Assembly (NCBI GenBank): GCA_945876565.1 | Contig: CAMCOS010000008.1 | Location: 1-64,000 of the forward strand | Source of the DNA: Lautropia mirabilis | Lineage (GTDB): Bacteria; Pseudomonadota; Gammaproteobacteria; Burkholderiales; Burkholderiaceae_B | Direction of reading: 5' to 3' | DNA: 64,000 nucleotides | In this document: piece after piece, positions 1 through 64,000 of the stretch | Layout of the letters: every line of letters starts with the position of its first letter | Position numbering within the stretch: the stretch's first letter is position 1 | Position numbers and translations under genes: made by a program | The notes under the pieces: generated by a model | The model's database searches: none | What the model saw: the letters and a program-made list of their open reading frames with translations, nothing else | Told to the model about the DNA's origin: nothing

Positions 1-130
1 CACGTTCCGATACATTACTCACCCGTTCGCCACTCGCCGCCAGACCGAAGTCCGCGCTGCCGTTCGACTTGCATGTGTAAGGCATCCCGCTAGCGTTCAA
101 TCTGAGCCAGGATCAAACTCTTCAGTTCAA
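1..130 (-). rRNA. rrs: 16S ribosomal RNA, 5' end (partial)
   Basis: The complement of positions 101-120 is the universal bacterial 16S forward-primer site (AGAGTTTGATCCTGGCTCAG), so a 16S gene runs leftward out of the window. The mature 5' end is placed near 130 by comparison with the usual start just upstream of this site; the exact end is approximate. Only the first ~130 nt are present. The leader, antitermination signals and promoter lie to the right at 131-650. Confidence 0.97.
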
Positions 131-352
131 TCTCTGTTGTTGCGGCCTGTACCAGTTACCCAGCACAGACCTCGCTTCACTCAAAAAAACAGACAAGTCA
201 TCTAACAAATTACTTTGCCAAACTCTCTTACCTTGCTTCTTTCGTGAGCACTTGCTTTACTTGTGGTCGTTGCGCTCCAAATACTAACCAGTCACCAGAA
301 CGAATCCCAGATTCCAATTATTACCTAGTCACCTAACGTCCCTAAGACTCAA

Positions 353-407
353 GTGCCCACACTTATCGGTTGTTTCGTTGTTAAAGAGCAGTGCAGTCCG
401 AGGACTG
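353..407 (-). promoter_or_regulatory. rrn leader antitermination signals (boxB, boxA, boxC)
   Basis: Read on the minus strand, a small hairpin (CAGTC...GACTG, 394-407) is followed by TGCTCTTTAACAA (378-390), which matches the E. coli rrn boxA, and then by GATAAGTGTGGGCAC (353-367), a boxC-like element. In this order these form the NusB/NusE loading site that protects rRNA transcription from Rho. They sit about 220 nt before the 16S gene. The rest of 131-660 is leader without a credible gene. Confidence 0.88.
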
Positions 408-595
408 ACCACAGCCATTTACGTGAGCGACCAACTGACCAGCGACAGACTTTTAAATTCTTTTCGGTCTGCAACAAATCTGTAGTGATCTTGGATTATC
501 TTGATCGAGTTGATCAAAGAAACCTGCTCATGCTACTGACTGCGTTTTCTCTGTTTTTGCTTCGTTTTTTAGCGTTGCTTCAGCAGAGAAACGAG

Positions 596-650
596 ATTAT
601 GCACGTGTTTTTTTTACCTGTCAACTGCCATTCATAAAAGGCATAAAAAG
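596..650 (-). promoter_or_regulatory. rrn promoter with AT-rich upstream element
   Basis: On the minus strand a perfect -35 box TTGACA (619-624) is separated by exactly 17 bp from a -10 box CATAAT (596-601). Upstream, 625-650 is A/T-rich, as expected for an UP element. Transcription should start near 588, giving a leader of about 460 nt before the 16S gene. The promoter lies immediately beyond the msrA stop codon, and no second rrn promoter was seen. Confidence 0.88.
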
Positions 651-666
651 GGCACATTGCTGTCGC

Positions 667-1203
667 TCATTGGTCACGCTTTAAGCGATCAGCAAACTTC
701 TCCCTGAATTTTTGAACTTTGGGTGCAACCACAAATTGACAGTACCCCTGCCCTGGATTTTGGGCAAAGAAGTCATGGTGATAGTCCTCTGCCAGCCAAA
801 AAGTGGCCGCTGGCCTGATCTGGGTGCACACCGGCACCCTATAGCCCGCGCCGGCATCAACTGCTTCGATGACCTTCTTGGCGATCTCCAACTGAAGCGC
901 ATCCTGGTAAAAAATTACCGACTCATACTGCGGCCCCACATCATTGCCTTGCCGGCCCGGCGTGGTTGGGTCATGCGTTGCAAAAAACACCTCAAGTAGT
1001 GACTCAAAACTAATTACGGCTGGGTCAAACGTCACTCGTACTACTTCAATGTGCCCGGTTTCCTTATTACACACCTGCTCGTAACTCGGGCGTTCAACAT
1101 GCCCGCCGCAATAGCCGGGCTCCACCTTATGCACACCCTCAAGGCTGTCAAACACGGCTTCCGTACACCAGAAACATCCACCACCAAACACTGCAACTGT
1201 CAT
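667..1203 (-). CDS. msrA: Peptide methionine-S-sulfoxide reductase MsrA
   Basis: MsrA reduces methionine-S-sulfoxide in oxidised proteins using thioredoxin. The protein has 178 residues, the usual single-domain length. The hallmark GGGCFWCTEAVF sits at residues 7-18, with the catalytic Cys in GCFWC; it is followed by a GYCGG segment and a YESVIFY segment typical of the family. No MsrB domain is fused. It is the last gene of an ilvD-cytochrome c-msrA run, 18 bp after the cytochrome gene. Its stop codon lies just upstream of the rrn promoter, so transcription from ilvD could run into the rRNA leader. The ATG start leaves the catalytic motif at the expected distance from the N-terminus. Confidence 0.96.
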   Translation of the reverse strand: MTVAVFGGGCFWCTEAVFDSLEGVHKVEPGYCGGHVERPSYEQVCNKETGHIEVVRVTFDPAVISFESLLEVFFATHDPTTPGRQGNDVGPQYESVIFYQDALQLEIAKKVIEAVDAGAGYRVPVCTQIRPAATFWLAEDYHHDFFAQNPGQGYCQFVVAPKVQKFREKFADRLKRDQ

Positions 1204-1221
1204 GGTCGCCCCCCTTGTTCG

Positions 1222-1572
1222 TTACTCGGGCTTTTGCTGCAAGCTCAGAATAAAGATCGCCATTTCGTTGGCTTGCTCATCGGACACCTGCGGCTGGGCC
1301 GGCATCGGTACCGCACCCCATTTGCCACGGCCACCTTGCTTAATCGAGTTAACCAGCATGGGCACGGCCGCCTGCTGGTCGTCCGCATAGCGGTTAGCAA
1401 TAGCAACAAACGCCGGGCCCACCCGTTTTTTATCGACCTGATGGCAACCCAGGCACATTTTTTCGCGCATTAGCTGGTTGCCCTGCTCAAATGTCAGCGC
1501 CTCATTGGCGCTGACAGCTAGCGGCAAAAAACCCAGCAAACCCACCAAACAACGATCAATTTTCAAACGCAT
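1222..1572 (-). CDS. Class I c-type cytochrome (c551/c552-like), periplasmic
   Basis: A small exported electron carrier of 116 residues. Residues 1-22 form a signal peptide (basic start, hydrophobic core, SANEA cleavage region). One haem-binding CxxCH motif (CLGCH) follows at about residues 40-44, and a Met in the GAVPMPAQP loop near residue 90 can be the sixth haem ligand. This layout fits cytochrome c551/c5-type proteins that pass electrons to periplasmic reductases or oxidases; the partner is unknown. The start codon overlaps the 3' end of ilvD by 17 bp, and msrA follows after 18 bp, so the three are probably co-transcribed. The exact physiological role cannot be read from the sequence. 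Confidence 0.88.
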
Positions 1573-3241
1573 CGGTCACGGCACCTTTGCTAGCACTGCT
1601 GGCCAACTTCGCAATTTTTCCCAGAACACCGCGCGTGTAGCGAGGCACAGGCTGCTTCCAGTTTTTGCGACGGCGCTCAATTTCATCTCCAGGCACATTC
1701 AACTGAAGCAACAACTGATGGGCATCGATCGTGATCGAATCACCCTCTTGAATCAAACCAATGGTGCCGCCCACAAACGCTTCTGGCGCCACATGACCCA
1801 CCACCATCCCCCATGTGCCGCCCGAGAACCGCCCATCGGTAATGAGACCCACGCTCTCACCAAGGCCTTGCCCAATCAGTGCCGAGGTCGGTGCGAGCAT
1901 CTCGCGCATGCCAGGGCCACCCTTAGGACCCTCATAACGAATCACCACCACATCGCCTGGCTTAATCTGCTGATCCATGATCGCAGCCATGGCTAAATCC
2001 TCAGAGTCAAAGACTCTCGCAGGGCCGGTGATCACGGGATTTTTCAATCCTGTGATTTTCGCAACAGCGCCTTCCGTTGCCAAGTTGCCCTTCAGGATAG
2101 CCAAATGACCGTGGCTGTATAGTGCTTTGTCAATTGGCCGAATCACATCCTGGTCCGCTGGCGGGGCGTCTGGCACATCTTTGAGCACCTGGGCAATCGT
2201 CTGACCAGTGATCGTCATGCAGTCACCATGCAGCAATCCGGCGTTCAGCAAAATCTTCATGACCTGAGGAATACCGCCAGCCCTGTGCAAATCGACGGTC
2301 AAATACTTACCCGATGGCTTTAGATCACAAAGCACGGGCACTTTCTTGCGGATACGCTCGAAATCGTCGATCGTCCAAGGTACTTCAGCCGCATGCGCGA
2401 TTGCCAGGAAGTGCAAGACCGCATTGGTAGAGCCACCGATCGCCATGATGACTGACACCGCATTCTCAATCGCTTCCCGAGTGATGATGTCACGCGGTTT
2501 GCGATTGGCACGCACGGCATCGACCAACACGGCGGCAGCTTTCCTGGCATTCTCTATCGCCTCGTCATCTTCATTGGCCGCTGTCGATGAATAAGGCAAG
2601 CTCATGCCCATGGCTTCAAACGAAGAGCTCATGGTGTTAGCCGTATACATACCACCACAGGAACCAGAACCAGGGATCGCCTTTTGCTCAATCGCCTTAA
2701 AGTCCTCTGCGCTCATGCGCTTCATGGTGAATTCGCCAACAGCCTCAAACACCGAGACAATATTCAAATCCTTGCCTTTGTGATGTCCGGGCTTAATCGT
2801 GCCGCCATAAACGTAGATGGCAGGCACATTACAGCGGGCAATGCCGATCATGCCACCCGGCATGTTTTTATCGCATCCGCCAATCACCACCACCCCGTCC
2901 ATCCACTGCCCTTGCACAGCAGTCTCTACACAGTCAGCAATGACCTCGCGCGACGCCAGCGAATACTTCATGCCCTCTGTGCCCATTGACATGCCATCCG
3001 AAATGGTCGGCACCCCAAAGACCTGCGGGTTTGCCTTCGCCTCACGGATGGCCTGAACGGCTGCATCCGCAAGGGGTTGCAAGCCACTGTTGCAAGGGGT
3101 GATGGTCGAGTGCCCGTTAGCCACCCCAATCATCGGATTCTCGAAATCGCTCTCCTTGTAGCCCATGCCGTAATACATGGAGCGATTGGGAGCGCGGGTG
3201 ACGCCTTCGGTGATATGGCTGGACCGTTCGTATTTAGACAT
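1556..3241 (-). CDS. ilvD: Dihydroxy-acid dehydratase
   Basis: IlvD dehydrates 2,3-dihydroxy-3-methyl-carboxylates to the 2-keto acids that precede valine, isoleucine, leucine and pantothenate. At 561 residues it has normal length. Cluster-ligand cysteines appear in GGCDKNMPG near residue 123 and [14 protein letters not shown] near residue 192, and the C-terminal [20 protein letters not shown] is the conserved active-site segment. This is the Fe-S enzyme of the IlvD/Edd family, cytoplasmic and oxygen-sensitive. It heads a leftward group with a cytochrome c and msrA, and diverges from lgt across an 87-bp gap that must hold both promoters. The functional assignment is firm. Confidence 0.97.
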
Positions 3242-3328
3242 GAGACTGTTTCCGGCGAAAAATTGAAAAGCTAAGCTAGTAAAACCTAGAGGTTAATATG
3301 AAACATGTTTGCATGAAATACCTGTCTG

Positions 3329-4123
3329 ATGCTTTCTTACCCACAAATCGATCCCATTGCCTTTGAACTCGGTCCACTTGCCGTGCACTGGTACGGCTTA
3401 ATGTACCTGGTTGGATTTGCCAGTGCCTGGCTCTTGGGGCGCTGGCGAGTCAGGCGTGGCCTGACTTGCGTCACGCTAGTTGATTTTGAAGACATGCTCT
3501 TTCTCGCCATGCTCGGTGCCGTGGTGGGCGGGCGAATCGGCTACGCCCTCTTCTATCAGCCCGGATACTATTTGGATCACCCGATCGAGATTTTGTTTCT
3601 CTGGCAGGGTGGCATGTCGTTTCATGGCGGCTTGCTCGGGGTTTTGTTTAGTCTCTGGCTATTTGCACGACGCAAACAGTATCGATTTCTAGAACTCGGT
3701 GACCTGATTGCCCCCCTGGTACCATTTGGGCTTGCGGCCGGCAGACTCGGGAATTTCATCAACGGCGAACTTTGGGGCAGACCAACCGATTTACCCTGGG
3801 CCATGATCTTTCCTGGGGCTCAGGATGGTATCGGGCGCCACCCCTCACAGATCTATCAATTTGCACTGGAAGGCATTTTGTTGTTTGTCATCATTTGGTG
3901 GTTCGCGCGCAAGCCACGGCCGACTGGACAAGTCAGCGCAGTCTTTTTGATGGGCTACGGCATTTTGCGATTCGTTGCCGAATTTGGGCGCGAACCAGAC
4001 GCGTTTCTGGGCTTGCTGATGGCAAACCTCAGCATGGGTCAGTGGCTTTGCATTCCCATGATCCTAGTGGGTGCCTGGCTTTATGCTCATTCGAGCAAAG
4101 CCAGTGCACCAAACAACAATTAA
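3329..4123 (+). CDS. lgt: Prolipoprotein diacylglyceryl transferase
   Basis: Lgt transfers diacylglycerol from phosphatidylglycerol to the lipobox cysteine of prolipoproteins, the first step of lipoprotein maturation; Pal and LolB in this window are likely clients. The 264-residue protein has about seven membrane segments. The MSFHGGLLG motif near residue 100 holds the essential His, and [16 protein letters not shown] near residues 137-152 is the Lgt signature. The start at 3329 gives the usual hydrophobic N-terminus, although no strong ribosome-binding site precedes it. It diverges from ilvD and converges on the 6S RNA gene, ending 2 bp from the RNA's 3' end. Confidence 0.97.
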
Positions 4124-4125
4124 AA

Positions 4126-4303
4126 GCCCCGCGTGTGCCGTCAAGACCGGCATCTCGAACCCTAGGTTCAAGGTCGGTCGCCTCGTGACGGGTTTCGAGC
4201 ACATCTGACTAGAGACACGCATTCCTACCCAACTAACCAGCGACCTATATGCCATAAGCATCGGTTCAGAGAATTTAAGGTCAAGTCACGAACACCGCAG
4301 GGA
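4126..4303 (-). ncRNA. ssrS: 6S RNA (regulator of sigma-70 RNA polymerase)
   Basis: 6S RNA mimics an open promoter and sequesters sigma-70 holoenzyme in stationary phase. The minus strand directly downstream of zapA carries a transcript of about 178 nt whose ends pair: CCCUGCG at the 5' end with CGCGGGG at the 3' end. Inside is CCUUGAACC followed by AGGGUUC, the hairpin also seen in E. coli 6S RNA. The zapA-ssrS order is conserved in proteobacteria. The usual next gene, fau/ygfA, is absent and lgt converges instead. End positions are estimated from the closing stem. Confidence 0.9.
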
Positions 4304-4318
4304 CAACCTGCATCGACA

Positions 4319-4618
4319 TCAGGAGACGTCAGCCGACTCCAACATCGCATTTATTTCATCAATCTTACGCCTGAACTCACCCACAGACAAACTTCCAAGC
4401 GGGCCCTCTGGCGATTTAATAACCAACAATTCAGCCGCAATCTGTATCGCGGCCATCACCGCGATTTTCTCATTGCCACTGATTTTGCCAGCGCCTTGAA
4501 TTCGGCCTGCTAACTGCCCCACGTGGGCAACTGCCGCCTCAAGCGTGGCTTTCTCATCCGCAGGACACGCCAGCGAATAGTCGCGACCCAGAATCTTGGC
4601 CTGAACCGTTTCCATCAA
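4319..4618 (-). CDS. zapA: Cell division protein ZapA
   Basis: ZapA binds and bundles FtsZ filaments at the division ring. The 99-residue protein starts with a typical beta segment containing 'ILGRDYSLACPADE', then has long helices: an Ala-rich one with 'AVHVGQL'-like spacing, and a second containing 'NEKIAVMAAIQIAAEL', as in proteobacterial ZapA. Its start overlaps the stop of the upstream coiled-coil gene by 4 bp (ATGA), implying translational coupling, and the 6S RNA gene follows immediately. In related bacteria a ZapB-like partner and ZapA are adjacent in this way. Confidence 0.9.
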   Translation of the reverse strand: MMETVQAKILGRDYSLACPADEKATLEAAVAHVGQLAGRIQGAGKISGNEKIAVMAAIQIAAELLVIKSPEGPLGSLSVGEFRRKIDEINAMLESADVS

Positions 4619-5028
4619 TTGACCTCCTGAGACAACGCACCGGGCAATCTTTCCAGCACACCGTCAACACGCTGACGTGCCTGTTGGTTCACTTCCCGCA
4701 AGCGCCTAACCTCATCCTCGCGGCGCTTTAACGAAGTCTGCATGGTCTCATTCTCCTGCTTAAACAAGTCAAGCGTGCCTTGCAATGCAGCTTGATCCTG
4801 CTGCGCACGGACTTTGGAGTGCTGCATGGCCGACTGAACCGAGCCCAAAGACGCTTCAAGCTCAGTCTGACGAGCTATCTCAGCCTGAAGCTTTTTTGCG
4901 AGATCGTCGCGCTCGACCGTGATCGAGGCCAGCTGCTGCTTGAGCATAGCAGACTCAGACGCGAGCGACTTGACCCTCAGGACGAGGCCCTGTATTCGCT
5001 TAGCAAGGAGGTCTAATTCTTCAATCAT
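4615..5028 (-). CDS. ZapB-like coiled-coil protein
   Basis: A 137-residue protein that is almost entirely coiled coil: heptad-like Leu/Ala spacing from residue 1 to about 115, rich in Gln, Glu, Lys and Arg, with a short Pro/Gly-containing tail. The N-terminus MIEELDLLAKRIQGLVLRV resembles small ZapB-like proteins encoded next to zapA, so a role in organising ZapA-FtsZ at mid-cell is inferred from context. The start at 5028 is preferred over an in-frame start at 5130: the longer form would overlap the divergent gene at 5129, leave no promoter space, and add 34 residues unlike the coiled coil. Confidence 0.72.
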   Translation of the reverse strand: MIEELDLLAKRIQGLVLRVKSLASESAMLKQQLASITVERDDLAKKLQAEIARQTELEASLGSVQSAMQHSKVRAQQDQAALQGTLDLFKQENETMQTSLKRREDEVRRLREVNQQARQRVDGVLERLPGALSQEVN

Positions 5029-5128
5029 GTCGCCATCGTAAAACAAATCCTGCAACTCGTGAGATTTGTTTTTGTACACTTGTTCTTCATAACAATTCAA
5101 GACACCCCCATTTTTTGAGGAAGACATC

Positions 5129-6037
5129 ATGACAACATCCAGTATTCACCCTCGCGATTACGATAAGATTGACCCTCAAAAGGTCGCGTTTCTTGGACTC
5201 GGTGTCATGGGTCTGCCCATGGCAGGGCACCTCGCAAAGGCGGGTCACCACGTGACGGTTTACAACCGGACACAGGCGAAATCCAAAGCCTGGTCAGCGG
5301 AGTTTGGTGGCAAATATGCGACAACACCGCGCGAAGCCGCCGCGGGCGCGTCCATCGTATTCTGCTGTGTCGGTAATGATGACGATCTGCGCAGCGTTGT
5401 TCTTGGCGATGACGGTGCATTTGCTGGCATGACTAGTGGTAGTGTGTTTGTTGACCACACCACGGCATCAGCCAACGTGGCGCGTGAGCTCGCTGGCATT
5501 GCTAGCGGGCTAGGACTTGGATTTGTTGATGCGCCGGTATCCGGCGGACAAGCAGGTGCCGTTAACGGTGCCCTGACCGTCATGTGCGGCGCAGAATCCG
5601 ACACCTTCGACAAAATCAAACCTTTTGCCATGCACTACGCGAAAGCCGTGACATTGATCGGACAAGCCGGTGCTGGCCAACTTGCCAAGATGGTTAATCA
5701 AATCTGCATCGCAGGCTTGGTGCAAGGGTTGTCCGAAGGCATCGCATTTGGCCAGGCAGCCGGCTTAGACATGAAGCTTGTTCTGGATGTGATTAACAAA
5801 GGCGCTGCTCAAAGCTGGCAAATGGACAATCGTGGCTACACCATGGTCGACGATAAGTTTGACTTTGGCTTTGCGGTCGACTGGATGAGAAAAGATTTGA
5901 GCTTGGTCACAGACGAAGCACGCCGAAACGGCGCGCGCGTCCCAGTGACTGCGTTGGTCGACCAGTTCTATGCTGACATACAGAAGCTAGGTGGCAATCG
6001 CTGGGATACCTCAAGCCTGATCAAGCGATTGCGCTAA
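5129..6037 (+). CDS. NAD(P)-dependent beta-hydroxyacid dehydrogenase (3-hydroxyisobutyrate/tartronate semialdehyde family)
   Basis: A 302-residue enzyme of the 3-hydroxyisobutyrate dehydrogenase family. The N-terminal Rossmann motif [20 protein letters not shown] (about residues 20-39) is followed by NRT, where cofactor specificity is set. [14 protein letters not shown] near residue 132 is the substrate-binding signature, and the catalytic Lys lies in [13 protein letters not shown] near residue 185. Candidate substrates are tartronate semialdehyde, 3-hydroxyisobutyrate or succinic semialdehyde; sequence alone does not decide. A good ribosome-binding site (GAGGAAG) lies 5 bp before the ATG. 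The gene diverges from the ZapB-like gene, and its 3' end overlaps that of rppH by 27 bp in convergent orientation. Confidence 0.88.
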
Positions 6038-6559
6038 TTCAATGTCGCCTGAACGTCGTGCCCGATCCCCGGCACGACTGACGCGAGCCCGAAACAACAA
6101 AGGCGACAGCTCATGCAAGGCCTGATGGTAGACGCCGCGCTTAAACTCAATCACTGATTCGAGCGAAACCCAATAATGGCACCAGCGCCAAGCGTCAAAC
6201 TCAGGGTGAGATGTGGCTCGCAAACTAACATCGCAATCGCGCCCAACCAGACGCAGAAGAAACCAGATTTGTTTTTGTCCACGATAGTGACCGCGGGATT
6301 CGCGCCGCATGAAGTGATCGGGCACGTCATATCGGAGCCAGTCACGTGTGCGCCCTAAGATACGCACATGCTCAGGCTTTAGCCCAACTTCTTCGTGCAA
6401 CTCACGAAACATTGCCTGCACGGGACTTTCACCGTGCTTAATACCACCCTGCGGAAACTGCCAAGCATGCTCCCTGACCCGCTTGCCCCAGAAGACCTGA
6501 TTTTTCTGGTTGACCAGGATAATGCCGACATTGGGGCGGTAACCCTCCCTATCCAGCAT
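6011..6559 (-). CDS. rppH: RNA pyrophosphohydrolase (Nudix)
   Basis: RppH removes pyrophosphate from triphosphorylated mRNA 5' ends, triggering RNase E decay. The protein opens with [17 protein letters not shown], the classic RppH N-terminus, and has the Nudix box within [20 protein letters not shown], extending to VGL (about residues 38-60). Length is 182 residues from ATG 6559. A TTG at 6580 could add seven residues, but it lies within about 10 bp of the predicted transcription start and is less likely. It diverges from proS, a frequent neighbour in betaproteobacteria. The 3' end overlaps the convergent dehydrogenase gene. Confidence 0.95.
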
Positions 6560-6570
6560 CGCCGCACCCG

Positions 6571-6606
6571 TTGAATTCAATACAATTGACCTAGATTATA
6601 CGAACT
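6571..6606. promoter_or_regulatory. Putative divergent rppH/proS promoter region
   Basis: On the plus strand TTGAAT (6571-6576) and GATTAT (6594-6599) are separated by 17 bp and could drive proS. On the minus strand the same AT-rich stretch reads TATAAT (6595-6600), a perfect -10 for rppH, although no convincing -35 is visible for it. Both assignments are inferred from motif match only. Confidence 0.4.
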
Positions 6607-6644
6607 GATTTCCGATTCACCCTAATAAATTACCCCTAGACCCC

Positions 6645-8399
6645 ATGCGAGCCTCTGCCTTTCATATCAGCACCATCAAAGAAGCGCCTAATGACGCGGA
6701 AGTTGCCAGCCACCAACTCATGATCCGCGCCGGCATGATTCGCAGACTAGCCGGGGGCATATACAACTACATGCCGCTTGGTCTGCGAACCATCCGCAAG
6801 ATTGAGAACATCATCAGAGCAGAGATGAATGCAGCGGGCGCACTCGAACTGCTAATGCCAGTTGTTCAGCCAGCCGAGCTCTGGCAAGAATCCGGTCGCT
6901 GGGAGAAATATGGTCCCGAACTGCTGCGCATGAAAGATCGTCATGGTCGTGACTTCATTTTGCAGCCCACCTCAGAAGAGGTGATCACGGATATCGCCCG
7001 CAATGAGATCAAGAGTTGGCGCCAGCTACCAGTGAACTTCTATCACATCCAGACCAAATTTCGTGATGAGCGGCGGCCTAGGTTCGGGATCATGCGGGGT
7101 CGCGAGTTCACCATGAAAGATGCCTATTCCTTCGATCGAGACGTTGATGGCGCAATGCGCAGTTATGAGGCGATGTTCGAGGCTTATCAGAAAATCTTCA
7201 AGCGACTTGGATTGGACTTCCGTGCCGTTGCTGCTGACACGGGTTCCATTGGAGGGTCGTCAAGCCACGAATTTCAGGTGATTGCCGACATCGGCGAAGA
7301 CTCGATTGTCTATGACCCCAGCACGGATTACGCCGCCAACATAGAGTTGGCAGCGGCACCCTGCCTAGTCGCAACACGCGCCTCGGCTAGCCAGACCATG
7401 CAAAAGGTGCACACGCCCAACGCGGCGACCTGTGAAGAGGTGAAAACCCTTCTGGGGATTGATTTGACTCACACCGTCAAATCCATTGTGCTGGCCACTG
7501 AACCCGCAGACGCCCCCCCGAAGATTTGGCTTTTGCTATTGCGCGGTGACCATGACCTAAATGAGATCAAGGTTGGCAAGCTAGCTGGCTTTGAAGATGG
7601 CTTCAGATTTGCCACTGAACAAGAGATCAAAGAACACTTCGGTTCACCACCGGGTTACCTTGGTCCGGTCGGCTTAGACGCGCGCGTCAGCATCATTGCG
7701 GACTTGACCGTGGCCAACATGAGCGATTTCGTCTGCGGTGCCAACGAAGCACCCTACCACCTGCGGGGCGTGAACTGGGCAAGGGATTTGCCTGAGCCAG
7801 CGCTTGTCGCTGACATTCGAAATGTGGTCGCAGGCGATCCTGCCCCGGATGGCAAAGGTGTACTGAACATACAGCGCGGCATCGAAGTCGGGCATGTGTT
7901 CTATTTGGGTACAAAATATTCCGAGGCACTGAAAGCTACCTATCTTGACGAAACTGGCAAACCGGCACTAATGGAAATGGGCTGTTATGGCATCGGCGTG
8001 ACCCGCATTGTCGGCGCGGCGATCGAACAAAACCACGACGAGCGCGGCATTATCTGGCCTCGGGCGATGGCACCATTCGAAGTGGTTGTATGCGGGCTAG
8101 GCTGGGGTAAAAGTGAATCCGTACGACAGGCAGCCACTGAACTGTACGGTCAGCTAAAGGCGGCTGGCTATGATGTCATTCTGGATGACCGTGACCTGCG
8201 TCCTGGCGTGATGTTTGCTGAATGGGAGCTAATCGGTATTCCGGTTCGGATTACGGTTGGGGACCGCGGTTTGACCAATGGGCAAGCCGAAGTACTCGGA
8301 CGTCGAGAAACAACTACAGAGTTGGTCGACATAAGCGATGTCGTCACTCGTGTGGCCGCCAAACTCAACCTTCAATCACATGATCATCCCCATCGCTGA
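6645..8399 (+). CDS. proS: Prolyl-tRNA synthetase
   Basis: ProRS charges tRNA-Pro. The 584-residue length and layout are those of the bacterial (prokaryote-type) enzyme: class II motif 1 around [15 protein letters not shown] (residues 30-44), motif 2 around [18 protein letters not shown] (about 138-155), then an inserted Ala-tRNA-Pro editing domain (roughly 225-400, including a [10 protein letters not shown] segment), motif 3 [13 protein letters not shown] near 446-458, and a C-terminal anticodon-binding domain with ILDDRD and [14 protein letters not shown]. It diverges from rppH, and the thioesterase gene ybgC begins inside its last 20 bp. Confidence 0.98.
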
Positions 8400-8850
8400 G
8401 TCGGGACTAGACTGGGCCCAAGCCTATGACTGGCCTGTCCGAGTCTATTATGAAGACACGGATGCGGGTGGCGTGGTTTTTTATGCCAATTACCTGAAGT
8501 TTATGGAAAGAGGACGCACCGAATGGCTGCGCGCGCTCGGGGTCGAACAGCGCCAGCTACTTGAAGAGACGGGCATTGGGTTTGTCGTGGTGCAGCTAGA
8601 CATGCAATATCGGGCACCTGCCAAACTTGACGATCAATTAATTGTACAAACAACACTCACACAAGTTGGTCGAGCTTCGTTAAACTTCGCTCAGCGTATT
8701 ATCCTGTCAGGTAAGGTGCTGACAGAAGGAAACATCAGGGTAGGGTCGGTCAAACTTAGCAGCCTCAAACCGACAGCTTTGCCAAGCCCATTACTTGAAA
8801 TGATCAAAAACTTGGAGAAGGGAAGCTTATGCAGCCTGGCGCACCGATAG
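8380..8850 (+). CDS. ybgC: Tol-Pal-associated acyl-CoA thioesterase YbgC
   Basis: YbgC is a hot-dog-fold thioesterase, usually the first gene of the tol-pal operon, and acts on short acyl-CoAs or acyl-ACP in the cytoplasm. The motif [20 protein letters not shown] contains the catalytic Asp and the conserved family signature. From ATG 8380 the protein has 156 residues and the gene overlaps the 3' end of proS by 20 bp. Another ATG at 8338 would add 14 residues encoded entirely inside proS; neither has a clear ribosome-binding site. The end overlaps the tolQ start by 22 bp, so this is the head of the Tol-Pal operon. Confidence 0.9.
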
Positions 8851-9500
8851 ACATGTCAATCACTAACTTGATCCTGCAGGCTACATTGCCTGTCCAGATC
8901 ATCATGCTGATGTTAGTGCTAATTTCTGTCGTGTCTTGGACATTTATCTTCGCAAAACGATCCGCTCTGAAGAAAGCCCGAGCACAAACACAGCACTTTG
9001 AGGATGACTTTTGGTCGGGTGGAGATCTCTCCTCTTTGCATCAGACAGTCAGCAAACGGCGCAATGAGCAAGGAGCGCTTGCACGGATTTTTGATGCTGG
9101 GATGACCGAATTCATCAAGGCACAACGCACCGCCAAGGCAGTCGATGGTGCTCGCAGAGCAATGCGGGCGGCCTTTCAGCGCGAACTTGATGACATGGAA
9201 ACCAATCTGGGATTTCTGGCTTCGGCCGGTTCCGTGAGCCCGTACATTGGCCTGTTGGGTACCGTCTGGGGCATCATGCATTCATTTCTTGGGTTGGCTG
9301 GTGCTGAGCAAGCCACCTTGGCGGCGGTTGCACCTGGCATTGCAGAGGCGCTGATCGCAACCGCGATCGGTCTGTTTGCTGCCATTCCCGCTGTGGTGGC
9401 TTACAACCGCTACACCAACGACATTGATCGCTTGGGTATACGCTTTGAAACCTTTGTCGATGAGTTCCTCAATATCTTGCAAAGACAGTCCAACTCATGA
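8829..9500 (+). CDS. tolQ: Tol-Pal system proton channel subunit TolQ
   Basis: TolQ forms the inner-membrane proton channel with TolR and energises TolA during outer-membrane constriction. The 223-residue MotA/TolQ/ExbB protein has a first membrane helix at about residues 20-42, a cytoplasmic loop, and two more helices around 130-195, including the conserved FLASAGSVSPYIGLLGTVWG segment. The start at 8829 is supported by a strong GGAGAAGGGAAG ribosome-binding site; a Met eight codons later lacks one. The reading frame overlaps ybgC at its start and tolR at its end. Confidence 0.96.
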   Translation: MQPGAPIDMSITNLILQATLPVQIIMLMLVLISVVSWTFIFAKRSALKKARAQTQHFEDDFWSGGDLSSLHQTVSKRRNEQGALARIFDAGMTEFIKAQRTAKAVDGARRAMRAAFQRELDDMETNLGFLASAGSVSPYIGLLGTVWGIMHSFLGLAGAEQATLAAVAPGIAEALIATAIGLFAAIPAVVAYNRYTNDIDRLGIRFETFVDEFLNILQRQSNS

Positions 9501-9964
9501 GCGCTCTGCGATCCTCCCGCGGGCGTAACGGACATCGCCTAAAAAATGAGATGAACGTCGTGCCCTATATCGACGTCATGCTGGTGTTGCTTGTGATTTT
9601 TATGGTCACGGCCCCAATGATCACACCGGGTGTGATTGAGTTACCCAGCGTGGGTCGGGCCTCCAGCGTCCCTCTAGTCCCCCTGGAAATACAAATTTCA
9701 GAGGATGGCGAGTTATCATGGCGCAAACGTGAGCCTGGAGGGCAATTTAAGCCAGTGCCACGTGACGCCGTTGCACAGACCCTCTTGGCAATCAGAGAAC
9801 CGGATCAACCGGTTGTTATCGCAGCTCATGGCAAAGTGCCGTATGAAACTGTAATCGAATTAATGGACCGATTACGGGCAAATGGCATAGACAAGCTGGG
9901 ATTACTGGTGGAGCAACGACAAGGTGAAAATCCCGTTGACACCACACCTGTTCCAGGAAGGTAA
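9497..9964 (+). CDS. tolR: Tol-Pal system protein TolR
   Basis: TolR is the single-pass partner of TolQ that couples proton flow to movement of TolA. The 155-residue protein has a short cytoplasmic N-terminus with NEMNVVPYIDVMLVLLVIFM (about residues 16-35); the Asp inside this membrane helix is the essential proton-carrying residue. A periplasmic ExbD-like domain follows. The tail carries a short Gly/Pro-rich extension. It overlaps tolQ by 4 bp (ATGA) and its stop overlaps the tolA start (TAATG), so the three are translationally coupled. Confidence 0.96.
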   Translation: MSALRSSRGRNGHRLKNEMNVVPYIDVMLVLLVIFMVTAPMITPGVIELPSVGRASSVPLVPLEIQISEDGELSWRKREPGGQFKPVPRDAVAQTLLAIREPDQPVVIAAHGKVPYETVIELMDRLRANGIDKLGLLVEQRQGENPVDTTPVPGR

Positions 9965-11196
9965 TGCCCCGTCCGCGTCTAAACAGCAAATCAGCCTGGC
10001 CGGCTGCAGCGTTTAGTCAAGAGACTTGGCGGGCAATAGGCTCGTCAGTCTTGGTTCACCTCGCCTTATTCATTTTGATGATTGCTGGCTGGACGTGGCA
10101 ACTTGAAAGTCCGGGCCCATTACAGGTAGAGCTTTGGATGGAAGGCAACACCACCCAAGTTGCGCGTGCCCCCGAAGAACCAGAGCCAGAGCCTGAACCT
10201 CTGGCTACACCGACCCCGAAGCCTGAACCAACGCCTGAGCCAACACCTGAGCCGCCGCCCAAGCCGTCGCCTGCGCCGCCGCCCCTCACCCGGCCGCCTC
10301 TTGCTGTGCCTGAACCCGATATCGCTGCGCGGGAGGCTGAAATCGCAATAGCACAAGCCAAGGAGCGTGAGCGTGCCGAGCAGGCCCGCCTTCAAGCTGA
10401 GCGACTAGCCCGCGAAAAAGCCCAGCAAGAACGGCGCCAGGAGCAAGAACGGCGCCAGGAGCAAGAGCGCCAGGCAAAGCTAGCCGCCGAGCAAAAGGCA
10501 AAGGTTGAGGCTGAGCGTAAAGCCAAGGAAGAGGCCGCACGTCAGGAAAAGCTAGCGCAAGAACAGGCCGAGCAACGCGCTCAACAGGAGCGAGCGGCCA
10601 AAGCGCAAGCAGACCTAAAGGCTAAGCAGGAAGCCAAGCAGGAAGCCGAGCGCAAAGCCGAGCAAGCGCGCCAAGCAAAGGAAGCAGCCGATCAGAAGGC
10701 CGAGGCAGATCTTCAGGCCAAGCAGGAGGCTGCCCGCAAGGCTGAGGCTGAACGCAAAGCAAAAGAAGCTGCAGCACGCAAAGCCGAGGCCGAACGCAAA
10801 GCGAAAGAGGCAGCCGTCGCAAAAGAAAAAGCCCTGCGTGACGCATTTCGCAACGACATCATTGGTGCAACCGGCATCGCCGGTGGAACAGCCAGCCAAA
10901 ACCAGCAAGGCGGCGGCGCCGACGCAGGGTATGCCGGCCAAGTGCGGGCGTGCATCCAACCGAACGTGGCATTCCCGCCCCCAGTACGGTCTGGCACGAC
11001 CAATCCAACAGCCCAGTTCCGGGTACAGTTAAACTCTGACGGAAGTGTTTCATCGACTAGCCTGCGTCGAAGCTCTGGCAATACTGCTTTTGACCGAGCT
11101 GTAGACAACGGCATTCGTCGGTGTTCACCCTTTCCAAAGCCGCCATCAGGCAGATATCCGTCATACATTGATGTGAATTACCAGATGTATGACTAA
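9964..11196 (+). CDS. tolA: Cell envelope integrity protein TolA
   Basis: TolA spans from the inner membrane to Pal/TolB near the outer membrane. In this 410-residue protein a membrane anchor lies at about residues 23-43. A Pro/Glu-rich stretch (about 65-115) leads to a long Ala/Lys/Glu/Gln/Arg helix (about 120-300) that spans the periplasm, and the folded C-terminal domain (about 315-410) carries a single Cys pair (VRACIQPN and RRCSPFP). The helix contains near-repeats such as ERRQEQ, encoded by an 18-bp DNA repeat, so its length may vary among strains. It is the third gene of the tolQRA unit, starting on the tolR stop codon. Confidence 0.95.
   Translation: MPRPRLNSKSAWPAAAFSQETWRAIGSSVLVHLALFILMIAGWTWQLESPGPLQVELWMEGNTTQVARAPEEPEPEPEPLATPTPKPEPTPEPTPEPPPKPSPAPPPLTRPPLAVPEPDIAAREAEIAIAQAKERERAEQARLQAERLAREKAQQERRQEQERRQEQERQAKLAAEQKAKVEAERKAKEEAARQEKLAQEQAEQRAQQERAAKAQADLKAKQEAKQEAERKAEQARQAKEAADQKAEADLQAKQEAARKAEAERKAKEAAARKAEAERKAKEAAVAKEKALRDAFRNDIIGATGIAGGTASQNQQGGGADAGYAGQVRACIQPNVAFPPPVRSGTTNPTAQFRVQLNSDGSVSSTSLRRSSGNTAFDRAVDNGIRRCSPFPKPPSGRYPSYIDVNYQMYD
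10424..10459 (+). repeat. 18-bp tandem repeat inside tolA
   Basis: Two exact copies of AGCAAGAACGGCGCCAGG (10424-10441 and 10442-10459) stand head to tail, with a decayed third copy directly after. Each encodes six residues of the TolA periplasmic helix, so gain or loss of a unit keeps the reading frame. Confidence 0.85.
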
Positions 11197-11216
11197 GTCG
11201 ACCGGAGACCACGTTC

Positions 11217-12512
11217 ATGTCACGCTCTGTTTTTACCCGTTTTTCTTCCGTTCTTGCCGCCATCGCCGCAGTCGCCCTGATGCCGTTTGATAGTCACGCA
11301 CAACTCAGAGTTGATATCTCGGGAACTGGCGCGCAGCAATTCCCCGTTGCCGTGGCAGACTTCAGCGGTGACCCCGCCGGCCGATTAATTGCCGAAGTCA
11401 TTCGGGCCGATTTGACGCGTTCGGGGCAGTTTCGCCTGATCAACACCACGGGGGCCCAACTGACCGTGGACTCGCCAATCGCCTATGCAGAATGGCGCAC
11501 GCGCGGTGCTGACTACGTGGCCTATGGCTCGGTTGCACAAACGACCGGGGGCAAATACGAAGTGAAATACCGCTTGGCAGACACCATCAATCAAACCGAA
11601 CTAGATGGCGTTGCGTTTGAGGGTACAGATCGCGAGTTGCGTCGTATTGCCCATCAGATTGCCGATCGCATCTACGAAAAAATCACTGGCATCCCAGGTG
11701 TCTTTGCAACGCGTATTGCCTATGTTCTAAAGCAGGGAAGCACCTATGAGCTTCAGATTGCTGATGCCGACGGACAGAACCCCCAGATCGCCTTGCGCTC
11801 GCGTGAACCAATTATCTCGCCTGCCTGGTCACCCGATGGCGGCAAACTGGCCTACGTGAGCTTTGAATCGGGCAAGCCCGTGGTGTACGTCCATGAACTG
11901 GCAACTAGCAAGCGGGTGCCGGTGGCAAACTTCAAGGGCAATAACTCTGCACCCGCCTGGTCACCGGACGGTCAGACGCTGGCCGTTGTGCTCACTCGGG
12001 ATGGGCTATCTCAGCTTTACCTGATCAACGCGGCTGATGGCTCCAACCTTCGTCGTCTGACGCGCTCACCATTGATCGACACCGAGCCTGTCTTTAGCCC
12101 AGATGGACAGTCGATCTTCTTTACCAGTGACCGCTCGGGCCGCCCGCAGATTTATCAAATCCCTGTAACTGGTGGCGAAGCCAGGCGCATCACATTTAAT
12201 GGCGACTACAACATGTCGCCGCGCATCTCACCGGATGGCCAAAACTTACTCGTGGTCACCCGCCGGGATGGTCAGTTTCGTATTGCACTGATTGATTTGG
12301 CCTCAGGCAACGAAACATTGCTCACCCAAGGTCCAGATGATCAATCACCAAGTTTTGCACCAAATGGCAAGCAAGTTCTATATGCAGCTAAGCAAGGAGG
12401 GCGTAACATGTTAGCTGGTGTATCCAGTGATGGTCGCATGCGCCAAACCCTCTCGGTTCTGAATGGGGAAATTAGGGAACCAACTTGGGGGCCATTCGGT
12501 CAATCTCAGTAG
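11217..12512 (+). CDS. tolB: Tol-Pal system protein TolB
   Basis: TolB is the periplasmic beta-propeller that moves between TolA and Pal. In this 431-residue protein residues 1-28 are a Sec signal peptide ending in SHA before QLRVDIS. The N-terminal alpha/beta domain (about 30-160, with IAYVLKQG-like start of the propeller) is followed by a six-bladed propeller with repeated SPAWSPDG, PAWSPDG, VFSPDG and RISPDG motifs. The gene begins 20 bp after tolA behind a CGGAGACC ribosome-binding site and precedes pal. Confidence 0.97.
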   Translation: MSRSVFTRFSSVLAAIAAVALMPFDSHAQLRVDISGTGAQQFPVAVADFSGDPAGRLIAEVIRADLTRSGQFRLINTTGAQLTVDSPIAYAEWRTRGADYVAYGSVAQTTGGKYEVKYRLADTINQTELDGVAFEGTDRELRRIAHQIADRIYEKITGIPGVFATRIAYVLKQGSTYELQIADADGQNPQIALRSREPIISPAWSPDGGKLAYVSFESGKPVVYVHELATSKRVPVANFKGNNSAPAWSPDGQTLAVVLTRDGLSQLYLINAADGSNLRRLTRSPLIDTEPVFSPDGQSIFFTSDRSGRPQIYQIPVTGGEARRITFNGDYNMSPRISPDGQNLLVVTRRDGQFRIALIDLASGNETLLTQGPDDQSPSFAPNGKQVLYAAKQGGRNMLAGVSSDGRMRQTLSVLNGEIREPTWGPFGQSQ

Positions 12513-12553
12513 CACCACTTAACGACTCAACGCCTTCTCCGAAAGGAAATTCC

Positions 12554-13057
12554 ATGAAGTATCGCTTTATCAAATCAGTTTCAATCATTGGCTTCACCCT
12601 TAGTCTGGCCGCTTGCAGTTCTGTTTCCCTCGATGACTCGGCCTCAGGTGCTGGCGGGGCGGGCGCGAGTGGTGGCGCGTCTGGTTCCGGGGTCATGGAT
12701 CCCTTTAACCCCAGCAGCGTGCTGGCCAAGGACCGCTCTGTCTACTTCGATTTTGACAGCTATGCGGTCGCAGATCAGTATCGCCCCTTGGTTGAAATTC
12801 ACGCACGTTATCTTGCGTCGAACCCGCAACAGAAGATCCTGATTGAAGGAAACACAGATGCCACTGGCGGTGCGGAATACAACCTGGCACTTGGTCAGCG
12901 GCGTGCGCAGGCCGTCAGCAACATGATGACGCTCATTGGTGCACGCGAAGTGCAGATCGAAACCATCAGCTTTGGCAAGGAAAAACCCAAGGCCAGGGGT
13001 GACACCGAAGCAGACTACGCGGCAAATCGTCGTGCCGATATCGTTTACTTGCGATAA
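12554..13057 (+). CDS. pal: Peptidoglycan-associated lipoprotein Pal
   Basis: Pal anchors the outer membrane to peptidoglycan and is recruited to the septum by Tol. The start at 12554 follows GAAAGGAAAT and gives a typical lipoprotein signal ending in LSLAAC (lipobox, Cys near residue 19); an upstream in-frame start at 12485 would bury the signal and is rejected. A Gly/Ser-rich linker (about 28-45) precedes the OmpA-like domain, with YFDFDSYAV, IEGNTDATGGAEYN and LGQRRAQAV, where conserved Asp and Arg bind diaminopimelate. Length 167 residues. It lies between tolB and cpoB. Confidence 0.97.
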   Translation: MKYRFIKSVSIIGFTLSLAACSSVSLDDSASGAGGAGASGGASGSGVMDPFNPSSVLAKDRSVYFDFDSYAVADQYRPLVEIHARYLASNPQQKILIEGNTDATGGAEYNLALGQRRAQAVSNMMTLIGAREVQIETISFGKEKPKARGDTEADYAANRRADIVYLR

Positions 13058-13075
13058 CTTGCGGAGAAACTTCTG

Positions 13076-13738
13076 ATGCGCTTTAACCGAGTCTCGCTTG
13101 CCGTTGCTACCAGTTTTTCGCTCATGGCGGTAGCACCTGTCACCCACGCGTTTACGGACAGCGAGGCGCGTCAAGCCATCCTCGATTTGCGCCAAGAAGT
13201 ACGCACGCTGGCTGAAACAAGTCAGCGTGCCAGCCTCCAACTGGCGCAGCGCATTGACATGCTGGAGCAAGAAATCACCCGCTTGCGCGCGCAGATTGAG
13301 GAAATGGGTGATCCCCGAGTCGCTGCGGCGGGCAATACAGGCCAGGCGGTTGAGCAAGCAAAAGACAGTAAAGAGCAAGCCGCGTTTGATGGTGCGATGG
13401 ATTTATATCGCAAAGGTGATTTCAAAGGTGCCATACAATCGCTGTCGGCATTCTTGACGCTCTACCCTCAAAGCGTGTTGGCACCAACTGCACAGTTTTA
13501 TTTGGGTAGTGCAAACTACGTCGTTAAGAACTACCAAGGTGCCATCTCAGTATTAAAAGCCATGGCAGGCAAGTATCCTGAACACCCTAGGGCACCAGAC
13601 GCACTATTGGTGGTGGCGGGCAGTGAGTTTGAATTGAATCAGCGTGGCGCCGCAAAGGCTACGCTGCAAAAAATCGTCAAGGACTACCCCAGCACACCAG
13701 CAGCTCAATCGGCACAAGAACGCTTGAAGTTGCTCTAA
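13076..13738 (+). CDS. cpoB: Cell division coordinator CpoB (YbgF)
   Basis: CpoB links Tol-Pal constriction with PBP1B peptidoglycan synthesis in the periplasm. A signal peptide ends near residue 25 (THAFTDSEARQ). An N-terminal coiled coil (about 27-75, 'LRQEVRTLAETSQRASLQLAQ'-type heptads) drives trimerisation, and three TPR motifs follow (about 95-220), starting with FDGAMDLYRKGDFKGAIQ and including PTAQFYLGSANYVVKNYQGA. Length is 220 residues. It is the last gene of the operon, with a GCGGAGAAAC ribosome-binding site, and converges on the DMT transporter gene 4 bp away. Confidence 0.95.
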   Translation: MRFNRVSLAVATSFSLMAVAPVTHAFTDSEARQAILDLRQEVRTLAETSQRASLQLAQRIDMLEQEITRLRAQIEEMGDPRVAAAGNTGQAVEQAKDSKEQAAFDGAMDLYRKGDFKGAIQSLSAFLTLYPQSVLAPTAQFYLGSANYVVKNYQGAISVLKAMAGKYPEHPRAPDALLVVAGSEFELNQRGAAKATLQKIVKDYPSTPAAQSAQERLKLL

Positions 13739-13742
13739 AGCG

Positions 13743-14657
13743 CTAGGCTTGCAACCATAGCAACCAGCCAACACCGGCGACGATCAGCAACATGCCGATT
13801 TTTTCCTGGGTGGTGGTGTGCCCATGAAAATGTCTGCGCGATACAACATGAGCAAAGAACACCTCAACCAACGCCAAAGTGCGTACATTTGCAGCTGTGG
13901 TTAATGCGAACCCAATGAACCAGGCTTGTGAAGCTGCCGCGCCCAGAAATCCACCCCAAATTGAAACTCGCCAGGCACTGATGCAGCGCTGCCAAACATC
14001 CGGCGAGCGCCACATCAAATATGCTGCCAAGATGGTTGCCTGAATGGCCAGACCACACACCAGTGCCCAGGAGGCGCGTACGACAAAGTTGCCTTCTGGC
14101 AACGCAAGAATTGCCCCACGAAATCCGACAGCGGCCACCGCAAACCCGCCAGCAGCAGCCAGTCCCAACAACATCGGGCGCACACTCACCCTTGGTTCGC
14201 CCACCTGCCCTAGCGGGCGCCACGCCATCCAAACCACCCCGAGGGTTGCCAAACAGATCGCAAAGAACGTATTCCAGGTCAAGATCTCGCCTAGGACCAG
14301 CACACCAAACAAAGCAATTTGCAGGGGCTCGGTCTTGGTCCAAACCGTCACCACCGTGAAGTCACGCATACGCATCGCTGCCAACATAAGCGCCGTGGCA
14401 GCAATTTGTGCCAATGCACCGATCAGCACAAAAGCGATAAATGACCAACTTAAGTGCGGCCAGCCAATATCGCCAAAGGCCCACGCCACCATGAAAAACA
14501 GGCACGCAAATGGCAAGCCAAAGACGAACCGAACCTGTGTGGCACCGAGTGTGCCCAATTGATCGGTTAATCCTCTCTGAACCGCGTTCCGACCGGTTTG
14601 CAAAGCGGCCGCCAGAATAGTAACCGGCACCCAGAGCCATACCCAATCTAGAGCCAC
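13743..14657 (-). CDS. EamA/DMT-family transporter
   Basis: A 304-residue integral membrane protein with about ten hydrophobic segments in two repeated halves, the layout of the drug/metabolite transporter superfamily (EamA type). Conserved features include the first helix with ALQTGRNAVQRGL, a WTKTEPLQIALFGVLVLGE segment at the end of the first half, and a matching LALVEVFFAHVVSRRHF segment in the second half. Such proteins export amino acids or other metabolites; the substrate cannot be told here. It stands alone, convergent with cpoB on its left, with the groEL terminator beginning about 90 bp upstream of it. Confidence 0.82.
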   Translation of the reverse strand: MALDWVWLWVPVTILAAALQTGRNAVQRGLTDQLGTLGATQVRFVFGLPFACLFFMVAWAFGDIGWPHLSWSFIAFVLIGALAQIAATALMLAAMRMRDFTVVTVWTKTEPLQIALFGVLVLGEILTWNTFFAICLATLGVVWMAWRPLGQVGEPRVSVRPMLLGLAAAGGFAVAAVGFRGAILALPEGNFVVRASWALVCGLAIQATILAAYLMWRSPDVWQRCISAWRVSIWGGFLGAAASQAWFIGFALTTAANVRTLALVEVFFAHVVSRRHFHGHTTTQEKIGMLLIVAGVGWLLWLQA

Positions 14658-14752
14658 TTGCTACGCACTCCCCTATTGCATTGCATTTTTATATTTAGCC
14701 CACGGGCAAACTTCGAACGCGTTTGAGAAGCTGTGGCCCAGCATCAATGTAC

Positions 14753-14781
14753 AAAAAAACCCCAGTGGTTGCCCACTGGGG
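14753..14781 (-). terminator. Rho-independent terminator of groES-groEL
   Basis: On the minus strand a 9-bp GC-rich stem (CCCCAGTGG / CCACTGGGG, loop GCAA) is followed by a run of seven T. It lies 27 bp beyond the groEL stop codon, so it ends the groESL transcript. Confidence 0.93.
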
Positions 14782-14807
14782 TTCTTGTCAGGCGAGAGGA
14801 CCTAAGC

Positions 14808-16484
<1,677 letters not shown>

Positions 16485-16494
16485 TCAGTATTGG

Positions 16495-16782
16495 TTAGCT
16501 AATGACAGCGAGAATTTCGTCTTCGCGGATGACGAGCACTTCTTCGCCGTCAACCTTCACGCTCTGCCCGGCATACTTGCCAAACAAAACTTTGTCACCG
16601 ACTTTAACGTCAAGCGGATGGGTCTTACCGTCATCGCCCGTCTTTCCAGGACCAACGGCGAGTACTTCACCCTGATCGGGCTTCTCTGCAGCGCTATCCG
16701 GAATTACGATGCCCGAGGCAGTCTTGCGCTCGTTGTCCAGGCGTTTGACGATCACACGATCGTGCAAGGGACGCAATGCCAT
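16495..16782 (-). CDS. groS: Co-chaperonin GroES (10 kDa)
   Basis: GroES caps the GroEL ring during folding cycles. The 95-residue protein begins [20 protein letters not shown], has the mobile loop [16 protein letters not shown] (about residues 20-35) that contacts GroEL, and ends in [10 protein letters not shown] good AGGAG ribosome-binding site precedes the ATG. A leader of about 100 nt separates it from the CIRCE element and promoter at 16863-16917, and groEL follows in the same transcript. Confidence 0.99.
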
Positions 16783-16862
16783 GAAACACTCCTGTTACAA
16801 AATTGATCTTAAGTTTGGTAACCGGGGGGCGCTTGCTTGAGCAGTTGCTGTCGCTGTTGCTG

Positions 16863-16917
16863 TTAGCACTCACCCCCAACGAGTGCTAATTATAAGGATG
16901 AATTTTTGAGTTTCAAG
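16863..16917 (-). promoter_or_regulatory. CIRCE operator and groES promoter (sigma-70 / sigma-32)
   Basis: A perfect CIRCE element, TTAGCACTC-N9-GAGTGCTAA, spans 16863-16889 and is the binding site of repressor HrcA. Directly upstream on the minus strand lie TATAAT (16889-16894) and, 16 bp before it, TTGAAA (16911-16916), a good sigma-70 promoter. The same -35 reads CTTGAAA, the exact sigma-32 -35 consensus, so RpoH control may overlap. The operator covers the expected start site near 16882. Confidence 0.92.
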
Positions 16918-16927
16918 TGCCAATCAT

Positions 16928-16951
16928 AAAAACCCCCGCTAAACGCAGGGG
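16928..16951 (-). terminator. Rho-independent terminator after the enoyl-CoA hydratase gene
   Basis: The minus strand reads a 7-bp stem (CCCCTGC / GCGGGGG with one G-U pair, loop GTTTA) followed by TTTTT. It lies 32 bp past the crotonase stop and insulates that operon from the groES promoter, which starts 11 bp further on. Confidence 0.85.
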
Positions 16952-16983
16952 CTACGGACAGCCAACCATATGAAATCACTGGA

Positions 16984-17781
16984 TTAAATTTTATTTTTTG
17001 ATTTTCGGTCCATAAACGCCTGCACCAGCAAGGCGTGCTCCGGCGTCTTATGGGCAATCGCTTGATACGCGGCAGACAATTCAAGCAAATTCGACAGCGA
17101 TGACTGCTGCCCTTCGCGCAACAGTCTCTTGGTCAAACGGACAATATCGGGCGAATTGCGTGCCATTTTGTGGGCAAGCTCAAATGCAGCGGTCATCAAT
17201 TGCTCTTGAGGGACTACGCGCGACACCAAACCCCAGCTGAGTGCGGTGTCCGCATCAACTGCCTCACCCGTCATTGACATCTCCACGGCCCGGGCCATGC
17301 CGACAATGCGCGGTAAAAACCAAGCGCCGCCATCGCCTGGAATAATCCCGACCTTGACAAAGCTTTCCGCAAACGAGGCTGTCTCTGATGCAATCCGAAT
17401 GTCGCACATGCATGCCAAGTCACAGCCTGCGCCAATGGCCATGCCATTGACCGCTGCGATGGTGGGCACCTCCAATTGGTACAGCGCCAGGGGCAAGCGC
17501 TGGATACCGTGCCGGTATTCTTGGCGCAGCGCTGCTGACGACACATCAGGCTTAATCTGGCGAGCCATTTCATCAATCTTGCCACCCGACGAGAACACCT
17601 TACCGTTCGCCGTCAGGATCAGTGCCTTGATCTCTCTGTTACGTTCAATACGATCAAACGCAGCCAACAGGGCTTCGGTCAGGCCAGTGCCCGTTAGTGC
17701 ATTTCGGGTGGGCTCGTGATTAAGCGTCAAGGTCATGACGCCTTGATCATCGACAGTCTCCAGCAAGACAGCGTCAGTCAT
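16984..17781 (-). CDS. Enoyl-CoA hydratase/isomerase family protein (crotonase fold)
   Basis: A 265-residue crotonase-fold protein. The first oxyanion-hole segment is ALILTANGKVFSSGGKIDEM (near residue 53) and the second is AAVNGMAIGAGCDLACMCDI (near 113). At the catalytic positions after the second segment it reads ASFAESFVKVGIIPGDGGAW, with one of the two Glu residues used by enoyl-CoA hydratases replaced by Asp (GDGG). It may therefore be a hydratase, isomerase or another crotonase-type acyl-CoA enzyme; the substrate is undefined. A tautomerase gene lies just upstream and a terminator follows, suggesting a two-gene operon possibly for aromatic or fatty-acid catabolism. Confidence 0.85.
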   Translation of the reverse strand: MTDAVLLETVDDQGVMTLTLNHEPTRNALTGTGLTEALLAAFDRIERNREIKALILTANGKVFSSGGKIDEMARQIKPDVSSAALRQEYRHGIQRLPLALYQLEVPTIAAVNGMAIGAGCDLACMCDIRIASETASFAESFVKVGIIPGDGGAWFLPRIVGMARAVEMSMTGEAVDADTALSWGLVSRVVPQEQLMTAAFELAHKMARNSPDIVRLTKRLLREGQQSSLSNLLELSAAYQAIAHKTPEHALLVQAFMDRKSKNKI

Positions 17782-17799
17782 TTGGTTTCCTTTGACCGA

Positions 17800-18174
17800 T
17801 TAACGGCCCGCAGCCTTGGCTGAAATACCTCCAGCCACGCCCATGTCGGTTAGCGGATAGTCCTGAATTAAAACCCTAGTGTGCTCGGTCGACAGACCGA
17901 TGGCTTGCTCAACCGCTTTGGCAACCTCAGCAATCAAGGCGGCCTTGATCTGTTCGCTGCGCCCGACAATCAAGGCCGCGTGCACGAGCGCATTGGGCTT
18001 GCCGAGCACACCAGAGACAATCGTGTTTTCTGGGGGGATCTCGTCGATGCTGACACGAATGGATGACAGTGGCGCACTCGTGCTTTTGATGACTGCGTCT
18101 GTGAGCCCTTTGAGTAAGGTGGCTTTCTGGTCCTTGCTATGGCCCGCGGGGATCTTGATGGTCAGAATTGGCAT
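17800..18174 (-). CDS. Fused two-unit 4-oxalocrotonate tautomerase-like protein
   Basis: Two 4-OT-like units are joined in one 124-residue chain. The start at 18174 places Pro directly after Met (MPILTIKIPAGHSKDQKA), as needed for the Pro-1 catalytic base. Unit 1 covers residues 2-59. Unit 2 (about 62-124) starts in NALVHAALIVGRSEQIK, with a new Arg at the 4-OT Arg-11 position, ends in MGVAGG, and has no usable N-terminal Pro. Free 4-OT is about 62 residues, so this is a tandem fusion in which the halves likely form an asymmetric pseudo-dimer. An in-frame upstream start at 18273 would bury the Pro and is rejected. It sits 18 bp upstream of a crotonase gene, which suggests shared catabolism of an unknown substrate. 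Confidence 0.8.
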   Translation of the reverse strand: MPILTIKIPAGHSKDQKATLLKGLTDAVIKSTSAPLSSIRVSIDEIPPENTIVSGVLGKPNALVHAALIVGRSEQIKAALIAEVAKAVEQAIGLSTEHTRVLIQDYPLTDMGVAGGISAKAAGR

Positions 18175-18323
18175 TTCAGTCTCATCGGTCTGTCTGCAAT
18201 GGTAGGATTCAAATTCATGGCGATATTTCAACAATGGGATGTTAAAAGGTCGAAGGTGGTGGCTTTCAATCAAACTAGATTACGAGGCTACCAAATTTCC
18301 TCACCCCACACGACGGCTTAAAC

Positions 18324-18713
18324 GTGTCTGATCATCCATCTCCCTACAAGAGCAAAGGCGGCATCGCCCGAATCGTGGCGGCCATCGGGTACTCCTACAA
18401 AGGCTTAAAAGCTGCCGTGCGTTATGAAGCGGCGTTCCGGCAAGAACTTGCCTTGGCCGTCATTCTGGCACCATGCGCATTTTTTCTAGGGCGAAATACC
18501 GGCGAAACCATTCTACTCATTGGGGTGGTGCTGATGGTCTTGGTCGTGGAGTTGTTGAACTCAGCTATCGAAGCCGTCGCGGACGCCGTCTCGTTAGAAT
18601 CCCACCCATTGCTTGGCAGAGCCAAAGACCTCGGCAGTGCAGCCGTATTCGTCGCGTTTGCCACAGCATTTCTAGTCTGGGTAAGCCTGATTGTTTTACG
18701 AGTAATTCACTGA
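18324..18713 (+). CDS. dgkA: Diacylglycerol kinase
   Basis: DgkA phosphorylates diacylglycerol released by periplasmic glucan (OPG) and LPS decoration, returning it to phospholipid synthesis. At 129 residues with three membrane helices it has the typical small integral-membrane form. Signature segments are [14 protein letters not shown] (about 35-48) and [17 protein letters not shown] (about 77-93), which carries the catalytic Glu and metal-binding Glu. The start is GTG. Its stop overlaps the pyrF start (TGATG). The presence of an OpgH-like enzyme at 32 kb makes a need for diacylglycerol recycling plausible, though the genes are not linked. Confidence 0.93.
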
Positions 18714-19534
18714 TGACGTTTACACAAAAACTCAACCGAGCCTGGCAATCGCAGGACTCTCTGCTGATGGTCGGACTCGACCCTGACATGAACCGCCTGC
18801 CCGCCCCCATCCGCGAAGACCGCGACGCGCTCTGGCTGTTTTGCAAGGGCATCGTGGACGCAACCGCCCCCTTTGTGTGCGGCTTTAAGCCCCAGATCGC
18901 CTACTTCGCATCGATTGGGGCAGAGTCTGTGTTGCAATCAGTCTGTGATTACATCCGAGCGCAGCATCCGCACCTGGTTCTGATGCTTGACGCCAAGCGC
19001 GGCGATATTGGCAGTACTGCCGAACACTACGCCCGCGAAGCATTTGATCGGTACCAAGCAGACGCGGTCACCATCAACCCCTACATGGGCATGGACTCAG
19101 CCGAACCTTATCTTGAGCGTATCGACAAGGGTGTCATCGTGCTGTGCCGCACATCCAATCCGGGGGGCTCAGACCTGCAGTCCCTGCGAGTTGATGGCGA
19201 GCCTCTGTATCTGCGTGTTGCCGCCATGGTCGCTGAGCGCTGGAACGAACACGGTCAGTGCGGCCTAGTCGTTGGCGCAACCTTCCCGGATGAACTGCGC
19301 AAAGTTAGAGAGTGTGTCGGTCAAGACATGCCGTTACTGGTACCCGGCATTGGGGCACAAGGCGGCGATGTTCAAACCACCTGCCGCGCAGGCTGTAACG
19401 CCCAGGCTACTGGCATGATGATTAATTCATCCAGAGCGATTCTTTACGCAAGCCCGGGTGAGGACTGGCTCGAGCAATCGGCCAAAACTGCCCAACAGTC
19501 ACGCGAGGCGATCAACGCCGCCCGTAGACCTTAG
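18713..19534 (+). CDS. pyrF: Orotidine 5'-phosphate decarboxylase (type 2)
   Basis: PyrF converts OMP to UMP, the last step of pyrimidine synthesis. The signature [20 protein letters not shown] (about residues 92-111), with the catalytic Lys/Asp array, and the 273-residue length mark the longer type 2 group (not the ~235-residue E. coli form). The start at 18713 overlaps the dgkA stop (TGATG). Longer in-frame starts lie inside dgkA and would add 80 unrelated residues. The 3' end overlaps the convergent pncC gene by 4 bp, with the two stop codons sharing bases. Confidence 0.95.
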
Positions 19535-20046
19535 GTCTGACCGGTTAACCATTGGAGTGAATGACGTAACGCAAACGCCACGGTTTGCTCACGCACCGCC
19601 TGTCGATTGCCCGCAAACACCTGGCGTACGGAGCTAACCACCAGATCGTCAGCGGTGCGTCGAGCAAACCCGAACCAGACAAGACCCACTGGCTTGTCAA
19701 CACTGCCCCCGCTTGGGCCAGCAATGCCTGTCACCGCCAGTGCAAGCGTTGCCTCAGGCGCCATGGCCAAGGCACCAGCAGCCATTTGCCTGGCCACTGG
19801 CTCACTGACAGCGCCAAAATCGCTAAGCGTCTCCAGTGACACACCTAATTGCGCATGCTTGGCAGTGTTGCTGTAAGTAATCCAGCCGCGGTCAAACCAG
19901 CGACTGCTGCCAGACACAGACGTCAGTGCCCCACCAATCAAGCCACCGGTACAAGACTCTGCGGTGACCACGATGCCGTTTTGGGTAAGCAAATACTCAC
20001 CTAGCGCTTTGGCATCCAGATTCTCACCCATGTCAGTTACTTGCAT
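19531..20046 (-). CDS. pncC: CinA-family nicotinamide-nucleotide amidohydrolase
   Basis: PncC deamidates NMN to nicotinic acid mononucleotide, salvaging pyridine nucleotides, and corresponds to the C-terminal domain of CinA. The 171-residue protein contains [19 protein letters not shown] (about residues 24-42), [12 protein letters not shown], and [18 protein letters not shown] (about 100-117), all diagnostic. The N-terminal COG1058 domain of full CinA is missing, as is usual for stand-alone PncC. The start at 20046 follows an AGGACG ribosome-binding site; upstream in-frame residues overlap pgpA and look non-homologous. It is the last gene of the ribBA operon. Confidence 0.9.
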
Positions 20047-20054
20047 CAATCGTC

Positions 20055-20591
20055 CTAAGCCAGAAACCCAAAATGAAGCGCCAACCACCACGCAACCCAA
20101 GTCAGCACAATGGCATAAAGTGCCGCAACCCAGTCATCGAGCATGACCCCCAGGCCACCACCCACGCTGGCGTCCAAGTTTCGAATGGGCCACGGCTTGG
20201 CCACATCGAAAACACGGAACAACACGAAACCCAACAACGAAACCCAAAGCACCTCGGGCACAGCCCACAACACGATCCAAACCGCGACCACCTCATCCCA
20301 GACCACGCCAACATGGTCTGGCACCCCGAGTTCATCGGTTGCACGCTGACAGATCCAGATTCCGGCCAGTGACGCCACAACCAAAAATACACCCATCCAC
20401 GCCCATGAAAGCAAGCCATGTAACGGCCACCAAAGCGCCAGCGCCAGCACACTACCCCACGTGCCCGAACCGGGTCGAATCAAGCCACTTCCAAACCCGA
20501 ATGCCAAAGCTCGATGCCAGCGGCCAAACACCCACGCCAAGCTTGGCCACTTCACACGATGACGTTGACCAACTGCAACCGGTTCTTTCAA
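20055..20591 (-). CDS. pgpA: Phosphatidylglycerophosphatase A
   Basis: PgpA dephosphorylates phosphatidylglycerophosphate to phosphatidylglycerol, supplying among others the Lgt substrate. The 178-residue protein has GFGSGLIRPGSGTWGS (about residues 32-47), the motif of the PgpA family, an FRVFDVAKPWPIRNLD segment near 128-143, and several membrane helices. The proposed start is TTG at 20591, overlapping the thiL stop (TTGA), so the N-terminus is less certain; GTG codons a few residues on are alternatives. The thiL-pgpA-pncC order is common in betaproteobacteria. Confidence 0.92.
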   Translation of the reverse strand: MKEPVAVGQRHRVKWPSLAWVFGRWHRALAFGFGSGLIRPGSGTWGSVLALALWWPLHGLLSWAWMGVFLVVASLAGIWICQRATDELGVPDHVGVVWDEVVAVWIVLWAVPEVLWVSLLGFVLFRVFDVAKPWPIRNLDASVGGGLGVMLDDWVAALYAIVLTWVAWWLALHFGFLA

Positions 20592-21574
20592 GCGCCCTCC
20601 CCAGAAAAATGATCAAAGCCCTTGGAGGCTAACTCAACTAAGCGACCTTGTGTTTGACCAAACAAGCCAGGGTTCAAACGAATTTGGCCAACCCGTACCA
20701 GACTCAAGCCGAGCGACTGCCCAATCGCCTCGATACGCGCGCGACGAGAGACCGCAGCGGTGAAACATAACTCATACACATCGCCGCCATGCAAAACGGC
20801 CTGCTCAACCACGCTGGGCTCAAACGATGTTAGAGCCGGGTGTATCGGTAAGCCATCCACCTCCAGCACGGCGCCAACCCCACTGGCTTTAAGCAAATGC
20901 CCCAAATCCTGCGTTAATCCATCCGAAATATCAATTGACGCATGAGCAACGCCAAGCAACTGTTGCCCCAGCACGACCCGAGGCTCGGGGGACTCCAGCG
21001 TGGCTCGAATAACCGACAATCGATCATGCGGATCGTCAAGACTGCCATTGAGAATCTGTAGCGCGATGTCTGGCGCACCCAATGGACCGCTAATCCAGAT
21101 GTCATCATCCACTTGCGCAGCACTGCGCAACAGGCCAGGCTGATCGTGCGGCAGCAAACCCAAGGCAGTCACACTGATCAAGATGCCTGATTCGCTTGCA
21201 ACCGTGTCACCACCAACCAATGGGCAGTCATACTGGTCTGCAAGTTGATGCAACCCATTTGCAAAAGAGGCAAGCCACGCCTCATTCACAGTCGGCAAAG
21301 CGAGGCCAAGCAGGCAAGCAATCGGTGTGGCTCCCATCGCAGCAAGGTCTGACAAATTGACGGCCAACGACTTGTGGCCGAGACTGTGGGGCGAGACATC
21401 CGGAAAAAAATGACGCCCCTGAACGAGCACATCTTTGCATACGACCAAATGATGGCCGGCTTTGACTGGCAAGATGGCTGCGTCATCGCCTACACCCACG
21501 GCACCGAGTGCTGCGCCCGAGCGCAGCGGCCTTTTGAAGTAGCGGTCAATGAGCGTGAACTCACCTAGCGCCAT
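20588..21574 (-). CDS. thiL: Thiamine-monophosphate kinase
   Basis: ThiL phosphorylates thiamine phosphate to thiamine diphosphate. The 328-residue protein begins MALGEFTLIDRYFKRPL and shows the metal/ATP-binding GVGDDAAIL near residue 26, HFFPDVSPHSLGHKSLAVNLSDLAAMGATP (about 74-103, quoted in parts: the SLAVNLSDLAAMGA core is the AIRS-like signature), GGDTVASESGI near 140 and a C-terminal DISDGLTQDLGHLL. This is the AIR-synthase fold typical of ThiL. It lies 12 bp after nusB and overlaps pgpA. Confidence 0.95.
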   Translation of the reverse strand: MALGEFTLIDRYFKRPLRSGAALGAVGVGDDAAILPVKAGHHLVVCKDVLVQGRHFFPDVSPHSLGHKSLAVNLSDLAAMGATPIACLLGLALPTVNEAWLASFANGLHQLADQYDCPLVGGDTVASESGILISVTALGLLPHDQPGLLRSAAQVDDDIWISGPLGAPDIALQILNGSLDDPHDRLSVIRATLESPEPRVVLGQQLLGVAHASIDISDGLTQDLGHLLKASGVGAVLEVDGLPIHPALTSFEPSVVEQAVLHGGDVYELCFTAAVSRRARIEAIGQSLGLSLVRVGQIRLNPGLFGQTQGRLVELASKGFDHFSGEGA

Positions 21575-21586
21575 GAGAGATACCGG

Positions 21587-22093
21587 CTAGCGGGCTGCAG
21601 GCGCGCGCGCCATTTCAGCGCCTCGCGCCTGGGCTGCGACTTTGTCTAGCACACCGTTGATGAACTTAAAACCATCGGTGCCGCCAAACGATTTGGCCAA
21701 CTCAACCGCTTCGTTGATTGCGACGCGATAAGGCACCTCGATTTGACGGGTCAGCTCGAAGGTGCCGATTAACAATATCCCATGCTCGACTGGCGAGAGC
21801 TCATTGAGCGGCCGATCAATAAATGGCGTGAACGCATTGCGCAGATCATCCGCATGGTGCGTAACACCCTGCCATAAGACATTGAACCACTTCTGATCTG
21901 CCGACACAAACTCACCGTCATCACGCAAATGCGCTTCAATTGCGCCAACCTCCTGAAGCTTATCCTCAGCGGCGCCCGACTGAACAATCCAGGCATACAC
22001 TGCCTGCAAGGCGAACTCTCGCGCCTTGCGGCGCGGGCTTGGCCCAGTGTTTGTCTTGCGCGCATTGACAGATTGGCTCATGTTGATGCTCAT
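21587..22093 (-). CDS. nusB: Transcription antitermination factor NusB
   Basis: NusB with NusE binds boxA RNA, such as that in the rrn leader at 378-390, to allow antitermination. The 168-residue helical protein has the [20 protein letters not shown] segment (about 22-41) and [22 protein letters not shown] with [20 protein letters not shown] (about 90-135), which are strongly conserved in NusB. Its start overlaps the ribH stop (ATGA). The N-terminal ~18 residues are poorly conserved; Met-5 is an alternative start. Confidence 0.96.
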
Positions 22094-22587
22094 TGGTCCT
22101 GATCGTCGTCTTCGGTGTCGGGCAACTCAGGCTCAAGTGCGACCATTAGATTAGCCATCTCAACGGCAGCCTGCGCGCAATCACGCCCCTTACCAGCCGC
22201 GCGCGCATGGGCTTGGTCCTCATCCTCGGTCGTCAACACGCCGTTGATCACCGGCACACCCATTTCCAGGGAGACCCGCGAGATCGCAGCAGCACTCTCA
22301 TTGCTGACCAATTCGAAATGATAGGTTTCACCTCGAATCACTGCGCCCAGCGCAACTAATGCGTCAAACTCGCCCGTCTGAGCCATTTGGGCCAATGTGA
22401 TACCCAACTCAAGCGCACCAGGCACAGACACCACCATGATGTCTCTTTCGTCAACGCCGAGGGCCGCGAGTTCGCCCAGACAAGCATCAAGCTCGGCCAA
22501 GCCGATTTCTTCGTTAAAACGGGCACGCACGATACCAATGTGCAGGCCTTCGCCATTAAGGTCGGGGGAAATGGTGTAGGGGCTCAT
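22090..22587 (-). CDS. ribH: 6,7-dimethyl-8-ribityllumazine synthase
   Basis: RibH joins 5-amino-6-ribitylaminouracil with dihydroxybutanone phosphate, the penultimate riboflavin step. The 165-residue protein contains [27 protein letters not shown] (about 55-67), [18 protein letters not shown] (about 82-99), with the catalytic His in the ETYHFE segment, and [16 protein letters not shown] near 114-129. It sits between ribBA and nusB, overlapping both by 4 bp (ATGA). No ribD or ribE is next to it. Confidence 0.96.
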
Positions 22588-23780
22588 TTGGTTTCCTGTG
22601 CAGTTAATCTGTCTGATGGTTGCTCATCGTAACCGGTAACGGTCAGTCCAAAGCCAGCCATCATACTTGGCATCTTTCTCGGGCGCGCGAGCAAGCGCAT
22701 TTTACCGACACCCAAATCACGCAATATTTGGGCCCCCAAGCCATACGTGCGCAGGTCCATGCTCCGATTGGCACGCGCCGCCTGATCATGCGCCACATCC
22801 GTCTGAACCAGCCGGCTCGCTTGCTCCAGCACATCATTGGCAGTGGCGTTGACATTGAGCAACACCACCACCGCGTCTGGCGCGGCCGCAATCGCCTTCA
22901 TCGCCTCATCAAACCCCCAGGAGTGCCCAGAGCCCTGCGCATTGAGCAAATCGATCACCGTGGTCGGCTCATGCACACGGACCAAGACCTCGTTTTCAGG
23001 TGAGATGTGGCCTTTTGAAAGGGCGATATGAGGGCGTCCCTCAACCGTATCGCGGTATACCGTCATGCTGAAGGGGCCCCAGGGGGTATTGATATCCTTT
23101 TGCGCGACGCGCTCAACCACTGACTCGTGTTCACTGCGATATTGAATCAGGTCTGCGATGGTGCCAATCTTAAGCTCATGGACTTTGCAGTACTCGATCA
23201 AATCAGGCAAACGAGCCATCGTGCCGTCTGGCTTGAGGATTTCGCAGATCACCGCTGCCGGGGTCAATCCAGCCAAAGCAGTCAGATCGCATCCGGCTTC
23301 GGTATGCCCCGCACGCACCAGCACGCCCCCGGGGACGGCGCGCACGGGAAAAATATGCCCCGGCTGCACCAGATCTTGCGGCTTTGCCTCTTTAGAAACC
23401 GCGGTGCGAATGGTGTGTGCACGATCAGCAACTGAGATACCCGTATGCACGCCTTGGGCTGCCTCAATGGAGACGGTAAAGTTGGTGCCATAGGCTGCGC
23501 CGTTGCTGTCAGCCATCAAGGGTAGGTTTAACTGTCGGCAACGGTCTTCGGTCAAAGTCAGGCAAACCAGGCCACGTGCATGGGTGACCATGAAATTGAT
23601 GGCTTCAGGTGTCACAAACTCCGCGGCCATGACTAAATCACCCTCGTTCTCACGGTCTTCCTCATCGACCAACACCACCATCTTGCCGGCGCGGATGTCA
23701 TCGATGATCTCACTGATTGGTGAAATGGCAGCGGATAGCGAGTCATCACTCGGCGTGGCCACTTGCAATGCGGCTGACAT
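22584..23780 (-). CDS. ribB: 3,4-dihydroxy-2-butanone-4-phosphate synthase with degenerate GTP cyclohydrolase II domain
   Basis: A RibBA-length protein of 398 residues. The N-terminal half (about 20-225) is a complete Rib[19 protein letters not shown] carries the acidic Mg site, [10 protein letters not shown] and [12 protein letters not shown] hold the active-site His/Glu. The C-terminal half aligns in position with GTP cyclohydrolase II but has lost the three zinc cysteines and the QEGRGIG loop. Where these should be it reads [20 protein letters not shown], then [12 protein letters not shown], and only the later [18 protein letters not shown] is recognisable. It is therefore expected to make only the 4-carbon precursor. 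A protein with the opposite defect lies at 37265-38413. First gene of the riboflavin operon; no FMN riboswitch was seen upstream. Confidence 0.92.
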
Positions 23781-23947
23781 AGAAAACCTTTCTACTGGAG
23801 TTTGTCTGGGATAAACGTGCTCATTATAAGTTCATGGCGCGGTCGACAATGTGAATCACGCAATTGTGACCAAAAGATGACTTGTCATCATTTTTAAGCG
23901 CTGTTGTCGGTAAACTATCCTAATTCCAACTTTAGTCGTTACCTCCA

Positions 23948-25507
23948 ATGTCTGAACAAGAGTTGAAACTGCACGCGCCACAGTCGGCTCATGCTGGTGT
24001 TGAAAGAGCGCTGCGGCGTGGAGCAGTCACCAATATCAGGCTGCGAGCACAATATTTCGATACGCCATCTTCCGAACTTGCCAAAGCTGGTGTTGCCCTG
24101 CGACTGCGTCTAGAAGGCAGGCGCTGGGTTCAGACGCTAAAAATGCCTGGCGCTCATCGCCTAGAAAAAATTGAGTTGAATCATGCCCGCCCTGGCCCAA
24201 GCCTGGATCTTTCGGTTTACGCAGACACGGCGGCTGCGGGCATCATCGACAAGCATGGCGAGCACCTGGCGGTGACCTATCAGACAGACGTCAAACGGCT
24301 GTTTCGTCGGATGAGAACAACAGCCGGTACGGTTGAAGTGGCGTTTGATCTTGGACACATCCAAGCTGGCGCGCTCAAACTACCGGTCTCAGAAGTCGAG
24401 TTCGAACTGATATCTGGCCAACCGCACGCCATGTTCCTATTGGGACTGAAGTGGCTTAACGACTACGGCTTGGTACTGGACTTGCGCAGTAAAGCCGAGC
24501 GTGGCTCCACGCTGGCTGGGCTTGCCCACCGACTGGCCAACCTGGGTGAACTAGACGACAGTGCCACTGCAGCAGCGCGTGCTCAGGCAGTCGCGTCTTA
24601 CTGGGCGCCACGTGGCGTGAACCCAATCAAGCTACAAGCTCAAATGAGTTCTGCACAAGCACTCACAACCGTGACCACTGAATGCCTGGAGCAGATTGCT
24701 CGCAATGCCGCTGTGCTTGCCGAAATTGACACCAACGGTTTTTACCGCGCGGGCAGACCAGAACACACCCATCAACTGCGAGTCGGCATTCGGCGTCTGC
24801 GCTCGGCTTGGTCGCTGTTTCAGAAACTCAATGATCTACCCCCAGAATCTTGGCGTAATGAACTCAAACTTCACTTTGCTGCGTTGGGGACAGCTCGCGA
24901 CGATGATGTGTTGCGTGAGACAGTCATGCCTGAACTGAGTGCTGCCGGACAGCCACCGCTTGATCTGCAGTCAGGTCAAGATGAAGATCCTTCGACGTCC
25001 ATCACGGCAGGTCGGGCATTCCAACGCTGGCTAGTTGAGTTGCTGGCCTGGACGATTGGCGCACACCCTCTGCAGGCCGAAATACAAGCGGTCTCGGTGC
25101 CAGCCAAACACAAGGAAACAGGTGTGCGTGACGCTCTGAGCAAGCAATTGTTCAAGTGGCACCAGAAAGTGCTTGCTGATGGACTGCAGTTTGACAAGCT
25201 GCCAATCGAAGCAAAGCACGACCTTAGAAAGCGGGCCAAGCGCTTGCGTTATGGTCTGCAGTTCGCCGAATCACTGCTGCCGGCAAAAAAACTCAAAAAC
25301 TACCGGCGTAACCTTGCTCGGATTCAAGACATTCTGGGTGAAATGAACGACCTGTACGTGGCACGCGAGAAGTTTGAAGACATTCGCGAGGACCAGCCGT
25401 CAGCCTGGTTTGCAGTGGGCTGGATTGCATCGCGCTTAAGCGTCCTAACCAAGCAAGCCGAGGAGGCTTTCATCGACCTCAAACAGGCTGATCACTTCTG
25501 GGATTAG
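23948..25507 (+). CDS. CYTH and CHAD domain protein (inorganic triphosphatase/polyphosphate-binding)
   Basis: A 519-residue two-domain protein. The CYTH domain (about 1-200) starts with the family signature ExExK (EQELK, residues 3-7), and has the barrel motifs RAQYFDTP, LRLRLEG and EVAFDLGHI; it likely hydrolyses tripolyphosphate or a related triphosphate with Mg. The CHAD domain (about 225-515) is helical with conserved histidines: HTHQLRVGIRRLRSAW-type (HQLRVGIRRLRS near 278), then HDLRKRAKRLRYGLQF near 418, and binds polyphosphate. Both active surfaces look intact. It diverges from ribB and converges on ftsY with stop codons overlapping. Confidence 0.88.
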   Translation: MSEQELKLHAPQSAHAGVERALRRGAVTNIRLRAQYFDTPSSELAKAGVALRLRLEGRRWVQTLKMPGAHRLEKIELNHARPGPSLDLSVYADTAAAGIIDKHGEHLAVTYQTDVKRLFRRMRTTAGTVEVAFDLGHIQAGALKLPVSEVEFELISGQPHAMFLLGLKWLNDYGLVLDLRSKAERGSTLAGLAHRLANLGELDDSATAAARAQAVASYWAPRGVNPIKLQAQMSSAQALTTVTTECLEQIARNAAVLAEIDTNGFYRAGRPEHTHQLRVGIRRLRSAWSLFQKLNDLPPESWRNELKLHFAALGTARDDDVLRETVMPELSAAGQPPLDLQSGQDEDPSTSITAGRAFQRWLVELLAWTIGAHPLQAEIQAVSVPAKHKETGVRDALSKQLFKWHQKVLADGLQFDKLPIEAKHDLRKRAKRLRYGLQFAESLLPAKKLKNYRRNLARIQDILGEMNDLYVAREKFEDIREDQPSAWFAVGWIASRLSVLTKQAEEAFIDLKQADHFWD

Positions 25508-26592
25508 TCAAGTCCGAGCATGGCTTGGGCGAATTGGCGAGCAACAAACGGCTGCAAATCCTCGAGTTGCTCGCCCACGCCGATCCAATAAACGGGTACC
25601 GCACGACAACCTCGAGCGCCTGCAGCCAATGCAGCGAGCACGCCACCTTTGGCGGTCCCGTCCAGTTTGGTCACGATCAACCCAGTCAAACTCAGCGCAT
25701 CATCAAATGCCTTAACCTGTGCCAGGGCGTTTTGCCCGGTGTTGCCATCGACGACCAACAACACCTCATGAGGCGCTGAGTCATCGGCCTTATGAATCAC
25801 CCGCTGGATTTTCTTGAGCTCTTGCATCAAATGAAGCTGGGTGGGTAAACGACCAGCCGTGTCGACCATGACTACATCCATCTTGCGAGCATGACCAGCT
25901 GAGACAGCGTCAAAGGCCACCGCCGCCGGATCGCCACCGTCTTGCGCAATGACCGCAATGTTGTTGCGGTTACCCCACTCAATCAGCTGCTCACGAGCAG
26001 CCGCACGAAAAGTGTCACCCGCAGCCAGCAAAACGAGCGCACCCCGTGCCTGCAAAGCGTGGGCTAGCTTACCAATCGATGTGGTCTTGCCCGCGCCGTT
26101 AACGCCCGCGATCATGACCACCAAGGGCTTGACCGAACCAACATCAAAGCTCTTTTCAAGGGGCTCTAAATGGGCCGTGAGCACATCAGCAAGCGCTAAG
26201 CGCACTTGCTCAGGTGTCTGCAGCCTTTCCTTGCGAACCTTCTGCTTGAGCGACTCAATCAAAGCGGTACTGGCCTGCACACCAGCATCGGCCATGATTA
26301 GCGCCGACTCCAACTCCTCATACAAACCATCGTCAATATGGTTGCCGGCAAACACCGCACCAATACTCGTTCGCGCAAGCCCCTGGCGCAAACGGCTCAT
26401 CCATGACTGTCGCACAGGTTCCCCGGTTCGCTGCGGCTCTAAGTCAGAGGCCACAACAGCCGTTGAATCAACGATAATGTCCTGGGCCACTTCGGCGACA
26501 GCGATCTGCTCGTCAGGCAGCGAGGGCGTAGTGCCCTCTACTTCGCTTGGCGCTGATGCGGGGCGGTCTTTTTTGCGGAAGAATTTGAACAT
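25504..26592 (-). CDS. ftsY: Signal recognition particle receptor FtsY
   Basis: FtsY receives ribosome-SRP complexes at the inner membrane. The 362-residue protein has a short membrane-targeting N-terminus (MFKFFRKKDRP), a variable acidic linker to about residue 60, then the N domain and GTPase G domain: AGVNGAGKTTSIGKLAH (P-loop, about 160), VDTAGRLPTQLHL (G3, about 244), TKLDGTAKGG (G4, about 309). The start codon is separated by one base from the divergent rsmD start; neither has a clear ribosome-binding site. The 3' end overlaps the CYTH-CHAD gene by 4 bp. Confidence 0.97.
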   Translation of the reverse strand: MFKFFRKKDRPASAPSEVEGTTPSLPDEQIAVAEVAQDIIVDSTAVVASDLEPQRTGEPVRQSWMSRLRQGLARTSIGAVFAGNHIDDGLYEELESALIMADAGVQASTALIESLKQKVRKERLQTPEQVRLALADVLTAHLEPLEKSFDVGSVKPLVVMIAGVNGAGKTTSIGKLAHALQARGALVLLAAGDTFRAAAREQLIEWGNRNNIAVIAQDGGDPAAVAFDAVSAGHARKMDVVMVDTAGRLPTQLHLMQELKKIQRVIHKADDSAPHEVLLVVDGNTGQNALAQVKAFDDALSLTGLIVTKLDGTAKGGVLAALAAGARGCRAVPVYWIGVGEQLEDLQPFVARQFAQAMLGLD

Positions 26593-26593
26593 A

Positions 26594-27154
26594 ATGAGAA
26601 AGTATATTCGGATCGTTGGCGGTCAGTATCGAAGAACGCTGATAGACGTTCCCGATGTGCCAGGTCTGAGGCCCACGCCAGATCGAGTGCGAGAAACACT
26701 TTTTAACTGGCTAACACACCTGTGGCAGGACGATTTTGCTGACAAACAGGTGCTCGACTTGTTTGCCGGCAGCGGCGCCCTTGGGTTTGAAGCTGCCTCG
26801 CGCGGCGTGGCTCACGTACAAATGGTTGAATCTAGCCCGCCGGCCGTGGTTGCCTTACGCCAACTGCGCGACAAACTCTCAGCCAATGCGGTCAGAATTC
26901 ACGCGGGGCAGGCCAAGCAGGCGCTTTCCAGGCTGGATAACGCCAAATTTGACCTGGTTTGTCTTGACCCTCCTTTTGGTGCAGGCTGGTTTCCTGGCCT
27001 GCTGATCGACATTCAGCCCTTGCTCAAACCACAAGCATTGGTCTACGCTGAGTCTGAAAACGCATTCACCGCGCCAGAAGGTTATATTGCACTGCGTCAA
27101 GGGCGCGCAGGTGCCGTACACTATCAACTGTTTCAGCGCAAAGCAACCACATGA
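26594..27154 (+). CDS. rsmD: 16S rRNA (guanine(966)-N2)-methyltransferase RsmD
   Basis: RsmD methylates G966 in the 30S P-site region. From ATG 26594 it has 186 residues: [11 protein letters not shown] near the start, [17 protein letters not shown] (about 24-40), SAM-binding [18 protein letters not shown] (about 54-71) and the catalytic DPPFGAG (about 121). The same frame stays open upstream to 25949, but that part is antisense to ftsY and not homologous. The start codons of rsmD and ftsY are one base apart. The 3' end overlaps coaD by 4 bp (ATGA). Confidence 0.95.
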
Positions 27155-27660
27155 TCACCGCCATTTATCCCGGAACGTTCGATCCACTGACACGCGGCCA
27201 CGAAGACCTCGTTCGGCGTGCTGCAGGCCTATTTGACGAAGTCGTGGTGGGTGTCGCCCACAGTCGCGCCAAGAAGCCCTTTTTCACCGTGCAAGATCGA
27301 GTCGATATCGCTCGCGAAGTGCTCGGGCACTACCCCAATGTGCGGGTTGATAGTTTTGCGGGACTGCTAAAAGACTTTGTGCGTGAACAAGGCGGCCGGG
27401 TCATTGTGCGCGGGCTCAGAGCCGTGTCGGATTTTGAGTATGAATTCCAGATGGCCGGCATGAATCGTCATCTCTTGCCAGAAGTCGAGACGCTATTCAT
27501 GACACCATCAGACCAATACCAGTTCATTTCCGGCACCATCGTGCGGGAAATTGCGCTACTCGGCGGTGATGTGAGTAAATTCGTGTTTCCGTCAGTTGAG
27601 CGCTGGCTGCAGGCCAAGGCCAAAGAGAGACTAGAACAGTCGTGGCCACACGGGAAATAG
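27151..27660 (+). CDS. coaD: Phosphopantetheine adenylyltransferase
   Basis: CoaD makes dephospho-CoA from 4'-phosphopantetheine and ATP. The 169-residue sequence has [19 protein letters not shown] at the N-terminus (T/HxGH nucleotidyltransferase motif), the central [20 protein letters not shown] (about 88-107), and [15 protein letters not shown] near 128 (the second nucleotide motif). It overlaps rsmD by 4 bp, a pairing conserved in proteobacteria, and is followed by a ferredoxin gene after 30 bp. Confidence 0.97.
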
Positions 27661-27690
27661 GCACACACTGACACCGCTGAGGCAATTACC

Positions 27691-27954
27691 ATGGCGCTAC
27701 GCATCACTGAAGAGTGCATCAACTGCGACGTTTGTGAACCGGAGTGCCCTAACGATGCCATCTCGATGGGTGAGGACTTTTACATCATCGATCCGATGTC
27801 GTGCACTGAATGCGTTGGCCACTTTGACGAGCCACAGTGCAAAGTAGTCTGCCCAGTCGAATGCATTGAGCTGCACCCTGAGTTTAAGGAAGGCCAGGAA
27901 ACGCTGATGGCCAAGTACCGCACGCTGACAGCCAAAAAATCACCGACCACATAA
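27691..27954 (+). CDS. YfhL-family 2[4Fe-4S] ferredoxin
   Basis: An 87-residue bacterial-type ferredoxin. Two cysteine clusters are visible: CINCDVCEPECPNDAI (about 9-24) and CTECVGHFDEPQCKVVCPVECIEL (about 38-61; the second cluster has the lengthened spacing typical of the YfhL/Allochromatium type). It transfers electrons at low potential; the partners are unknown. The coaD-ferredoxin order is common in betaproteobacteria, including Bordetella, but a functional link is not established. The gene follows coaD after 30 bp and converges on the MOSC-barrel gene. Confidence 0.92.
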   Translation: MALRITEECINCDVCEPECPNDAISMGEDFYIIDPMSCTECVGHFDEPQCKVVCPVECIELHPEFKEGQETLMAKYRTLTAKKSPTT

Positions 27955-27974
27955 AAGCTCCGTGGCAACGGCCG

Positions 27975-28358
27975 CTAAAACGCAGGCATGGACGCATCGG
28001 GGTGGATTTTGACTAGTCGGCAGGGTTTTCCAACGACGTTGCTAAACCAGGCCGCGGCCAAGTCACCCTCATCGACCACCTTGACGACTTGCTTGCCCAC
28101 CTGCGCCTGACGGCAAACACTGTCATCGTCCTCAATGACATCCATGGGCAGATCGAGTCGCAACATACCTGGCGCACGCAGAACCATGTTGCCAAAACTG
28201 ATGCTGATCTGCACGGCTGAGAGCTTGCGCGTCAATTGATCCGGGTGCCAGACAAAATTTTCATCCACCAGAAACCAGCGCATCTCAAACCGAGCTGCAT
28301 CTTCGTGGCTAAGCACTGGACAGCCGACGATCAATTCAAATCCGGATAGTGTATTCAT
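27975..28358 (-). CDS. Stand-alone MOSC N-terminal beta-barrel protein (short)
   Basis: A 127-residue protein that resembles only the middle of the N-terminal beta-barrel domain of YcbX-type MOSC proteins: FEMRWFLVDENFVWHP (about 24-39), VLRAPGMLRLDLP (about 58-70) and DEGDLAAAWFSNVVGKPCRLV (quoted in part: AAAWFSNVVGKPCRLVK, about 100-116). The usual opening PIKSC segment and the entire C-terminal MOSC catalytic domain are missing; normal proteins exceed 260 residues. It may be a reduced stand-alone version or a decayed gene. It is the last gene in the leftward run from 33.8 kb, 39 bp after the AsmA-like gene. Confidence 0.6.
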   Translation of the reverse strand: MNTLSGFELIVGCPVLSHEDAARFEMRWFLVDENFVWHPDQLTRKLSAVQISISFGNMVLRAPGMLRLDLPMDVIEDDDSVCRQAQVGKQVVKVVDEGDLAAAWFSNVVGKPCRLVKIHPDASMPAF

Positions 28359-28397
28359 CAACGAGCCAACTTACGGTCAATAAAAAGCGTCACGACT

Positions 28398-29375
28398 TTA
28401 ACGTCGCTGATTTAGCCACTGTACACCAGGGCTGTTCCATGTCCCGCTCAGCTCAAACTGCATTTGTGACTGACGCACGTTGATCTCCAATGCACGACTC
28501 CTGAATTTGGGTGCGTTGGTCAAATTGGCACGCATCGGAATCGCCATCTGTCCTGTTTCAAGCTCAATGGTTCCATCCGAGGCCAGCAATGCGCCCCAAG
28601 CACCAGTGGCCTCAAATGCAATCAAGCGCAGCAAGTCTCGGCTTTCAAGTTGCCACTGACTGTCCATCGCCATCACATCCCAAGTGCCGTTACTCGCGAT
28701 ACCAAGCTGCTCCAGCAAAGCGGGTGTGTGCCCGAACGCGTCAGCATCATTGACTAACAATTGTCTAATCCGTACGCTAGCCTGGCTGTTAGCGAACTTG
28801 GGCCAACTGGCATCAGCCATGATCTCTAGCTGCTTGATTGTGGCTAGCGGCAACTGCTGCGCGTCGCCATCGGTGCTGAACACCGCGATGTCTTCGACCA
28901 AGGCTTGCCTGACAATGACACGCCACGTTTCACCCACCCTCTGCTGGCGACCAAACCAATCAAACCACTGACCGGCATTAAACAATGGTGCCTGGCTAAC
29001 TTCGGACATAAAAAGCCCTCGAGTCGGACCCGAACGAAATACGTCAACACCTTGTATGTAAAGACTCTCGAGTGAGAGCGTGCGATCAAACAGTGGCTGC
29101 CACGCAGCTTGCCACTGCACTCGCCTGATGGAAACGGCCGGGTGAGTGCCCGCCTGATTGGCAATCGTGATGTCCCGCAGATCAAGACCAAGGCGTGGCA
29201 GAACGGTAATCCCCACCTCCCCATTGACTTGCAAGGCTGGATGCACCCACGCTCGCAGACGATTCTCTACCAACGACCCACCCATCGACGTTTGCAGCAA
29301 GATGACCAGCGCTGCAATCAGCAGAAAAAACAGGCTAAGGGAGATGAGTGCGATACGCGCAAAAGTTTTGAACAT
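28398..29375 (-). CDS. AsmA-like membrane-anchored periplasmic protein
   Basis: A 325-residue protein with an N-terminal membrane anchor (about residues 8-30: FARIALISLSLFFLLIAAL) and a long beta-rich periplasmic part, beginning with NRLRAWVHPALQVNGEVGI. ITVLPRLGLDLRDITIANQ (about 56-74) is the AsmA-family hallmark. AsmA proteins are implicated in phospholipid transport or outer-membrane assembly. It is shorter than E. coli AsmA (617), covering mainly the N-terminal half. Start 29375 is chosen because the preceding 30 in-frame residues overlap the methyltransferase gene. It follows that gene by 8 bp, suggesting a shared operon with the glucan-type export genes. Confidence 0.72.
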   Translation of the reverse strand: MFKTFARIALISLSLFFLLIAALVILLQTSMGGSLVENRLRAWVHPALQVNGEVGITVLPRLGLDLRDITIANQAGTHPAVSIRRVQWQAAWQPLFDRTLSLESLYIQGVDVFRSGPTRGLFMSEVSQAPLFNAGQWFDWFGRQQRVGETWRVIVRQALVEDIAVFSTDGDAQQLPLATIKQLEIMADASWPKFANSQASVRIRQLLVNDADAFGHTPALLEQLGIASNGTWDVMAMDSQWQLESRDLLRLIAFEATGAWGALLASDGTIELETGQMAIPMRANLTNAPKFRSRALEINVRQSQMQFELSGTWNSPGVQWLNQRR

Positions 29376-29383
29376 ACAAAACT

Positions 29384-30241
29384 TTAACGCAATCCGGACC
29401 TGCTGGCATAAAGATCGTCGTGCCCTATGATGCAGCGCAAAGCGGATCGATGAGAGTGCAACCAAGCGTGCACCTGCTGCGCTGGCAAACGGTCAGTCTC
29501 CAGGACAGCCTGTGCGATGCCATCAATCAGCATGTCATAAAAGGCTGACGGCAACTGATCCACTACCCAAGGGCTTTTATCCATCGTGACATCCAAGCCA
29601 TGGCTGCGCAAGGCTTGGCTCAAATACTGCCCAGAGTTTGGACCAAGAGCGGACCCGAAACCTTTGTCAGTGGCTTGGTGAGCAGCGAAAGCCAACACCA
29701 CGTCGCCATCCAGCGGATGTTCGGGTGCCCAGGACATCTGACCATCAAAACTCAAGACTGCATACAGCGGCACAGACAAAGCTTGGCAAAACCGATCTAC
29801 CCAGTCAGATGAGACCAAATCAAACAAGGCCGATGCCGTCACCAGATCGGCTGGCACTGCCAGCACAGCCTGAACGTCATGCACCAAGTCCGCCACGCGA
29901 AATTGAACTTGGACTTGAGACCCACCGTACACCACGCACAAAGAGTGGGCTTGTTCAGACACCACCTCATCGGCCCAAGCTTTAATGGCCTGCCGCGCAG
30001 CCGCCAGCAGTGAGAGGTCGTAATCCACCAGCGTCCAATACTGCTGGTCACCCAACAAAGGCGCAATCGCGCGCAAGTTCGAACCAGAGCCACATCCTAA
30101 ATCGAGCAATCGCAATCCGGTCAATTCATGACCATGACGGGCACGCAGATCATCCAGCATCGCATCCTGCACACGCATGCTACGTGACGCATGATCCACC
30201 GGCTCTCGCAGGCTTAGCCATTGCGCTGAAAACTCACCCAT
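29384..30241 (-). CDS. SAM-dependent methyltransferase (class I, unknown substrate)
   Basis: A 285-residue class I methyltransferase. LRLLDLGCGSGSNLRAIAPL (about residues 43-62) is motif I of the SAM fold, VDYD follows at the acidic loop, and VTASALFDLVSSDWVDRF (about 132-149) corresponds to the motif IV region. The protein matches no named methyltransferase I can recognise. The start at 30241 is supported by CAGGAG seven bases upstream and overlaps the ABC exporter stop by 8 bp. Position between an exporter and an AsmA-like gene, and next to a pterin/flavin-type gene set, suggests that it methylates the product of this locus; that is inference. Confidence 0.8.
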   Translation of the reverse strand: MGEFSAQWLSLREPVDHASRSMRVQDAMLDDLRARHGHELTGLRLLDLGCGSGSNLRAIAPLLGDQQYWTLVDYDLSLLAAARQAIKAWADEVVSEQAHSLCVVYGGSQVQVQFRVADLVHDVQAVLAVPADLVTASALFDLVSSDWVDRFCQALSVPLYAVLSFDGQMSWAPEHPLDGDVVLAFAAHQATDKGFGSALGPNSGQYLSQALRSHGLDVTMDKSPWVVDQLPSAFYDMLIDGIAQAVLETDRLPAQQVHAWLHSHRSALRCIIGHDDLYASRSGLR

Positions 30242-32012
30242 CAATTTTCTCCTGGCGATCAAACTGAGTCTGCACCATCTGAGCAAACAAACCGCGTTTG
30301 CTTAGCAACTCATCAAAGCTGCCCATCTCCACAATCCGGCCCTCGTCCATGTACACGATCTGATCGGCGTGACGAATCGTTGAGAGCCGGTGGGCAATCA
30401 CCAGCGTTGTACGACCTTCACGCACACGTTGCATAGCCTGCTGCACGGCAAACTCAGTTTGAGCATCAAGCGCACTGGTTGCCTCATCAAGCACCAAAAT
30501 AGCAGGGTCTTTCAATAGCACCCGGGCGATCGCTAAACGCTGACGCTGGCCTCCGGATAAGAACCGACCGCGCTCACCAACCTGACTGGCAAATCCCAGC
30601 GGCGATGCTTCAATGAAATCCAATGCACAAGCATCGCGGGCGGCCAAGCGCAACTGCTCTGGTGTCGCATCCGGTTTACCAATGCGCAAGTTATCTTCCA
30701 CGCTGCGATTAAAGAGCAAGTTTTCCTGAAACACGACACCAATGTTGCGGCGCAAAGCATCGAGCTTGAGATGGCGAATGTCGCAGCCATCAATCAAAAT
30801 CTCGCCCGCCAAGGGATCAAACAATCGGCACAGTAACGCCAAGGTCGTCGATTTGCCCGCACCCGATGGGCCGACAAAGGCAATGGTTTGGCCGGTTTGC
30901 ACGTTAAGGTTGAAGTCAGTGAGTGCCGCAGCAGACGCGCCCGGGTAGGTGTAATCCACGCGCTTAAACTGAATCGAACCATGAAATCGGCCAGGGTCAC
31001 TTGCCCCATCGATCTCACTGACCTGCGGCTCAGTTTGCAGCACCTCAAAAAATTCACGCAGCTTTGGTGCTTCAACAGAGAGCCGATTGGCAAAGCTGAC
31101 AGACTGATCAAGCCGGCCAATGATTAGCCCCGCAAAACCAATAAAGGTCACTATTTCACCGATGGAAATTCGTTGCTCGCTAAACAGCCAAAGCCCTAGA
31201 CTCAGCATGGCCAGCACAGTCAAGGTCGTGGCTGATCGCGTCAGGATATTGACAAGCGCCCACCATGACAAAGCCGGAAACTGAGCACCGATCACTTGAT
31301 GACTCAAATACTTGAGTCTGTCGACTTCATCTCTGACGCGCGCAAAACTCTGGATCAAGGCAACATTGCCAAGACTGTCTGCAACGTGCTCAGCCATATC
31401 GGAATAATGGCCTTCGACCGATTGCTGCAGGCGATCGGTTTTTCGCAAAATCAAACGAGTCAAAAACACAAAGAGCAAGCAAAGCAGTAACAACAGGCTT
31501 GCCATGATTGCATTCAAGTAAAACGCCACTGGCATGAGCACAACCACCGCCACAAAAGCCGCAAAGTAGTCTCGAAAGAATCCAAGCCACAACGCCCAGA
31601 GGGCATCTGTGCCCTGCAGCATGATTTTCATGAGACGGCCAGAATGTTGGGTGTGCCGATGATGCGCAGGCAACTGCAACACGTGCTCGAAGTAATCCCG
31701 TAAAACCACATGGCGACGATGATGGGCTAGGCGATCTGCATACAGTGCAATCAATGCCGCACAAACAATCGCAAACAATCCAAACGCAACCCAAATCAGT
31801 AACAAGGGTGTCACAGCTGACCAAATGTTTTGATCCGCATGGCCCGCAGAATTGCTTAATTGAGTCAGGGCATCAATGACCCTGCCAAACAGAATCGGCT
31901 CGGCAAGCAATGCCCCAACCAGCAAAAAATTAGCCAGCATTAACCAATAGGCCGTAAGCTTATCTTGCCCCAAGAGGGCAAAGACACGGCGGTATAAAGC
32001 CAAAAAACCCAT
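30234..32012 (-). CDS. ABC exporter of the NdvA/ChvA (beta-glucan) type, fused permease-ATPase
   Basis: A 592-residue half-transporter. Six membrane helices occupy about residues 15-310, opening with ALYRRVFALLGQDKL and EPILFGRVIDALT, which resemble cyclic beta-glucan exporters NdvA/ChvA. The ATPase domain follows: VGPSGAGKSTTLALLCRLFD (Walker A, about 375), GRFLSGGQRQRLAIARVLL (ABC signature, about 480), LVLDEATSALD (Walker B). It would function as a homodimer exporting a glycosylated compound across the inner membrane. It starts 3 bp after the glucosyltransferase gene and overlaps the methyltransferase gene, so synthesis and export appear coupled. The substrate need not be a polymeric glucan. 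Confidence 0.85.
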   Translation of the reverse strand: MGFLALYRRVFALLGQDKLTAYWLMLANFLLVGALLAEPILFGRVIDALTQLSNSAGHADQNIWSAVTPLLLIWVAFGLFAIVCAALIALYADRLAHHRRHVVLRDYFEHVLQLPAHHRHTQHSGRLMKIMLQGTDALWALWLGFFRDYFAAFVAVVVLMPVAFYLNAIMASLLLLLCLLFVFLTRLILRKTDRLQQSVEGHYSDMAEHVADSLGNVALIQSFARVRDEVDRLKYLSHQVIGAQFPALSWWALVNILTRSATTLTVLAMLSLGLWLFSEQRISIGEIVTFIGFAGLIIGRLDQSVSFANRLSVEAPKLREFFEVLQTEPQVSEIDGASDPGRFHGSIQFKRVDYTYPGASAAALTDFNLNVQTGQTIAFVGPSGAGKSTTLALLCRLFDPLAGEILIDGCDIRHLKLDALRRNIGVVFQENLLFNRSVEDNLRIGKPDATPEQLRLAARDACALDFIEASPLGFASQVGERGRFLSGGQRQRLAIARVLLKDPAILVLDEATSALDAQTEFAVQQAMQRVREGRTTLVIAHRLSTIRHADQIVYMDEGRIVEMGSFDELLSKRGLFAQMVQTQFDRQEKIDG

Positions 32013-32015
32013 GGG

Positions 32016-33779
32016 CTATTGGCCGCTCTCAAGCGATGTGCCTGAAGACACGGACGCATCGCTTTTGCCTAGTGATTGAGCAGTCAAGTGACTCAAAAAA
32101 CCGTCTCCAATGAATTCTTGTGGAATGCCCGCCAATCGCCAGCGGGTGAGAACCTGTCCAAGCGCTGGCCAAGACGTCAGGACAGCGACCGGCACGCAAA
32201 CCCACAGGCCGCCAATGAAGTAAGCAATCCACCAAGTGGCCGGTTCATGCCAATCTATCCAAAGCCAGCCCAGCAACAGGCCAATGGCGGTGTGCAAACC
32301 AAAGGCTCGCAGAGCCAACTGCCAAGAGATCTGTTGCTCATCACGGTTTTGAGCCGTCCACGTTATTCGTTTGCCGAACGGCAATCCAATAAGCAACACC
32401 GTCTGCGAGACCCACAAGACTGGGGTGATCAGCAATGAGAACACTGACTCCACCACAAAGCCACACAGGAACCGAACGCCACCACCAAACGAGCGACGAG
32501 CTTGAGCGCGCAACAACACCGACAAACCGGCGGCAAGCTTGGGCAACATTGCCATGGTGATCACCACCCAAAGCAAGGTCGCCAAGGCCGGCACATCGAA
32601 AACCTCCCGCAGCGAAGATTGGTGTACTGACCATCCAAGCGTGCCCAGTAAAACAAACCAGGCTGGCGCTCCAACGAACATCAACATGGCCAGCACCAGT
32701 TGCACGCGGCTGGTCACCTTCAAGCCTGGCAGCGTCAAGAGCCGCCAGTACTGCATATTGCCGGCACACCAACGCAAGTCTCTGGCCACGAAGTCCATGA
32801 GGTTGGGTGGGTTTTCCTCAAAACTTTCATCTTCAAACGGATAGACCCGAACCTCGAAACCCGCGCGACGCATCAACACGGCCTCGACCTGATCGTGACT
32901 CAAAATATGAGTCTGTTTGCCCTTGCGATCAACAAAGACCGGCAATTGGCAATCACGAATGAAGGGCACTAAACGCAGAACTGCGTTATGGCCCCAGTAA
33001 GGACCACAATCGCCTTGCCACCAAGCGCTGCCCAGTGTGTAAGAACGCATACCCAGCCTCATCCCGAACTGGAACAAGCGGGTGAACGCGCTTGTGGCTG
33101 GCATGCCAACCACCAAGCCTTGCAAAATGCCTAGCTGCGGATTTGCCTGCATGGTCAGCACGAGCCGGCGCACCGCGCGCCCACTCATCAAACTGTCTGC
33201 ATCCAACACCAGAGCGAACTCATGGTTGGCTCCCCAACGCTCACAAAAGTCCTGAATGTTGCCAGCCTTAAAGCCACGATTGTCAGTACGACGGCGGTAG
33301 GTGAGCGTCAAACCGGATTGCCATTCTTGGGCAAGCTGTTCAAAGGCGACGACCTCTTGCTCAGCGATTTGAGGATCAGTCGTGTCGCTCAACACATAGA
33401 CATGAAACTGGCTCGCGTCTTTGCCCGCCATCAGGCCACGTGCCAAGGCGTCTAGATTGCGAACCAGGCGCGCAGGCATCTCATTTCGAATGCACAGCAG
33501 CAGTGCTGTAGAAGACCGAACCTCTGCATCAAGATCCACGCCAACGGCCAGCGGGTTGGTACTTCTCAATGGATCCGCTGAAAAAATATCGAGCAAAAAT
33601 CCGATCGCGGCGTTACCGAACCCAACCGCAAGCCATGGCATCACAACAACAAAAGCCACCATCGCCACCACATCGAGCAGCGACCAGCCACCCGGCGCAA
33701 GCGCAAGCGCCATCAACCAGGCTGATCCCACAACAGACGAGGCGACCAGCAACACAAACAAGACACGGCGTCGCGTCAT
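32016..33779 (-). CDS. OpgH/MdoH-type membrane glucosyltransferase (GT2)
   Basis: A 587-residue integral GT2 enzyme. Two helices near the N-terminus (about 5-65) precede the catalytic domain with NRGFKAGNIQDF (about 168), LDADSLMSGRAVRRL (about 192), GHNAVLR, LSHDQVEAVLMRRAG (about 294) and RDLRWCAGNMQYWRL (QxxRW-type, about 335). A block of helices fills the C-terminus (about 355-560). These motifs match OpgH, which uses UDP-glucose to build periplasmic beta-1,2 glucan. It lacks the long cytoplasmic N-terminal region of E. coli OpgH and no opgG partner is nearby. First gene of a leftward operon with the NdvA-like exporter, behind a GGAAGAAC ribosome-binding site. Confidence 0.87.
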   Translation of the reverse strand: MTRRRVLFVLLVASSVVGSAWLMALALAPGGWSLLDVVAMVAFVVVMPWLAVGFGNAAIGFLLDIFSADPLRSTNPLAVGVDLDAEVRSSTALLLCIRNEMPARLVRNLDALARGLMAGKDASQFHVYVLSDTTDPQIAEQEVVAFEQLAQEWQSGLTLTYRRRTDNRGFKAGNIQDFCERWGANHEFALVLDADSLMSGRAVRRLVLTMQANPQLGILQGLVVGMPATSAFTRLFQFGMRLGMRSYTLGSAWWQGDCGPYWGHNAVLRLVPFIRDCQLPVFVDRKGKQTHILSHDQVEAVLMRRAGFEVRVYPFEDESFEENPPNLMDFVARDLRWCAGNMQYWRLLTLPGLKVTSRVQLVLAMLMFVGAPAWFVLLGTLGWSVHQSSLREVFDVPALATLLWVVITMAMLPKLAAGLSVLLRAQARRSFGGGVRFLCGFVVESVFSLLITPVLWVSQTVLLIGLPFGKRITWTAQNRDEQQISWQLALRAFGLHTAIGLLLGWLWIDWHEPATWWIAYFIGGLWVCVPVAVLTSWPALGQVLTRWRLAGIPQEFIGDGFLSHLTAQSLGKSDASVSSGTSLESGQ

Positions 33780-33899
33780 GTGAGTTCTTCCAAAAATAAA
33801 GGATCACGGAAAGGAGAGATGGGGTCTGATCGGTAAAAAGATTTTCACCGCACCCCGGCATCGCCAGTCCGCTAACGCTGGCGTCTGCCCTACAATTCA

Positions 33900-33924
33900 G
33901 TTGCATATACTAGTATAGGGCAAC
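33900..33924. promoter_or_regulatory. 25-bp dyad in the divergent intergenic region (candidate operator)
   Basis: Between the glucosyltransferase and dehydrogenase genes, the perfect palindrome TATACTAGTATA (33906-33917) is flanked by GTTGC on the left and GCAAC on the right, forming a near-perfect 25-bp dyad. Each half contains TATACT, a -10-like sequence, on both strands. No convincing -35 box was found, so the site may be a repressor or activator operator rather than a plain promoter. The cognate regulator is not in the window. Confidence 0.55.
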
Positions 33925-33975
33925 GTCACCTGTCAGTGATGCACAATTTTAACGTTTTCCTACGGGATTTTTACT

Positions 33976-34968
33976 TTGGCTGCCACCACCCGCCCGCCTG
34001 AGCAACCGCTTGCACTTTGGTACGTTGGTCCCAAAATTGTTCAGATTGGGCCAGTCGATCTTTCTGCGCTGGCCCAGGATCATTGCCGGATCCAAACGAT
34101 TTTCAGTGCCATTAGTCGTGGTACTGAATCCCTGGTTTTCGAGGCAAGCGTGCCCCCGAGCGAATACGGTCGCATGGCAACCCCCCTGATGGCAGGCATA
34201 TTTCCGTTTCCGGTCACCTATGGCTACTGCAACGTGGGCCGAGTCATCGACGGCCCGGCTCACTGGCTAAACAAAACGGTTTTTTGTCTGGCACCCCATC
34301 AAACCGTGTTTGATGCACCCGCTCAGATGCTCGCCGAAGTGCCCGCAAACGTCACCGCGCAACGGGCAACGCTGGCCGCCAACATGGAAACCGCTTTAAA
34401 CGCCGTCTGGACTGGCAAACCGGGGCCTGCGGACCATGTAGCCATCGTCGGTGGCGGTGTGGTCGGCTTACTGGTGGCCTATCTATGCAGCCAGTTACCC
34501 GGGGCAAAAGTCACTTTGGTCGACCCATCGCAATCACGAGCTCATCCCTGCAAAACGCTGGGCATTCAATATGCTCAGGATGCGCATGGTCTTGGCAACT
34601 GCGATGTGGTGTTTCATGCCAGCGGCCATCCCGCTGGCTTACAAACTGCTTTGTCCATTGCTGGCAATGAAGCAACCGTTATCGAGCTGAGCTGGTATGG
34701 CAGTCGTGCGGTCAGCGTTGAGCTTGGCGGTGTCTTCCATAGCCAACAGCTTAGGCTGCAGTCCTGTCAGGTCGGCCATATTGAGCAAACCCATCTCGCA
34801 CGCTGGAGCTACAATCGCCGGCTGCACTCGGCGCTGGATTTGCTGGCCGATCCGAGACTAGACTGCCTGCTCGAGCCAGCAGTGAACTTCAAATCACTGC
34901 CTGAAGAAATACCCAAGATTTTCGGCCAGACGCAGCCGCGCCTTTGCCAATTGATTGACTACGCTTAA
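33976..34968 (+). CDS. MDR/zinc-dehydrogenase-like oxidoreductase (BchC-like)
   Basis: A 330-residue medium-chain dehydrogenase. The catalytic half includes FSAISRGTESLVFEA (about 41-55) and FPVTYGYCNVGRVIDGP (about 73-89), an arrangement seen in bacteriochlorophyllide dehydrogenase-like MDR proteins. The nucleotide-binding half has VAIVGGGVVGLLVAYLCSQL (about 155-174). The Cys/His pattern of the structural-zinc lobe is absent. NAD(P)-dependent oxidation or reduction of an alcohol is likely; substrate unknown. The start is TTG at 33976, since no in-frame ATG precedes the conserved region, so the N-terminus is uncertain. It is the first of three rightward genes, 9 bp before the PTPS-like gene. 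Confidence 0.78.
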   Translation: MAATTRPPEQPLALWYVGPKIVQIGPVDLSALAQDHCRIQTIFSAISRGTESLVFEASVPPSEYGRMATPLMAGIFPFPVTYGYCNVGRVIDGPAHWLNKTVFCLAPHQTVFDAPAQMLAEVPANVTAQRATLAANMETALNAVWTGKPGPADHVAIVGGGVVGLLVAYLCSQLPGAKVTLVDPSQSRAHPCKTLGIQYAQDAHGLGNCDVVFHASGHPAGLQTALSIAGNEATVIELSWYGSRAVSVELGGVFHSQQLRLQSCQVGHIEQTHLARWSYNRRLHSALDLLADPRLDCLLEPAVNFKSLPEEIPKIFGQTQPRLCQLIDYA

Positions 34969-34977
34969 GGAACCACC

Positions 34978-35379
34978 ATGTACGCTGTTGAAGTTCGCGA
35001 CCACATCATGATTGCTCACTCGTTTAAAGGCGAAGTATTTGGCCCAGCCCAGAAACTGCACGGCGCCACTTTTGTGATCGATGCTGCTATCTATGCTGAA
35101 ACCCTCGACGAGAACGCCATTGTGATTGACATCGGCCGGGCGCATGAGGTCCTTAAATCCCTGTTAGTGCCGCTGAACTATAAAAACCTTGATGAAGAGC
35201 CCGCTTTCAAGGGCCAGAACACGACCACCGAATTCTTGACCAAGTATTTATTTGATGGACTGGCCAAAGCAGCGCGCGCAGGTGAGCTTGGTCGTGAAGG
35301 CCAGCAGTTGCATTCCATTCGAATCGAAATTGCCGAATCGCATGTTGCCCGCGCCTCCTACGAAGCACGATTGTGGTGA
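34978..35379 (+). CDS. PTPS/QueD-fold protein with altered active site
   Basis: A 133-residue T-fold protein of the 6-pyruvoyl-tetrahydropterin synthase/QueD family: IAHSFKGEVFGPAQKLHGAT at the N-terminus, IDIGRAHEVLKSLLVPLNYKN (core IGRAHEVLKSLLVPLNY, about 46-62) and NTTTEFLTKYLF (about 81-92) match in order. Several catalytic positions differ from E. coli QueD. The HGH zinc pair reads HGA, the catalytic Cys four residues before it is Ala, and the Asp-His of the LDHHYLN segment reads LNYKNLD. The C-terminal Glu (AES) remains. It probably does not do standard QueD or PTPS chemistry. It is followed immediately by the GT4 gene (GTGA overlap). Confidence 0.82.
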   Translation: MYAVEVRDHIMIAHSFKGEVFGPAQKLHGATFVIDAAIYAETLDENAIVIDIGRAHEVLKSLLVPLNYKNLDEEPAFKGQNTTTEFLTKYLFDGLAKAARAGELGREGQQLHSIRIEIAESHVARASYEARLW

Positions 35380-36452
35380 GCCAATTAACGCTGGCCTATC
35401 CCGGTGATTTAGACACGCTCACCGGAGGCTACCTCTATGACAAGCGCATACTGGCTGAGCTAGAAGCGCTTGGGTGGGCTACCCACAAACTCAGTCTTGA
35501 TCCCCGTTTCCCCAACGTCAACGAGCAAATCAAACAAAGCACATGCCAACGCCTGGCGAACGTTGACCCAAGCCATATGCTTGTGATCGACGGCCTGGCA
35601 TTGGGCGCCTTGGGACTCTGCGCCAAAGCCATCCGAGCAAAGCGACCCTTTGTCGCCCTGGTACATCACCCCTTGGCGCTTGAGTCTGGCATTCCAGCTG
35701 ACTTAGCCCGCCAGCTACATCAAAGCGAGCAAGCGGCATTGACTTATGCAGACCACATCATCGTCACGAGTCAAATAACGGGGCAAACACTGATCGAGCA
35801 ATTCGATGTGCCGACACTGAAAATCAGTGTCGTTGAGCCTGGCGTTGACCGCCCAGATCATGTTTTATCGACGCCGCTCACACACAGACTGCCCCAGCAC
35901 CCCGTCAGATTGCTCTCGGTTGGCGCGCTGGTTGCACGCAAAGGGTTTGATATCTTGATCAAGGCGCTTGGCACCCTTGCCGACATTGACTGGCAGCTCA
36001 CCATTGTTGGTGATCAAGAACGCTCACCTGCTTGCACCAGTGAGATCAACCAATTGATCAGACACTTCAACATCACTCCCAAAGTGAAGCTGGCTGGGGC
36101 ACTTCCAGCCCACCTGCTCGCTCAGCACTACGAGCAGGCCGATCTCTTTGTGCTGGCCTCACGGTACGAGGGTTACGGCATGGCATACAGCGAAGCGTTG
36201 GCTTGGGGGCTGCCTGTCGTTGGCACAGACGGTGGTGCAGCGGCACAGACGCTGGCGACACCAGCTGCGAAAATCGTGCCGGTAGACGATACCGACACAT
36301 TGGCAGCAACGCTTAGAACGCTCATTTCAGACCATGATCTGCGCCAAACGATGCGTCAAGCAGCGTTAGATCATGCGCAACAATTGCCAAGCTGGCAGGG
36401 GTCAGGTCTAAAATTTGCGCAGGCTATCTCAGCAAAAAGCACACTCGATTAA
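35373..36452 (+). CDS. Glycosyltransferase family 4 protein
   Basis: A 359-residue GT-B glycosyltransferase. The N-terminal acceptor domain begins TLAYPGDLDTLTGGYLYDKR, with the Gly-rich loop after the first strand. The C-terminal donor domain has VRLLSVGALVARKGFDILIKAL (core SVGALVARKGFDILIKAL, about 190-207), then EGYGMAYSEALAWGLPVVGTD (EX7E motif core YGMAYSEALAWGLPVVGTD, about 267-285) that binds nucleotide sugar. The start is GTG at 35373 or 35376; both overlap the PTPS-like stop. The acceptor is unknown; gene order suggests that it glycosylates the product of the preceding dehydrogenase and PTPS-like proteins. Its 3' end overlaps the convergent RibD-like gene by 24 bp. Confidence 0.85.
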   Translation: MVSQLTLAYPGDLDTLTGGYLYDKRILAELEALGWATHKLSLDPRFPNVNEQIKQSTCQRLANVDPSHMLVIDGLALGALGLCAKAIRAKRPFVALVHHPLALESGIPADLARQLHQSEQAALTYADHIIVTSQITGQTLIEQFDVPTLKISVVEPGVDRPDHVLSTPLTHRLPQHPVRLLSVGALVARKGFDILIKALGTLADIDWQLTIVGDQERSPACTSEINQLIRHFNITPKVKLAGALPAHLLAQHYEQADLFVLASRYEGYGMAYSEALAWGLPVVGTDGGAAAQTLATPAAKIVPVDDTDTLAATLRTLISDHDLRQTMRQAALDHAQQLPSWQGSGLKFAQAISAKSTLD

Positions 36453-37121
36453 CACATCCTGGCCCAAGCCATAGGAGCTCGCTTTGAAGCGCCGCGCGTT
36501 GACCAAACGGTCCAAACCGGGCGCCCGCACGCCGGCAATCCCAGGGCCAAGTAGCAAGGGCGATGTGATCAGGTGCAGGTAGTCCAGTGCACCCGCCCCT
36601 AAAAACCGGGTCAAAGTGTTGGCACCACCCTCTACCAAAACTCGGCGCCATCCCTGTCTGGCCATCCATTGCCGAAATTGATGCATGTCAGTTTGACCGT
36701 TCTGGGCAAAACCCTCAAACGCGAGCTGCTCGACCCCAGGCGGCCAGGCCACGCCCTTTGCCCCGGTTGTCGTCAATACAATCCGGCGTACTGATTGGTC
36801 CGCCAGACAAACGGCATCGACGGGTGAACGGGCTGATGGGTCAATGACCAAACGGGCTGGGCTGGTGCCTGGCACCAACCGAACATTAAGCTTGGGATTA
36901 TCGGCAAGCAATGTTCCCACGCCAATGACGACAACATCTGCCCACGCCCGAAGCTGATGCAAATGAACCAATCCCCCTTGGCCGTTGATGTATTTCGACT
37001 GACCTGTGGCCGTGGCAATCTGACCGTCAAGCGACTGACCTAGCTGCCCAACCAGTGTCAAACCGTCCAAGCTCGGCGTTAGCTGACTAGCAGTCCAAAT
37101 CATCGTTTCTAGAGTTTTCAT
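36429..37121 (-). CDS. RibD C-terminal-type pyrimidine reductase (stand-alone)
   Basis: A 230-residue protein matching only the reductase domain of RibD (dihydrofolate-reductase-like fold): VGQLGQSLDGQIATATGQSK (about 24-43, with the SLDG substrate segment), GVGTLLADNPKLNVR (about 67-81) and VLVEGGANTLTRFLGAGALD (about 160-179). The zinc deaminase domain of bacterial RibD is absent. Stand-alone reductases of this type (Rib7-like) reduce the ribosyl side chain of the GTP cyclohydrolase II product without prior deamination. It diverges from the GTP cyclohydrolase II gene across 143 bp. The start at 37121 is preferred to an upstream one at 37142 that adds seven residues. Confidence 0.82.
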   Translation of the reverse strand: MKTLETMIWTASQLTPSLDGLTLVGQLGQSLDGQIATATGQSKYINGQGGLVHLHQLRAWADVVVIGVGTLLADNPKLNVRLVPGTSPARLVIDPSARSPVDAVCLADQSVRRIVLTTTGAKGVAWPPGVEQLAFEGFAQNGQTDMHQFRQWMARQGWRRVLVEGGANTLTRFLGAGALDYLHLITSPLLLGPGIAGVRAPGLDRLVNARRFKASSYGLGQDVLIECAFC

Positions 37122-37264
37122 TGCAACAAAACCACAATACAACCAAAATCAAGGGTGTGCAGTAAGCCCAATATGTTGAGGCTCGGCTACACTATCGCAC
37201 GAAATGTTTGCATTAAACCGCAAGCATGGTCTTCTGTCTAACCTGATCCTGTGAAACGTATTAA

Positions 37265-38413
37265 ATGAATTCACCCCTTGCGAGTATGGGTCCCGTTTTG
37301 GGGATCCCTAGTGCCTTGTCCAAAGTAGATCGCGCTGTGCACGAGTTGCGCCGAGGAGACACTCTGGTGATTCAAAGCCAGTCTGGCCGACACGCCATCA
37401 TCGCAGCTGAAGCGGTGACACAGCAAATCCTCGATAGCCTTCAAGTAGATGTAGCCACCGACTGGCGCTTGGTGCTTGCCGGGCAACGAGCTGTGCGTGT
37501 CGGGTTCGAGGTAGATGCGCAAGACTCTGTGTATCAGTTGAAACCAACACAGCCAGTTGATGCCAAGACGCTACACCAATTGGTTGATCCAACGTTTGCA
37601 TTACAGCCGTCCGATCGAGATCACACCAGCAACTGGAGAATAGACGCGGGCGATCACATCGATGGCGCTGCAGTACTTCTGCATAAACACGCTGGTCTGC
37701 TGCCGGCCTGTATCATCGTGACGCTTGGTGATAGCCAAATTACGGACACGGTGTGCATTACCGAAGCCGATATCCGCGCCGGTATCTCAGAGCAGCGCGA
37801 ATCGCTGCACGTTGTGAGCCGCGCGCAAGTACCCCTAGAGGACGCCGAAGATGTGCAAATTGTTGCATTTCGGCCACAAGATGGTGGCACCGAACATCTG
37901 GCCATCATCGTTGGTAAGCCGGACTTGAATCAACCAGTGCTCATTCGTCTGCATTCCGAATGCTTCACCGGTGACCTGTTAGGGTCGTTGCGCTGCGATT
38001 GCGGCAGCCAGCTGCGCGGTGCAATTTCCTTGATGGGTTCCACACACGGCGGGATTCTGCTGTACCTTGCGCAAGAAGGTCGCGGCATTGGACTTATCAA
38101 TAAGCTGCGTGCCTACCAACTGCAAGACGCTGGTCTCGATACGGTCGACGCCAACTTTGATCTTGGGTTTGAGGAGGATGAGCGCGACTACATGCCAGCC
38201 GTGCAAATGCTCAAACACCTGAATGTCCGGCAAGTACGTGTACTGACCAACAACCCCCGCAAAGTCAATGCGCTAAGTCGCTTGGGTGTGAACGTGGTTG
38301 AGCGTGTCGCCCATGTGTTTCCAGCCAATCGTCATAATCGCGGCTATCTGATGACAAAGGGTAGTCGTGGTGGTCATTTGTTTGACATGGCAGAGTTTGA
38401 TCAAGAAGGCTGA
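37265..38413 (+). CDS. ribA: GTP cyclohydrolase II with degenerate N-terminal RibB-like domain
   Basis: RibA converts GTP to 2,5-diamino-6-ribosylamino-pyrimidinone phosphate, the first riboflavin step. The C-terminal half (about 185-380) is complete: HSECFTGDLLGSLRCDCGSQ provides the three zinc Cys, LAQEGRGIGLINKLRAYQLQ the active-site loop, and LTNNPRKVNALSRLGV the substrate end. The N-terminal half (about 12-180) has RibB-like length and order but lacks the acidic DEEDRE site and HTEA motif, so it should be inactive. The 382 residues mirror the RibBA at 22584-23780, which is dead in the other half. Diverges from the RibD-like reductase gene; the start lacks an obvious ribosome-binding site. 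Confidence 0.92.
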   Translation: MNSPLASMGPVLGIPSALSKVDRAVHELRRGDTLVIQSQSGRHAIIAAEAVTQQILDSLQVDVATDWRLVLAGQRAVRVGFEVDAQDSVYQLKPTQPVDAKTLHQLVDPTFALQPSDRDHTSNWRIDAGDHIDGAAVLLHKHAGLLPACIIVTLGDSQITDTVCITEADIRAGISEQRESLHVVSRAQVPLEDAEDVQIVAFRPQDGGTEHLAIIVGKPDLNQPVLIRLHSECFTGDLLGSLRCDCGSQLRGAISLMGSTHGGILLYLAQEGRGIGLINKLRAYQLQDAGLDTVDANFDLGFEEDERDYMPAVQMLKHLNVRQVRVLTNNPRKVNALSRLGVNVVERVAHVFPANRHNRGYLMTKGSRGGHLFDMAEFDQEG

Positions 38414-38597
38414 AAATCATCTAAAAGTCAAAACAGTCCGGTTTGGACCTCACTTGGGAACAGCCTCTGGCCTGCGGCTCAAACTCTGGTTCTTGGTTAG
38501 GCATACCAAAACCAAAAGATGGAAAGAAATCGATCGGTCTCATGGGGCTGCACACTGCTAACCCACCCGATAGATTAGGCCATATCAAGGAAAACAA

Positions 38598-39030
38598 ATG
38601 CAAAAAAATCAAATCATTGGCTGGCTTGCTACTTGCAAGCTCGCTATGAAGCCCTGCTTTCGCTAATGACCAATTGAACTTGGTCGGCACCTGGGTTGGT
38701 GTGGCCAATGTAGCTGTTCTGGGTGTTAACCCACACCACGAGACAACCAACGCTGAAGAAGTCCGATTCGCCAAGACGAAGTTCACTTTCATCATTGACA
38801 AGCAACAGGGCCACACTTTTTCTGGTTATCGGTTCTCGAACAATGGACACGAAGACAGGTTTGTTGGGGCACTTCGGTCAGATATGAAAAGTGGCGTCAT
38901 CAGCGACTCAGATGGCACGCGCGAATTTCAAATGGTGGGCAAAGACCTCATGGATAGCTGTTACACACACACCATTAGCGCCAATGGTCGCAGTACAGTC
39001 GCAGAATGTAACGAGCTCAAGCCCCAATAA
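38598..39030 (+). pseudogene. Broken gene for a small secreted protein
   Basis: A frame mod-1 segment from about 38602 encodes KKIKSLAGLLLASSL, then a TGA at 38647-38649, then SPAFANDQLNLVGTW and about 110 more residues to 39030. Together this is a classic signal peptide (cleavage after AFA) and mature domain, interrupted by a stop. The ATG at 38598, well placed behind AAGGA, is one base out of frame because of an extra base at the C-plus-seven-A run 38601-38608. Two independent lesions make a functional product unlikely. The mature part (about 120 residues, starting LVGTWVG) was not recognised. Sequencing error at the homopolymer could explain only one lesion. Confidence 0.75.
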
Positions 39031-39183
39031 TTTCTTCGCTTTGCTCAGAGCCTGGGTGATTGCCTGAATCCAACTGACTACTGCATGACCAGTGGTATTG
39101 CACTGGCACATCAGACATTAAACAGTCATTTACTAGTCTATCTATATGATTTAATTTGATTAAATATATAGAAGGGGTTTACT

Positions 39184-39203
39184 TATACCCGCTTTTATAC
39201 CCG
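39184..39203 (+). repeat. Short direct repeats resembling recombinase arm sites
   Basis: TATACCCG occurs at 39184-39191 and 39196-39203, giving on the minus strand CGGGTATA-AAAG-CGGGTATA. Paired GGGTAT direct repeats near a tRNA are typical of arm-type binding sites of phage-like tyrosine recombinases. A tRNA remnant follows 85 bp away and an integrase remnant 2.9 kb away. Function is inferred from form and position. Confidence 0.45.
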
Positions 39204-39287
39204 AAAATAACCGACGTAGATCGGGCCGACGTCCGTTCGACTCGCTCCCTTTGCAGATCAGGCCTGTTTTCCAACAAATTTCTTTTT

Positions 39288-39356
39288 CACTCGTCGAACC
39301 GAGCGCCAACGGATTATGAGTCCACTGTTCTAACTAAGCATGAGCTAGAGGGCCCC
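39288..39356 (-). pseudogene. Decayed tRNA remnant (CAU anticodon, Met/Ile2-like)
   Basis: The minus strand starts GGGGCCC, continues with TAGCTCA and TTAGTTAGAACAG like a D arm, and has a convincing anticodon arm TGGACTCATAATCCG with anticodon CAT, then GGTTCGAC as the T loop. The 3' acceptor strand (GGGCCC-ACCA) is missing, and the T stem and D arm mispair, so it cannot fold as a working tRNA. It looks like an old attachment-site copy of a tRNA-Met/Ile2 gene. Confidence 0.7.
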
Positions 39357-39533
39357 TGTCAAGACAATCCGATGTTCTACCCGACTTCAGCGCCTAGCTT
39401 TTGATGGCAAAAAACCAAGTTCGCCAAGCCGCACCAAAACGTAGAATCTTTCCATGAGTGCCGTTATGAGCCTCACCGCACTCACGGACATACCATGGCA
39501 CTCGCTAGGTGATACCGACTCAACAGCTGGCTA

Positions 39534-39561
39534 GCTATCGAGTCGATGTTGACTCGATAGC
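39534..39561. repeat. Perfect 11-bp inverted repeat downstream of ahpF
   Basis: GCTATCGAGTC and GACTCGATAGC flank a 6-nt loop, 10 bp beyond the ahpF stop. There is no T-run on either side, so it is at best a Rho-dependent or mRNA-stabilising 3' hairpin of the ahpF transcript. Confidence 0.7.
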
Positions 39562-39570
39562 CGCAAGACA

Positions 39571-41157
39571 TCAGGCAGCGACAGCCACCGCCTCTTCAGG
39601 TGCGGGGATGCGAATCAGGTAATCAAAAGCACTAAGCGCCGCTTTTGAGCCTTCGCCGGCAGCCACGACAATTTGCTTATACGGCACTGTCGTCACATCA
39701 CCTGCGGCAAATACGCCGTGTACGTTGGTGTGGCACTTGGCATCGATCACGATTTCACCGAACTTGCTCAACTCTACCGTGCCCTTGAGCCATTCCGTGT
39801 TGGGAACCAGACCAATTTGCACAAAGACACCATCGAGCTCAATGTGGTGCTCTGTGCCCGTGGCACGATCTTTGTAGCTTATGCCGTTGACCTTTTGTCC
39901 GTCGCCCGTGATTTCAGTCGTTTGAGCGCTGGTGATGATCGTCACGTTGGGTAAGCTTTTAAGCTTGTTGACCAACACCGCATCGGCCTTTAGCTGATCA
40001 GCAAACTCAATCAGTGTGACATGAGCCACGATGCCGGCCAGATCAATAGCTGCCTCGACACCCGAGTTGCCACCACCAATCACCGAGGTACGCTTGCCTT
40101 TAAACAACGGGCCATCGCAATGGGGGCAGTAGGCCACACCACGATTCTTGTATTCTTCTTCGCCAGGCACATTGACGTTGCGCCAGCGCGCACCCGTCGC
40201 CAGAATGACGCTGCGTGAGTGCAACACGCCACCGTTGGCGAGTTGCAACTCAACCAACCCACCCTCGGTGCTAGCCGGTACCAAGCGGCTGGCTTGCTGC
40301 ATTTTCATGATATCAACGCCGTACTGCTTGACATGGGCCTCGAGCGCTGCCGACATCTTGGGACCATCTGTTTCAAGCACGGAAATGTAATTCTCAATAC
40401 CCATCGTATCGTTGGTCTGGCCACCCATGCGATCGGCAACAATACCCGTGCGAATTCCCTTGCGGGCCGCATAGACAGCAGCTGCAGCGCCAGCAGGACC
40501 GCCGCCCACCACCAGCATATCAAAGGCTTCTTTTGCATTGATTTTGGCCGCTTCACGTGCGTCCGAGTTAGTGTCAAGTTTGGCAATGAGTTCTTCAACC
40601 GTCATGCGACCTGATGAGAACACCTCTCCATTCAAAAACACCATGGGCACAGCCATCACGTGGCGCTCGTTGACATCGTCCTGGAACGCGCCACCTTCAA
40701 TCACCACGGTTTTCACCTTGGGATTGAATACCGCCATGAGTGACAAGGCTTGGACCACGTCTGGACAGTTATGGCAGTTAAGCGACATGTAGACTTCAAA
40801 CTTGTAATCACCATTCAGCGCCTTGATTGACTCCAGCACATCTGCTTCAACTTTAGGGGGATGGCCGCCAGTCCACAGCAATGCCAGGACCAGCGAGGTG
40901 AACTCATGTCCCAAGGGTAGACCAGCAAACCGAACGCCCTGCGTTTCACCGGCCCGTGCAATCACAAATGACGGTGAGCGAGCATCGTTGCCCTGCGTGT
41001 CCAAGGTAACCTTGTCTGACAAACTGACGATGGTTTCAAGCAATTCAAGCATCTGCTTACTTGTCTCGCCGTCGTTCAAAGTCGCAATCAGACGTATGGG
41101 GTGACGCAACAAGGCCAAGTACTGTTCCAATTGTGATTGGATCGTATTGTCGAGCAT
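39571..41157 (-). CDS. ahpF: Alkyl hydroperoxide reductase subunit F
   Basis: AhpF passes electrons from NADH to AhpC. The 528-residue flavoprotein has an N-terminal double-thioredoxin-like domain with redox Cys pair in [15 protein letters not shown] (about 126-140), an FAD-binding [17 protein letters not shown] (about 218), and a thioredoxin-reductase-type domain with CPHC in [13 protein letters not shown] (about 341-353), NAD-binding [15 protein letters not shown] and FAD-binding [10 protein letters not shown]. All redox centres are present. It lies 137 bp after ahpC; a strong hairpin sits between them. The first codon ATG 41157 is preceded by a GGAG-like site. Confidence 0.97.
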
Positions 41158-41256
41158 AAGAGTTCTCCTGGTGGAGGTTGGCCACTCACTAATCGTGCGA
41201 TGGCTAGAAACGGTCGTACGGTTTTACGTATCGCGGCTCAGCCACCCGCGCCTTGC

Positions 41257-41283
41257 ATAACGCCCCGCCCGGCGGGACGTTAT
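41257..41283 (-). terminator. Strong intercistronic hairpin between ahpC and ahpF
   Basis: ATAACG and CGTTAT flank a CCCCGCC/GGCGGG core, forming a 12-bp stem with one mismatch and a 3-nt loop just 11 bp past the ahpC stop. No U-tract follows on the minus strand, so it is likely a partial terminator or a 3'-end stabiliser that gives more ahpC than ahpF mRNA, as peroxiredoxin is needed in excess. Confidence 0.6.
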
Positions 41284-41294
41284 CGTGACAAAAA

Positions 41295-41870
41295 TTAAAT
41301 CTTGCCAACCAAATCGATGGAAGGAGCCAGCGTTTCGGCACCTTCTTTCCACTTGGCGGGGCACACTTTGCCGGGGTTAGCGGCGGTGTACTGTGCTGCT
41401 TTGAGTTTACGCAGTGTTTCAGACACGTCACGCGCGATTTCGTTGGAATGCACTTCCATGGTCTTGATCACGCCATCGGGGTTCACAATGAAGGTACCGC
41501 GCAAAGCCAGACCTTCTTCAGGAATATGAACACCAAATGCGTTGGTCAGAGCATGGGTGGGGTCGCCGATCAAAGGGAAACGGGCTTTACCCACGGCGTC
41601 GGAAGTCTCGTGCCACATTTTGTGTGAGAAGTGTGTGTCAGTGGTGACGATGTAGACCTCGGCACCTGCTTTTTCGAACTCAGCGTAGTTATCAGCTGCG
41701 TCTTCGATTTCGGTTGGGCAGTTAAACGTGAAAGCGGCTGGCATAAAAATCAAGACGGACCACTTGCCTTTGAGGCTTTTGTCGGACACTTCAATGAACT
41801 CGCCTTTGCCCGAACGGTTTACGAAAGCTTGGGCTTTGAACGGCTGAACCTGGGTATTGATCAATGACAT
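41295..41870 (-). CDS. ahpC: Alkyl hydroperoxide reductase subunit C (peroxiredoxin)
   Basis: AhpC is the 2-Cys peroxiredoxin that reduces H2O2 and organic peroxides. Start 41870 follows AAAGGAAAA and gives MSLINTQVQPFKAQAF, the usual N-terminus; upstream in-frame residues to 41921 have no homology. The protein has 191 residues, with peroxidatic Cys in FMPAAFTFNCPTEIEDAA (about 36-53) and resolving Cys in GKVCPAKWKEGAETL (about 168-182). An OxyR-type site and extended -10 promoter lie upstream at 42013-42084. ahpF follows. Confidence 0.97.
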   Translation of the reverse strand: MSLINTQVQPFKAQAFVNRSGKGEFIEVSDKSLKGKWSVLIFMPAAFTFNCPTEIEDAADNYAEFEKAGAEVYIVTTDTHFSHKMWHETSDAVGKARFPLIGDPTHALTNAFGVHIPEEGLALRGTFIVNPDGVIKTMEVHSNEIARDVSETLRKLKAAQYTAANPGKVCPAKWKEGAETLAPSIDLVGKI

Positions 41871-42012
41871 AAGTTTTCCTTTATTTGATGACGTTATGAA
41901 GGGATTGCGACAATAAAGCACAAAGTGATCATTGCCATAAGAGCAAAACGAACTTTTCGCTCGTTTTATCTTCTCACAGGTCGTTATCGTAAACCCGAAT
42001 TTTGTCGAAACA

Positions 42013-42084
42013 ATGATAGCAAAAGCTGATATTTTTCAATCTGTTTCATAGATTTTGTCTATAAAAAATATCAGCTAGCGCTGT
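42013..42084 (-). promoter_or_regulatory. ahpC promoter with OxyR-type binding site
   Basis: Four tetranucleotides spaced by 7 bp, ATAG-N7-CTAT-N7-ATCA-N7-CTGT (42048-42084), match 13 of 16 positions of the OxyR consensus ATAG/CTAT. On the minus strand, TTGAAA (42034-42039), a 15-bp spacer and TATCAT (42013-42018) with an upstream TGC (extended -10) follow directly, so the site lies just upstream of the -35 box as required for OxyR activation. Start near 42006, giving a leader of about 136 nt. Confidence 0.68.
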
Positions 42085-42100
42085 GCGGCCCAGGCACTTT

Positions 42101-42301
42101 TCACGGCATTTCCCGATGCCTGTTGACGCCGACCGAAAATTGACCAGTTGGGGGGTGCGGACAATCTGGGTTGGGAAGCTTGAAACGGTAGCGCCAAGCC
42201 TTGACACCAGTAGGCTTGACCTCCAAGTAAAGACCTTGACCATCCGAAAGCTTGTAGGGCTTATCTTTGGGCTTTGCAGTTCGGCACTGGGTATCTGTGA
42301 G
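42101..42301 (-). pseudogene. N-terminal remnant of a P4-type tyrosine recombinase (integrase)
   Basis: The minus strand encodes LTDTQCRTAKPKDKPYKLSD followed by GQGLYLEVKPTGVKAWRYRF and a short tail, ending at TGA 42101-42103. This is the arm-DNA-binding domain (DUF4102) of P4-type integrases. The codon where the start should be is ATA, with an in-frame TAA a few codons upstream, and the core-binding and catalytic domains are gone. About 67 residues of a ~400-residue protein remain. It lies directly upstream of the ahpC OxyR site. Confidence 0.85.
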
Positions 42302-42474
42302 TATGGCGTACCCACTTTTTTAGGTGGGGGAGTTTTTCATGCCCACCACCGTATCCACTTTTAAACCAAATCACAACGGACAGAGACACACAAGAATGGA
42401 CTAATTTCCAAACAACTTATTGATCTAATTGATTATTTTTAGTTCAACCATACCCGCTCTGATGCTAGTTTTTG

Positions 42475-43566
42475 CTAGACGTTAAACAAAAAATTCATGA
42501 CATCGCCATCTTGAACGACATACTCTTTGCCTTCAGCACGCAACTTGCCCGCTTCTTTGGCCGCTTGCTCACTGCCGCAGCCAACATAGTCATCAAACGC
42601 AATAGTTTGCGCACGGATAAATCCACGCTCAAAATCCGTGTGGATCACGCCAGCAGCCTGTGGTGCTGTTGCACCGATTGGCACTGTCCACGCACGGACT
42701 TCTTTGACACCCGCGGTGAAATAAGTCTGCAAGCCAAGCAGCTTGAAGGCTGCGCGAATCAGTCGGTTCAAGCCAGGCTCTTGCATACCCATGTCGGCCA
42801 GAAACACGGTCTTGTCCTCGTCGGACAGGTCAGCAATTTCAGCCTCGATTGATGCGCAAATAGCAACCACCGGCGCCTGTCGCTCATGCGCATAAGCCTC
42901 AAGCTTTTGCAGCAAAGGATTGTTGTCGAACCCATTGTCGCTAACATTGCCCACATACATGGCCGGCTTGGCGGTGATAAAGCACAAAGGCGCAATCAAT
43001 GCCCGATCTTCTTTGGACAGTGGCAGGGTTCGAATTGGCTTGGTGTGATTCAAATGCGCAATGACTTGCTCAAGAATGACGACTAGCTTTTGTGCCTCTT
43101 TGTCGCCAGAGCGGGCAGTCTTTTGATGACGGTGCAAGCCCTTCTCTGCCGTTTGCATGTCTGCCAGACAAAGTTCAGTTTCAATCACTTCAATATCGGC
43201 AATCGGATCCACTCGCCCCGCGACATGAATCACATTGTCATCCTCAAAACACCGCACAACATTGATGATGGCATCGGTTTCGCGAATGTGAGACAGAAAT
43301 TGATTGCCCAAACCTTCACCCTGGCTCGCACCGGCCACTAAGCCAGCAATATCCACGAACTCGACTGTGGCGGGCAAGATGCGCTCTGGCTTAACAATAT
43401 CTGCCAGTTGATTCAGTCGGGGGTCAGGCACTTCAACCACACCCACATTGGGCTCGATCGTGCAAAACGGGTAATTCTCTGCTGCGATGCCCGCCTTGGT
43501 GAGTGCATTAAAGAGAGTTGACTTGCCAACGTTGGGCAGTCCAACGATGCCACATTGCAGTGCCAT
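42475..43566 (-). CDS. ychF: Redox-regulated ATPase/GTPase YchF
   Basis: YchF (OLA1-like) is an Obg-family P-loop nucleotidase, preferring ATP, linked to ribosomes and oxidative-stress responses. The 363-residue protein has [20 protein letters not shown] (about 6-25, Walker A), [20 protein letters not shown] (about 71-90, G3 region), the altered NVSDNG in the G4 position, a coiled-coil insertion and a C-terminal TGS domain ending in [15 protein letters not shown]. Length and motifs are standard. It lies beyond the integrase remnant, with a 70-bp gap to the CPBP gene upstream. Confidence 0.97.
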
Positions 43567-43636
43567 AACAATTCCAGTTCAAATCAAACGAAACACAAGT
43601 GTAACCGCCACTGGGGGTTGCTTTCCCGATAAAGCC

Positions 43637-44422
43637 TTAAGCCAGTCCCGCACTTTGCAACCAACGCATCGCCAACCAAGCTGCCATCAGCGGCCCAAAG
43701 TTAAACAGCGCATGTAGCAGCATGGCTGCACCGATGCCGCGCATCACCCGAATCCACCCTAACACCAGACCAGTAAACCACTGCGGCAATATTAACGCCG
43801 GCAACATCCACCACTGTGCCGAGGTAAACGTGAAGTTAAAAAGATGCAACGACGCAAACATCAACACTGACAAATGAAACACCAGCCAGAACCAGCGTCT
43901 GTACAGCCTTAGCCATTGACGGGCCATGAGACCAGGCATTGGATTGGCACTGGTCACCCGGTAGAGCGCCAATATCACCAAGGCAAAAATCAAACTTTGC
44001 CCGACACCGGGCTTGAGCCATAAAGCCAGCACCATCAAGGGCACTAGCCACAGCGCAATGCCCGGGCGACGAAGCCCATATCGAAACAGCATTTCTTCAA
44101 CCAGCGGCGCCCAAACCAAGGCCAACAGCCATGGCAAATTTGCCGGATCAACCGCATGCGTGGCGCCGGCCTGCTTGGAAATGCTGATAACAATGGGCCC
44201 AAACAGAAAGAGGTTGATGCCCCAAAGTATGGCCGCCCAACCTAACAAACGCATTAGGCCAATGCCTGGCAGCCAGTCGAGCAGCCATGCCGTGTTTGGT
44301 TTAACCTGACGACAGCGCGGGGCGAACCGCGGGCGCTTCACAAACACCCAGAAGTCGTACCACTCGTCGAGCCACGTCATCCGACGCGGCTGCAGCTTAG
44401 TCTGGCTTGGCTGGCTCATCAT
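43637..44422 (-). CDS. CPBP-family intramembrane metalloprotease-like protein
   Basis: A 261-residue membrane protein with about seven hydrophobic segments. [16 protein letters not shown] (about 109-124) supplies the EExxxR motif of CPBP (Abi) proteases, [10 protein letters not shown] (about 177-186) the FxxxH-like metal site, and [10 protein letters not shown] (about 240-249) the last HxxxN/B motif. CPBP proteins include prenyl-protein proteases and bacteriocin self-immunity factors; a specific role is unknown. The start overlaps the 3' end of pth by 26 bp, so it is probably co-transcribed with rplY-pth. Two adjacent ATG codons (44422 and 44419) are possible starts. Confidence 0.82.
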
Positions 44423-45008
44423 CGCGATGCAGTTGCGCCATGGCGCGGTTCATATCAGCCGCCAACAAAACTGGCATAGCCTGATCACACCGATCTAGCA
44501 CCTTGTCAATCAGCTGCTGGTCAGCTTGTGACGGCTGGTGCAGCACGAAATCAGCCACACCTTGATTCAGGCCTAAGGCCCGTGGATGGCCAATACCGAT
44601 ACGCAAGCGCCAGAAATTTGGTTCACCCATGACCGCCTGAATGTCTCGTAAACCATTATGTCCCGCGTGGCCGCCACCATATTTCAGGCGCACTTGGCCA
44701 GGCAACAAATCAAGTTCGTCATGCACAACCAGCGTGTCGGACAGTGCGATCTTGTAGAAGCGCGCAAGCGCACCAACTGACTGCCCAGACCGATTCATGT
44801 AAGTGGTGGGCTTTAAAAACCATATCTGCCTGCCTTGCCATTTCGCCTTAGCCACTTCCCCAAAGAAAGACTTCTCAGGCTGGAAACTCGCATTGAGTTT
44901 TTGGGCCCAGCGCTCAACCATCCAAAATCCGGCATTGTGCCGAGTTCGTTCATATGGGATGCCGGGGTTGCCTAAGCCAACCACGAGAGAAATGGATTCG
45001 GTTGCCAT
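44397..45008 (-). CDS. pth: Peptidyl-tRNA hydrolase
   Basis: Pth rescues tRNA from dropped-off peptidyl-tRNA. From ATG 45008 the 203-residue protein reads [20 protein letters not shown] (about 7-26), with catalytic His and Asn; [16 protein letters not shown] (about 66-81), [20 protein letters not shown] (about 97-116) and GHNGLRDI are all conserved. An upstream start at 45044 adds 12 residues without homology. It follows rplY past a terminator, consistent with the usual rplY-pth-ychF neighbourhood; the CPBP gene is inserted between pth and ychF. Confidence 0.96.
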
Positions 45009-45055
45009 GAAGTGTGCATGAACACAAAAACAGGTGAGCCGCAAGGCTCACGTTC

Positions 45056-45095
45056 AAAAACAAAGCCCCGTTGACTGTAACATCGACGGGGCTTT
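45056..45095 (-). terminator. Rho-independent terminator after rplY
   Basis: A 13-bp stem (AAAGCCCCGTCGA / TCAACGGGGCTTT with one G-U pair) is followed on the minus strand by GTTTTT. It lies 35 bp past the rplY stop and 48 bp before pth, so it should end or attenuate the prs-rplY transcript. Confidence 0.85.
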
Positions 45096-45129
45096 GGGAG
45101 GCTAAAAGTCTCAGCCAAAACTGCCTTGA

Positions 45130-45744
45130 CTAGCCTTGGCTGGGCTTTGCATCACCTTGCTCTGCGTCTTCACCACGCAGGGCAGAAGGCACAGTAGCCG
45201 ATGCCACCACCGGATTGTCCTCACCACCGTGCCGCAGATACTTCACGCCCACCGGAAACTTGATATCGTTGACGTGAATTGACTGGCCTGCCAAGACAGT
45301 GGCGAGATCAACCTCGATAAACTGGGGCAAGTTGGCTGGCAAACACTCGATTTCAAGCTCAGTGATGACATGCGAAATGATGGCTGCACTCAGTTTGACC
45401 GCAGGCGACATCTCTGCGTTGATGAAGTGCAAAGGCACCTTGGTGTGCAAGACCTTCTTGGCATCAACACGCTGAAAGTCAATGTGCAGCACTTGCTGCT
45501 TATAGGGGTGCCACTGAACAGCACGCAACAGCACTGAGTGCTTCTTGCTGTCTAGCTTCATATCGAGAACAGATGCGTGAAACTGCTCTTTACGCAACGC
45601 ATGGTAGATCTCGTTGTGATCAACTTCAATATTCAGCGGCGGCTCCTGGCCTCCATACACGATGGCAGGCACTCGACCCGCACGGCGCAGGCGGCGGCTC
45701 GCACTCGTTCCCTGAAGGCTCCGTGAGGTTGCATTAAATTCCAT
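45130..45744 (-). CDS. rplY: 50S ribosomal protein L25 (CTC/TL5 type)
   Basis: L25 binds 5S rRNA; the long form carries an extra C-terminal domain. Start 45744 follows GGAG and gives [20 protein letters not shown], the conserved N-terminus; an upstream start at 45768 is less likely. The N-terminal 5S-binding domain covers about residues 1-95 ([32 protein letters not shown]), and the CTC beta domain about 96-185 ([20 protein letters not shown]). The Asp/Gln/Lys-rich tail ends the 204 residues. It lies 135 bp after prs and before pth. Confidence 0.96.
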
Positions 45745-45807
45745 TTTTAACTCCAAAATTAGGCTCACGCCCGTAATTAACTTGAGCCAACAATTAACTC
45801 AAGCATC

Positions 45808-45835
45808 GGTTGCCTGTCGCGACCAACAGACAACC
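45808..45835 (-). other. Hairpin in the prs-rplY interval
   Basis: GGTTGCCTGT and ACAGACAACC pair over 10 bp (one G-U) around an 8-nt loop, about 45 bp past the prs stop and 64 bp before rplY. It lacks a U-tract. It may modulate read-through or mRNA processing between the two genes. Confidence 0.45.
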
Positions 45836-45879
45836 TGATCCTCTGCTCATGATGTCCAACGACATCACCAATCCATTCA

Positions 45880-46830
45880 TTAATCCACAAATAACGAACT
45901 GACAGACTCCGCATGGGAAATGCGCAATATCGTCTCACCCAAGAGTGCCGCACAGGACAACTGTCGAATCTTTCCACAGGCCATGGCCGCCTCTGACAAA
46001 GGAATCGAATCAGTCACCACCAGCTCATCGAGATCTGAAACGGCAATTCGTTCAACTGCACCACCAGACAAAACGGCATGCGTGCAATAAGCGTAAACGG
46101 CCCCGGCGCCACGCTCTTTCAGTGCTTGGGCGGCCTTGCAAAGGGTTCCGGCGGTGTCGACCATGTCATCCATAATCACACAGGTACGACCATCTACATC
46201 ACCGATAATATTCATCACCTCAGAGACGTTGGCGCGCGGACGCCGTTTGTCGATAATGGCCAAATCAGCTTCGAGCTGTTTGGCCAATGCACGAGCCCGC
46301 ACAACACCACCGATGTCAGGTGACACCACCACGAGGTTGGACAAATTACGACGCCAAATATCGCCAAGCAAAATCGGGCCGGCGTAAATGTTGTCCACCG
46401 GGATATCAAAAAAACCTTGAATCTGATCTGCGTGCAAATCCATGGTCAGCACACGATCAACACCCACTACCTGCAACATGTTAGCCACGACCTTGGCTGA
46501 AATCGCCACTCTTGCCGAACGTGGCCGACGGTCCTGGCGTGCATATCCAAAATAAGGGATTGCGGCGGTAATCCGGCCAGCGGATGCCCGGCGCAGCGCG
46601 TCCACCATCACCATCACTTCCATCAGGTTGTCATTGGTTGGAGCACAGGTTGGCTGCAACACGAACACGTCCTTACCGCGAACGTTCTCGTTGACTTCGA
46701 CCATGACTTCACCATCGGAAAATCGGCCAACCGACATTTTTCCTAGGGACATATCCAAATGATTCACCACGTCCACGGCCAAACGTGTGTTTGCCGTGCC
46801 GGTGAAGATCATGAAACTTTCAGGGGTCAT
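45880..46830 (-). CDS. prs: Ribose-phosphate pyrophosphokinase
   Basis: Prs makes PRPP from ribose 5-phosphate and ATP for nucleotide, His and Trp synthesis. The 316-residue length is standard. [17 protein letters not shown] opens the protein, [20 protein letters not shown] (about 54-73) and [20 protein letters not shown] (about 100-119) form the ATP site, [17 protein letters not shown] (about 130-146) is the PRPP synthase signature, and [18 protein letters not shown] (about 217-234) binds ribose phosphate. Start 46830 is chosen because homologues begin a few residues before FMIFTG; 46812 is an alternative. It follows tRNA-Gln and ispE. Confidence 0.97.
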
Positions 46831-46906
46831 GGTGAAAGCATCGCTGGAAAGAAAAAGCTGCTGAACCACGCCACTAGGACGCACATTTGTTCAACAGCTT
46901 CATTAT

Positions 46907-46983
46907 TGGCTGGGGAGGAAGGATTCGAACCTTCGCATGCCGGAATCAAAATCCGGTGCCTTAACCAACTTGGCGACTCCCCA
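46907..46983 (-). tRNA. tRNA-Gln (anticodon TTG)
   Basis: The minus strand folds as a full cloverleaf: acceptor TGGGGAG/CTCCCCA, D arm GCCAAGTTGGTTAAGGC, anticodon arm CCGGATTTTGATTCCGG with anticodon TTG, T arm GAAGG-TTCGAAT-CCTTC, discriminator G and an encoded CCA. It lies between ispE (1 bp from its stop) and prs, a conserved arrangement in betaproteobacteria, so it is probably processed from a longer transcript. Confidence 0.97.
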
Positions 46984-46984
46984 A

Positions 46985-47902
46985 TTAATCTTTTAGCCAA
47001 AACCTGAGTGGATGCTGTGGCAACCCATCACAAGCAAAGACCTCTTCGATTACTGCATCACTGCCATTACCTACCTGCGTCATTTTAGCCATCAAACCGT
47101 CTAGCGCCAATTCGGCGTCTTCGGGACGATCAAACTCAGCAAAAAAACAACTGCCTGAACCTGACAATCGAACCGGGTGACCCTCGCGTTTAGCCCACCC
47201 TATTCCTTCAGCAACCGCCGGAAAAAGGCGACAAGCAACCGGTTCAAGATCATTGCGGCCAAAGCCGGGATAGATTTTACTAAACTCAACAAATCTAGTG
47301 GTCCCGGAAAAGTCCGATATTTTGACTTGATCCGAGTTGCGTGTCAAATCGCGATCCCCAAAAATGCTTGCTGTCGGGACCCCCACACAAGGCTTCAATA
47401 CGAGGTAGCTCATATCTGGTGCGCGCACCGGCGTGATCTGCTCACCCACACCTTGCACAAACGCTGTCTGACCAAATACGAAAAACGGCACATCAGCACC
47501 TAAAACCAGACCCAGATTAGCCAACTCTTGTGTGTTCAATCCCGTGCGCCATAGGCGATTAAGCCCAATCAGGACAGTCGCCGCGTCACTGGAGCCACCA
47601 CCAAGGCCACCGCCAACTGGAATTCGTTTTTTGACGACTAGGTGAGCACCAAGATGCGTGCCTGTGCGTTGCCTCAACAATCGGGCGGCTTTGACGGTCA
47701 AGTCATCTTGCTCGCTAACCATGACGCCGATATCACTTTCGCGTGAAATTTGCCCATCGCGGCGCAAATCTATCGTGATGCTGTCAGACAATGAAATCAG
47801 TCTGAACAAAGATTCCAGCAAGTGGTACCCATCGTCTCTGCGACCCACGACATGCAAAAACAAATTCAACTTGGCTGGCGCTGGCAAATCATAGAGCGTC
47901 AC
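46985..47902 (-). CDS. ispE: 4-diphosphocytidyl-2-C-methyl-D-erythritol kinase
   Basis: IspE is the GHMP kinase of the MEP isoprenoid pathway. The 305-residue protein has LPAPAKLNLFLHVVGRRDDG (about 5-24), the ATP-binding KKRIPVGGGLGGGSSDAATV (about 89-108), LGADVPFFVFGQTAFVQGVG (about 133-152) and LSGSGSCFFAEF (about 243-254). All GHMP motifs are intact. It starts 15 bp after lolB and runs into tRNA-Gln, within the lolB-ispE-tRNA-prs group. An isoprenoid supply also serves ubiquinone synthesis (coq7 at 57.3 kb). Confidence 0.97.
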   Translation of the reverse strand: MTLYDLPAPAKLNLFLHVVGRRDDGYHLLESLFRLISLSDSITIDLRRDGQISRESDIGVMVSEQDDLTVKAARLLRQRTGTHLGAHLVVKKRIPVGGGLGGGSSDAATVLIGLNRLWRTGLNTQELANLGLVLGADVPFFVFGQTAFVQGVGEQITPVRAPDMSYLVLKPCVGVPTASIFGDRDLTRNSDQVKISDFSGTTRFVEFSKIYPGFGRNDLEPVACRLFPAVAEGIGWAKREGHPVRLSGSGSCFFAEFDRPEDAELALDGLMAKMTQVGNGSDAVIEEVFACDGLPQHPLRFWLKD

Positions 47903-47917
47903 TTTTGCCTGCTCCCG

Positions 47918-48487
47918 CTATAACGGCTGGTCGGCCACCAATCGGAGGGTGACAAGCCGACCTTGCTGTTTACCTTGTGCACTGACCCTGGCCGGCCCAT
48001 CCTCGCCGTATCGATCAAAGCTCACCAGCCAACCAGACTGATTAAACGACACAATGCGCCCTTGGGCATCGCGCTTCAAATTAGTCACCTTGTCTTCGTT
48101 TAGCACGCGACCATTGATCCAGTCTTCAAGCACGTCTAGCGGCACAGGCGCACCGAGCACGCCAGCAAGCAACTCCTCACCAGACACTGCCCTTTGCGTT
48201 GGCGCATCAGGCGTCTCTAGCGTTGCCCCGGCAGCCGATACTGTCAGGCGAGCCAGCGTCGAACCCAATGGGCTCTGCAGGTCTAGCTGCCACCCTTTGG
48301 CTAGATTACGCCACACAAAACTGCCTTGGATAGCCTCAATTGGTGCATTGGGCACTTGTGTTTGCACAGAGAACTTACCCTGGCGCTGCTTCAAAACCAA
48401 ATCGTTTTGGGATTCAAGTTGATGTGATGCGCATCCAGTGACCGCGAGCACCACCAACACTGGCGCAAGCCAGCCAAGCAAGCTCAC
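47918..48487 (-). CDS. lolB: Outer-membrane lipoprotein insertion receptor LolB
   Basis: LolB accepts lipoproteins from LolA and inserts them in the outer membrane; it is itself a lipoprotein. From GTG 48487 the protein has 189 residues with a signal ending in LAVTGC (lipobox). QGKFSVQTQVPNAPIEAIQG (about 41-60) and SFVWRNLAKGWQLDLQSPLG (about 61-80) are LolB-like. The GTG overlaps the TGA of the upstream TPR gene (GTGA), implying coupling. An in-frame start at 48598 would place 37 charged residues before the signal peptide and is rejected. ispE follows after 15 bp, as in many proteobacteria. Confidence 0.88.
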   Translation of the reverse strand: MSLLGWLAPVLVVLAVTGCASHQLESQNDLVLKQRQGKFSVQTQVPNAPIEAIQGSFVWRNLAKGWQLDLQSPLGSTLARLTVSAAGATLETPDAPTQRAVSGEELLAGVLGAPVPLDVLEDWINGRVLNEDKVTNLKRDAQGRIVSFNQSGWLVSFDRYGEDGPARVSAQGKQQGRLVTLRLVADQPL

Positions 48488-50280
48488 TGGCTGACCCCAA
48501 AACGCTCGAGGGTTTCTTTCAAAACCGGGCTGCCATCTTCCAACTCCAAACCTTGACGCCAAACCTCTTTGGCCTTGTCCTGCTGGCCCATGACCCACAG
48601 AACCTCGCCCAGATGGGCTGCAATCTCGCCCTCGGGTCTGACCTCAAAGGCCTGCCGCAAATATCTCTCAGCCAGCTGATTGTCACCTTGCCTGAACTTC
48701 ACCCATCCCATGCTATCCAGAATATAGGGATCGTCTGGCAGAATTTGATGTGCTCGGTGAATCAGCTCATACGCTTCTTCCAGCCTGACGTTGCGATCCG
48801 CCATCGAATAGCCCAGCGCGTTGTACGCGTGCGCGTAGCCGGGATCCAGTTCAATCACCTGACGTAGATACTTCTCCATATCGCTGTAACGCTTCTGCCG
48901 CTCAAGGAGCATCCCAAGTTCGTACTTGATTTCAACTGAATCCAGAATCTCCAGGTTCGCCTGCTGCAGGCGCTCAATAGCCTGCTCGTAGCGCTTTGCA
49001 TTACGCAAAATCTGGGACAGTGTCAGCACACCAATCAGCTGCTCGTCCTGATCAGCCGGATGAGCAGCATCGATCATGGCCACTGCCTCGTCAACGCGGC
49101 CCTGCTCAGCCCTGATGCTTGCTTGTCGAAGCCTGGCCGAGTATCTCGCTGAAGGCTCCTCAATTCGTCCCAGCCATGCAATGGCCTCATCGGCTTGGCC
49201 CTCGTCTTGAGCAATTCGGGCCAGCAACTGATATGCATCAGCCACGGCTGCCGCGGCATCCGTGGCTCCGGGTGCAATCGCGTCCTGGCGCTGCAACTGA
49301 ACTTCAACATACTGCAGCAATAATTCTCGCGCCTGCGACAGCCGTTTGTCCTGATACGCCAGTTGTGCGCGAACAAACAACAAATCAAAATCTTCCGGGT
49401 ACTGGGCAGACATCAATCCAAGCTCATCGAGCGCACCTTGAACATCACCTATCTCGGCGAGTTGACCAGCAAGCATCAAACGAAGCTGACGTGCTTTGGG
49501 ATAAGCACGAGCGAACTGCTTGGCGCTTTTGACTGCCGCCGTTGGATCCACAGACATGCCGTAATCAAGCACACGCATGGCCGCATCTTCAGAGTCGGGT
49601 TTCAAGCGCTGGGCTTTTTGTGCTTCAGAAAGCGCCATGTTGTAGTCGCCTGCGGCCTGCGCCATATCGGCAAGCGCGATGTAGGCTGCTAGCGTACCTT
49701 GTACCTGTGCGATCTCTATGGTCTGTTCCAGCAGTTGCAAAGCCAGCTGACGATCCTGAACACGACGCAAAACATTCAGTGCATTCAAGAGTGCTTCAGT
49801 TTTGTCAGCCGTGGCTTGAATCTGTCTAGCCAGCAATCGCGGCAGACCGTCGGTCTTACCTGCAGCGGCAGTCAGCGCCAAGCGGGTTGACCGAGCGTTT
49901 TCAGCGCTTGGGTCATTGACCACCCAAACCTCTGCTGCTTGCAATGCACCCTGCAAATCGCCAACTGCAGCGTAAAGCTCAACCGCCCGTTGTGCCAAGC
50001 GCGGATCCGCTGTCTCGCGCGCGAGCTCCAAAGTCGTGCCGGCCGCTGGCAGGATTGCGCCGCGTTGCACAGCAATCTCGACAGCAAGCAACCGATAAAG
50101 AATGTCGGCTGACATGACAACGTGAGGCAATGCGCCCGCATTCAGTGTAATCAGACTACTAGGCAGCGTTGCTGGCTCTTTAATGGGCGGTTGACCTCCA
50201 GATTGAGCCAGCACGGGCAATTCGTGGGCGCAAGCCGTACCAGACAGTGCCAGCAGCACCACCAGAACTGATCGCTTCAT
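48484..50280 (-). CDS. TPR-repeat lipoprotein or secreted protein
   Basis: A 598-residue protein made of helical tetratricopeptide repeats. The N-terminus MKRSVLVVLLALSGTACAHE is a signal peptide that may be a lipobox type (SGTAC). TPR-like pairs run from about residue 60 to 590, for example YNMALSEAQKAQRLKPDSED and YLRQVIELDPGYAHAYNALG, the latter a textbook TPR. The gene is conserved upstream of lolB in betaproteobacteria and may scaffold an envelope assembly step, but the role is not known. Start 50280 has an AAGGTG site; a TTG at 50301 adds seven residues. Divergent from mutM. Confidence 0.85.
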   Translation of the reverse strand: MKRSVLVVLLALSGTACAHELPVLAQSGGQPPIKEPATLPSSLITLNAGALPHVVMSADILYRLLAVEIAVQRGAILPAAGTTLELARETADPRLAQRAVELYAAVGDLQGALQAAEVWVVNDPSAENARSTRLALTAAAGKTDGLPRLLARQIQATADKTEALLNALNVLRRVQDRQLALQLLEQTIEIAQVQGTLAAYIALADMAQAAGDYNMALSEAQKAQRLKPDSEDAAMRVLDYGMSVDPTAAVKSAKQFARAYPKARQLRLMLAGQLAEIGDVQGALDELGLMSAQYPEDFDLLFVRAQLAYQDKRLSQARELLLQYVEVQLQRQDAIAPGATDAAAAVADAYQLLARIAQDEGQADEAIAWLGRIEEPSARYSARLRQASIRAEQGRVDEAVAMIDAAHPADQDEQLIGVLTLSQILRNAKRYEQAIERLQQANLEILDSVEIKYELGMLLERQKRYSDMEKYLRQVIELDPGYAHAYNALGYSMADRNVRLEEAYELIHRAHQILPDDPYILDSMGWVKFRQGDNQLAERYLRQAFEVRPEGEIAAHLGEVLWVMGQQDKAKEVWRQGLELEDGSPVLKETLERFGVSQ

Positions 50281-50379
50281 CCGACGCACCTTGCTCAACA
50301 CAAAACCCCTACCGACTCACACCAATCGTGGCAAAATTCGAGCACTTGCCATAACAACGCATCATCTTAGCACCCGACC

Positions 50380-51219
50380 ATGCCGGAACTGCCAGAAGTT
50401 GAAACCACCAGATGCGGCATTGAACAAACAGCCGTGGGCGCTCGCCTCATGAGTATGCCGATTCGTGAGCGCCGACTGCGCTGGCCGATCGAGAGCTCAT
50501 TGCCCGAGTGCATACTTAATCACACACTGGTGGCGTGCACGCGTCGAGGCAAGTACCTTTTGATGGATTTCGACAAGGCCGGCACGGTAATCGTTCACCT
50601 TGGCATGTCTGGCTCCATCCGGAACTGCGCGTCTGACAGCCTGTGGCAAGCGCACGACCACTTGCAGTGGACCTTCGACAACGGCAATTGTCTGCGCTAT
50701 CACGACCCACGCCGGTTTGGGTCAGTTCTATGGCACCCTATCTCAAACGGCGCGGTCTTGAACCACCCCCGACTAACTGAACTTGGGGTCGAGCCATTAA
50801 CAGACGACTTCACGGCTGAGCACCTGCTAGCTGGCGTCAAAGGAAAGTCCCAAAGCATCAAGCAGACATTACTTGCTGGCCACCTTGTCGTTGGGGTTGG
50901 TAATATTTACGCCTCCGAGAGTCTTTACCGCGCCAAAATACACCCGGAGATGCCCGCAGGCCGATTGGCCCGCGCGCAAGCCCATCGACTAGTAACCGCC
51001 ATTGTGGAGACGCTCAATGACGCGCTTTCTAGCGGCGGCAGCACTTTACGTGACTATGTGAGCGCCAATGGCCAGCCCGGTGCCTACTTCACACTGCACG
51101 CAGCGGTCTATGAAAAACAAGGCCAACCGTGTCAGCGTTGTGGCACTGCTATCAAACGCATCGTGCAAGGGCAACGTGCCACGTACTTTTGCCCACGCTG
51201 TCAGCGGTTTAAACGTTAA
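50380..51219 (+). CDS. mutM: Formamidopyrimidine-DNA glycosylase
   Basis: MutM (Fpg) excises 8-oxoguanine and ring-opened purines. The start MPELPEVETTRCGIE gives the catalytic Pro-1 and Glu-2 after Met removal. Helix-two-turn-helix segment is around LAGHLVVGVGNIYASESLYR (about 165-184), and the C-terminal zinc finger is C-x2-C-x16-C-x2-C: QRCG... through YFCPRCQRF at the very end. Length 279 is standard. It diverges from the TPR gene and overlaps the convergent FAD-oxidase gene by 11 bp. Confidence 0.97.
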   Translation: MPELPEVETTRCGIEQTAVGARLMSMPIRERRLRWPIESSLPECILNHTLVACTRRGKYLLMDFDKAGTVIVHLGMSGSIRNCASDSLWQAHDHLQWTFDNGNCLRYHDPRRFGSVLWHPISNGAVLNHPRLTELGVEPLTDDFTAEHLLAGVKGKSQSIKQTLLAGHLVVGVGNIYASESLYRAKIHPEMPAGRLARAQAHRLVTAIVETLNDALSSGGSTLRDYVSANGQPGAYFTLHAAVYEKQGQPCQRCGTAIKRIVQGQRATYFCPRCQRFKR

Positions 51220-52618
51220 TCACCTTGCCAGGGTTAAGCATCCCCTTCGGATCAAGGGCTGCCTTGATCTGACGCATCAGCCTAAGCTCAAGCTCGGACT
51301 TATACCGCGGCAACTCATTGACCTTTAACTGCCCAATGCCATGCTCGGCACTGATTGAGCCATTAAAAAAAGCCACGCTGTCATGCACCAACTCATAGAT
51401 CTGGGGTTGCAGTCCCAGAACTTCCGTTTCCGCCTGCCCCGCGCCTGGGGCCACGTTGTAGTGCAGATTGCCATCACCTAAGTGACCAAACACGACGTTA
51501 TGAATACCAGGAAACTTGGCTTGTAGCGCGGCATTGGTCACTGACACGAACTCGGCAATGCGCGAAATCGGTATCGACACATCGTGTTTGACGCTTTTGC
51601 CAAGCTCGGCTTCTGCCAACGGAATACTTTCACGCAAGTGCCAGAAGGCTTTGCTCTGAGCAACTGACTGCGCGATGGCAGCGTCAAGCAATAGGTCGTC
51701 CTCCATCGCGTGACCGAGCACCTCTTCAAACCGCGCCTGCGCATGCTCGGCACTTTCGCTATCAGACAATTCAAGCAAGGCAAACCAGGCAGAGTTGGCT
51801 GACTCACCTTCAAAGGGAATGCGCTGGTCGCTAAAAAGCCGAACGACCGCCTGCAATACAGGCCCCGCCATGACTTCAAATCCAGTTAGCGCCGATCCAA
51901 ACCCCTGTCGCGCGCGCGACAAAAACGTCACGGCATCTTCAAGACTGGCAAACGCCAACATGGCTGTTCGCTGGGCCACCGGCATCGGATAAAGCTTAAG
52001 CGTTGCTGCCGTAATGATGCCAAGTGTGCCCTCACTGCCCACGAACAAGTCGCGCAAGTCATAACCCGTGTTGTCTTTACGTAAACCCCGCAGGCCATGC
52101 CAGATTTCTCCCTCAGCAGTCACCACCTCCAAACCCAGCGTCAGTTCGCGCGCGTTGCCATAGCGCAGCACCTGCGTGCCACCGGCGTTAGTCGCAAGAT
52201 TGCCGCCAATCGTGCAGCTGCCTTCGGCGGCCAGGCTCAAGGGAAATAAGCGTCCCACCTCGCGCGCTGCCTCCTGCACGCGCTGCAAGATACAGCCAGC
52301 CTCAACGGTGATGGTGTCATTGTCGGTATCAATGGCTCGGACCTTGTTGAGCCGTGCCGTCGAGAGCACCACCGCATGGCCAGACTGATCCGGCGTGGCA
52401 CCGCCACAAAGCCCAGTGTTGCCGCCAATCGTGACCACCGGAACGTTGTTGCTCGCGCACAGTTTGACCACTGCCGCCACTTCCTCGGTGGTACCCGGTC
52501 GTACCACCGCCCGGGCTTTGCCACGATACCGCCCACGCCAGTCAACCAGATAAGGCTCGGCCGCCTCGTCTGTTAACACGTGCGCCTGACCAACCACTTT
52601 GATTAAGTCCTGAAGCAT
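51209..52618 (-). CDS. FAD-linked oxidase (GlcD/D-2-hydroxyacid dehydrogenase family)
   Basis: A 469-residue flavoenzyme of the PCMH-type FAD-linked oxidase family. The FAD domain has RPGTTEEVAAVVKLC (about 40-54), VVTIGGNTGLCGGATP (about 61-76), GGNLATNAGGTQVLRYGNAR (about 138-157) and FVGSEGTLGIITAATLKLYP (about 188-207). The C-terminal substrate domain ends with VFGHLGDGNLHYNVAPG and SAEHGIGQLKVNEL, whose His residues are metal ligands in D-lactate and D-2-hydroxyglutarate dehydrogenases. The exact 2-hydroxyacid cannot be told. The start 52618 follows GGGGA; an upstream ATG at 52636 is less supported. Related genes often act with serine synthesis side products. Confidence 0.87.
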   Translation of the reverse strand: MLQDLIKVVGQAHVLTDEAAEPYLVDWRGRYRGKARAVVRPGTTEEVAAVVKLCASNNVPVVTIGGNTGLCGGATPDQSGHAVVLSTARLNKVRAIDTDNDTITVEAGCILQRVQEAAREVGRLFPLSLAAEGSCTIGGNLATNAGGTQVLRYGNARELTLGLEVVTAEGEIWHGLRGLRKDNTGYDLRDLFVGSEGTLGIITAATLKLYPMPVAQRTAMLAFASLEDAVTFLSRARQGFGSALTGFEVMAGPVLQAVVRLFSDQRIPFEGESANSAWFALLELSDSESAEHAQARFEEVLGHAMEDDLLLDAAIAQSVAQSKAFWHLRESIPLAEAELGKSVKHDVSIPISRIAEFVSVTNAALQAKFPGIHNVVFGHLGDGNLHYNVAPGAGQAETEVLGLQPQIYELVHDSVAFFNGSISAEHGIGQLKVNELPRYKSELELRLMRQIKAALDPKGMLNPGKVINV

Positions 52619-52775
52619 TACGTTCCCCGTGACCATCTGCTATTTTTTTAGGCGACTCACTTAGGCAACTCAACAACCTGAGCCAGCGTTCGAATCGTTT
52701 TTGATGCTACTGACCCAGTTGAGCCAATATATTTGCGATAATAGCCACAAAATCTCTTAGCCTGATGGATTGACC

Positions 52776-54161
52776 ATGTCATCGTCTGAACTGCCCAAAC
52801 ACGTCTTTAAAGCCTACGATATTCGTGGGGAATTTCCCGCTGATTTAAATGCCGAGTTCGCGACCCTGCTAGGTCGAAGCCTCGCTGCACGCGCCAAATC
52901 GGCCAATGTTGATCGAATCGTGATCGGCTACGATGGTCGCTTGAGCAGCCCTGATCTTGCCAGCGCTCTGAGTGCTGGTATCCGCGAAGGTGGTGTGGGA
53001 ACAGTCGAACTCGGCATGGTGCCGACACCCTTGGTTTACTTCGCCGCCCATCAGTCGGGCACGGGCTCCGGCGTGGCGATCACTGGCAGTCACAATCCGC
53101 CGCAATACAACGGTTTTAAGATGATGCTCGCCGGGAAAACCCTGTACGGCGACAGCATCACTAGCCTGCGTGACGACATGAGTCGTCCCAAGGCGGTTGC
53201 TTCCAAACCTGGCGTGTCGCAGCAAGTCGATATCAAGCCAACCTATCTCGCACGCGTGGCAAGCGATATCAAGCTCGCGCGCCCCATGAAAATAGCCATT
53301 GACTGTGGCAATGGCGTAGCCGGCGTGATTGCCGCAGACCTTTACCGAGCACTTGGCTGTGAGGTGCAGGAACTGTTCTGCGAAGTGGACGGTCAGTTTC
53401 CCAACCACCACCCAGACCCTGCTGAGCCGCATAACCTGGTGGACCTAATCAAAGCCGTTCAGGAAAGTGACTGCGAGCTAGGGTTGGCATTCGATGGCGA
53501 TGGCGATCGCTTGGGCGTGGTGACCCGAAACGGTGAGATCATTTGGCCTGACCGGCAAATGATTTTGTTCGCACGCGACATACTGGAGCGCTTGCCTGCG
53601 AGCCAAATTCTGTTTGACGTCAAGTGCAGTCGGCAGTTGCCTTTGGCAATCAAGCAGGCCGGCGGCGAGCCGCTGATGTGCCGAACGGGTCACTCTCTGG
53701 TAAAAGCCAAATTAGCTGAAACGGGTGCCCCACTCGCGGGTGAGATGAGCGGACACATCTTCTTTAAGGAGCGCTGGTTCGGGTTTGATGACGGCCTCTA
53801 CACTGGCGCTCGTTTGTTAGAAATTCTCTCTCGGCAGACCGATCCTTCAGCAGCGCTCGAGGCACTGCCCACCGCCTTTAGCACGCCAGAACTTAAACTC
53901 GAGATGAAGGAAGGCGAACCATTTGCGCTAATTGAATCGCTCAAACTGAACGCCAAGTTCACCGGTGCCCAGGCTATATCAACCATTGATGGCATTCGAG
54001 TTGATTTCGCAGATGGTTTTGGGCTAGCTCGTCCTTCAAACACGACGCCGGTGGTGGTGCTTCGCTTCGAAGGCGAGACCCCCACGGCGCTCGATCGTAT
54101 CAAGGAACAATTCCGCACACAACTACAAGCGTTGGCGCCCCATGCGCGACTGCCGTTCTGA
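52776..54161 (+). CDS. Phosphomannomutase/phosphoglucomutase
   Basis: The enzyme interconverts hexose 1- and 6-phosphates, feeding nucleotide-sugar synthesis (including UDP-glucose for the glucosyltransferases at 32-36 kb). The 461-residue AlgC/ManB-type protein has KAYDIRGEFPADLN (N-terminal substrate region), VAITGSHNPPQYNGFKMMLA (about 105-124) with the phosphoserine in SHN, LAFDGDGDRLGVVTR (Mg site, about 240), GGEPLMCRTGHSLVKAK and GEMSGHIFFKERWFGFDDGL (sugar specificity loop, about 325). Start 52776 is the ATG; a TTG two codons upstream is possible. pgi follows after 14 bp. Confidence 0.93.
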   Translation: MSSSELPKHVFKAYDIRGEFPADLNAEFATLLGRSLAARAKSANVDRIVIGYDGRLSSPDLASALSAGIREGGVGTVELGMVPTPLVYFAAHQSGTGSGVAITGSHNPPQYNGFKMMLAGKTLYGDSITSLRDDMSRPKAVASKPGVSQQVDIKPTYLARVASDIKLARPMKIAIDCGNGVAGVIAADLYRALGCEVQELFCEVDGQFPNHHPDPAEPHNLVDLIKAVQESDCELGLAFDGDGDRLGVVTRNGEIIWPDRQMILFARDILERLPASQILFDVKCSRQLPLAIKQAGGEPLMCRTGHSLVKAKLAETGAPLAGEMSGHIFFKERWFGFDDGLYTGARLLEILSRQTDPSAALEALPTAFSTPELKLEMKEGEPFALIESLKLNAKFTGAQAISTIDGIRVDFADGFGLARPSNTTPVVVLRFEGETPTALDRIKEQFRTQLQALAPHARLPF

Positions 54162-54175
54162 TAAGGGCACCACTG

Positions 54176-55729
54176 ATGGCACTGCGGTCTACTCCAGCCT
54201 GGCAGACGTTTGCGCGGGCCATGCAGTCAGCACACGCTGATCCAGAGCAACTAAGAATCATTGAAGCAGGTCGGCTCACGCTTGACCTCAGCGCGCAACG
54301 AGATAGCCCCGACTTACGCCAAGCCGCCATCGGGCTATTGCAACAGGCGAAGTTCGAGCAGATTCGACAAGCTTTGTTTGACGGTGGCATTGTCAACCAA
54401 TCGGAGAACCGCCCAGCACTGCACACCGCACTGCGAGGCGGCAATGCACCCGAAGCCGTACGAGCATTAATTGCCGAACAACTCGCCCGCATGAAGCACT
54501 TTGTAGACGACGCCAATACGCGCAACCGATACAGAAATGTCGTGCACCTAGGGATCGGTGGCAGTGACTGGGGGCCGCGCATGGTTTGGCACAGCCTATG
54601 TGGCGTGAACAACAGACGCACTCTTCGCTTTGCTGCCAACATTGACGCACACGCCATCAGCGCAGCGCTCGATGGACTGGATCCGCGTGACACACTCGTG
54701 ATCGTTGCTTCAAAGTCATTCACCACCACCGAGACCATGACCAATGCCCGAGAGGCGCTTCAGTGGTTAAAGAACGGTGGCATCAAAAAACCACTTGAAC
54801 AAGTCGTGGCATTAACCGCCAATCCAAAGGCCGCCCTTGAGTTTGGTGTCAAACCCGAGCGGATTTTTGAGTTCTGGGACTGGGTAGGTGGACGATATTC
54901 GATCTGGTCAACCATCGGCTTACCAATTGCGTTGGGTCTGGGCTGGCGGGCATTCGAGGAACTGCTTGGGGGTGCTCATGAAATGGATCACCACTTCCAA
55001 AACGCCCCCATTGAAGACAACGCACCGGTTCAACTGGCACTGAACATGGTTGCCAACACCAGCGTGCTCGGTTTTACCTCGGAAGTCATTTGCCCATACG
55101 ATGCGCGGCTGACAGAGTTTGTGCCGTGGCTGCAGCAGCTACAAATGGAATCCCTAGGCAAAGCCGTAGACCAGCAAGGCAACGCGATTGATGTTTCAGT
55201 GAGCCCCGCGGTCTGGGGAATGCCTGGCACCGACAGCCAGCACACTTTCTTTCAATGGTTGCATCAAAGCCAGGGCGGCGCGCCAGTCGATTTTATTGTG
55301 TGCCTGCAGCCTGATCATCAACTATTGGAGCACCATAAACAGCTGCTGGCCAACTGTCTGGCGCAACGCGCCGCCTTGTGGCGCGGCAGGTCATCTCAGG
55401 CGTCCTTCGAAGACCTCAAACAACGCCACCCGCAGCCTCATGCCCAATGGTTGGCAAAGCACTGCGTGCACCCTGGCGGGCGTCCTTCGACATTGATCGT
55501 GTTACCCAAGCTAGATGCCCATCGACTAGGCGCACTGCTCGCCTTGTATGAGCACAAGGTGTTTGTGGCTGGTCTGATTTGGGGCTTAAACCCATTTGAT
55601 CAATGGGGCGTTGAGTTTGGCAAACACCTGGCACATCAATTAATGCAGAATGATCCAGAACAAACCAAGGATTTTGATGCATCGACCAGACATTGGCTAA
55701 GCGCCATTGTTCAAGCCACCAAGAACTAG
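54176..55729 (+). CDS. pgi: Glucose-6-phosphate isomerase
   Basis: Pgi interconverts glucose- and fructose-6-phosphate. The 517-residue protein has VHLGIGGSDWGPRMVWHSL (about 123-141), VIVASKSFTTTETMTNAREA (about 178-197), VGGRYSIWSTIGLPIALGLG (about 239-258), with the active-site Arg-Tyr-Ser, and FNPFDQWGVEFGKHLAHQLM-like NPFDQWGVEFGKHLA near 475, with the catalytic Lys. It forms a pair with the phosphohexomutase and converges with the DUF1275 gene 6 bp away. The normal E. coli length is about 549, so it is slightly short but complete in motifs. Confidence 0.96.
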   Translation: MALRSTPAWQTFARAMQSAHADPEQLRIIEAGRLTLDLSAQRDSPDLRQAAIGLLQQAKFEQIRQALFDGGIVNQSENRPALHTALRGGNAPEAVRALIAEQLARMKHFVDDANTRNRYRNVVHLGIGGSDWGPRMVWHSLCGVNNRRTLRFAANIDAHAISAALDGLDPRDTLVIVASKSFTTTETMTNAREALQWLKNGGIKKPLEQVVALTANPKAALEFGVKPERIFEFWDWVGGRYSIWSTIGLPIALGLGWRAFEELLGGAHEMDHHFQNAPIEDNAPVQLALNMVANTSVLGFTSEVICPYDARLTEFVPWLQQLQMESLGKAVDQQGNAIDVSVSPAVWGMPGTDSQHTFFQWLHQSQGGAPVDFIVCLQPDHQLLEHHKQLLANCLAQRAALWRGRSSQASFEDLKQRHPQPHAQWLAKHCVHPGGRPSTLIVLPKLDAHRLGALLALYEHKVFVAGLIWGLNPFDQWGVEFGKHLAHQLMQNDPEQTKDFDASTRHWLSAIVQATKN

Positions 55730-55735
55730 GTCAAC

Positions 55736-56392
55736 TTACTTTGCAGTGGCGTTACCCGTCTGGCTGTTCAATCCAGCAATAGCCAGCGTGGCTAAAGCGA
55801 TCGCTAACAAAAAAGCAAGCCGAATATCCGTAGCAACTGCCCAAGCCCCGATCACGACGCCCAGTAAGAAACCCAGCAGCGCAATAAACTTGTGCCAACT
55901 TATCCCACCCCGCCCGACCTGCATTGGGTAGTCCGCCAGGAAACTGGTAAGGGTCGATGTCATGACGTTGGTGGTAATCGTCACGCGTTTCGCAAGGTAC
56001 AACACCGCACTCTGAAAACCCATGTATAGCGCAGACAATGCAACGACTAGCCATCCTGCAACCGAGCCTGCCTTGACCGGGATGACCCAGACAATCAGTG
56101 TTGCTGCGGCAAGCATCCACCACGCTAGCCACAGGCCTCGGTGGCATGACCCGTCAAGACCTCGGATCTTAAGCATCACCCCCGCCAAAACAGCACCCAA
56201 TGAATAGCCGATCAATGGGTAGAGAAACACAGCAGCTTGCACATCGCTCGATAAGCCACCCAATGACACGCCCATCAGTATCAAATTGCCCGTCATCAAA
56301 CCAGCAAATGTGCCGCCTAGCGCCACAAAGCAAATCGCATCTACGATGCCACACACCACACAAATCAAAATGCCACTCACATTCGTTGACAT
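55736..56392 (-). CDS. DUF1275 (YoaK) family membrane protein
   Basis: A 218-residue integral membrane protein with six hydrophobic segments. GGTFAGLMTGNLILMGVSLG (about 28-47) is the DUF1275/YoaK signature, and MGFQSAVLYLAKRVTITTNV (about 124-143), followed by MTSTLTSF, is the second conserved block. The function is unknown; some relatives lie beside transporters or efflux genes. Start ATG 56392 is preferred over GTG 56398. It converges with pgi, and the region upstream is a decayed porin gene, so it is isolated. Confidence 0.83.
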   Translation of the reverse strand: MSTNVSGILICVVCGIVDAICFVALGGTFAGLMTGNLILMGVSLGGLSSDVQAAVFLYPLIGYSLGAVLAGVMLKIRGLDGSCHRGLWLAWWMLAAATLIVWVIPVKAGSVAGWLVVALSALYMGFQSAVLYLAKRVTITTNVMTSTLTSFLADYPMQVGRGGISWHKFIALLGFLLGVVIGAWAVATDIRLAFLLAIALATLAIAGLNSQTGNATAK

Positions 56393-56409
56393 GACCACTC
56401 TGCGCAGAC

Positions 56410-56965
56410 TTAAAAGGTGTAGGCCAGACCCATGCCGGCAACTTGGCTACGGGCAGTGCGCACCATCGCCTAGTTGTTCGCGATCGACGCATAGACATAA
56501 GCCGTTACATATGACGATATCGCATTTAAAAACGCGACACTAAGAACTTGCTGTGTCGCGGTCTGACCTGAAGCCGCGAGCGCGCCGCGTGGCTGCATGG
56601 CCTGCCATGAGAGGCTCGCTGTCCAGCTCTGACATAGTGGCACGGTAGCACCAAGGAATACAGATCTCGCGTTGTAGCCGTCTTGAAATCAGATCAGAGA
56701 ATCAGGCGTTGTTATCCCCAATCCGCGATCGGACTATGCTGAGCCAGGCAATTGGCCATCAAAAGCGCCATTTGAACTTTCACCAAGAATCAACGAGACG
56801 GCCGCAAGCTTCAAGTCATAGCGAGTACCTGCTAACCAAGCGCTTGGCCCTTTGTAGTTCAAACCTGTCGGTGTTGTCGCTGGTGCAATCGCTTGATCAT
56901 AGGCAGCCGCCAAAACCAGACCGCCACGCTCACTAATATCAAGTCGGTCGTTTCTGGCAGCACGC
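56410..56965 (-). pseudogene. Decayed outer-membrane porin (C-terminal part)
   Basis: One reading frame from about 56965 to the TAA at 56410-56412 encodes porin-like beta strands: GGLVLAAAYDQAIAP, AWLAGTRYDLKLAAVSLILG, YNARSVFLGATVPL, QQVLSVAFLNAISSYVTAYV, and a final SQVAGMGLAYTF ending in Phe, the outer-membrane sorting signal. In-frame stops interrupt it at 56734-56736 (TAG), 56689-56691 (TGA) and 56470-56472 (TAG), and the N-terminal part is absent. The frame is otherwise preserved, so decay by nonsense mutation is recent or slow. Family: Gram-negative 16-strand porins common in Burkholderiales. Confidence 0.8.
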
Positions 56966-56969
56966 ACAT

Positions 56970-57003
56970 AAAAAAAAGGCCCGAGACCTAATGGTATCGG
57001 GCC
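56970..57003 (-). terminator. Rho-independent terminator of the candidate sRNA
   Basis: Minus strand: GGCCCGA pairs with TCGGGCC (7 bp) plus three inner pairs ACC/GGT across one mismatch, followed by eight T (56970-56977). It is a near-ideal intrinsic terminator, and no intact gene ends upstream of it within 300 bp. Confidence 0.9.
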
Positions 57004-57076
57004 AAATCCACCAAAGGAGGAGGGTGGAGGAGACAATCTTGCCGAGTCGCTCTCGGACTTGCGTAACCTAGCAGTA

Positions 57077-57116
57077 TCAGACGCAATCAAGCGATATCAG
57101 ACGAAATCAGCCGAAA
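57077..57116 (-). repeat. Four tandem degenerate decamers
   Basis: On the plus strand TCAGACGCAA, TCAAGCGATA, TCAGACGAAA and TCAGCCGAAA follow in exact 10-bp register, with a weaker CTAGCAGTA before them. In RNA this gives repeated UCUGA/CUUGA-UxxCG units inside the candidate sRNA. The 10-bp period equals one helical turn, so protein binding to DNA is an alternative. Confidence 0.75.
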
Positions 57117-57190
57117 TTTTTTGCCGGTTTCTTGATGTGGCTTATTCGGGAAACTACCAACACTGGTACGGTTTAGCGACACACTGCTGA

Positions 57191-57218
57191 ACTATACCAG
57201 AAAATTTGTGCGATGCAA
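57191..57218 (-). promoter_or_regulatory. Promoter of the candidate sRNA
   Basis: Minus strand: TTGCAT (57213-57218), 16-bp spacer, TATAGT (57191-57196) preceded by TG one base upstream (TGGTATAGT, extended -10). Transcription should start near 57184-57185. No start codon with a long frame follows, which supports an RNA gene. Confidence 0.7.
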
Positions 57219-57310
57219 GATAATTTCACCGATCCCCTATGAAGAGAGGGGGAAATGAAGTCAAAGCATCACCACTCAAGCCTAAGTTTTAAGAATTTTA
57301 TTTTGTAGAA

Positions 57311-57982
57311 CTAAATGTAGTAAGCACTTTTAGTCATAACTTTAGATATTAATTTCATAACGCTTGGTATCGGAAACGGTAGTTCAACACCACCATGTCG
57401 CTGCGCAGTTCGCCGATGCTCAATCTCATCATCGCGCATCTGCGTGATGATCTTACGTGAACGCTCATCGCCCTGTGGCAGCAACTTCAAGTGATCATTT
57501 AAATGAGCCTCCACCTGGCGCTCTGTTTCAGCCATGAAGCCCAGGTTGTAACGCTCACCAGCACGGCTGGCGATAAGCCCAAGCGCAAACGAACCGGCGT
57601 ACCAGACTGGATTGAAGAGGCTCACCCTGCTGTTGACCTCTTTTAGGCGATCCTGGCACCAAACCAAATGATCAACCTCTTCGCGCGCGGCCTTGCGCAA
57701 CAGCGCTTTGGTCTGCTCCCGCTCCACCGCCAAGGCCTGACCACGATACAAAGCTTGCGCACAAACTTCGCCGACATGATTAATACGCATTAATCCAGCC
57801 ACATGACGCTGTTGCGGTGGCGTCAGTGACTCAGGCGCCTCGCTCGAGATGCGCCCAGCGGGGTTGGGCCTAGAGGCAACGGCTGCACCAGACAAGACCT
57901 GCAAGGCCACGGACGCCTCACCAATGATCTGATCGAGCAAGCCCTCGCTGCGGCGCATGAGACGTCGGTTCAATGTCGTCAT
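57311..57982 (-). CDS. coq7: Demethoxyubiquinone hydroxylase Coq7
   Basis: Coq7 (di-iron) performs the late C6/C5 hydroxylation of ubiquinone synthesis. The 223-residue protein has ligands in GLMRINHVGEVCAQALYRGQ (about 62-81), KAAREEVDHLVWCQDRLKEV (about 97-116), ETERQVEAHLNDHL (about 150-163) and MRDDEIEHRRTAQRHGG (about 182-198): E, ExxH, E and ExxH in order. It is the bacterial stand-alone version. It stands alone, 90 bp upstream of the sRNA promoter (no terminator between) and 150 bp from a 14-bp minisatellite that precedes the divergent OsmC-like gene. Confidence 0.96.
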   Translation of the reverse strand: MTTLNRRLMRRSEGLLDQIIGEASVALQVLSGAAVASRPNPAGRISSEAPESLTPPQQRHVAGLMRINHVGEVCAQALYRGQALAVEREQTKALLRKAAREEVDHLVWCQDRLKEVNSRVSLFNPVWYAGSFALGLIASRAGERYNLGFMAETERQVEAHLNDHLKLLPQGDERSRKIITQMRDDEIEHRRTAQRHGGVELPFPIPSVMKLISKVMTKSAYYI

Positions 57983-58137
57983 AATTCTTGGCTTCCTGTA
58001 TCTTGAGTTTGCTGTGCAAAATTATCGACTCGGCGCTGCAATGCCACCTCGATATGACCAGTGCCCAAGGCATAATCGCCAGCCAATGATTACCCGATCT
58101 CATTTTAGTCGCCGACTGACTAGCAACCAAGCTTAAC

Positions 58138-58235
58138 CCCGACACCTTTACCTCGACACCTTTACCTCGACACCTTTACCCCGACACCTTTACCTCGACA
58201 CCTTTACCTCGACACCTTTACCTCGACATCCCACC
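58138..58235 (+). repeat. 14-bp minisatellite (six copies plus a partial)
   Basis: CTCGACACCTTTAC is repeated head to tail at 58138, 58152, 58166, 58180, 58194 and 58208, with C instead of T at the second position in copies 1 and 4, and a decayed seventh copy to 58235. It sits between divergent coq7 and the OsmC-like gene, ending 53 bp before the latter's ATG. Near-identity suggests recent slippage. It has no spacers, so it is not a CRISPR array. Confidence 0.95.
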
Positions 58236-58288
58236 GCCTCAAAAGGCTATCATTGATGACATTACAAAAGCTTTCAGGAAGATCAAAC

Positions 58289-58732
58289 ATGCAGTGCACA
58301 GTTCAATGGGGCGGCCCCGATGGCATGCTGTTCATCGGAAAGACTGGAACAGGCCACATCGCCGCCATGGATGGGGCGCCAGACGGTGGTGGCCACAACT
58401 TGGCACCGAGACCCATGGAAATGGTGCTGCTCGGCACAGGTGGGTGCACCGCATACGACGTTGTGCTGATCCTCAAGCGCGGACGTCATACAGTCACCGG
58501 CTGCGACGTGGCATTAAGCGCCGAGCGCGCGCAGACCGACCCAAAAGTATTCACAAAAATCCACTTTGCTTTTACCGTGAGCGGTCACGGCCTGACTCAA
58601 CAGGCAGTCGAGCGCGCGGTCAAGTTGTCCCACGAGAAATATTGCTCGGCGTCCGCCATGCTCGCCGGCACCGCTGAAATGACTTGGTCAGTAGAAATCC
58701 TCGACAGCAAGCAACCGCTGGTAAGCGAGTAG
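58289..58732 (+). CDS. OsmC-family peroxiredoxin-like protein
   Basis: A 147-residue OsmC/Ohr-fold protein. [20 protein letters not shown] (about 44-63) carries the first conserved Cys, and [19 protein letters not shown] (about 120-138) the second, matching the two-Cys thiol peroxidase site of OsmC-like (YhfA group) proteins. It probably reduces organic peroxides or binds hydrophobic ligands; the exact substrate is unknown. Start 58289 follows AGGAAGA; an upstream in-frame ATG at 58253 lacks such a site. It is 6 bp ahead of thyA, so they may be co-transcribed. The minisatellite lies in its upstream region. Confidence 0.88.
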
Positions 58733-58737
58733 GCGCA

Positions 58738-59532
58738 ATGAACCAGTATGAAACGCTCATGCGCCATGTCTATGAAAATGGCCTCGATAAGTCCGACCGC
58801 ACCGGCACCGGCACACGCTCCCTATTTGGTCACCAAATGCGGTTTGATCTCTCCAAAGGCTTCCCGCTAGTAACCACAAAGAAATTGCACACCCGCAGTA
58901 TCTTTGTCGAGTTGCTATGGTTTTTACGTGGTGACTCAAACGTCAAATGGCTACAAGACCGCAACGTAACCATCTGGGATGAATGGGCCAAGGCTGATGG
59001 TGACCTCGGACCGATATATGGCGTGCAATGGCGATCATGGCCTGCGCCTGATGGCAATCAGATTGATCAAATCAGCCAGGTCGTCGAACAAATTAAAACC
59101 AACCCTGATTCGCGTCGCCTGATTGTCTCGGCCTGGAACGTCGGCTTGATCCCGGAGATGGCTCTGCCGCCCTGTCATGCTTTTTTTCAGTTTTACGTGG
59201 CTCAAGGCAGACTGTCGTGCCAGCTTTATCAGCGCAGTGCCGATATTTTTCTGGGTGTGCCATTTAACATTGCCAGCTACGCCTTGCTTACACACATGAT
59301 CGCGCAGCAAACCGACCTAGAGGTTGGCGATTTCATCTGGACTGGCGGTGATTGCCACCTCTACAACAACCACTTCGAACAAGTGCAGCTGCAGCTTGCC
59401 AGAGAGCCCTACCCATACCCAACTCTAACAATCACCAGAAAACCCTCGAGTATTTTTGATTACGAACTCGAGGACTTCATGATCGAGAATTACCAGTTCC
59501 ACCCTCATATCAAGGCACCAGTGGCAGTATGA
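58738..59532 (+). CDS. thyA: Thymidylate synthase
   Basis: ThyA makes dTMP from dUMP with methylene-THF. From ATG 58738 it has 264 residues, exactly the E. coli length. [20 protein letters not shown] (about 17-36) is the N-terminal phosphate loop, [20 protein letters not shown] (about 143-162) holds the catalytic Cys, [20 protein letters not shown] (about 165-184) binds dUMP. A longer in-frame reading from 58684 lies inside the OsmC-like gene and is rejected. It overlaps folA by 4 bp (ATGA), coupling the two folate-cycle enzymes. Confidence 0.98.
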
Positions 59533-60014
59533 CCGTCGTTTCATTAATCGTGGCCTACAGCCGTAATCGGGTCATTGGCAAAGACAACCAGTTACCGTGG
59601 AAGCTCCCGGCCGATCTGGCTCACTTCAAACGTCAAACGCTGGGCAAGCCCATCATCATGGGCAAAAAAACTTGGGTATCGCTTGGTCGCCCACTGCCGG
59701 GACGGCTAAACATTGTGGTCAGCCGTTCCGGTGTTGGTGACTTCACAGGCGCCCAGCTCGTGGACTCGATTGACAGCGCATTTGCACTCGCGAGCAACGT
59801 TCCAGAGGTTTGCATCATCGGTGGTGCTCAACTGTATAAAGATTCGCTAGAACGCGTGGATCGGATTATTGCCACGGAAATTGACATCGAGATAGACGGT
59901 GATGCATTTTTCCCGGCATTAGACCCAAAAATTTGGGTTGAGACTGATCGCCAGTCTCAACCCCCAGATAATAACCTTCGCTACGACTTCGTTGAGTACC
60001 GCCGCAAGCCTTAA
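59529..60014 (+). CDS. folA: Dihydrofolate reductase
   Basis: FolA regenerates tetrahydrofolate after thymidylate synthesis. The 161-residue protein has [20 protein letters not shown] (about 9-28) including the Met20-loop region, [20 protein letters not shown] (about 29-48; Asp of the active site in PADLAHFK), [20 protein letters not shown] and [13 protein letters not shown] (about 98-110). It overlaps the thyA stop (ATGA) and the convergent gcvP stop by 4 bp. The serine/glycine-derived one-carbon units come from GcvTHP encoded next door on the other strand. Confidence 0.97.
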
Positions 60015-62887
60015 TTGACTTGCGCGTATTCACTAACGGGTGGGCATGCACACACCAGATTGCGATCACCCCACGCATTATCAACCCGGGCAACCGGCGG
60101 CCAGTATTTGCTTTGCACCAAGCTTGCCACAGGAAACCCTGCTTCTTGTCGGCTGTAGTCATGATGCCAGTGCGCTGCCATCAACATGTGCGCTGTATGC
60201 GGCGCATTCTTGAGCACATTGTCGTTGGGATCGCGTTGGCCTTTGGCAACCTGCTCAATTTCATGGCGAATGGAAATCATGGCATCGACAAAACGGTCAA
60301 GTTCAGCCAGTCCTTCAGACTCAGTCGGCTCAACCATTAAGGTGCCAGCCACAGGAAATGACATGGTCGGGGCATGAAAACCATAATCCATCAATCGCTT
60401 GGCGATGTCTTCGGCTGAAATACCTGTCTCATCCTTGATTGGGCGCAGATCCAGAATGCACTCATGCGCGATGCGCCCGCCCTTACCTGTGTAGAGAATG
60501 GGGTAATAGGGCGCCAGGCGAGTCGCCACATAATTGGCATTCAAAATCGCCACCTCGGTTGCCTCGCGCAAGCCCTCAGGCCCCATCAACAGGATATAGG
60601 CCATCGAGATCGGCAGAATGCTGGCTGAGCCATAAGGGGCAGCACTAACCGGGCCCACAGGGGCATCTGACGGTAACCGTCCGCTGGTTTGCACCACGCC
60701 CGGCAAGAACGGCGCCAGGTGAGCACGACAAGCCACAGGACCCACGCCCGGTCCGCCACCACCGTGAGGAATACAAAAGGTCTTGTGCAGATTCAAGTGG
60801 GAAACGTCTGAACCAAACTTGCCTGGCTGAGCAACACCAACCATCGCGTTCATGTTGGCGCCATCCATGTAAACCTGGCCACCCGCCGCATGCACGAGCT
60901 CACAAATCTCGGTGATTGCCTCTTCGAACACACCATGCGTGGATGGATAAGTCACCATCAAGGCAGCAACCCGATCGCCAGCCTCAGCAATACATTGCTT
61001 CAGGTGATCAACGTCGACGTTGCCCAGCGAGTCAGCACGAACCACCACCACATCCATGCCAACCATGTTGGCTGAGGCTGGGTTGGTGCCATGGGCAGAC
61101 TCGGGGATCAAACATACATTGCGGTGGTGGTCGCCGCGTGAACGGTGATAGGCACGAATGGCCAGCAGACCTGCGTACTCGCCCTGGGCACCAGAGTTAG
61201 GCTGCAAGCTGACCGCGTCATAACCCGTGATTTCACACAGGTACGCCGATAAACGATCGATCAAGACCTGATACCCTTTGGTCTGATTAGCAGGCGCCAA
61301 TGGGTGCATATTGGCAAACTCAGGCCAGGTGACCGGAATCATTTCGACCGTGGCATTGAGCTTCATGGTGCATGAACCCAGCGGTATCATGGTGCGATCG
61401 AGTGCCAGATCCTTATCGCTAAGCCGACGCAGATAACGCAGCATATCGGTCTCAGACTGAATGCTAGAGAACACCTCGTGCGTGAGAGTCTCACCTTGAC
61501 GAGCGACCAAACAGGAAATGCCTGGCAATTCGTCACCTTCAGGCCAGACTGCTTGAGCCTGCTTGCCAAACACTGAAGCAAACACTGCCAACAACCCCCT
61601 GACGTCATCGTCCCGAACGGTTTCATCCAGTGAAAGCGCAAGCTCATGCTGGCTAACCTGGCGAAAGTTCATGCCCGCTTTTTCTGCGGCGGCATGCACC
61701 GCTGCAGTTTTATCGCCTGTTTGAATAAGCAGCGTGTCAAAGAACCCCTGGTTGACCACGTTCAGGCCCAGTTGCTCAAGCCCGGCCCGCACAGCAGCGC
61801 AGTGCTGATGAACACGACGCGCAATGGCCTTCAGGCCAGCGGGACCATGCCACAACGCATACATGCTAGCCATAACCGCCAACAACACCTGCGCCGTACA
61901 GATATTGGATGTCGCCTTCTCACGGCGGATGTGCTGCTCGCGCGTCTGCAAAGCCAGGCGCAAGGCTGGATTGCCCATGGCGTCGCGCGATACGCCCACC
62001 AGACGACCCGGCATGTGACGCTTGAACGCATCCTTGCAACTCATAAACGCAGCGTGCGGACCGCCAAATCCCATGGGCACACCAAATCGCTGTGCCGAGC
62101 CGATGGCGATATCAGCCCCCCAGTTGCCAGGCGCTTCTAGCAAAGTGAGCGCCAACAAATCAGTGGCGCATACCACCACACCATCCTGTGCATGAATCTC
62201 TTGGGTCAGTGCACGGTAGTCGACCACATCCCCAAACGTGTGCGGGTACTGCAGCAGCACGCCGAAGCATGACGGGACGCCCGAGGCCTCATTGGCCATG
62301 ACCAACTCAATACCCAGACCCTCGGCACGCGTCTTGACCACCTCAATGGTTTGCGGATGGCAGTTAATCGACACAAAAAATGGACGGTCCTTGTGTCGGG
62401 TCACCCGCCACGCCAGCGTCATGGCCTCAGCAGCTGCCGTACCCTCATCAAGCAGTGACGCATTGGCGATATCAAGACCCGTCAAATCGGCAACCATGGT
62501 CTGGAAATTCAGGATGGCTTGAAGCCTGCCCTGAGCAATTTCGGGCTGATAAGGCGTGTAAGCCGTGTACCAAGCCGGGTTCTCCAGAATATTGCGCAAG
62601 ATAACATTGGGTGTGTGAGTGCCGTAGTAGCCCTGCCCGATATAGCTGCGCATCACCTGATTCTGGCTGGCAATTTGCTTGAGTTCGGCCAAAACAGCTG
62701 GCTCATCCTTTGGGGCCGGCAAATCCAGCAAACCAGATAGGTGGATGTCGGTTGGCACCACGGTACGCATAAGCGTCTGTACGCTATCCACACCAATGGT
62801 TGCGAGCATCTTCTGGCGGTCAGTTTGGCCAGGGCCAATATGGCGCGCGATGAAGGCGCCAGCTGTATCGGTCGTCGGTGATGTCAT
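60011..62887 (-). CDS. gcvP: Glycine dehydrogenase (decarboxylating), P-protein
   Basis: GcvP decarboxylates glycine and passes the aminomethyl group to lipoyl-GcvH. The 958-residue single-chain form has both halves: an N-terminal half from [20 protein letters not shown] to about 440, and the C-terminal catalytic half with [20 protein letters not shown] (about 498-517) and the PLP Lys in [20 protein letters not shown] (about 710-729). [11 protein letters not shown] and [10 protein letters not shown] are also conserved. It begins 3 bp after gcvH and closes the gcvTHP operon. It converges with folA, stop codons overlapping. Confidence 0.98.
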
Positions 62888-62890
62888 GAT

Positions 62891-63271
62891 TTAACCCGCG
62901 TCAACAACCGCCTGATAAGCGGCAGCGTCAAGCAACCCGTCAATATCTGTCATGTTGACTGGCTTGAATTTATAAATCCAGGTGCCATAGGGGTCACCGT
63001 TGATACTTTCCGGCGCGTCGTTCAAAGAACCGTTAAATTCCACCACTTCGCCATCCATGGGCGCATAGATGTCTGAGGCGGCTTTGACTGACTCCACCAC
63101 ACCGGCCGTTTCACCGGCCTTGAGCTTGGCGCCCACACGGACATCCCCGACAAACACCAGGTCACCCAATTGATCCTGCGCCGTGTCAGTAATGCCGACT
63201 AGCAGAAGGTCTCCTTGAGGAAGAATCCACTCATGAGAGGAGACATATTTACGATCGTTCGGAATGCTCAT
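62891..63271 (-). CDS. gcvH: Glycine cleavage system H protein
   Basis: GcvH carries the aminomethyl group on a lipoyl-lysine between P, T and L proteins. The 126-residue protein has YVSSHEWILPQGDLLLVGIT (about 9-28), VFVGDVRVGAKLKAGETAGV (about 40-59; quoted core GDVRVGAKLKAGE) and VESVKAASDIYAPMDGEVVE (about 60-79), where the Lys of ESVKAAS is the lipoylation site. It lies between gcvT (38 bp) and gcvP (3 bp). The L protein gene is not in the window. Confidence 0.98.
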   Translation of the reverse strand: MSIPNDRKYVSSHEWILPQGDLLLVGITDTAQDQLGDLVFVGDVRVGAKLKAGETAGVVESVKAASDIYAPMDGEVVEFNGSLNDAPESINGDPYGTWIYKFKPVNMTDIDGLLDAAAYQAVVDAG

Positions 63272-63309
63272 TCAATTCTCCGCAAACACTGCTTGATTAA
63301 ACACATTTC

Positions 63310-64000
63310 TTATTCCACGGCTTTGCCGTGACGCACAAAAGGTAGCTGGCAAACCTTAGCTGGAACTGACTTTCCACGGATTTGTACGTCAACAGCCTCG
63401 CCAACCGATACACCGTCGGGAAGTCTGGCCATCGCAATAGAAACGCCTAAGGTCGGCGACATGGTGCCGCTGGTGATTGCACCATCGCCATGGGCCGTTT
63501 TAACCACCATGCGCGCGCGCATGACGCCTTTTTCCTGGAGCTTGAGTCCCAGCATCTGGCCAGTAGCCGCAAACTCACCAATCGCTTTGCGCCCCACAAA
63601 ATCCCGTTGCCCATCTGCCAAGGCAACCGTCCAGCTCAACCCAGCCTGGGCAGGCGTGGTCAGGGCATCCATGTCCTGACCATACAGATTCATGCCAGCT
63701 TCCAGACGCAAAGTATCGCGCGCGCCAAGGCCACAGGGCTTGACGCCAGCAGCCGATAAAGCGTTCCATAACGCCACCACATCAACAGCCGGCAACATGA
63801 TCTCCACACCGTCTTCGCCGGTGTAGCCCGTGCGCGCCACCACCGCTTCGCCAAAAACAACGGCAGAAAAAGGCTTGGCCTCAAACATTGCTGCCGACCA
63901 CTGAGCGCGTACCTCACCTAGCACAGGAATAGCGTTGGGCCCTTGCACCGCCAACATGGCCAGATCGCTACGCGGCGTGATCGTCACATTAAACGATTTG
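63310..64000 (-). CDS. gcvT: Aminomethyltransferase, T-protein (partial, 5' end outside window)
   Basis: GcvT releases ammonia from the aminomethyl-lipoyl arm and forms methylene-THF. The frame is open to the right edge; about 230 C-terminal residues of a ~365-residue protein are here. ARTGYTGEDGVEIMLPA and PCGLGARDTLRLEAGMNLYG (core, folate-binding region) and a final GTMSPTLGVSIAMARLP segment are typical of GcvT. The upstream region, where a glycine riboswitch would be expected, is beyond the window. First gene of gcvTHP on this strand. Confidence 0.96.
   Translation of the reverse strand, partial: KSFNVTITPRSDLAMLAVQGPNAIPVLGEVRAQWSAAMFEAKPFSAVVFGEAVVARTGYTGEDGVEIMLPAVDVVALWNALSAAGVKPCGLGARDTLRLEAGMNLYGQDMDALTTPAQAGLSWTVALADGQRDFVGRKAIGEFAATGQMLGLKLQEKGVMRARMVVKTAHGDGAITSGTMSPTLGVSIAMARLPDGVSVGEAVDVQIRGKSVPAKVCQLPFVRHGKAVE

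Follow-up and report, generated by a model that had tools for sequence, protein, structure and literature searches.

In archaea and fungi, riboflavin synthesis is entered through a cyclohydrolase, a creatininase-type FAPy deformylase and then a RibD-like reductase, which acts before deamination. Toxoflavin-type pathways branch off from early riboflavin intermediates, which they methylate; to our knowledge, no PTPS-like, MDR or glycosyltransferase genes belong to these pathways. The route by which a pterin-like compound crosses the membrane is listed as unknown in a passage of a 2026 review (PMC13259868).

The window analysed here, a stretch of 64,000 nucleotides, carries a set of genes that bears on these systems. 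Its core consists of an MDR-family dehydrogenase (33976..34968, + strand), a PTPS/T-fold protein of the SCO6650 (PDB 3d7j) type (34978..35379, + strand), a GT4 glycosyltransferase (35373..36452, + strand) and a class I SAM methyltransferase (29384..30286, - strand; likely start ~30241), usually with a stand-alone RibD_C reductase that lacks the deaminase domain (36429..37142, - strand) and often with a long-form GTP cyclohydrolase II, RibA (37265..38413, + strand). An OpgH-type membrane GT2 (32016..33779, - strand) and an NdvA/ChvA-type ABC exporter (30234..32012, - strand) are also present. All genes named in the original prediction were found where it had placed them, strand included, and its gaps of 3 and 8 bp and the overlap of 8 bp were reproduced from the coordinates when internal starts of the methyltransferase and AsmA-like genes, picked by eye, were used. 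We lean towards reading the core as one pathway that starts from GTP, in which a reduced diaminopyrimidine or pterin would receive methyl and sugar groups and then be extended at the membrane or exported there. No description of this gene combination, pathway or product was found in open-licence PMC papers, although the cluster may have been published elsewhere.

Recurrence of the gene set

The PTPS-like gene was used as the search anchor. Its presence was confirmed in at least 589 stretches of contigs from public genomes, and the best 80 of the 589 were used as contig-derived loci, a choice that favours close relatives; for plasmids, 5 of 20 records were examined. The resulting 113 loci (L011-L019, L056-L155 and L160-L163) include contig-cut loci and duplicates (e.g. 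L014/L076, L016/L077, L017/L078 and L056/L130), and 65 remained after length and identity filters. Two further loci, L164 and L180, stand outside the 113. Gene presence was determined from HMM tables, which replaced greedy gene calls (PTPS was called in 89 of 109 loci); the profiles were built from the same loci that they score.

By search and reverse search, the PTPS-like and MDR genes were found in the identical 27 of 398 Pseudomonadota genomes and were adjacent in every one. Therefore, it may be concluded that the grouping is far beyond chance. The 20 loci taken from this draw represent 20 of the 26 matching genomes other than the genome of the window; MDR was present in all 20, GT4 in 19, the methyltransferase in 18, RibD_C in 16 and RibA in 9. 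These counts, too, rule out chance neighbourhood. Similar scoring of the 65 dereplicated loci gave 63 for MDR, 62 each for GT4 and the methyltransferase, 47 for RibD_C and 32 for RibA. Among all 113 loci, some of which are cut by contig ends, GT4 was present in 109, RibD_C was linked in 78 and RibA in 51. A cytochrome b561 gene was found in 36 of the 113.

The core recurs across Pseudomonadota, and records of Actinomycetota (Streptomyces and Amycolatopsis), Acidobacteria and Gemmatimonadetes contain it in part or whole. Environmental strains kept in laboratories are among the carriers, for instance Xanthobacter autotrophicus (L110), Methylosinus trichosporium OB3b (L160) and Roseibium aggregatum (L095). 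Its order was retained in eight genomes of the same genus, within reach of their contigs, while in L019, from another family, the genes are rearranged as OpgH, RibD_C, MDR, PTPS-like, GT4 and methyltransferase, all on one strand. Elsewhere, the methyltransferase gene usually follows GT4 and shares the strand of the PTPS-like gene (58 of 62 dereplicated loci). On a Streptomyces anthocyanicus plasmid (L164), the PTPS-like gene had no annotated partner gene in its vicinity. The core genes travel together across genomes; neither rare co-occurrence nor joint travel of the two glucan genes alone was seen.

The AsmA-like gene (28398..29465, - strand; likely start ~29375) had been counted as part of the cluster. 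It was matched in only 3 of 9 relatives' loci, and a neighbouring gene for a MOSC_N-domain protein (27975..28361, - strand) in 6 of 9. Since all of these loci belong to the same genus, both genes were rejected as members of the module and are considered genus-level neighbours.

Two envelope modules

Alongside the core stands one of two envelope modules, represented by a distinct OpgH clade or by a CDP-alcohol transferase. Cluster-type OpgH, counted by a 600-bit rule on the OpgH profile, was present in 69 of the 113 loci, some of which also have an NdvA-type exporter or a protein family designated c24. In the other module, a YbhN flippase and a sulfatase-type protein often accompany the CDP-alcohol transferase. 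No locus of the 113 contained both cluster-type OpgH and the CDP-alcohol transferase, and the two modules are nearly exclusive of each other. With relatedness among loci ignored in the Fisher tests, c24 was found in 18 of the 69 OpgH-type loci and NdvA in 17, versus 0 of the 44 others in each case. These 44 loci have no full cluster-type OpgH, but they include contig-cut loci, and at least L099, L102 and L114 show OpgH fragments only. In two genomes (G679 and G776), cluster-type OpgH was located on a different contig. The gammaproteobacterial locus L180 has a CDP-alcohol transferase beside a canonical opgG-opgH pair; its OpgH reaches 618 bits with the cluster profile, by which the locus would count as having both modules under the 600-bit rule, yet groups with canonical OpgH in the tree. 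Another CDP-alcohol transferase locus, L063, has an OpgH of 522 bits. Consequently, the modules separate cleanly only with respect to the OpgH clade.

In the OpgH tree, the 23 cluster-type rows, including genus-mates L011 and L015, form one side of a 100/100 branch. The OpgH of the window is not a tree row and scores as cluster type (916.6 bits); by score, six genomes hold both types. MdoG/OpgG (PF04349) had no match in this genome, the control being positive in E. coli (1 of 14 control genomes). The predicted OpgH-type gene is linked to the core and belongs to a clade separate from OpgG-linked OpgH in a genome from which MdoG is absent. The predicted NdvA-type exporter is likewise present, with 766.5 bits for NF010178 (cut-off 733) and 550.7 bits for TIGR01192 (chvA; cut-off 585.4); its occurrence in only 17 of the 113 loci makes it accessory. 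The predicted model of c24 was matched to OpgD by VIA alone (Z 12.7, 215 aligned, rmsd 4.0; next match 6.4), and c24 had no Foldseek match at E <= 0.001, no Pfam family and no PDB sequence match at E <= 1.

The membrane GT2 clade, the confinement of the possibly OpgD-like c24 to OpgH-type loci and the opgG-opgH pair that directly adjoins the core in L180 would all suit a modified periplasmic glucan pathway. Its product would be a glucan or glycolipid containing no heterocycle, and the PTPS-fold, MDR and RibD-like proteins would have been recruited to sugar chemistry. We regard this as unlikely. A cyclohydrolase is unneeded for a glucan, and yet the Cys ligands of the cluster RibA were intact at every one of 49 loci, 46 of which also retained the Tyr. 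Nor would a glucan need the creatininase-family partner that is present in both Amycolatopsis loci, where Met occupies the Tyr site of RibA. The 44 loci described above, where no full cluster-type OpgH was seen, also count against the glucan reading.

Enzymes of the core

The RibA of the window contains the motifs of GTP cyclohydrolase II, namely HSECFTGDLLGSLRCDCG, whose Cys residues (C..CDC) we take to be zinc ligands, and KLRAYQLQ, whose Tyr presumably belongs to the active site. The N-terminal half of this long form is colinear with RibBA and has no DRENEGD motif, and the C-terminal half has the Cys ligands and the Tyr intact. A rule by which creatininase implies a Met-type RibA was ruled out, as Tyr was retained in 10 of the 12 loci having both genes. 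The reductase of the window gave only RibD_C domain matches; its match to TIGR00326 begins at model position 145, that is, there is no N-terminal deaminase, and its best solved match was 2,5-diamino-6-ribosylamino-pyrimidinone 5'-phosphate reductase. The actinobacterial loci L136, L152 and L162 have no linked RibD_C.

The long RibA is alone among the PF00925 proteins of this genome in having an intact Cys motif and therefore may also serve riboflavin synthesis. The housekeeping RibBA (22584..23780, - strand), which lies outside the module, has a cyclohydrolase half without the Cys ligands and is presumably RibBX-like. RibA might be the sole cyclohydrolase and hence required for riboflavin; on this point, a single PF00925 match, mostly with the weaker RibBA-like score, was found in 17 of 41 genomes, and one genome had none.

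RibA and RibD_C could also raise the level of riboflavin precursors, from which the other enzymes would make a secreted flavin or lumazine glycoside serving as an electron shuttle, and the cytochrome b561 genes would fit such a use. This oversupply of flavin or lumazine appears quite improbable. Among the recurrent neighbour families that were identified, a part of all such families, there was no RibD deaminase, lumazine synthase or riboflavin synthase, and in this genome a gene judged by eye to be RibH-like lies with RibBA, away from the cluster.

The PTPS-like protein matched Pfam PF01242 with 71 bits (gathering cut-off 22.4), which confirms the predicted fold, and reached 34.3 bits with the NCBIfam QueD model, below its cut-off of 89.25. 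QueD/PTPS proteins (COG0720) are recognised by a catalytic Cys four residues ahead of the HGH zinc motif. At the place of this Cys, pattern matching gave Ala in 111 of the 113 loci, and Gly was found in one; in the remaining locus, L147, Ala was read by eye. HGA replaced HGH in 112 loci according to the pattern and, again read by eye, in L147. The conserved Glu is kept. Because the catalytic Cys and one His of HGH are lost, the PTPS-like protein is not QueD, and the label '6-carboxytetrahydropterin synthase', given in most records, including most annotated plasmid copies, is contradicted. This label and the PF01242 domain would point to an ordinary QueD or PTPS acting in a branch towards queuosine/preQ0 or tetrahydrobiopterin. 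Such a reading is extremely improbable in view of the altered motifs, the low QueD score and a separate PTPS-domain protein in the same genome, which is encoded between genes identified by eye as queC-like and queE-like and retains C and HGH in one of its two PTPS domains. The action on pterins anticipated by the original prediction is, for this protein, a guess from the fold and the conserved Glu only.

A catalytic-zinc GHE motif marks zinc-dependent alcohol dehydrogenases. The MDR of the window has no such motif and reads YGYC at this place, YGY being invariant in 20 aligned rows. The AlphaFold model of the methyltransferase (pLDDT 92.6) showed a class I fold by structure search, without a substrate hint, and the database matches of the methyltransferase and GT4 were generic.

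Proposed pathway and relation to known systems

Two unrelated modules, for glucan and flavin, that are merely adjacent would explain why the AsmA, MOSC and NdvA genes differ between lineages; for the core, this possibility is already refuted by the co-occurrence counts (the same 27 genomes for MDR and PTPS-like), and together with an order kept across classes and a cluster-specific OpgH clade these counts strongly support the predicted single linked pathway, so that mere adjacency can hardly be credited.

In the GTP-derived pathway that we favour, RibA would open GTP to 2,5-diamino-6-ribosylamino-4(3H)-pyrimidinone 5'-phosphate; in some lineages, a formylated intermediate would be formed first and deformylated by the creatininase-family protein. 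The stand-alone RibD reductase would convert ribosyl to ribityl on the diaminopyrimidine, following the archaeal/fungal step order. The MDR dehydrogenase and the altered PTPS-fold protein may modify the side chain or form a pterin-like ring by closure, and the methyltransferase and GT4 would decorate the heterocycle. The cytoplasmic glycoside would be passed to one of two interchangeable envelope modules. In module A, to which OpgH and the accessory exporter of the window would belong, the dedicated OpgH-type membrane glucosyltransferase would extend and/or translocate the glycoside, assisted in some lineages by the NdvA-type exporter or by c24 as an OpgD-like secreted protein. Module B would use the CDP-alcohol phosphatidyltransferase, often with the YbhN flippase and the sulfatase-type protein. 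We infer all substrates, the sequence in which the middle steps take place, and both the product and its role; the product would be a methylated, glycosylated and exported heterocycle.

More tentatively, this widespread pathway might yield a GTP-derived pyrimidine or pterin glycoconjugate with an extracytoplasmic function, perhaps that of a redox-active cofactor or mediator which cytochrome b561 would serve. The OpgH-type glucan machine would extend and export this conjugate, or the CDP-alcohol transferase and flippase would anchor it to lipid. Conservation of the gene set as a unit throughout Pseudomonadota, and its presence in records of Actinomycetota, Acidobacteria and Gemmatimonadetes, make it probable that the product is useful. 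Should this product prove to be an externalised glycoside of a heterocycle, the pathway would supply a way for a pterin-like compound to cross the membrane. The two-module split makes the chemistry testable by comparison of lineages.

The archaeal/fungal entry into riboflavin synthesis uses the same enzyme families as RibA, creatininase and RibD_C of the cluster. However, the cluster adds the PTPS-like protein, MDR, GT4 and methyltransferase, with no deaminase or lumazine synthase among the families identified. Toxoflavin-type pathways resemble the proposed pathway in diverting riboflavin intermediates and in methylation. With the OpgGH periplasmic glucan system, the cluster shares an OpgH-type membrane GT2, and the model of c24 may be OpgD-like, whereas the cluster OpgH forms a separate clade and this genome is devoid of the MdoG family. 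The ABC protein of the window resembles the NdvA/ChvA glucan exporter by NF010178 but stays under the chvA cut-off, and few loci have it.

The PTPS-like protein belongs over its whole length to the family of S. coelicolor SCO6650 (E 1.3e-59), with the GPAQxLHGATF signature in common; the entry name of 3d7j, 'Uncharacterized protein SCO6650', gives no function. SCO6655, encoded near SCO6650 in Streptomyces coelicolor, is, we assume, a FAPy-forming cyclohydrolase. PruA/PruR/DcpA pterin signalling is an example of reduced pterins used in the periplasm. Finally, if our reading holds, the product of the cluster would be a GTP-derived glycoside, like the pterin glycosides of cyanobacteria and Chlorobium, which are made with a pteridine glycosyltransferase; compared by description (PMC5683033, PMC13259868), the cluster differs in having a GT4 enzyme and a PTPS-like protein without the PTPS catalytic motif.

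Linkage of the core genes beyond the host genome

The nine genes that the original prediction had placed at 28398-38413 were all present there. By Pfam and NCBIfam, they were assigned to AsmA, class I methyltransferase, NdvA-type ABC (NF010178 in NCBIfam, 766.5 bits against a cut-off of 733), OpgH/MdoH-type GT2, MDR dehydrogenase, PTPS fold, GT4, RibD_C and GTP cyclohydrolase II (RibA). The source genome comprises 2.8 Mb in 89 contigs. A 128-aa MOSC_N-type protein (27975-28361, minus strand; 24 bits, just below the Pfam cut-off of 25) was conserved next to the cluster in same-genus genomes.

The PTPS-like protein was found in 9/9 searched genomes of the same genus, and among 32 further genomes of the family and order it occurred solely in G035, from a different family. 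In genus-mates with long enough contigs, the MDR, PTPS-like, GT4, RibD_C, RibA, OpgH, NdvA and methyltransferase genes stayed together; in locus L019 of G035, the OpgH, RibD_C, MDR, PTPS-like, GT4 and methyltransferase genes all lay on the same strand. The PTPS-like gene was present in 11 of 399 genomes across the order and in 27 of 398 across the phylum (own genome counted). When a draw of equal size was searched in the opposite direction, starting from the MDR profile, 27 of 398 genomes were returned, identical to those with the PTPS-like gene. The two genes were adjacent in every one of these 27 genomes, and the weakest main match scored 352 bits, the next-best place 147 bits. On contig C1 of genome G624 (3776773-3777739), the MDR match consisted of two pieces with one internal stop, and the adjoining PTPS-like gene was intact.

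Partner genes were counted in 20 loci from the phylum sample: MDR 20, GT4 19, methyltransferase 18, RibD_C 16, RibA 9, OpgH 8, CDP-alcohol transferase 7, YbhN 7, b561 6 and FkbM 6. Dereplication of full-length loci at 85% PTPS identity left 65, in which the corresponding numbers were MDR 63, GT4 62, methyltransferase 62, RibD_C 47, RibA 32, OpgH 39, b561 25, FkbM 23, CDP-alcohol transferase 18, creatininase 14, sulfatase-type 12, YbhN 11 and NdvA 6. In this set, MDR lay a median of 0.7 kb upstream of the PTPS-like gene (same strand in 63/63) and GT4 a median of 0.7 kb downstream (62/62). Annotated examples are carried by Methylosinus trichosporium OB3b pOB3b1, Agrobacterium tumefaciens Yub001 pAt, Streptomyces fungicidicus p1 and Candidatus Thiodictyon syntrophicum pTs417. 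However, a Streptomyces anthocyanicus plasmid (L164) was a counter-example, with none of these partners annotated around its PTPS-like gene. Sigma-factor-like and stress-regulator-like ORFs, named by eye, were seen near five loci from Beijerinckiaceae and related bacteria (L104, L105, L107, L113 and L118), for which a stress link is possible.

Two envelope modules

OpgH-like proteins were found in 114 of 398 genomes; they reached at least 711 bits in 11, and all others scored at most 525 bits. All 11 genomes also had the PTPS-like gene, adjacent in nine and on a different contig in two (G679 and G776). Both kinds of OpgH were present in six genomes. In a 33-row tree, in which the window's OpgH was represented by those of genus-mates (L011 and L015), a 100/100 branch separated the 23 cluster-type rows from the ten others. 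Five of eight scanned ORFs near OpgH copies were MdoG, each immediately 5' of a canonical-side OpgH; MdoG was not found in the window's own genome. On contig C36 of G776 (L178, 4241-7098), a cluster-type OpgH adjoined an FkbM methyltransferase match apart from the PTPS core of that genome; this envelope pair may function alone.

When OpgH-positive loci were defined by at least 600 bits, the 113 loci, duplicates counted, comprised 69 with and 44 without this OpgH. CDP-alcohol transferase, YbhN and sulfatase-type genes were absent from the 69 (0 each), which contained c24 in 18 and NdvA in 17, whereas the 44 contained CDP-alcohol transferase in 23, YbhN in 16 and sulfatase-type genes in 12, with c24 and NdvA in 0. 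After dereplication to 65 loci, CDP-alcohol transferase was found in 0/38 with against 18/27 without this OpgH (Fisher 9e-10, related loci not being independent). Since the modules differed by lineage, descent accounts for part of this split. It was blurred by two gammaproteobacterial loci, L063, with a 522-bit OpgH close to a CDP-alcohol transferase, and L180 (genome G768, outside the 113), with a 618-bit OpgH together with one; both OpgH rows fell among the canonical copies in the tree. In L180 (1896-13061), an opgG-opgH pair adjoined the core, beside creatininase, in a locus that also has RibD_C, methyltransferase, GT4, MDR and CDP-alcohol transferase; thus, a connection to glucans may have originated at least twice.

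The secreted-looking protein c24, close to OpgH in those 18 loci, was encoded on another contig in the window's genome (L168); in L019, it was seen by eye as a lipoprotein-like ORF between OpgH and RibD_C. It occurred in five of 289 genomes, four with the cluster (G000, which is the window's own, and G428, G509 and G601) and one without it (G597). The L142 model (pLDDT 80.7) matched E. coli OpgD with 215 residues aligned at an rmsd of 4.0 and a Z of 12.7 (next row 6.4); the same protein gave no Foldseek match at E <= 0.001 and no Pfam match. Judging from this model, c24 may, with caution, be regarded as a diverged OpgG/OpgD-like partner.

Motifs of the core enzymes

The window's RibA contained the Cys ligands and Tyr that mark a working cyclohydrolase II. 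Its N-terminal half was colinear with RibBA but lacked the DRENEGD motif, as read from the alignment. Among 49 RibA loci (some duplicates), the Tyr was present in 46, replaced by Leu in L126 and by Met in two Amycolatopsis loci; from work on S. coelicolor, such a Met is presumably the mark of a FAPy-forming enzyme. Both Met-type loci carried a creatininase-family gene. According to PMC9478397, a creatininase-family protein is required for riboflavin in some bacteria.

The other PF00925 protein of the genome, RibBA (22584-23780, minus strand), lacked the Cys ligands in its cyclohydrolase half; it stands with ribH-like and nusB-like genes, named by eye. Two PF00925 matches were found in each of nine genus genomes, and several other genera had a RibBA-like match plus a second one in a short frame; among 41 genomes, 17 had a single match and one had none. 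RibD_C occurred twice in the genome. The cluster's copy had a diaminopyrimidine reductase as its best solved-structure match; the other copy, on contig C4, was contained in a frame of 417 aa that presumably encodes a complete RibD.

The PTPS-like protein grouped with SCO6650. An ordinary QueD was rejected, since HGA replaced HGH and the Cys was missing in 113/113 loci (L147 by eye). E120 was retained and aligned with a Glu that the remaining PTPS domains of this genome contain and that anchors the ring; a looser pattern for this region fitted 96/113 loci. The MDR protein lacked the GHE zinc motif. On contig C60 of the same genome (L165, 221-2893), a queuosine-type locus contained queC-like and queE-like genes, named by eye, and between them a protein of 400 aa that matched PF01242 twice and had an extra HGHG motif near its N-terminus. 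In parts of PMC5041015, PTPS-I to IV are sorted by motifs, and the type in the cluster is not mentioned there.

Proposed pathway and relation to known systems

From the observed gene linkage, motifs and module split, we infer that the following route is most likely. GTP would be opened by RibA and the product reduced by RibD_C, after which MDR and the PTPS-like protein would remodel it. Methylation and glycosylation would then take place inside the cytoplasm, and the product would finally be passed to one of the two membrane modules. No description of the cluster was found in the open-licence papers searched. The PTPS-like protein lacked the features by which QueD is defined, and two of those that define the OpgGH system were missing as well, an MdoG partner in the window's genome and grouping of the cluster-type OpgH with canonical copies.

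Follow-up and report, generated by a model that had tools for sequence, protein, structure and literature searches.

A conserved PhaR-operator-like element in the promoter of a coq7-linked S17/RF02278 small RNA

The DNA downstream of coq7 in the window, by which we mean the whole stretch of 64,000 nucleotides analyzed here, raises the question of whether it holds an RNA gene of its own and, if so, to which family the gene belongs and what controls it. The initial annotation had proposed a novel RNA gene with an extended -10 promoter, internal hairpins, a C-rich run with CCUCC and a terminator ending in eight U. All of these elements were found (Table 1), while the claim of novelty was not upheld. 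Our covariance search (cmscan) revealed a match to the Rfam family RF02278, named "Betaproteobacteria toxic sRNA", at 56971-57035, covering model positions 1-64 of 64 with 67.2 bits (E 2.3e-11) against a gathering score of 50 bits. The locus is thus a member of a known family, and the idea of a novel sRNA family was rejected. As in RF02278, there are two hairpins, the second being an intrinsic terminator, and the CU-rich sequence is unpaired at the 5' end and in the loop. The source genome carries a single copy. Resemblance to NmsRb, anti-hemB, SorY and SorX was also noted, all with sub-threshold scores, and these candidates were set aside.

Table 1. Features of the sRNA locus, with positions in the window
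Feature	Position	Strand	Basis
coq7 (2-polyprenyl-3-methyl-6-methoxy-1,4-benzoquinone monooxygenase)	57311..57982	-	ORF; syntenic upstream neighbor
PhaR/PhbF-operator-like palindrome TTGCATCGCACAA (TTGTGCNNNGCAA on the other strand); left half is the -35 hexamer	57206..57218	-	conservation
-35 box TTGCAT	57218-57213	-	sequence; 16 nt upstream of the extended -10
Extended -10 TGG-TATAGT (TGGTATAGT)	57191..57199	-	sequence
5' leader of the primary transcript, ~150 nt	57037..57185	-	poorly conserved in alignment
Mature core, ~65-67 nt	56970..57036	-	RF02278 match and fold
CU-rich run UCUCCUCCACCCUCCUCC (segment UUGUCUCCUCCACCCUCCUCCUUUGGUGGA)	57034-57017	-	sequence
Seed Site 1: single-stranded 5' end UUGUCUCC, then UCC in the first stem; complementary to GGAGGAGACAA	57029..57036	-	fold
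Hairpin 1 (UCCACC/GGUGGA); loop CUCCUCCUUU (57022-57013) is seed Site 2	57007..57028	-	fold
Intrinsic terminator: stem-loop 57003-56978, then U8	56970..57003	-	fold and covariation

An orthologue of Bordetella pertussis S17

The sRNA gene is encoded on the minus strand, flanked by coq7 and a decayed gene (56410-56970). In most relatives, too, the sRNA comes after coq7 in the same orientation, for example in Bordetella, Achromobacter, Alcaligenes, Castellaniella, Advenella and Pigmentiphaga. In B. pertussis the sRNA S17 (CT_433) sits between BP3151 and coq7/BP3152 (PMC11722255), and since the sRNA of the window occupies the same place by coq7, it is the orthologue of S17. As read from the sequence, the assignment is also based on the long leader with a short 3' core, the promoter type and the seed sequence. 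PS17, with the composition TTGCAT-17-TACTAT and a start mapped 7 bp downstream, is a sigma-A promoter that yields a 190-nt RNA with a triphosphate end, which RNase E converts to a stable 67-nt form (PMC11722255). In the window, the start is predicted at about 57185, so that the transcript, with the U-run included, would measure about 215 nt. A simple motif scan found the terminator and did not list the promoter, which was too weak for its cut-offs; nearly all relatives carry a -10-like hexamer at the same spacing, and the promoter is conserved.

A covariance search of related genomes, which had been put forward as a check on the initial annotation, showed that the RNA is conserved: RF02278 was matched in 186 of the 200 genomes sampled from the same family. 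Across the order a match was obtained in 80 of 120 sampled genomes (49 above the cut-off). Of 64 coq7-linked loci, 61 have the same 33-nt seed region TTGTCTCCTCCACCCTCCTCCTTTGGTGGATTT and three differ from it at two end positions, and Site 1 is kept in all loci aligned. Over the part corresponding to S17S positions 2-28, the window is identical to the coq7-linked loci of several Bordetella species, a comparison that lies outside B. pertussis itself. Among 18 diverse sequences all 6 pairs of hairpin 1 are invariant, and the terminator stem covaries, with 7 of 10 pairs changed on both sides, none broken and 100% of cells paired (0/500 shuffles). Constraint thus acts on the sequence of the seed and on the structure of the terminator. 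Some Pigmentiphaga relatives (L022, L067, L092 and L102) have two tandem sRNA copies, 380-540 nt apart, an arrangement reminiscent of the NmsR RNAs in Neisseria, which also occur in tandem.

For the 69-nt 3' part the folding energy is -26.7 kcal/mol with z = -5.3 (0 of 200 shuffles as good), whereas the whole 220 nt reaches only z = -1.65, and thus the structured RNA is the 3' third of the transcript. The leader sequence is not conserved in the alignment of relatives, which makes a 3' fragment of about 65 nt the most likely effective RNA. For the independent gene of about 218 nt proposed initially, the abundant species is, on the model of S17, probably the RNase E-processed 3' piece of 65-67 nt and not the full transcript. 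The leader also carries 4.2 copies of a 10-nt repeat (ATCAGACGAA) at 57076-57117 that is absent from relatives.

Several features of the surroundings may be recorded. The decayed gene at 56410-56970 (minus strand), which begins directly after the sRNA terminator, resembles an outer-membrane protein, with a porin-like C-terminus (AGMGLAYTF) and internal stops; Pfam gave no significant match for it, and the porin origin was judged by eye only. Upstream of coq7, between that gene and an ORF named OsmC-like by eye, a 14-bp tandem repeat (CTTTACCTCGACAC) occupies 58132-58228 in 6.9 copies with 95% matches. The window also contains a 6S RNA (RF00013) at 4122-4306 (minus strand, 61.9 bits), a tRNA at 46910-46983 (minus strand) and a 16S rRNA 5' end at 1-128 (minus strand).

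Alternative views of the RNA itself were weighed against this orthology. That the sRNA has no promoter of its own and is cut from the 3' UTR of the coq7 mRNA would agree with the shared strand, the distance of ~125 nt separating the predicted start from the coq7 stop, the failure of a scan of the window to find a clear terminator in between, and a conservation limited to the 3' end of the transcript. We nevertheless regard it as very unlikely. In nearly all relatives the gap between coq7 and the sRNA holds a -35/-10 pair together with a conserved palindrome, the two tandem copies of Pigmentiphaga are found at a greater distance downstream of coq7, and the orthologous long form S17L withstands an exonuclease that attacks 5'-monophosphate ends and is transcribed in vitro from PS17 (PMC11722255); by analogy, the conserved promoter and the 5'-triphosphate end of B. 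pertussis S17L disfavor a UTR origin. We also give a very low probability to a dual-function RNA whose leader encodes a small protein. A putative 32-codon ORF has been described in B. pertussis S17L (PMC11722255), and a 32-codon TTG ORF is also present at the locus of the window, but frames and peptides differ among relatives, which have no start-to-stop frame in common, and a conserved leader peptide was accordingly rejected; moreover, no frame with an ATG or GTG start inside the window transcript overlaps the core. The original statement that there is no coding frame needs amendment to the extent that a 118-codon frame starting with TTG crosses the sRNA. It runs through the terminator into the decayed gene and has no Pfam match, and was therefore rejected as a coding ORF, and relatives do not share the frames that overlap the core. 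The least probable view is the one suggested by the Rfam name, namely a toxin of a toxin-antitoxin pair. RF02278 members are said to inhibit Escherichia coli when present on cloning plasmids (Kimelman et al. 2012, as cited in PMC4603805), growth inhibition upon overexpression in E. coli being what gave the family its name, and overexpression of the Burkholderia cenocepacia homologue ncS27, which has been linked to carbon use, slows growth. Exponential growth of E. coli BL21 was, however, unimpaired by overexpression of S17S (PMC11722255), the phenotype of an S17 deletion is confined to target regulation, no antitoxin partner was seen at the locus, and near-universal, mostly single-copy conservation fits a core regulator.

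Mode of action and candidate targets

The proposal that the CCUCC motifs serve as anti-Shine-Dalgarno seeds has been demonstrated for the orthologue S17/CT_433 (PMC11722255, PMC12235514). Site 1 of S17 pairs with ribosome-binding regions, as proven by compensatory mutations on BP2158 (PMC11722255), and RIL-seq in B. pertussis linked CT_433 on Hfq to 36 chimeric partners with a common Shine-Dalgarno-like motif (PMC12235514). By analogy, a sigma-70 promoter at the locus of the window would produce the primary transcript of ~215 nt, and RNase E would probably trim the leader to yield a stable, Hfq-bound RNA of 65-67 nt. The latter would offer two CU-rich seeds, namely the 5' end UUGUCUCCUCC and the loop CUCCUCCUUU, in addition to the terminator. 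These seeds would pair with purine-rich Shine-Dalgarno regions of many mRNAs, including those of transporters, catabolic enzymes and regulators, and block their translation. Processing, Hfq binding and repression are attributed to this locus from its orthologues. We consider the identity and mode of action of the sRNA to be very well founded, a judgment that excludes the PhaR layer discussed below.

Candidate targets in the source genome were sought by pattern searches for complements of Site 1 with a near ATG, using reversed patterns as controls. Perfect 8-mer complements numbered 2 versus 0 for the reversed pattern and 7-mers 7 versus 4; with so few over control, no enrichment is claimed. 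GGAGGAG ahead of an ATG occurs seven times. Among the predicted targets, a SoxA-type cytochrome gene has a perfect 11-nt complement of the sRNA 5' end over its Shine-Dalgarno sequence (GGAGGAGACAA), and the gene of a TRAP DctP solute-binding protein has an 8-nt complement over its own. The predicted DctP target fits the abundance of transporters among the targets listed for S17.

The palindrome over the -35 box

The -35 hexamer forms one half of a palindromic 13-mer, and the other half, GCACAA, is located outside the -35 box and yet conserved to a similar degree in the alignment of relatives. A sigma-70 promoter does not require this right-hand half. The 13-mer TTGTGCNNNGCAA is exact in 50 of the 63 coq7-linked sRNA promoters and present with at most one mismatch in 58, compared with no exact and 9/315 one-mismatch occurrences in first-order Markov controls. 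The consensus of PhbF (PhaR), footprinted in Herbaspirillum seropedicae, is TG[N]TGC[N]3GCAA (PMC3206438); TTGTGCGATGCAA, which overlaps the promoter, is exact in the core TGC[N]3GCAA with one mismatch in the flanking TG. The sRNA promoter element also differs at a single position from the PhaR consensus described for S. meliloti, 21 nt in length (PMC12542648). Taken by itself, however, this degenerate consensus lacks specificity, giving 14 sites in 64 kb at no more than one mismatch, so that the argument for PhaR is built on the 13-mer and on how well it is conserved. A second PhaR-like palindrome (TTTGCTGTGCAAA) was seen at 58004-58024, just upstream of the coq7 start, such degenerate matches being common by chance.

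Phasin promoters are classical PhaR targets. Upstream of phasin genes from 29 genomes, the 13-mer was exact in 14 and had at most one mismatch in 23, some of the rest being mis-called ORFs, while the controls gave 1 exact match in 145. Across the order, the element was found with up to one mismatch in 11/26 RF02278 promoters versus 2/130 controls, and is therefore widespread but not universal. In the source genome the 13-mer has 18 sites, versus 4 for the reversed pattern. Most matches fall inside genes, and the few located in or next to intergenic regions include those of a phasin gene, isocitrate lyase and the sRNA. The isocitrate lyase site (TTGTGCGTTGCAA; source genome L117, contig C6 near 80523) lies ~80 nt upstream of the gene, and PhaR control of the glyoxylate shunt is possible. 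The source genome itself carries phaR (PF07879, 105 bits). Among the sampled genomes, 13 of the 14 lacking the sRNA also lack a PhaR hit; these are mostly reduced or incomplete genomes, and so the co-absence was not counted as independent evidence.

Based on the above, we infer, with a probability of roughly 0.6, that PhaR, which binds PHB, represses the sRNA promoter by way of the palindrome at the -35 box, and that S17/RF02278 belongs to the core of the PhaR regulon. PhaR would hold the promoter off until carbon excess leads to the formation of PHB granules, to which PhaR would be drawn. The sRNA thereby released would damp further substrate uptake and catabolism, alongside the control of phasin and isocitrate lyase. 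A direct precedent for PhaR control of an sRNA may be seen in Sinorhizobium meliloti, where AniA/PhaR represses the sRNA MmgR via a site in its promoter (PMC12542648, PMC8401924).

The main competitor, that the palindrome is bound by a different regulator or serves RNA polymerase only, as a promoter feature, appears to us the less probable of the two but deserves serious attention. Half of the element is the -35 box, and the sRNA is present in six sampled genomes that gave no PhaR hit, two of which are listed with 100% completeness. Furthermore, the level of S17 in B. pertussis depends on BvgA and Hfq (PMC11722255), and the Bvg response is not known to involve PhaR. On the other hand, a requirement of RNA polymerase sits poorly with the conservation of the GCACAA half beyond the -35 box, and the same 13-mer marks phasin promoters and matches the footprinted PhbF sites. 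Control of the S17/RF02278 sRNA by PhaR was not found in any published report in our search of mostly open-access literature, which is not a claim of priority; a literature search on the motif letters gave nothing.

Relation to known systems and significance

The locus resembles that of B. pertussis S17/CT_433 (PMC11722255, PMC12235514) in its position beside coq7, its sigma-A promoter with a TTGCAT -35 box, its long leader and 3' core, the Site 1/Site 2 seed region and the terminator, while the leader differs in sequence and length and the predicted total is ~215 nt instead of the 190 nt of S17. The two hairpins, CU-rich unpaired seeds and terminator are shared with the double-hairpin RNAs ncS03, ncS05, ncS27 and ncS62 of B. 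cenocepacia (PMC5688073), of which there are four copies compared to one here. Neisseria NmsRb/RcoF1 (RF02877) has similarly placed CU-rich seeds and an anti-RBS mechanism, but differs in an extra 5' hairpin, tandem copies and a different terminator; with 36.6 bits for RF02877 versus 52 required, the sRNA of the window is not a member of that family. MmgR has a PhaR (AniA) site in its promoter and is PhaR-repressed (PMC12542648, PMC8401924). It is, however, alphaproteobacterial and not matched by the RF02278 model, and the parallel concerns upstream control only.

As a gene, the locus adds a further orthologue to those of a known sRNA. The novelty lies in the computational evidence for a conserved PhaR-operator-like element in its promoter, which offers a testable answer to the question of how a near-universal sRNA is controlled. 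The authors of the S17 study postulated an unidentified repressor of PS17 (PMC11722255), and a 2021 review described the riboregulation of PHB in Cupriavidus necator as undeciphered (PMC8401924). If the proposed control is true, PhaR could be the repressor postulated for Bordetella, and the system would constitute a betaproteobacterial counterpart of PhaR-MmgR, linking carbon storage in the form of PHB to the post-transcriptional shutdown of uptake and catabolism.
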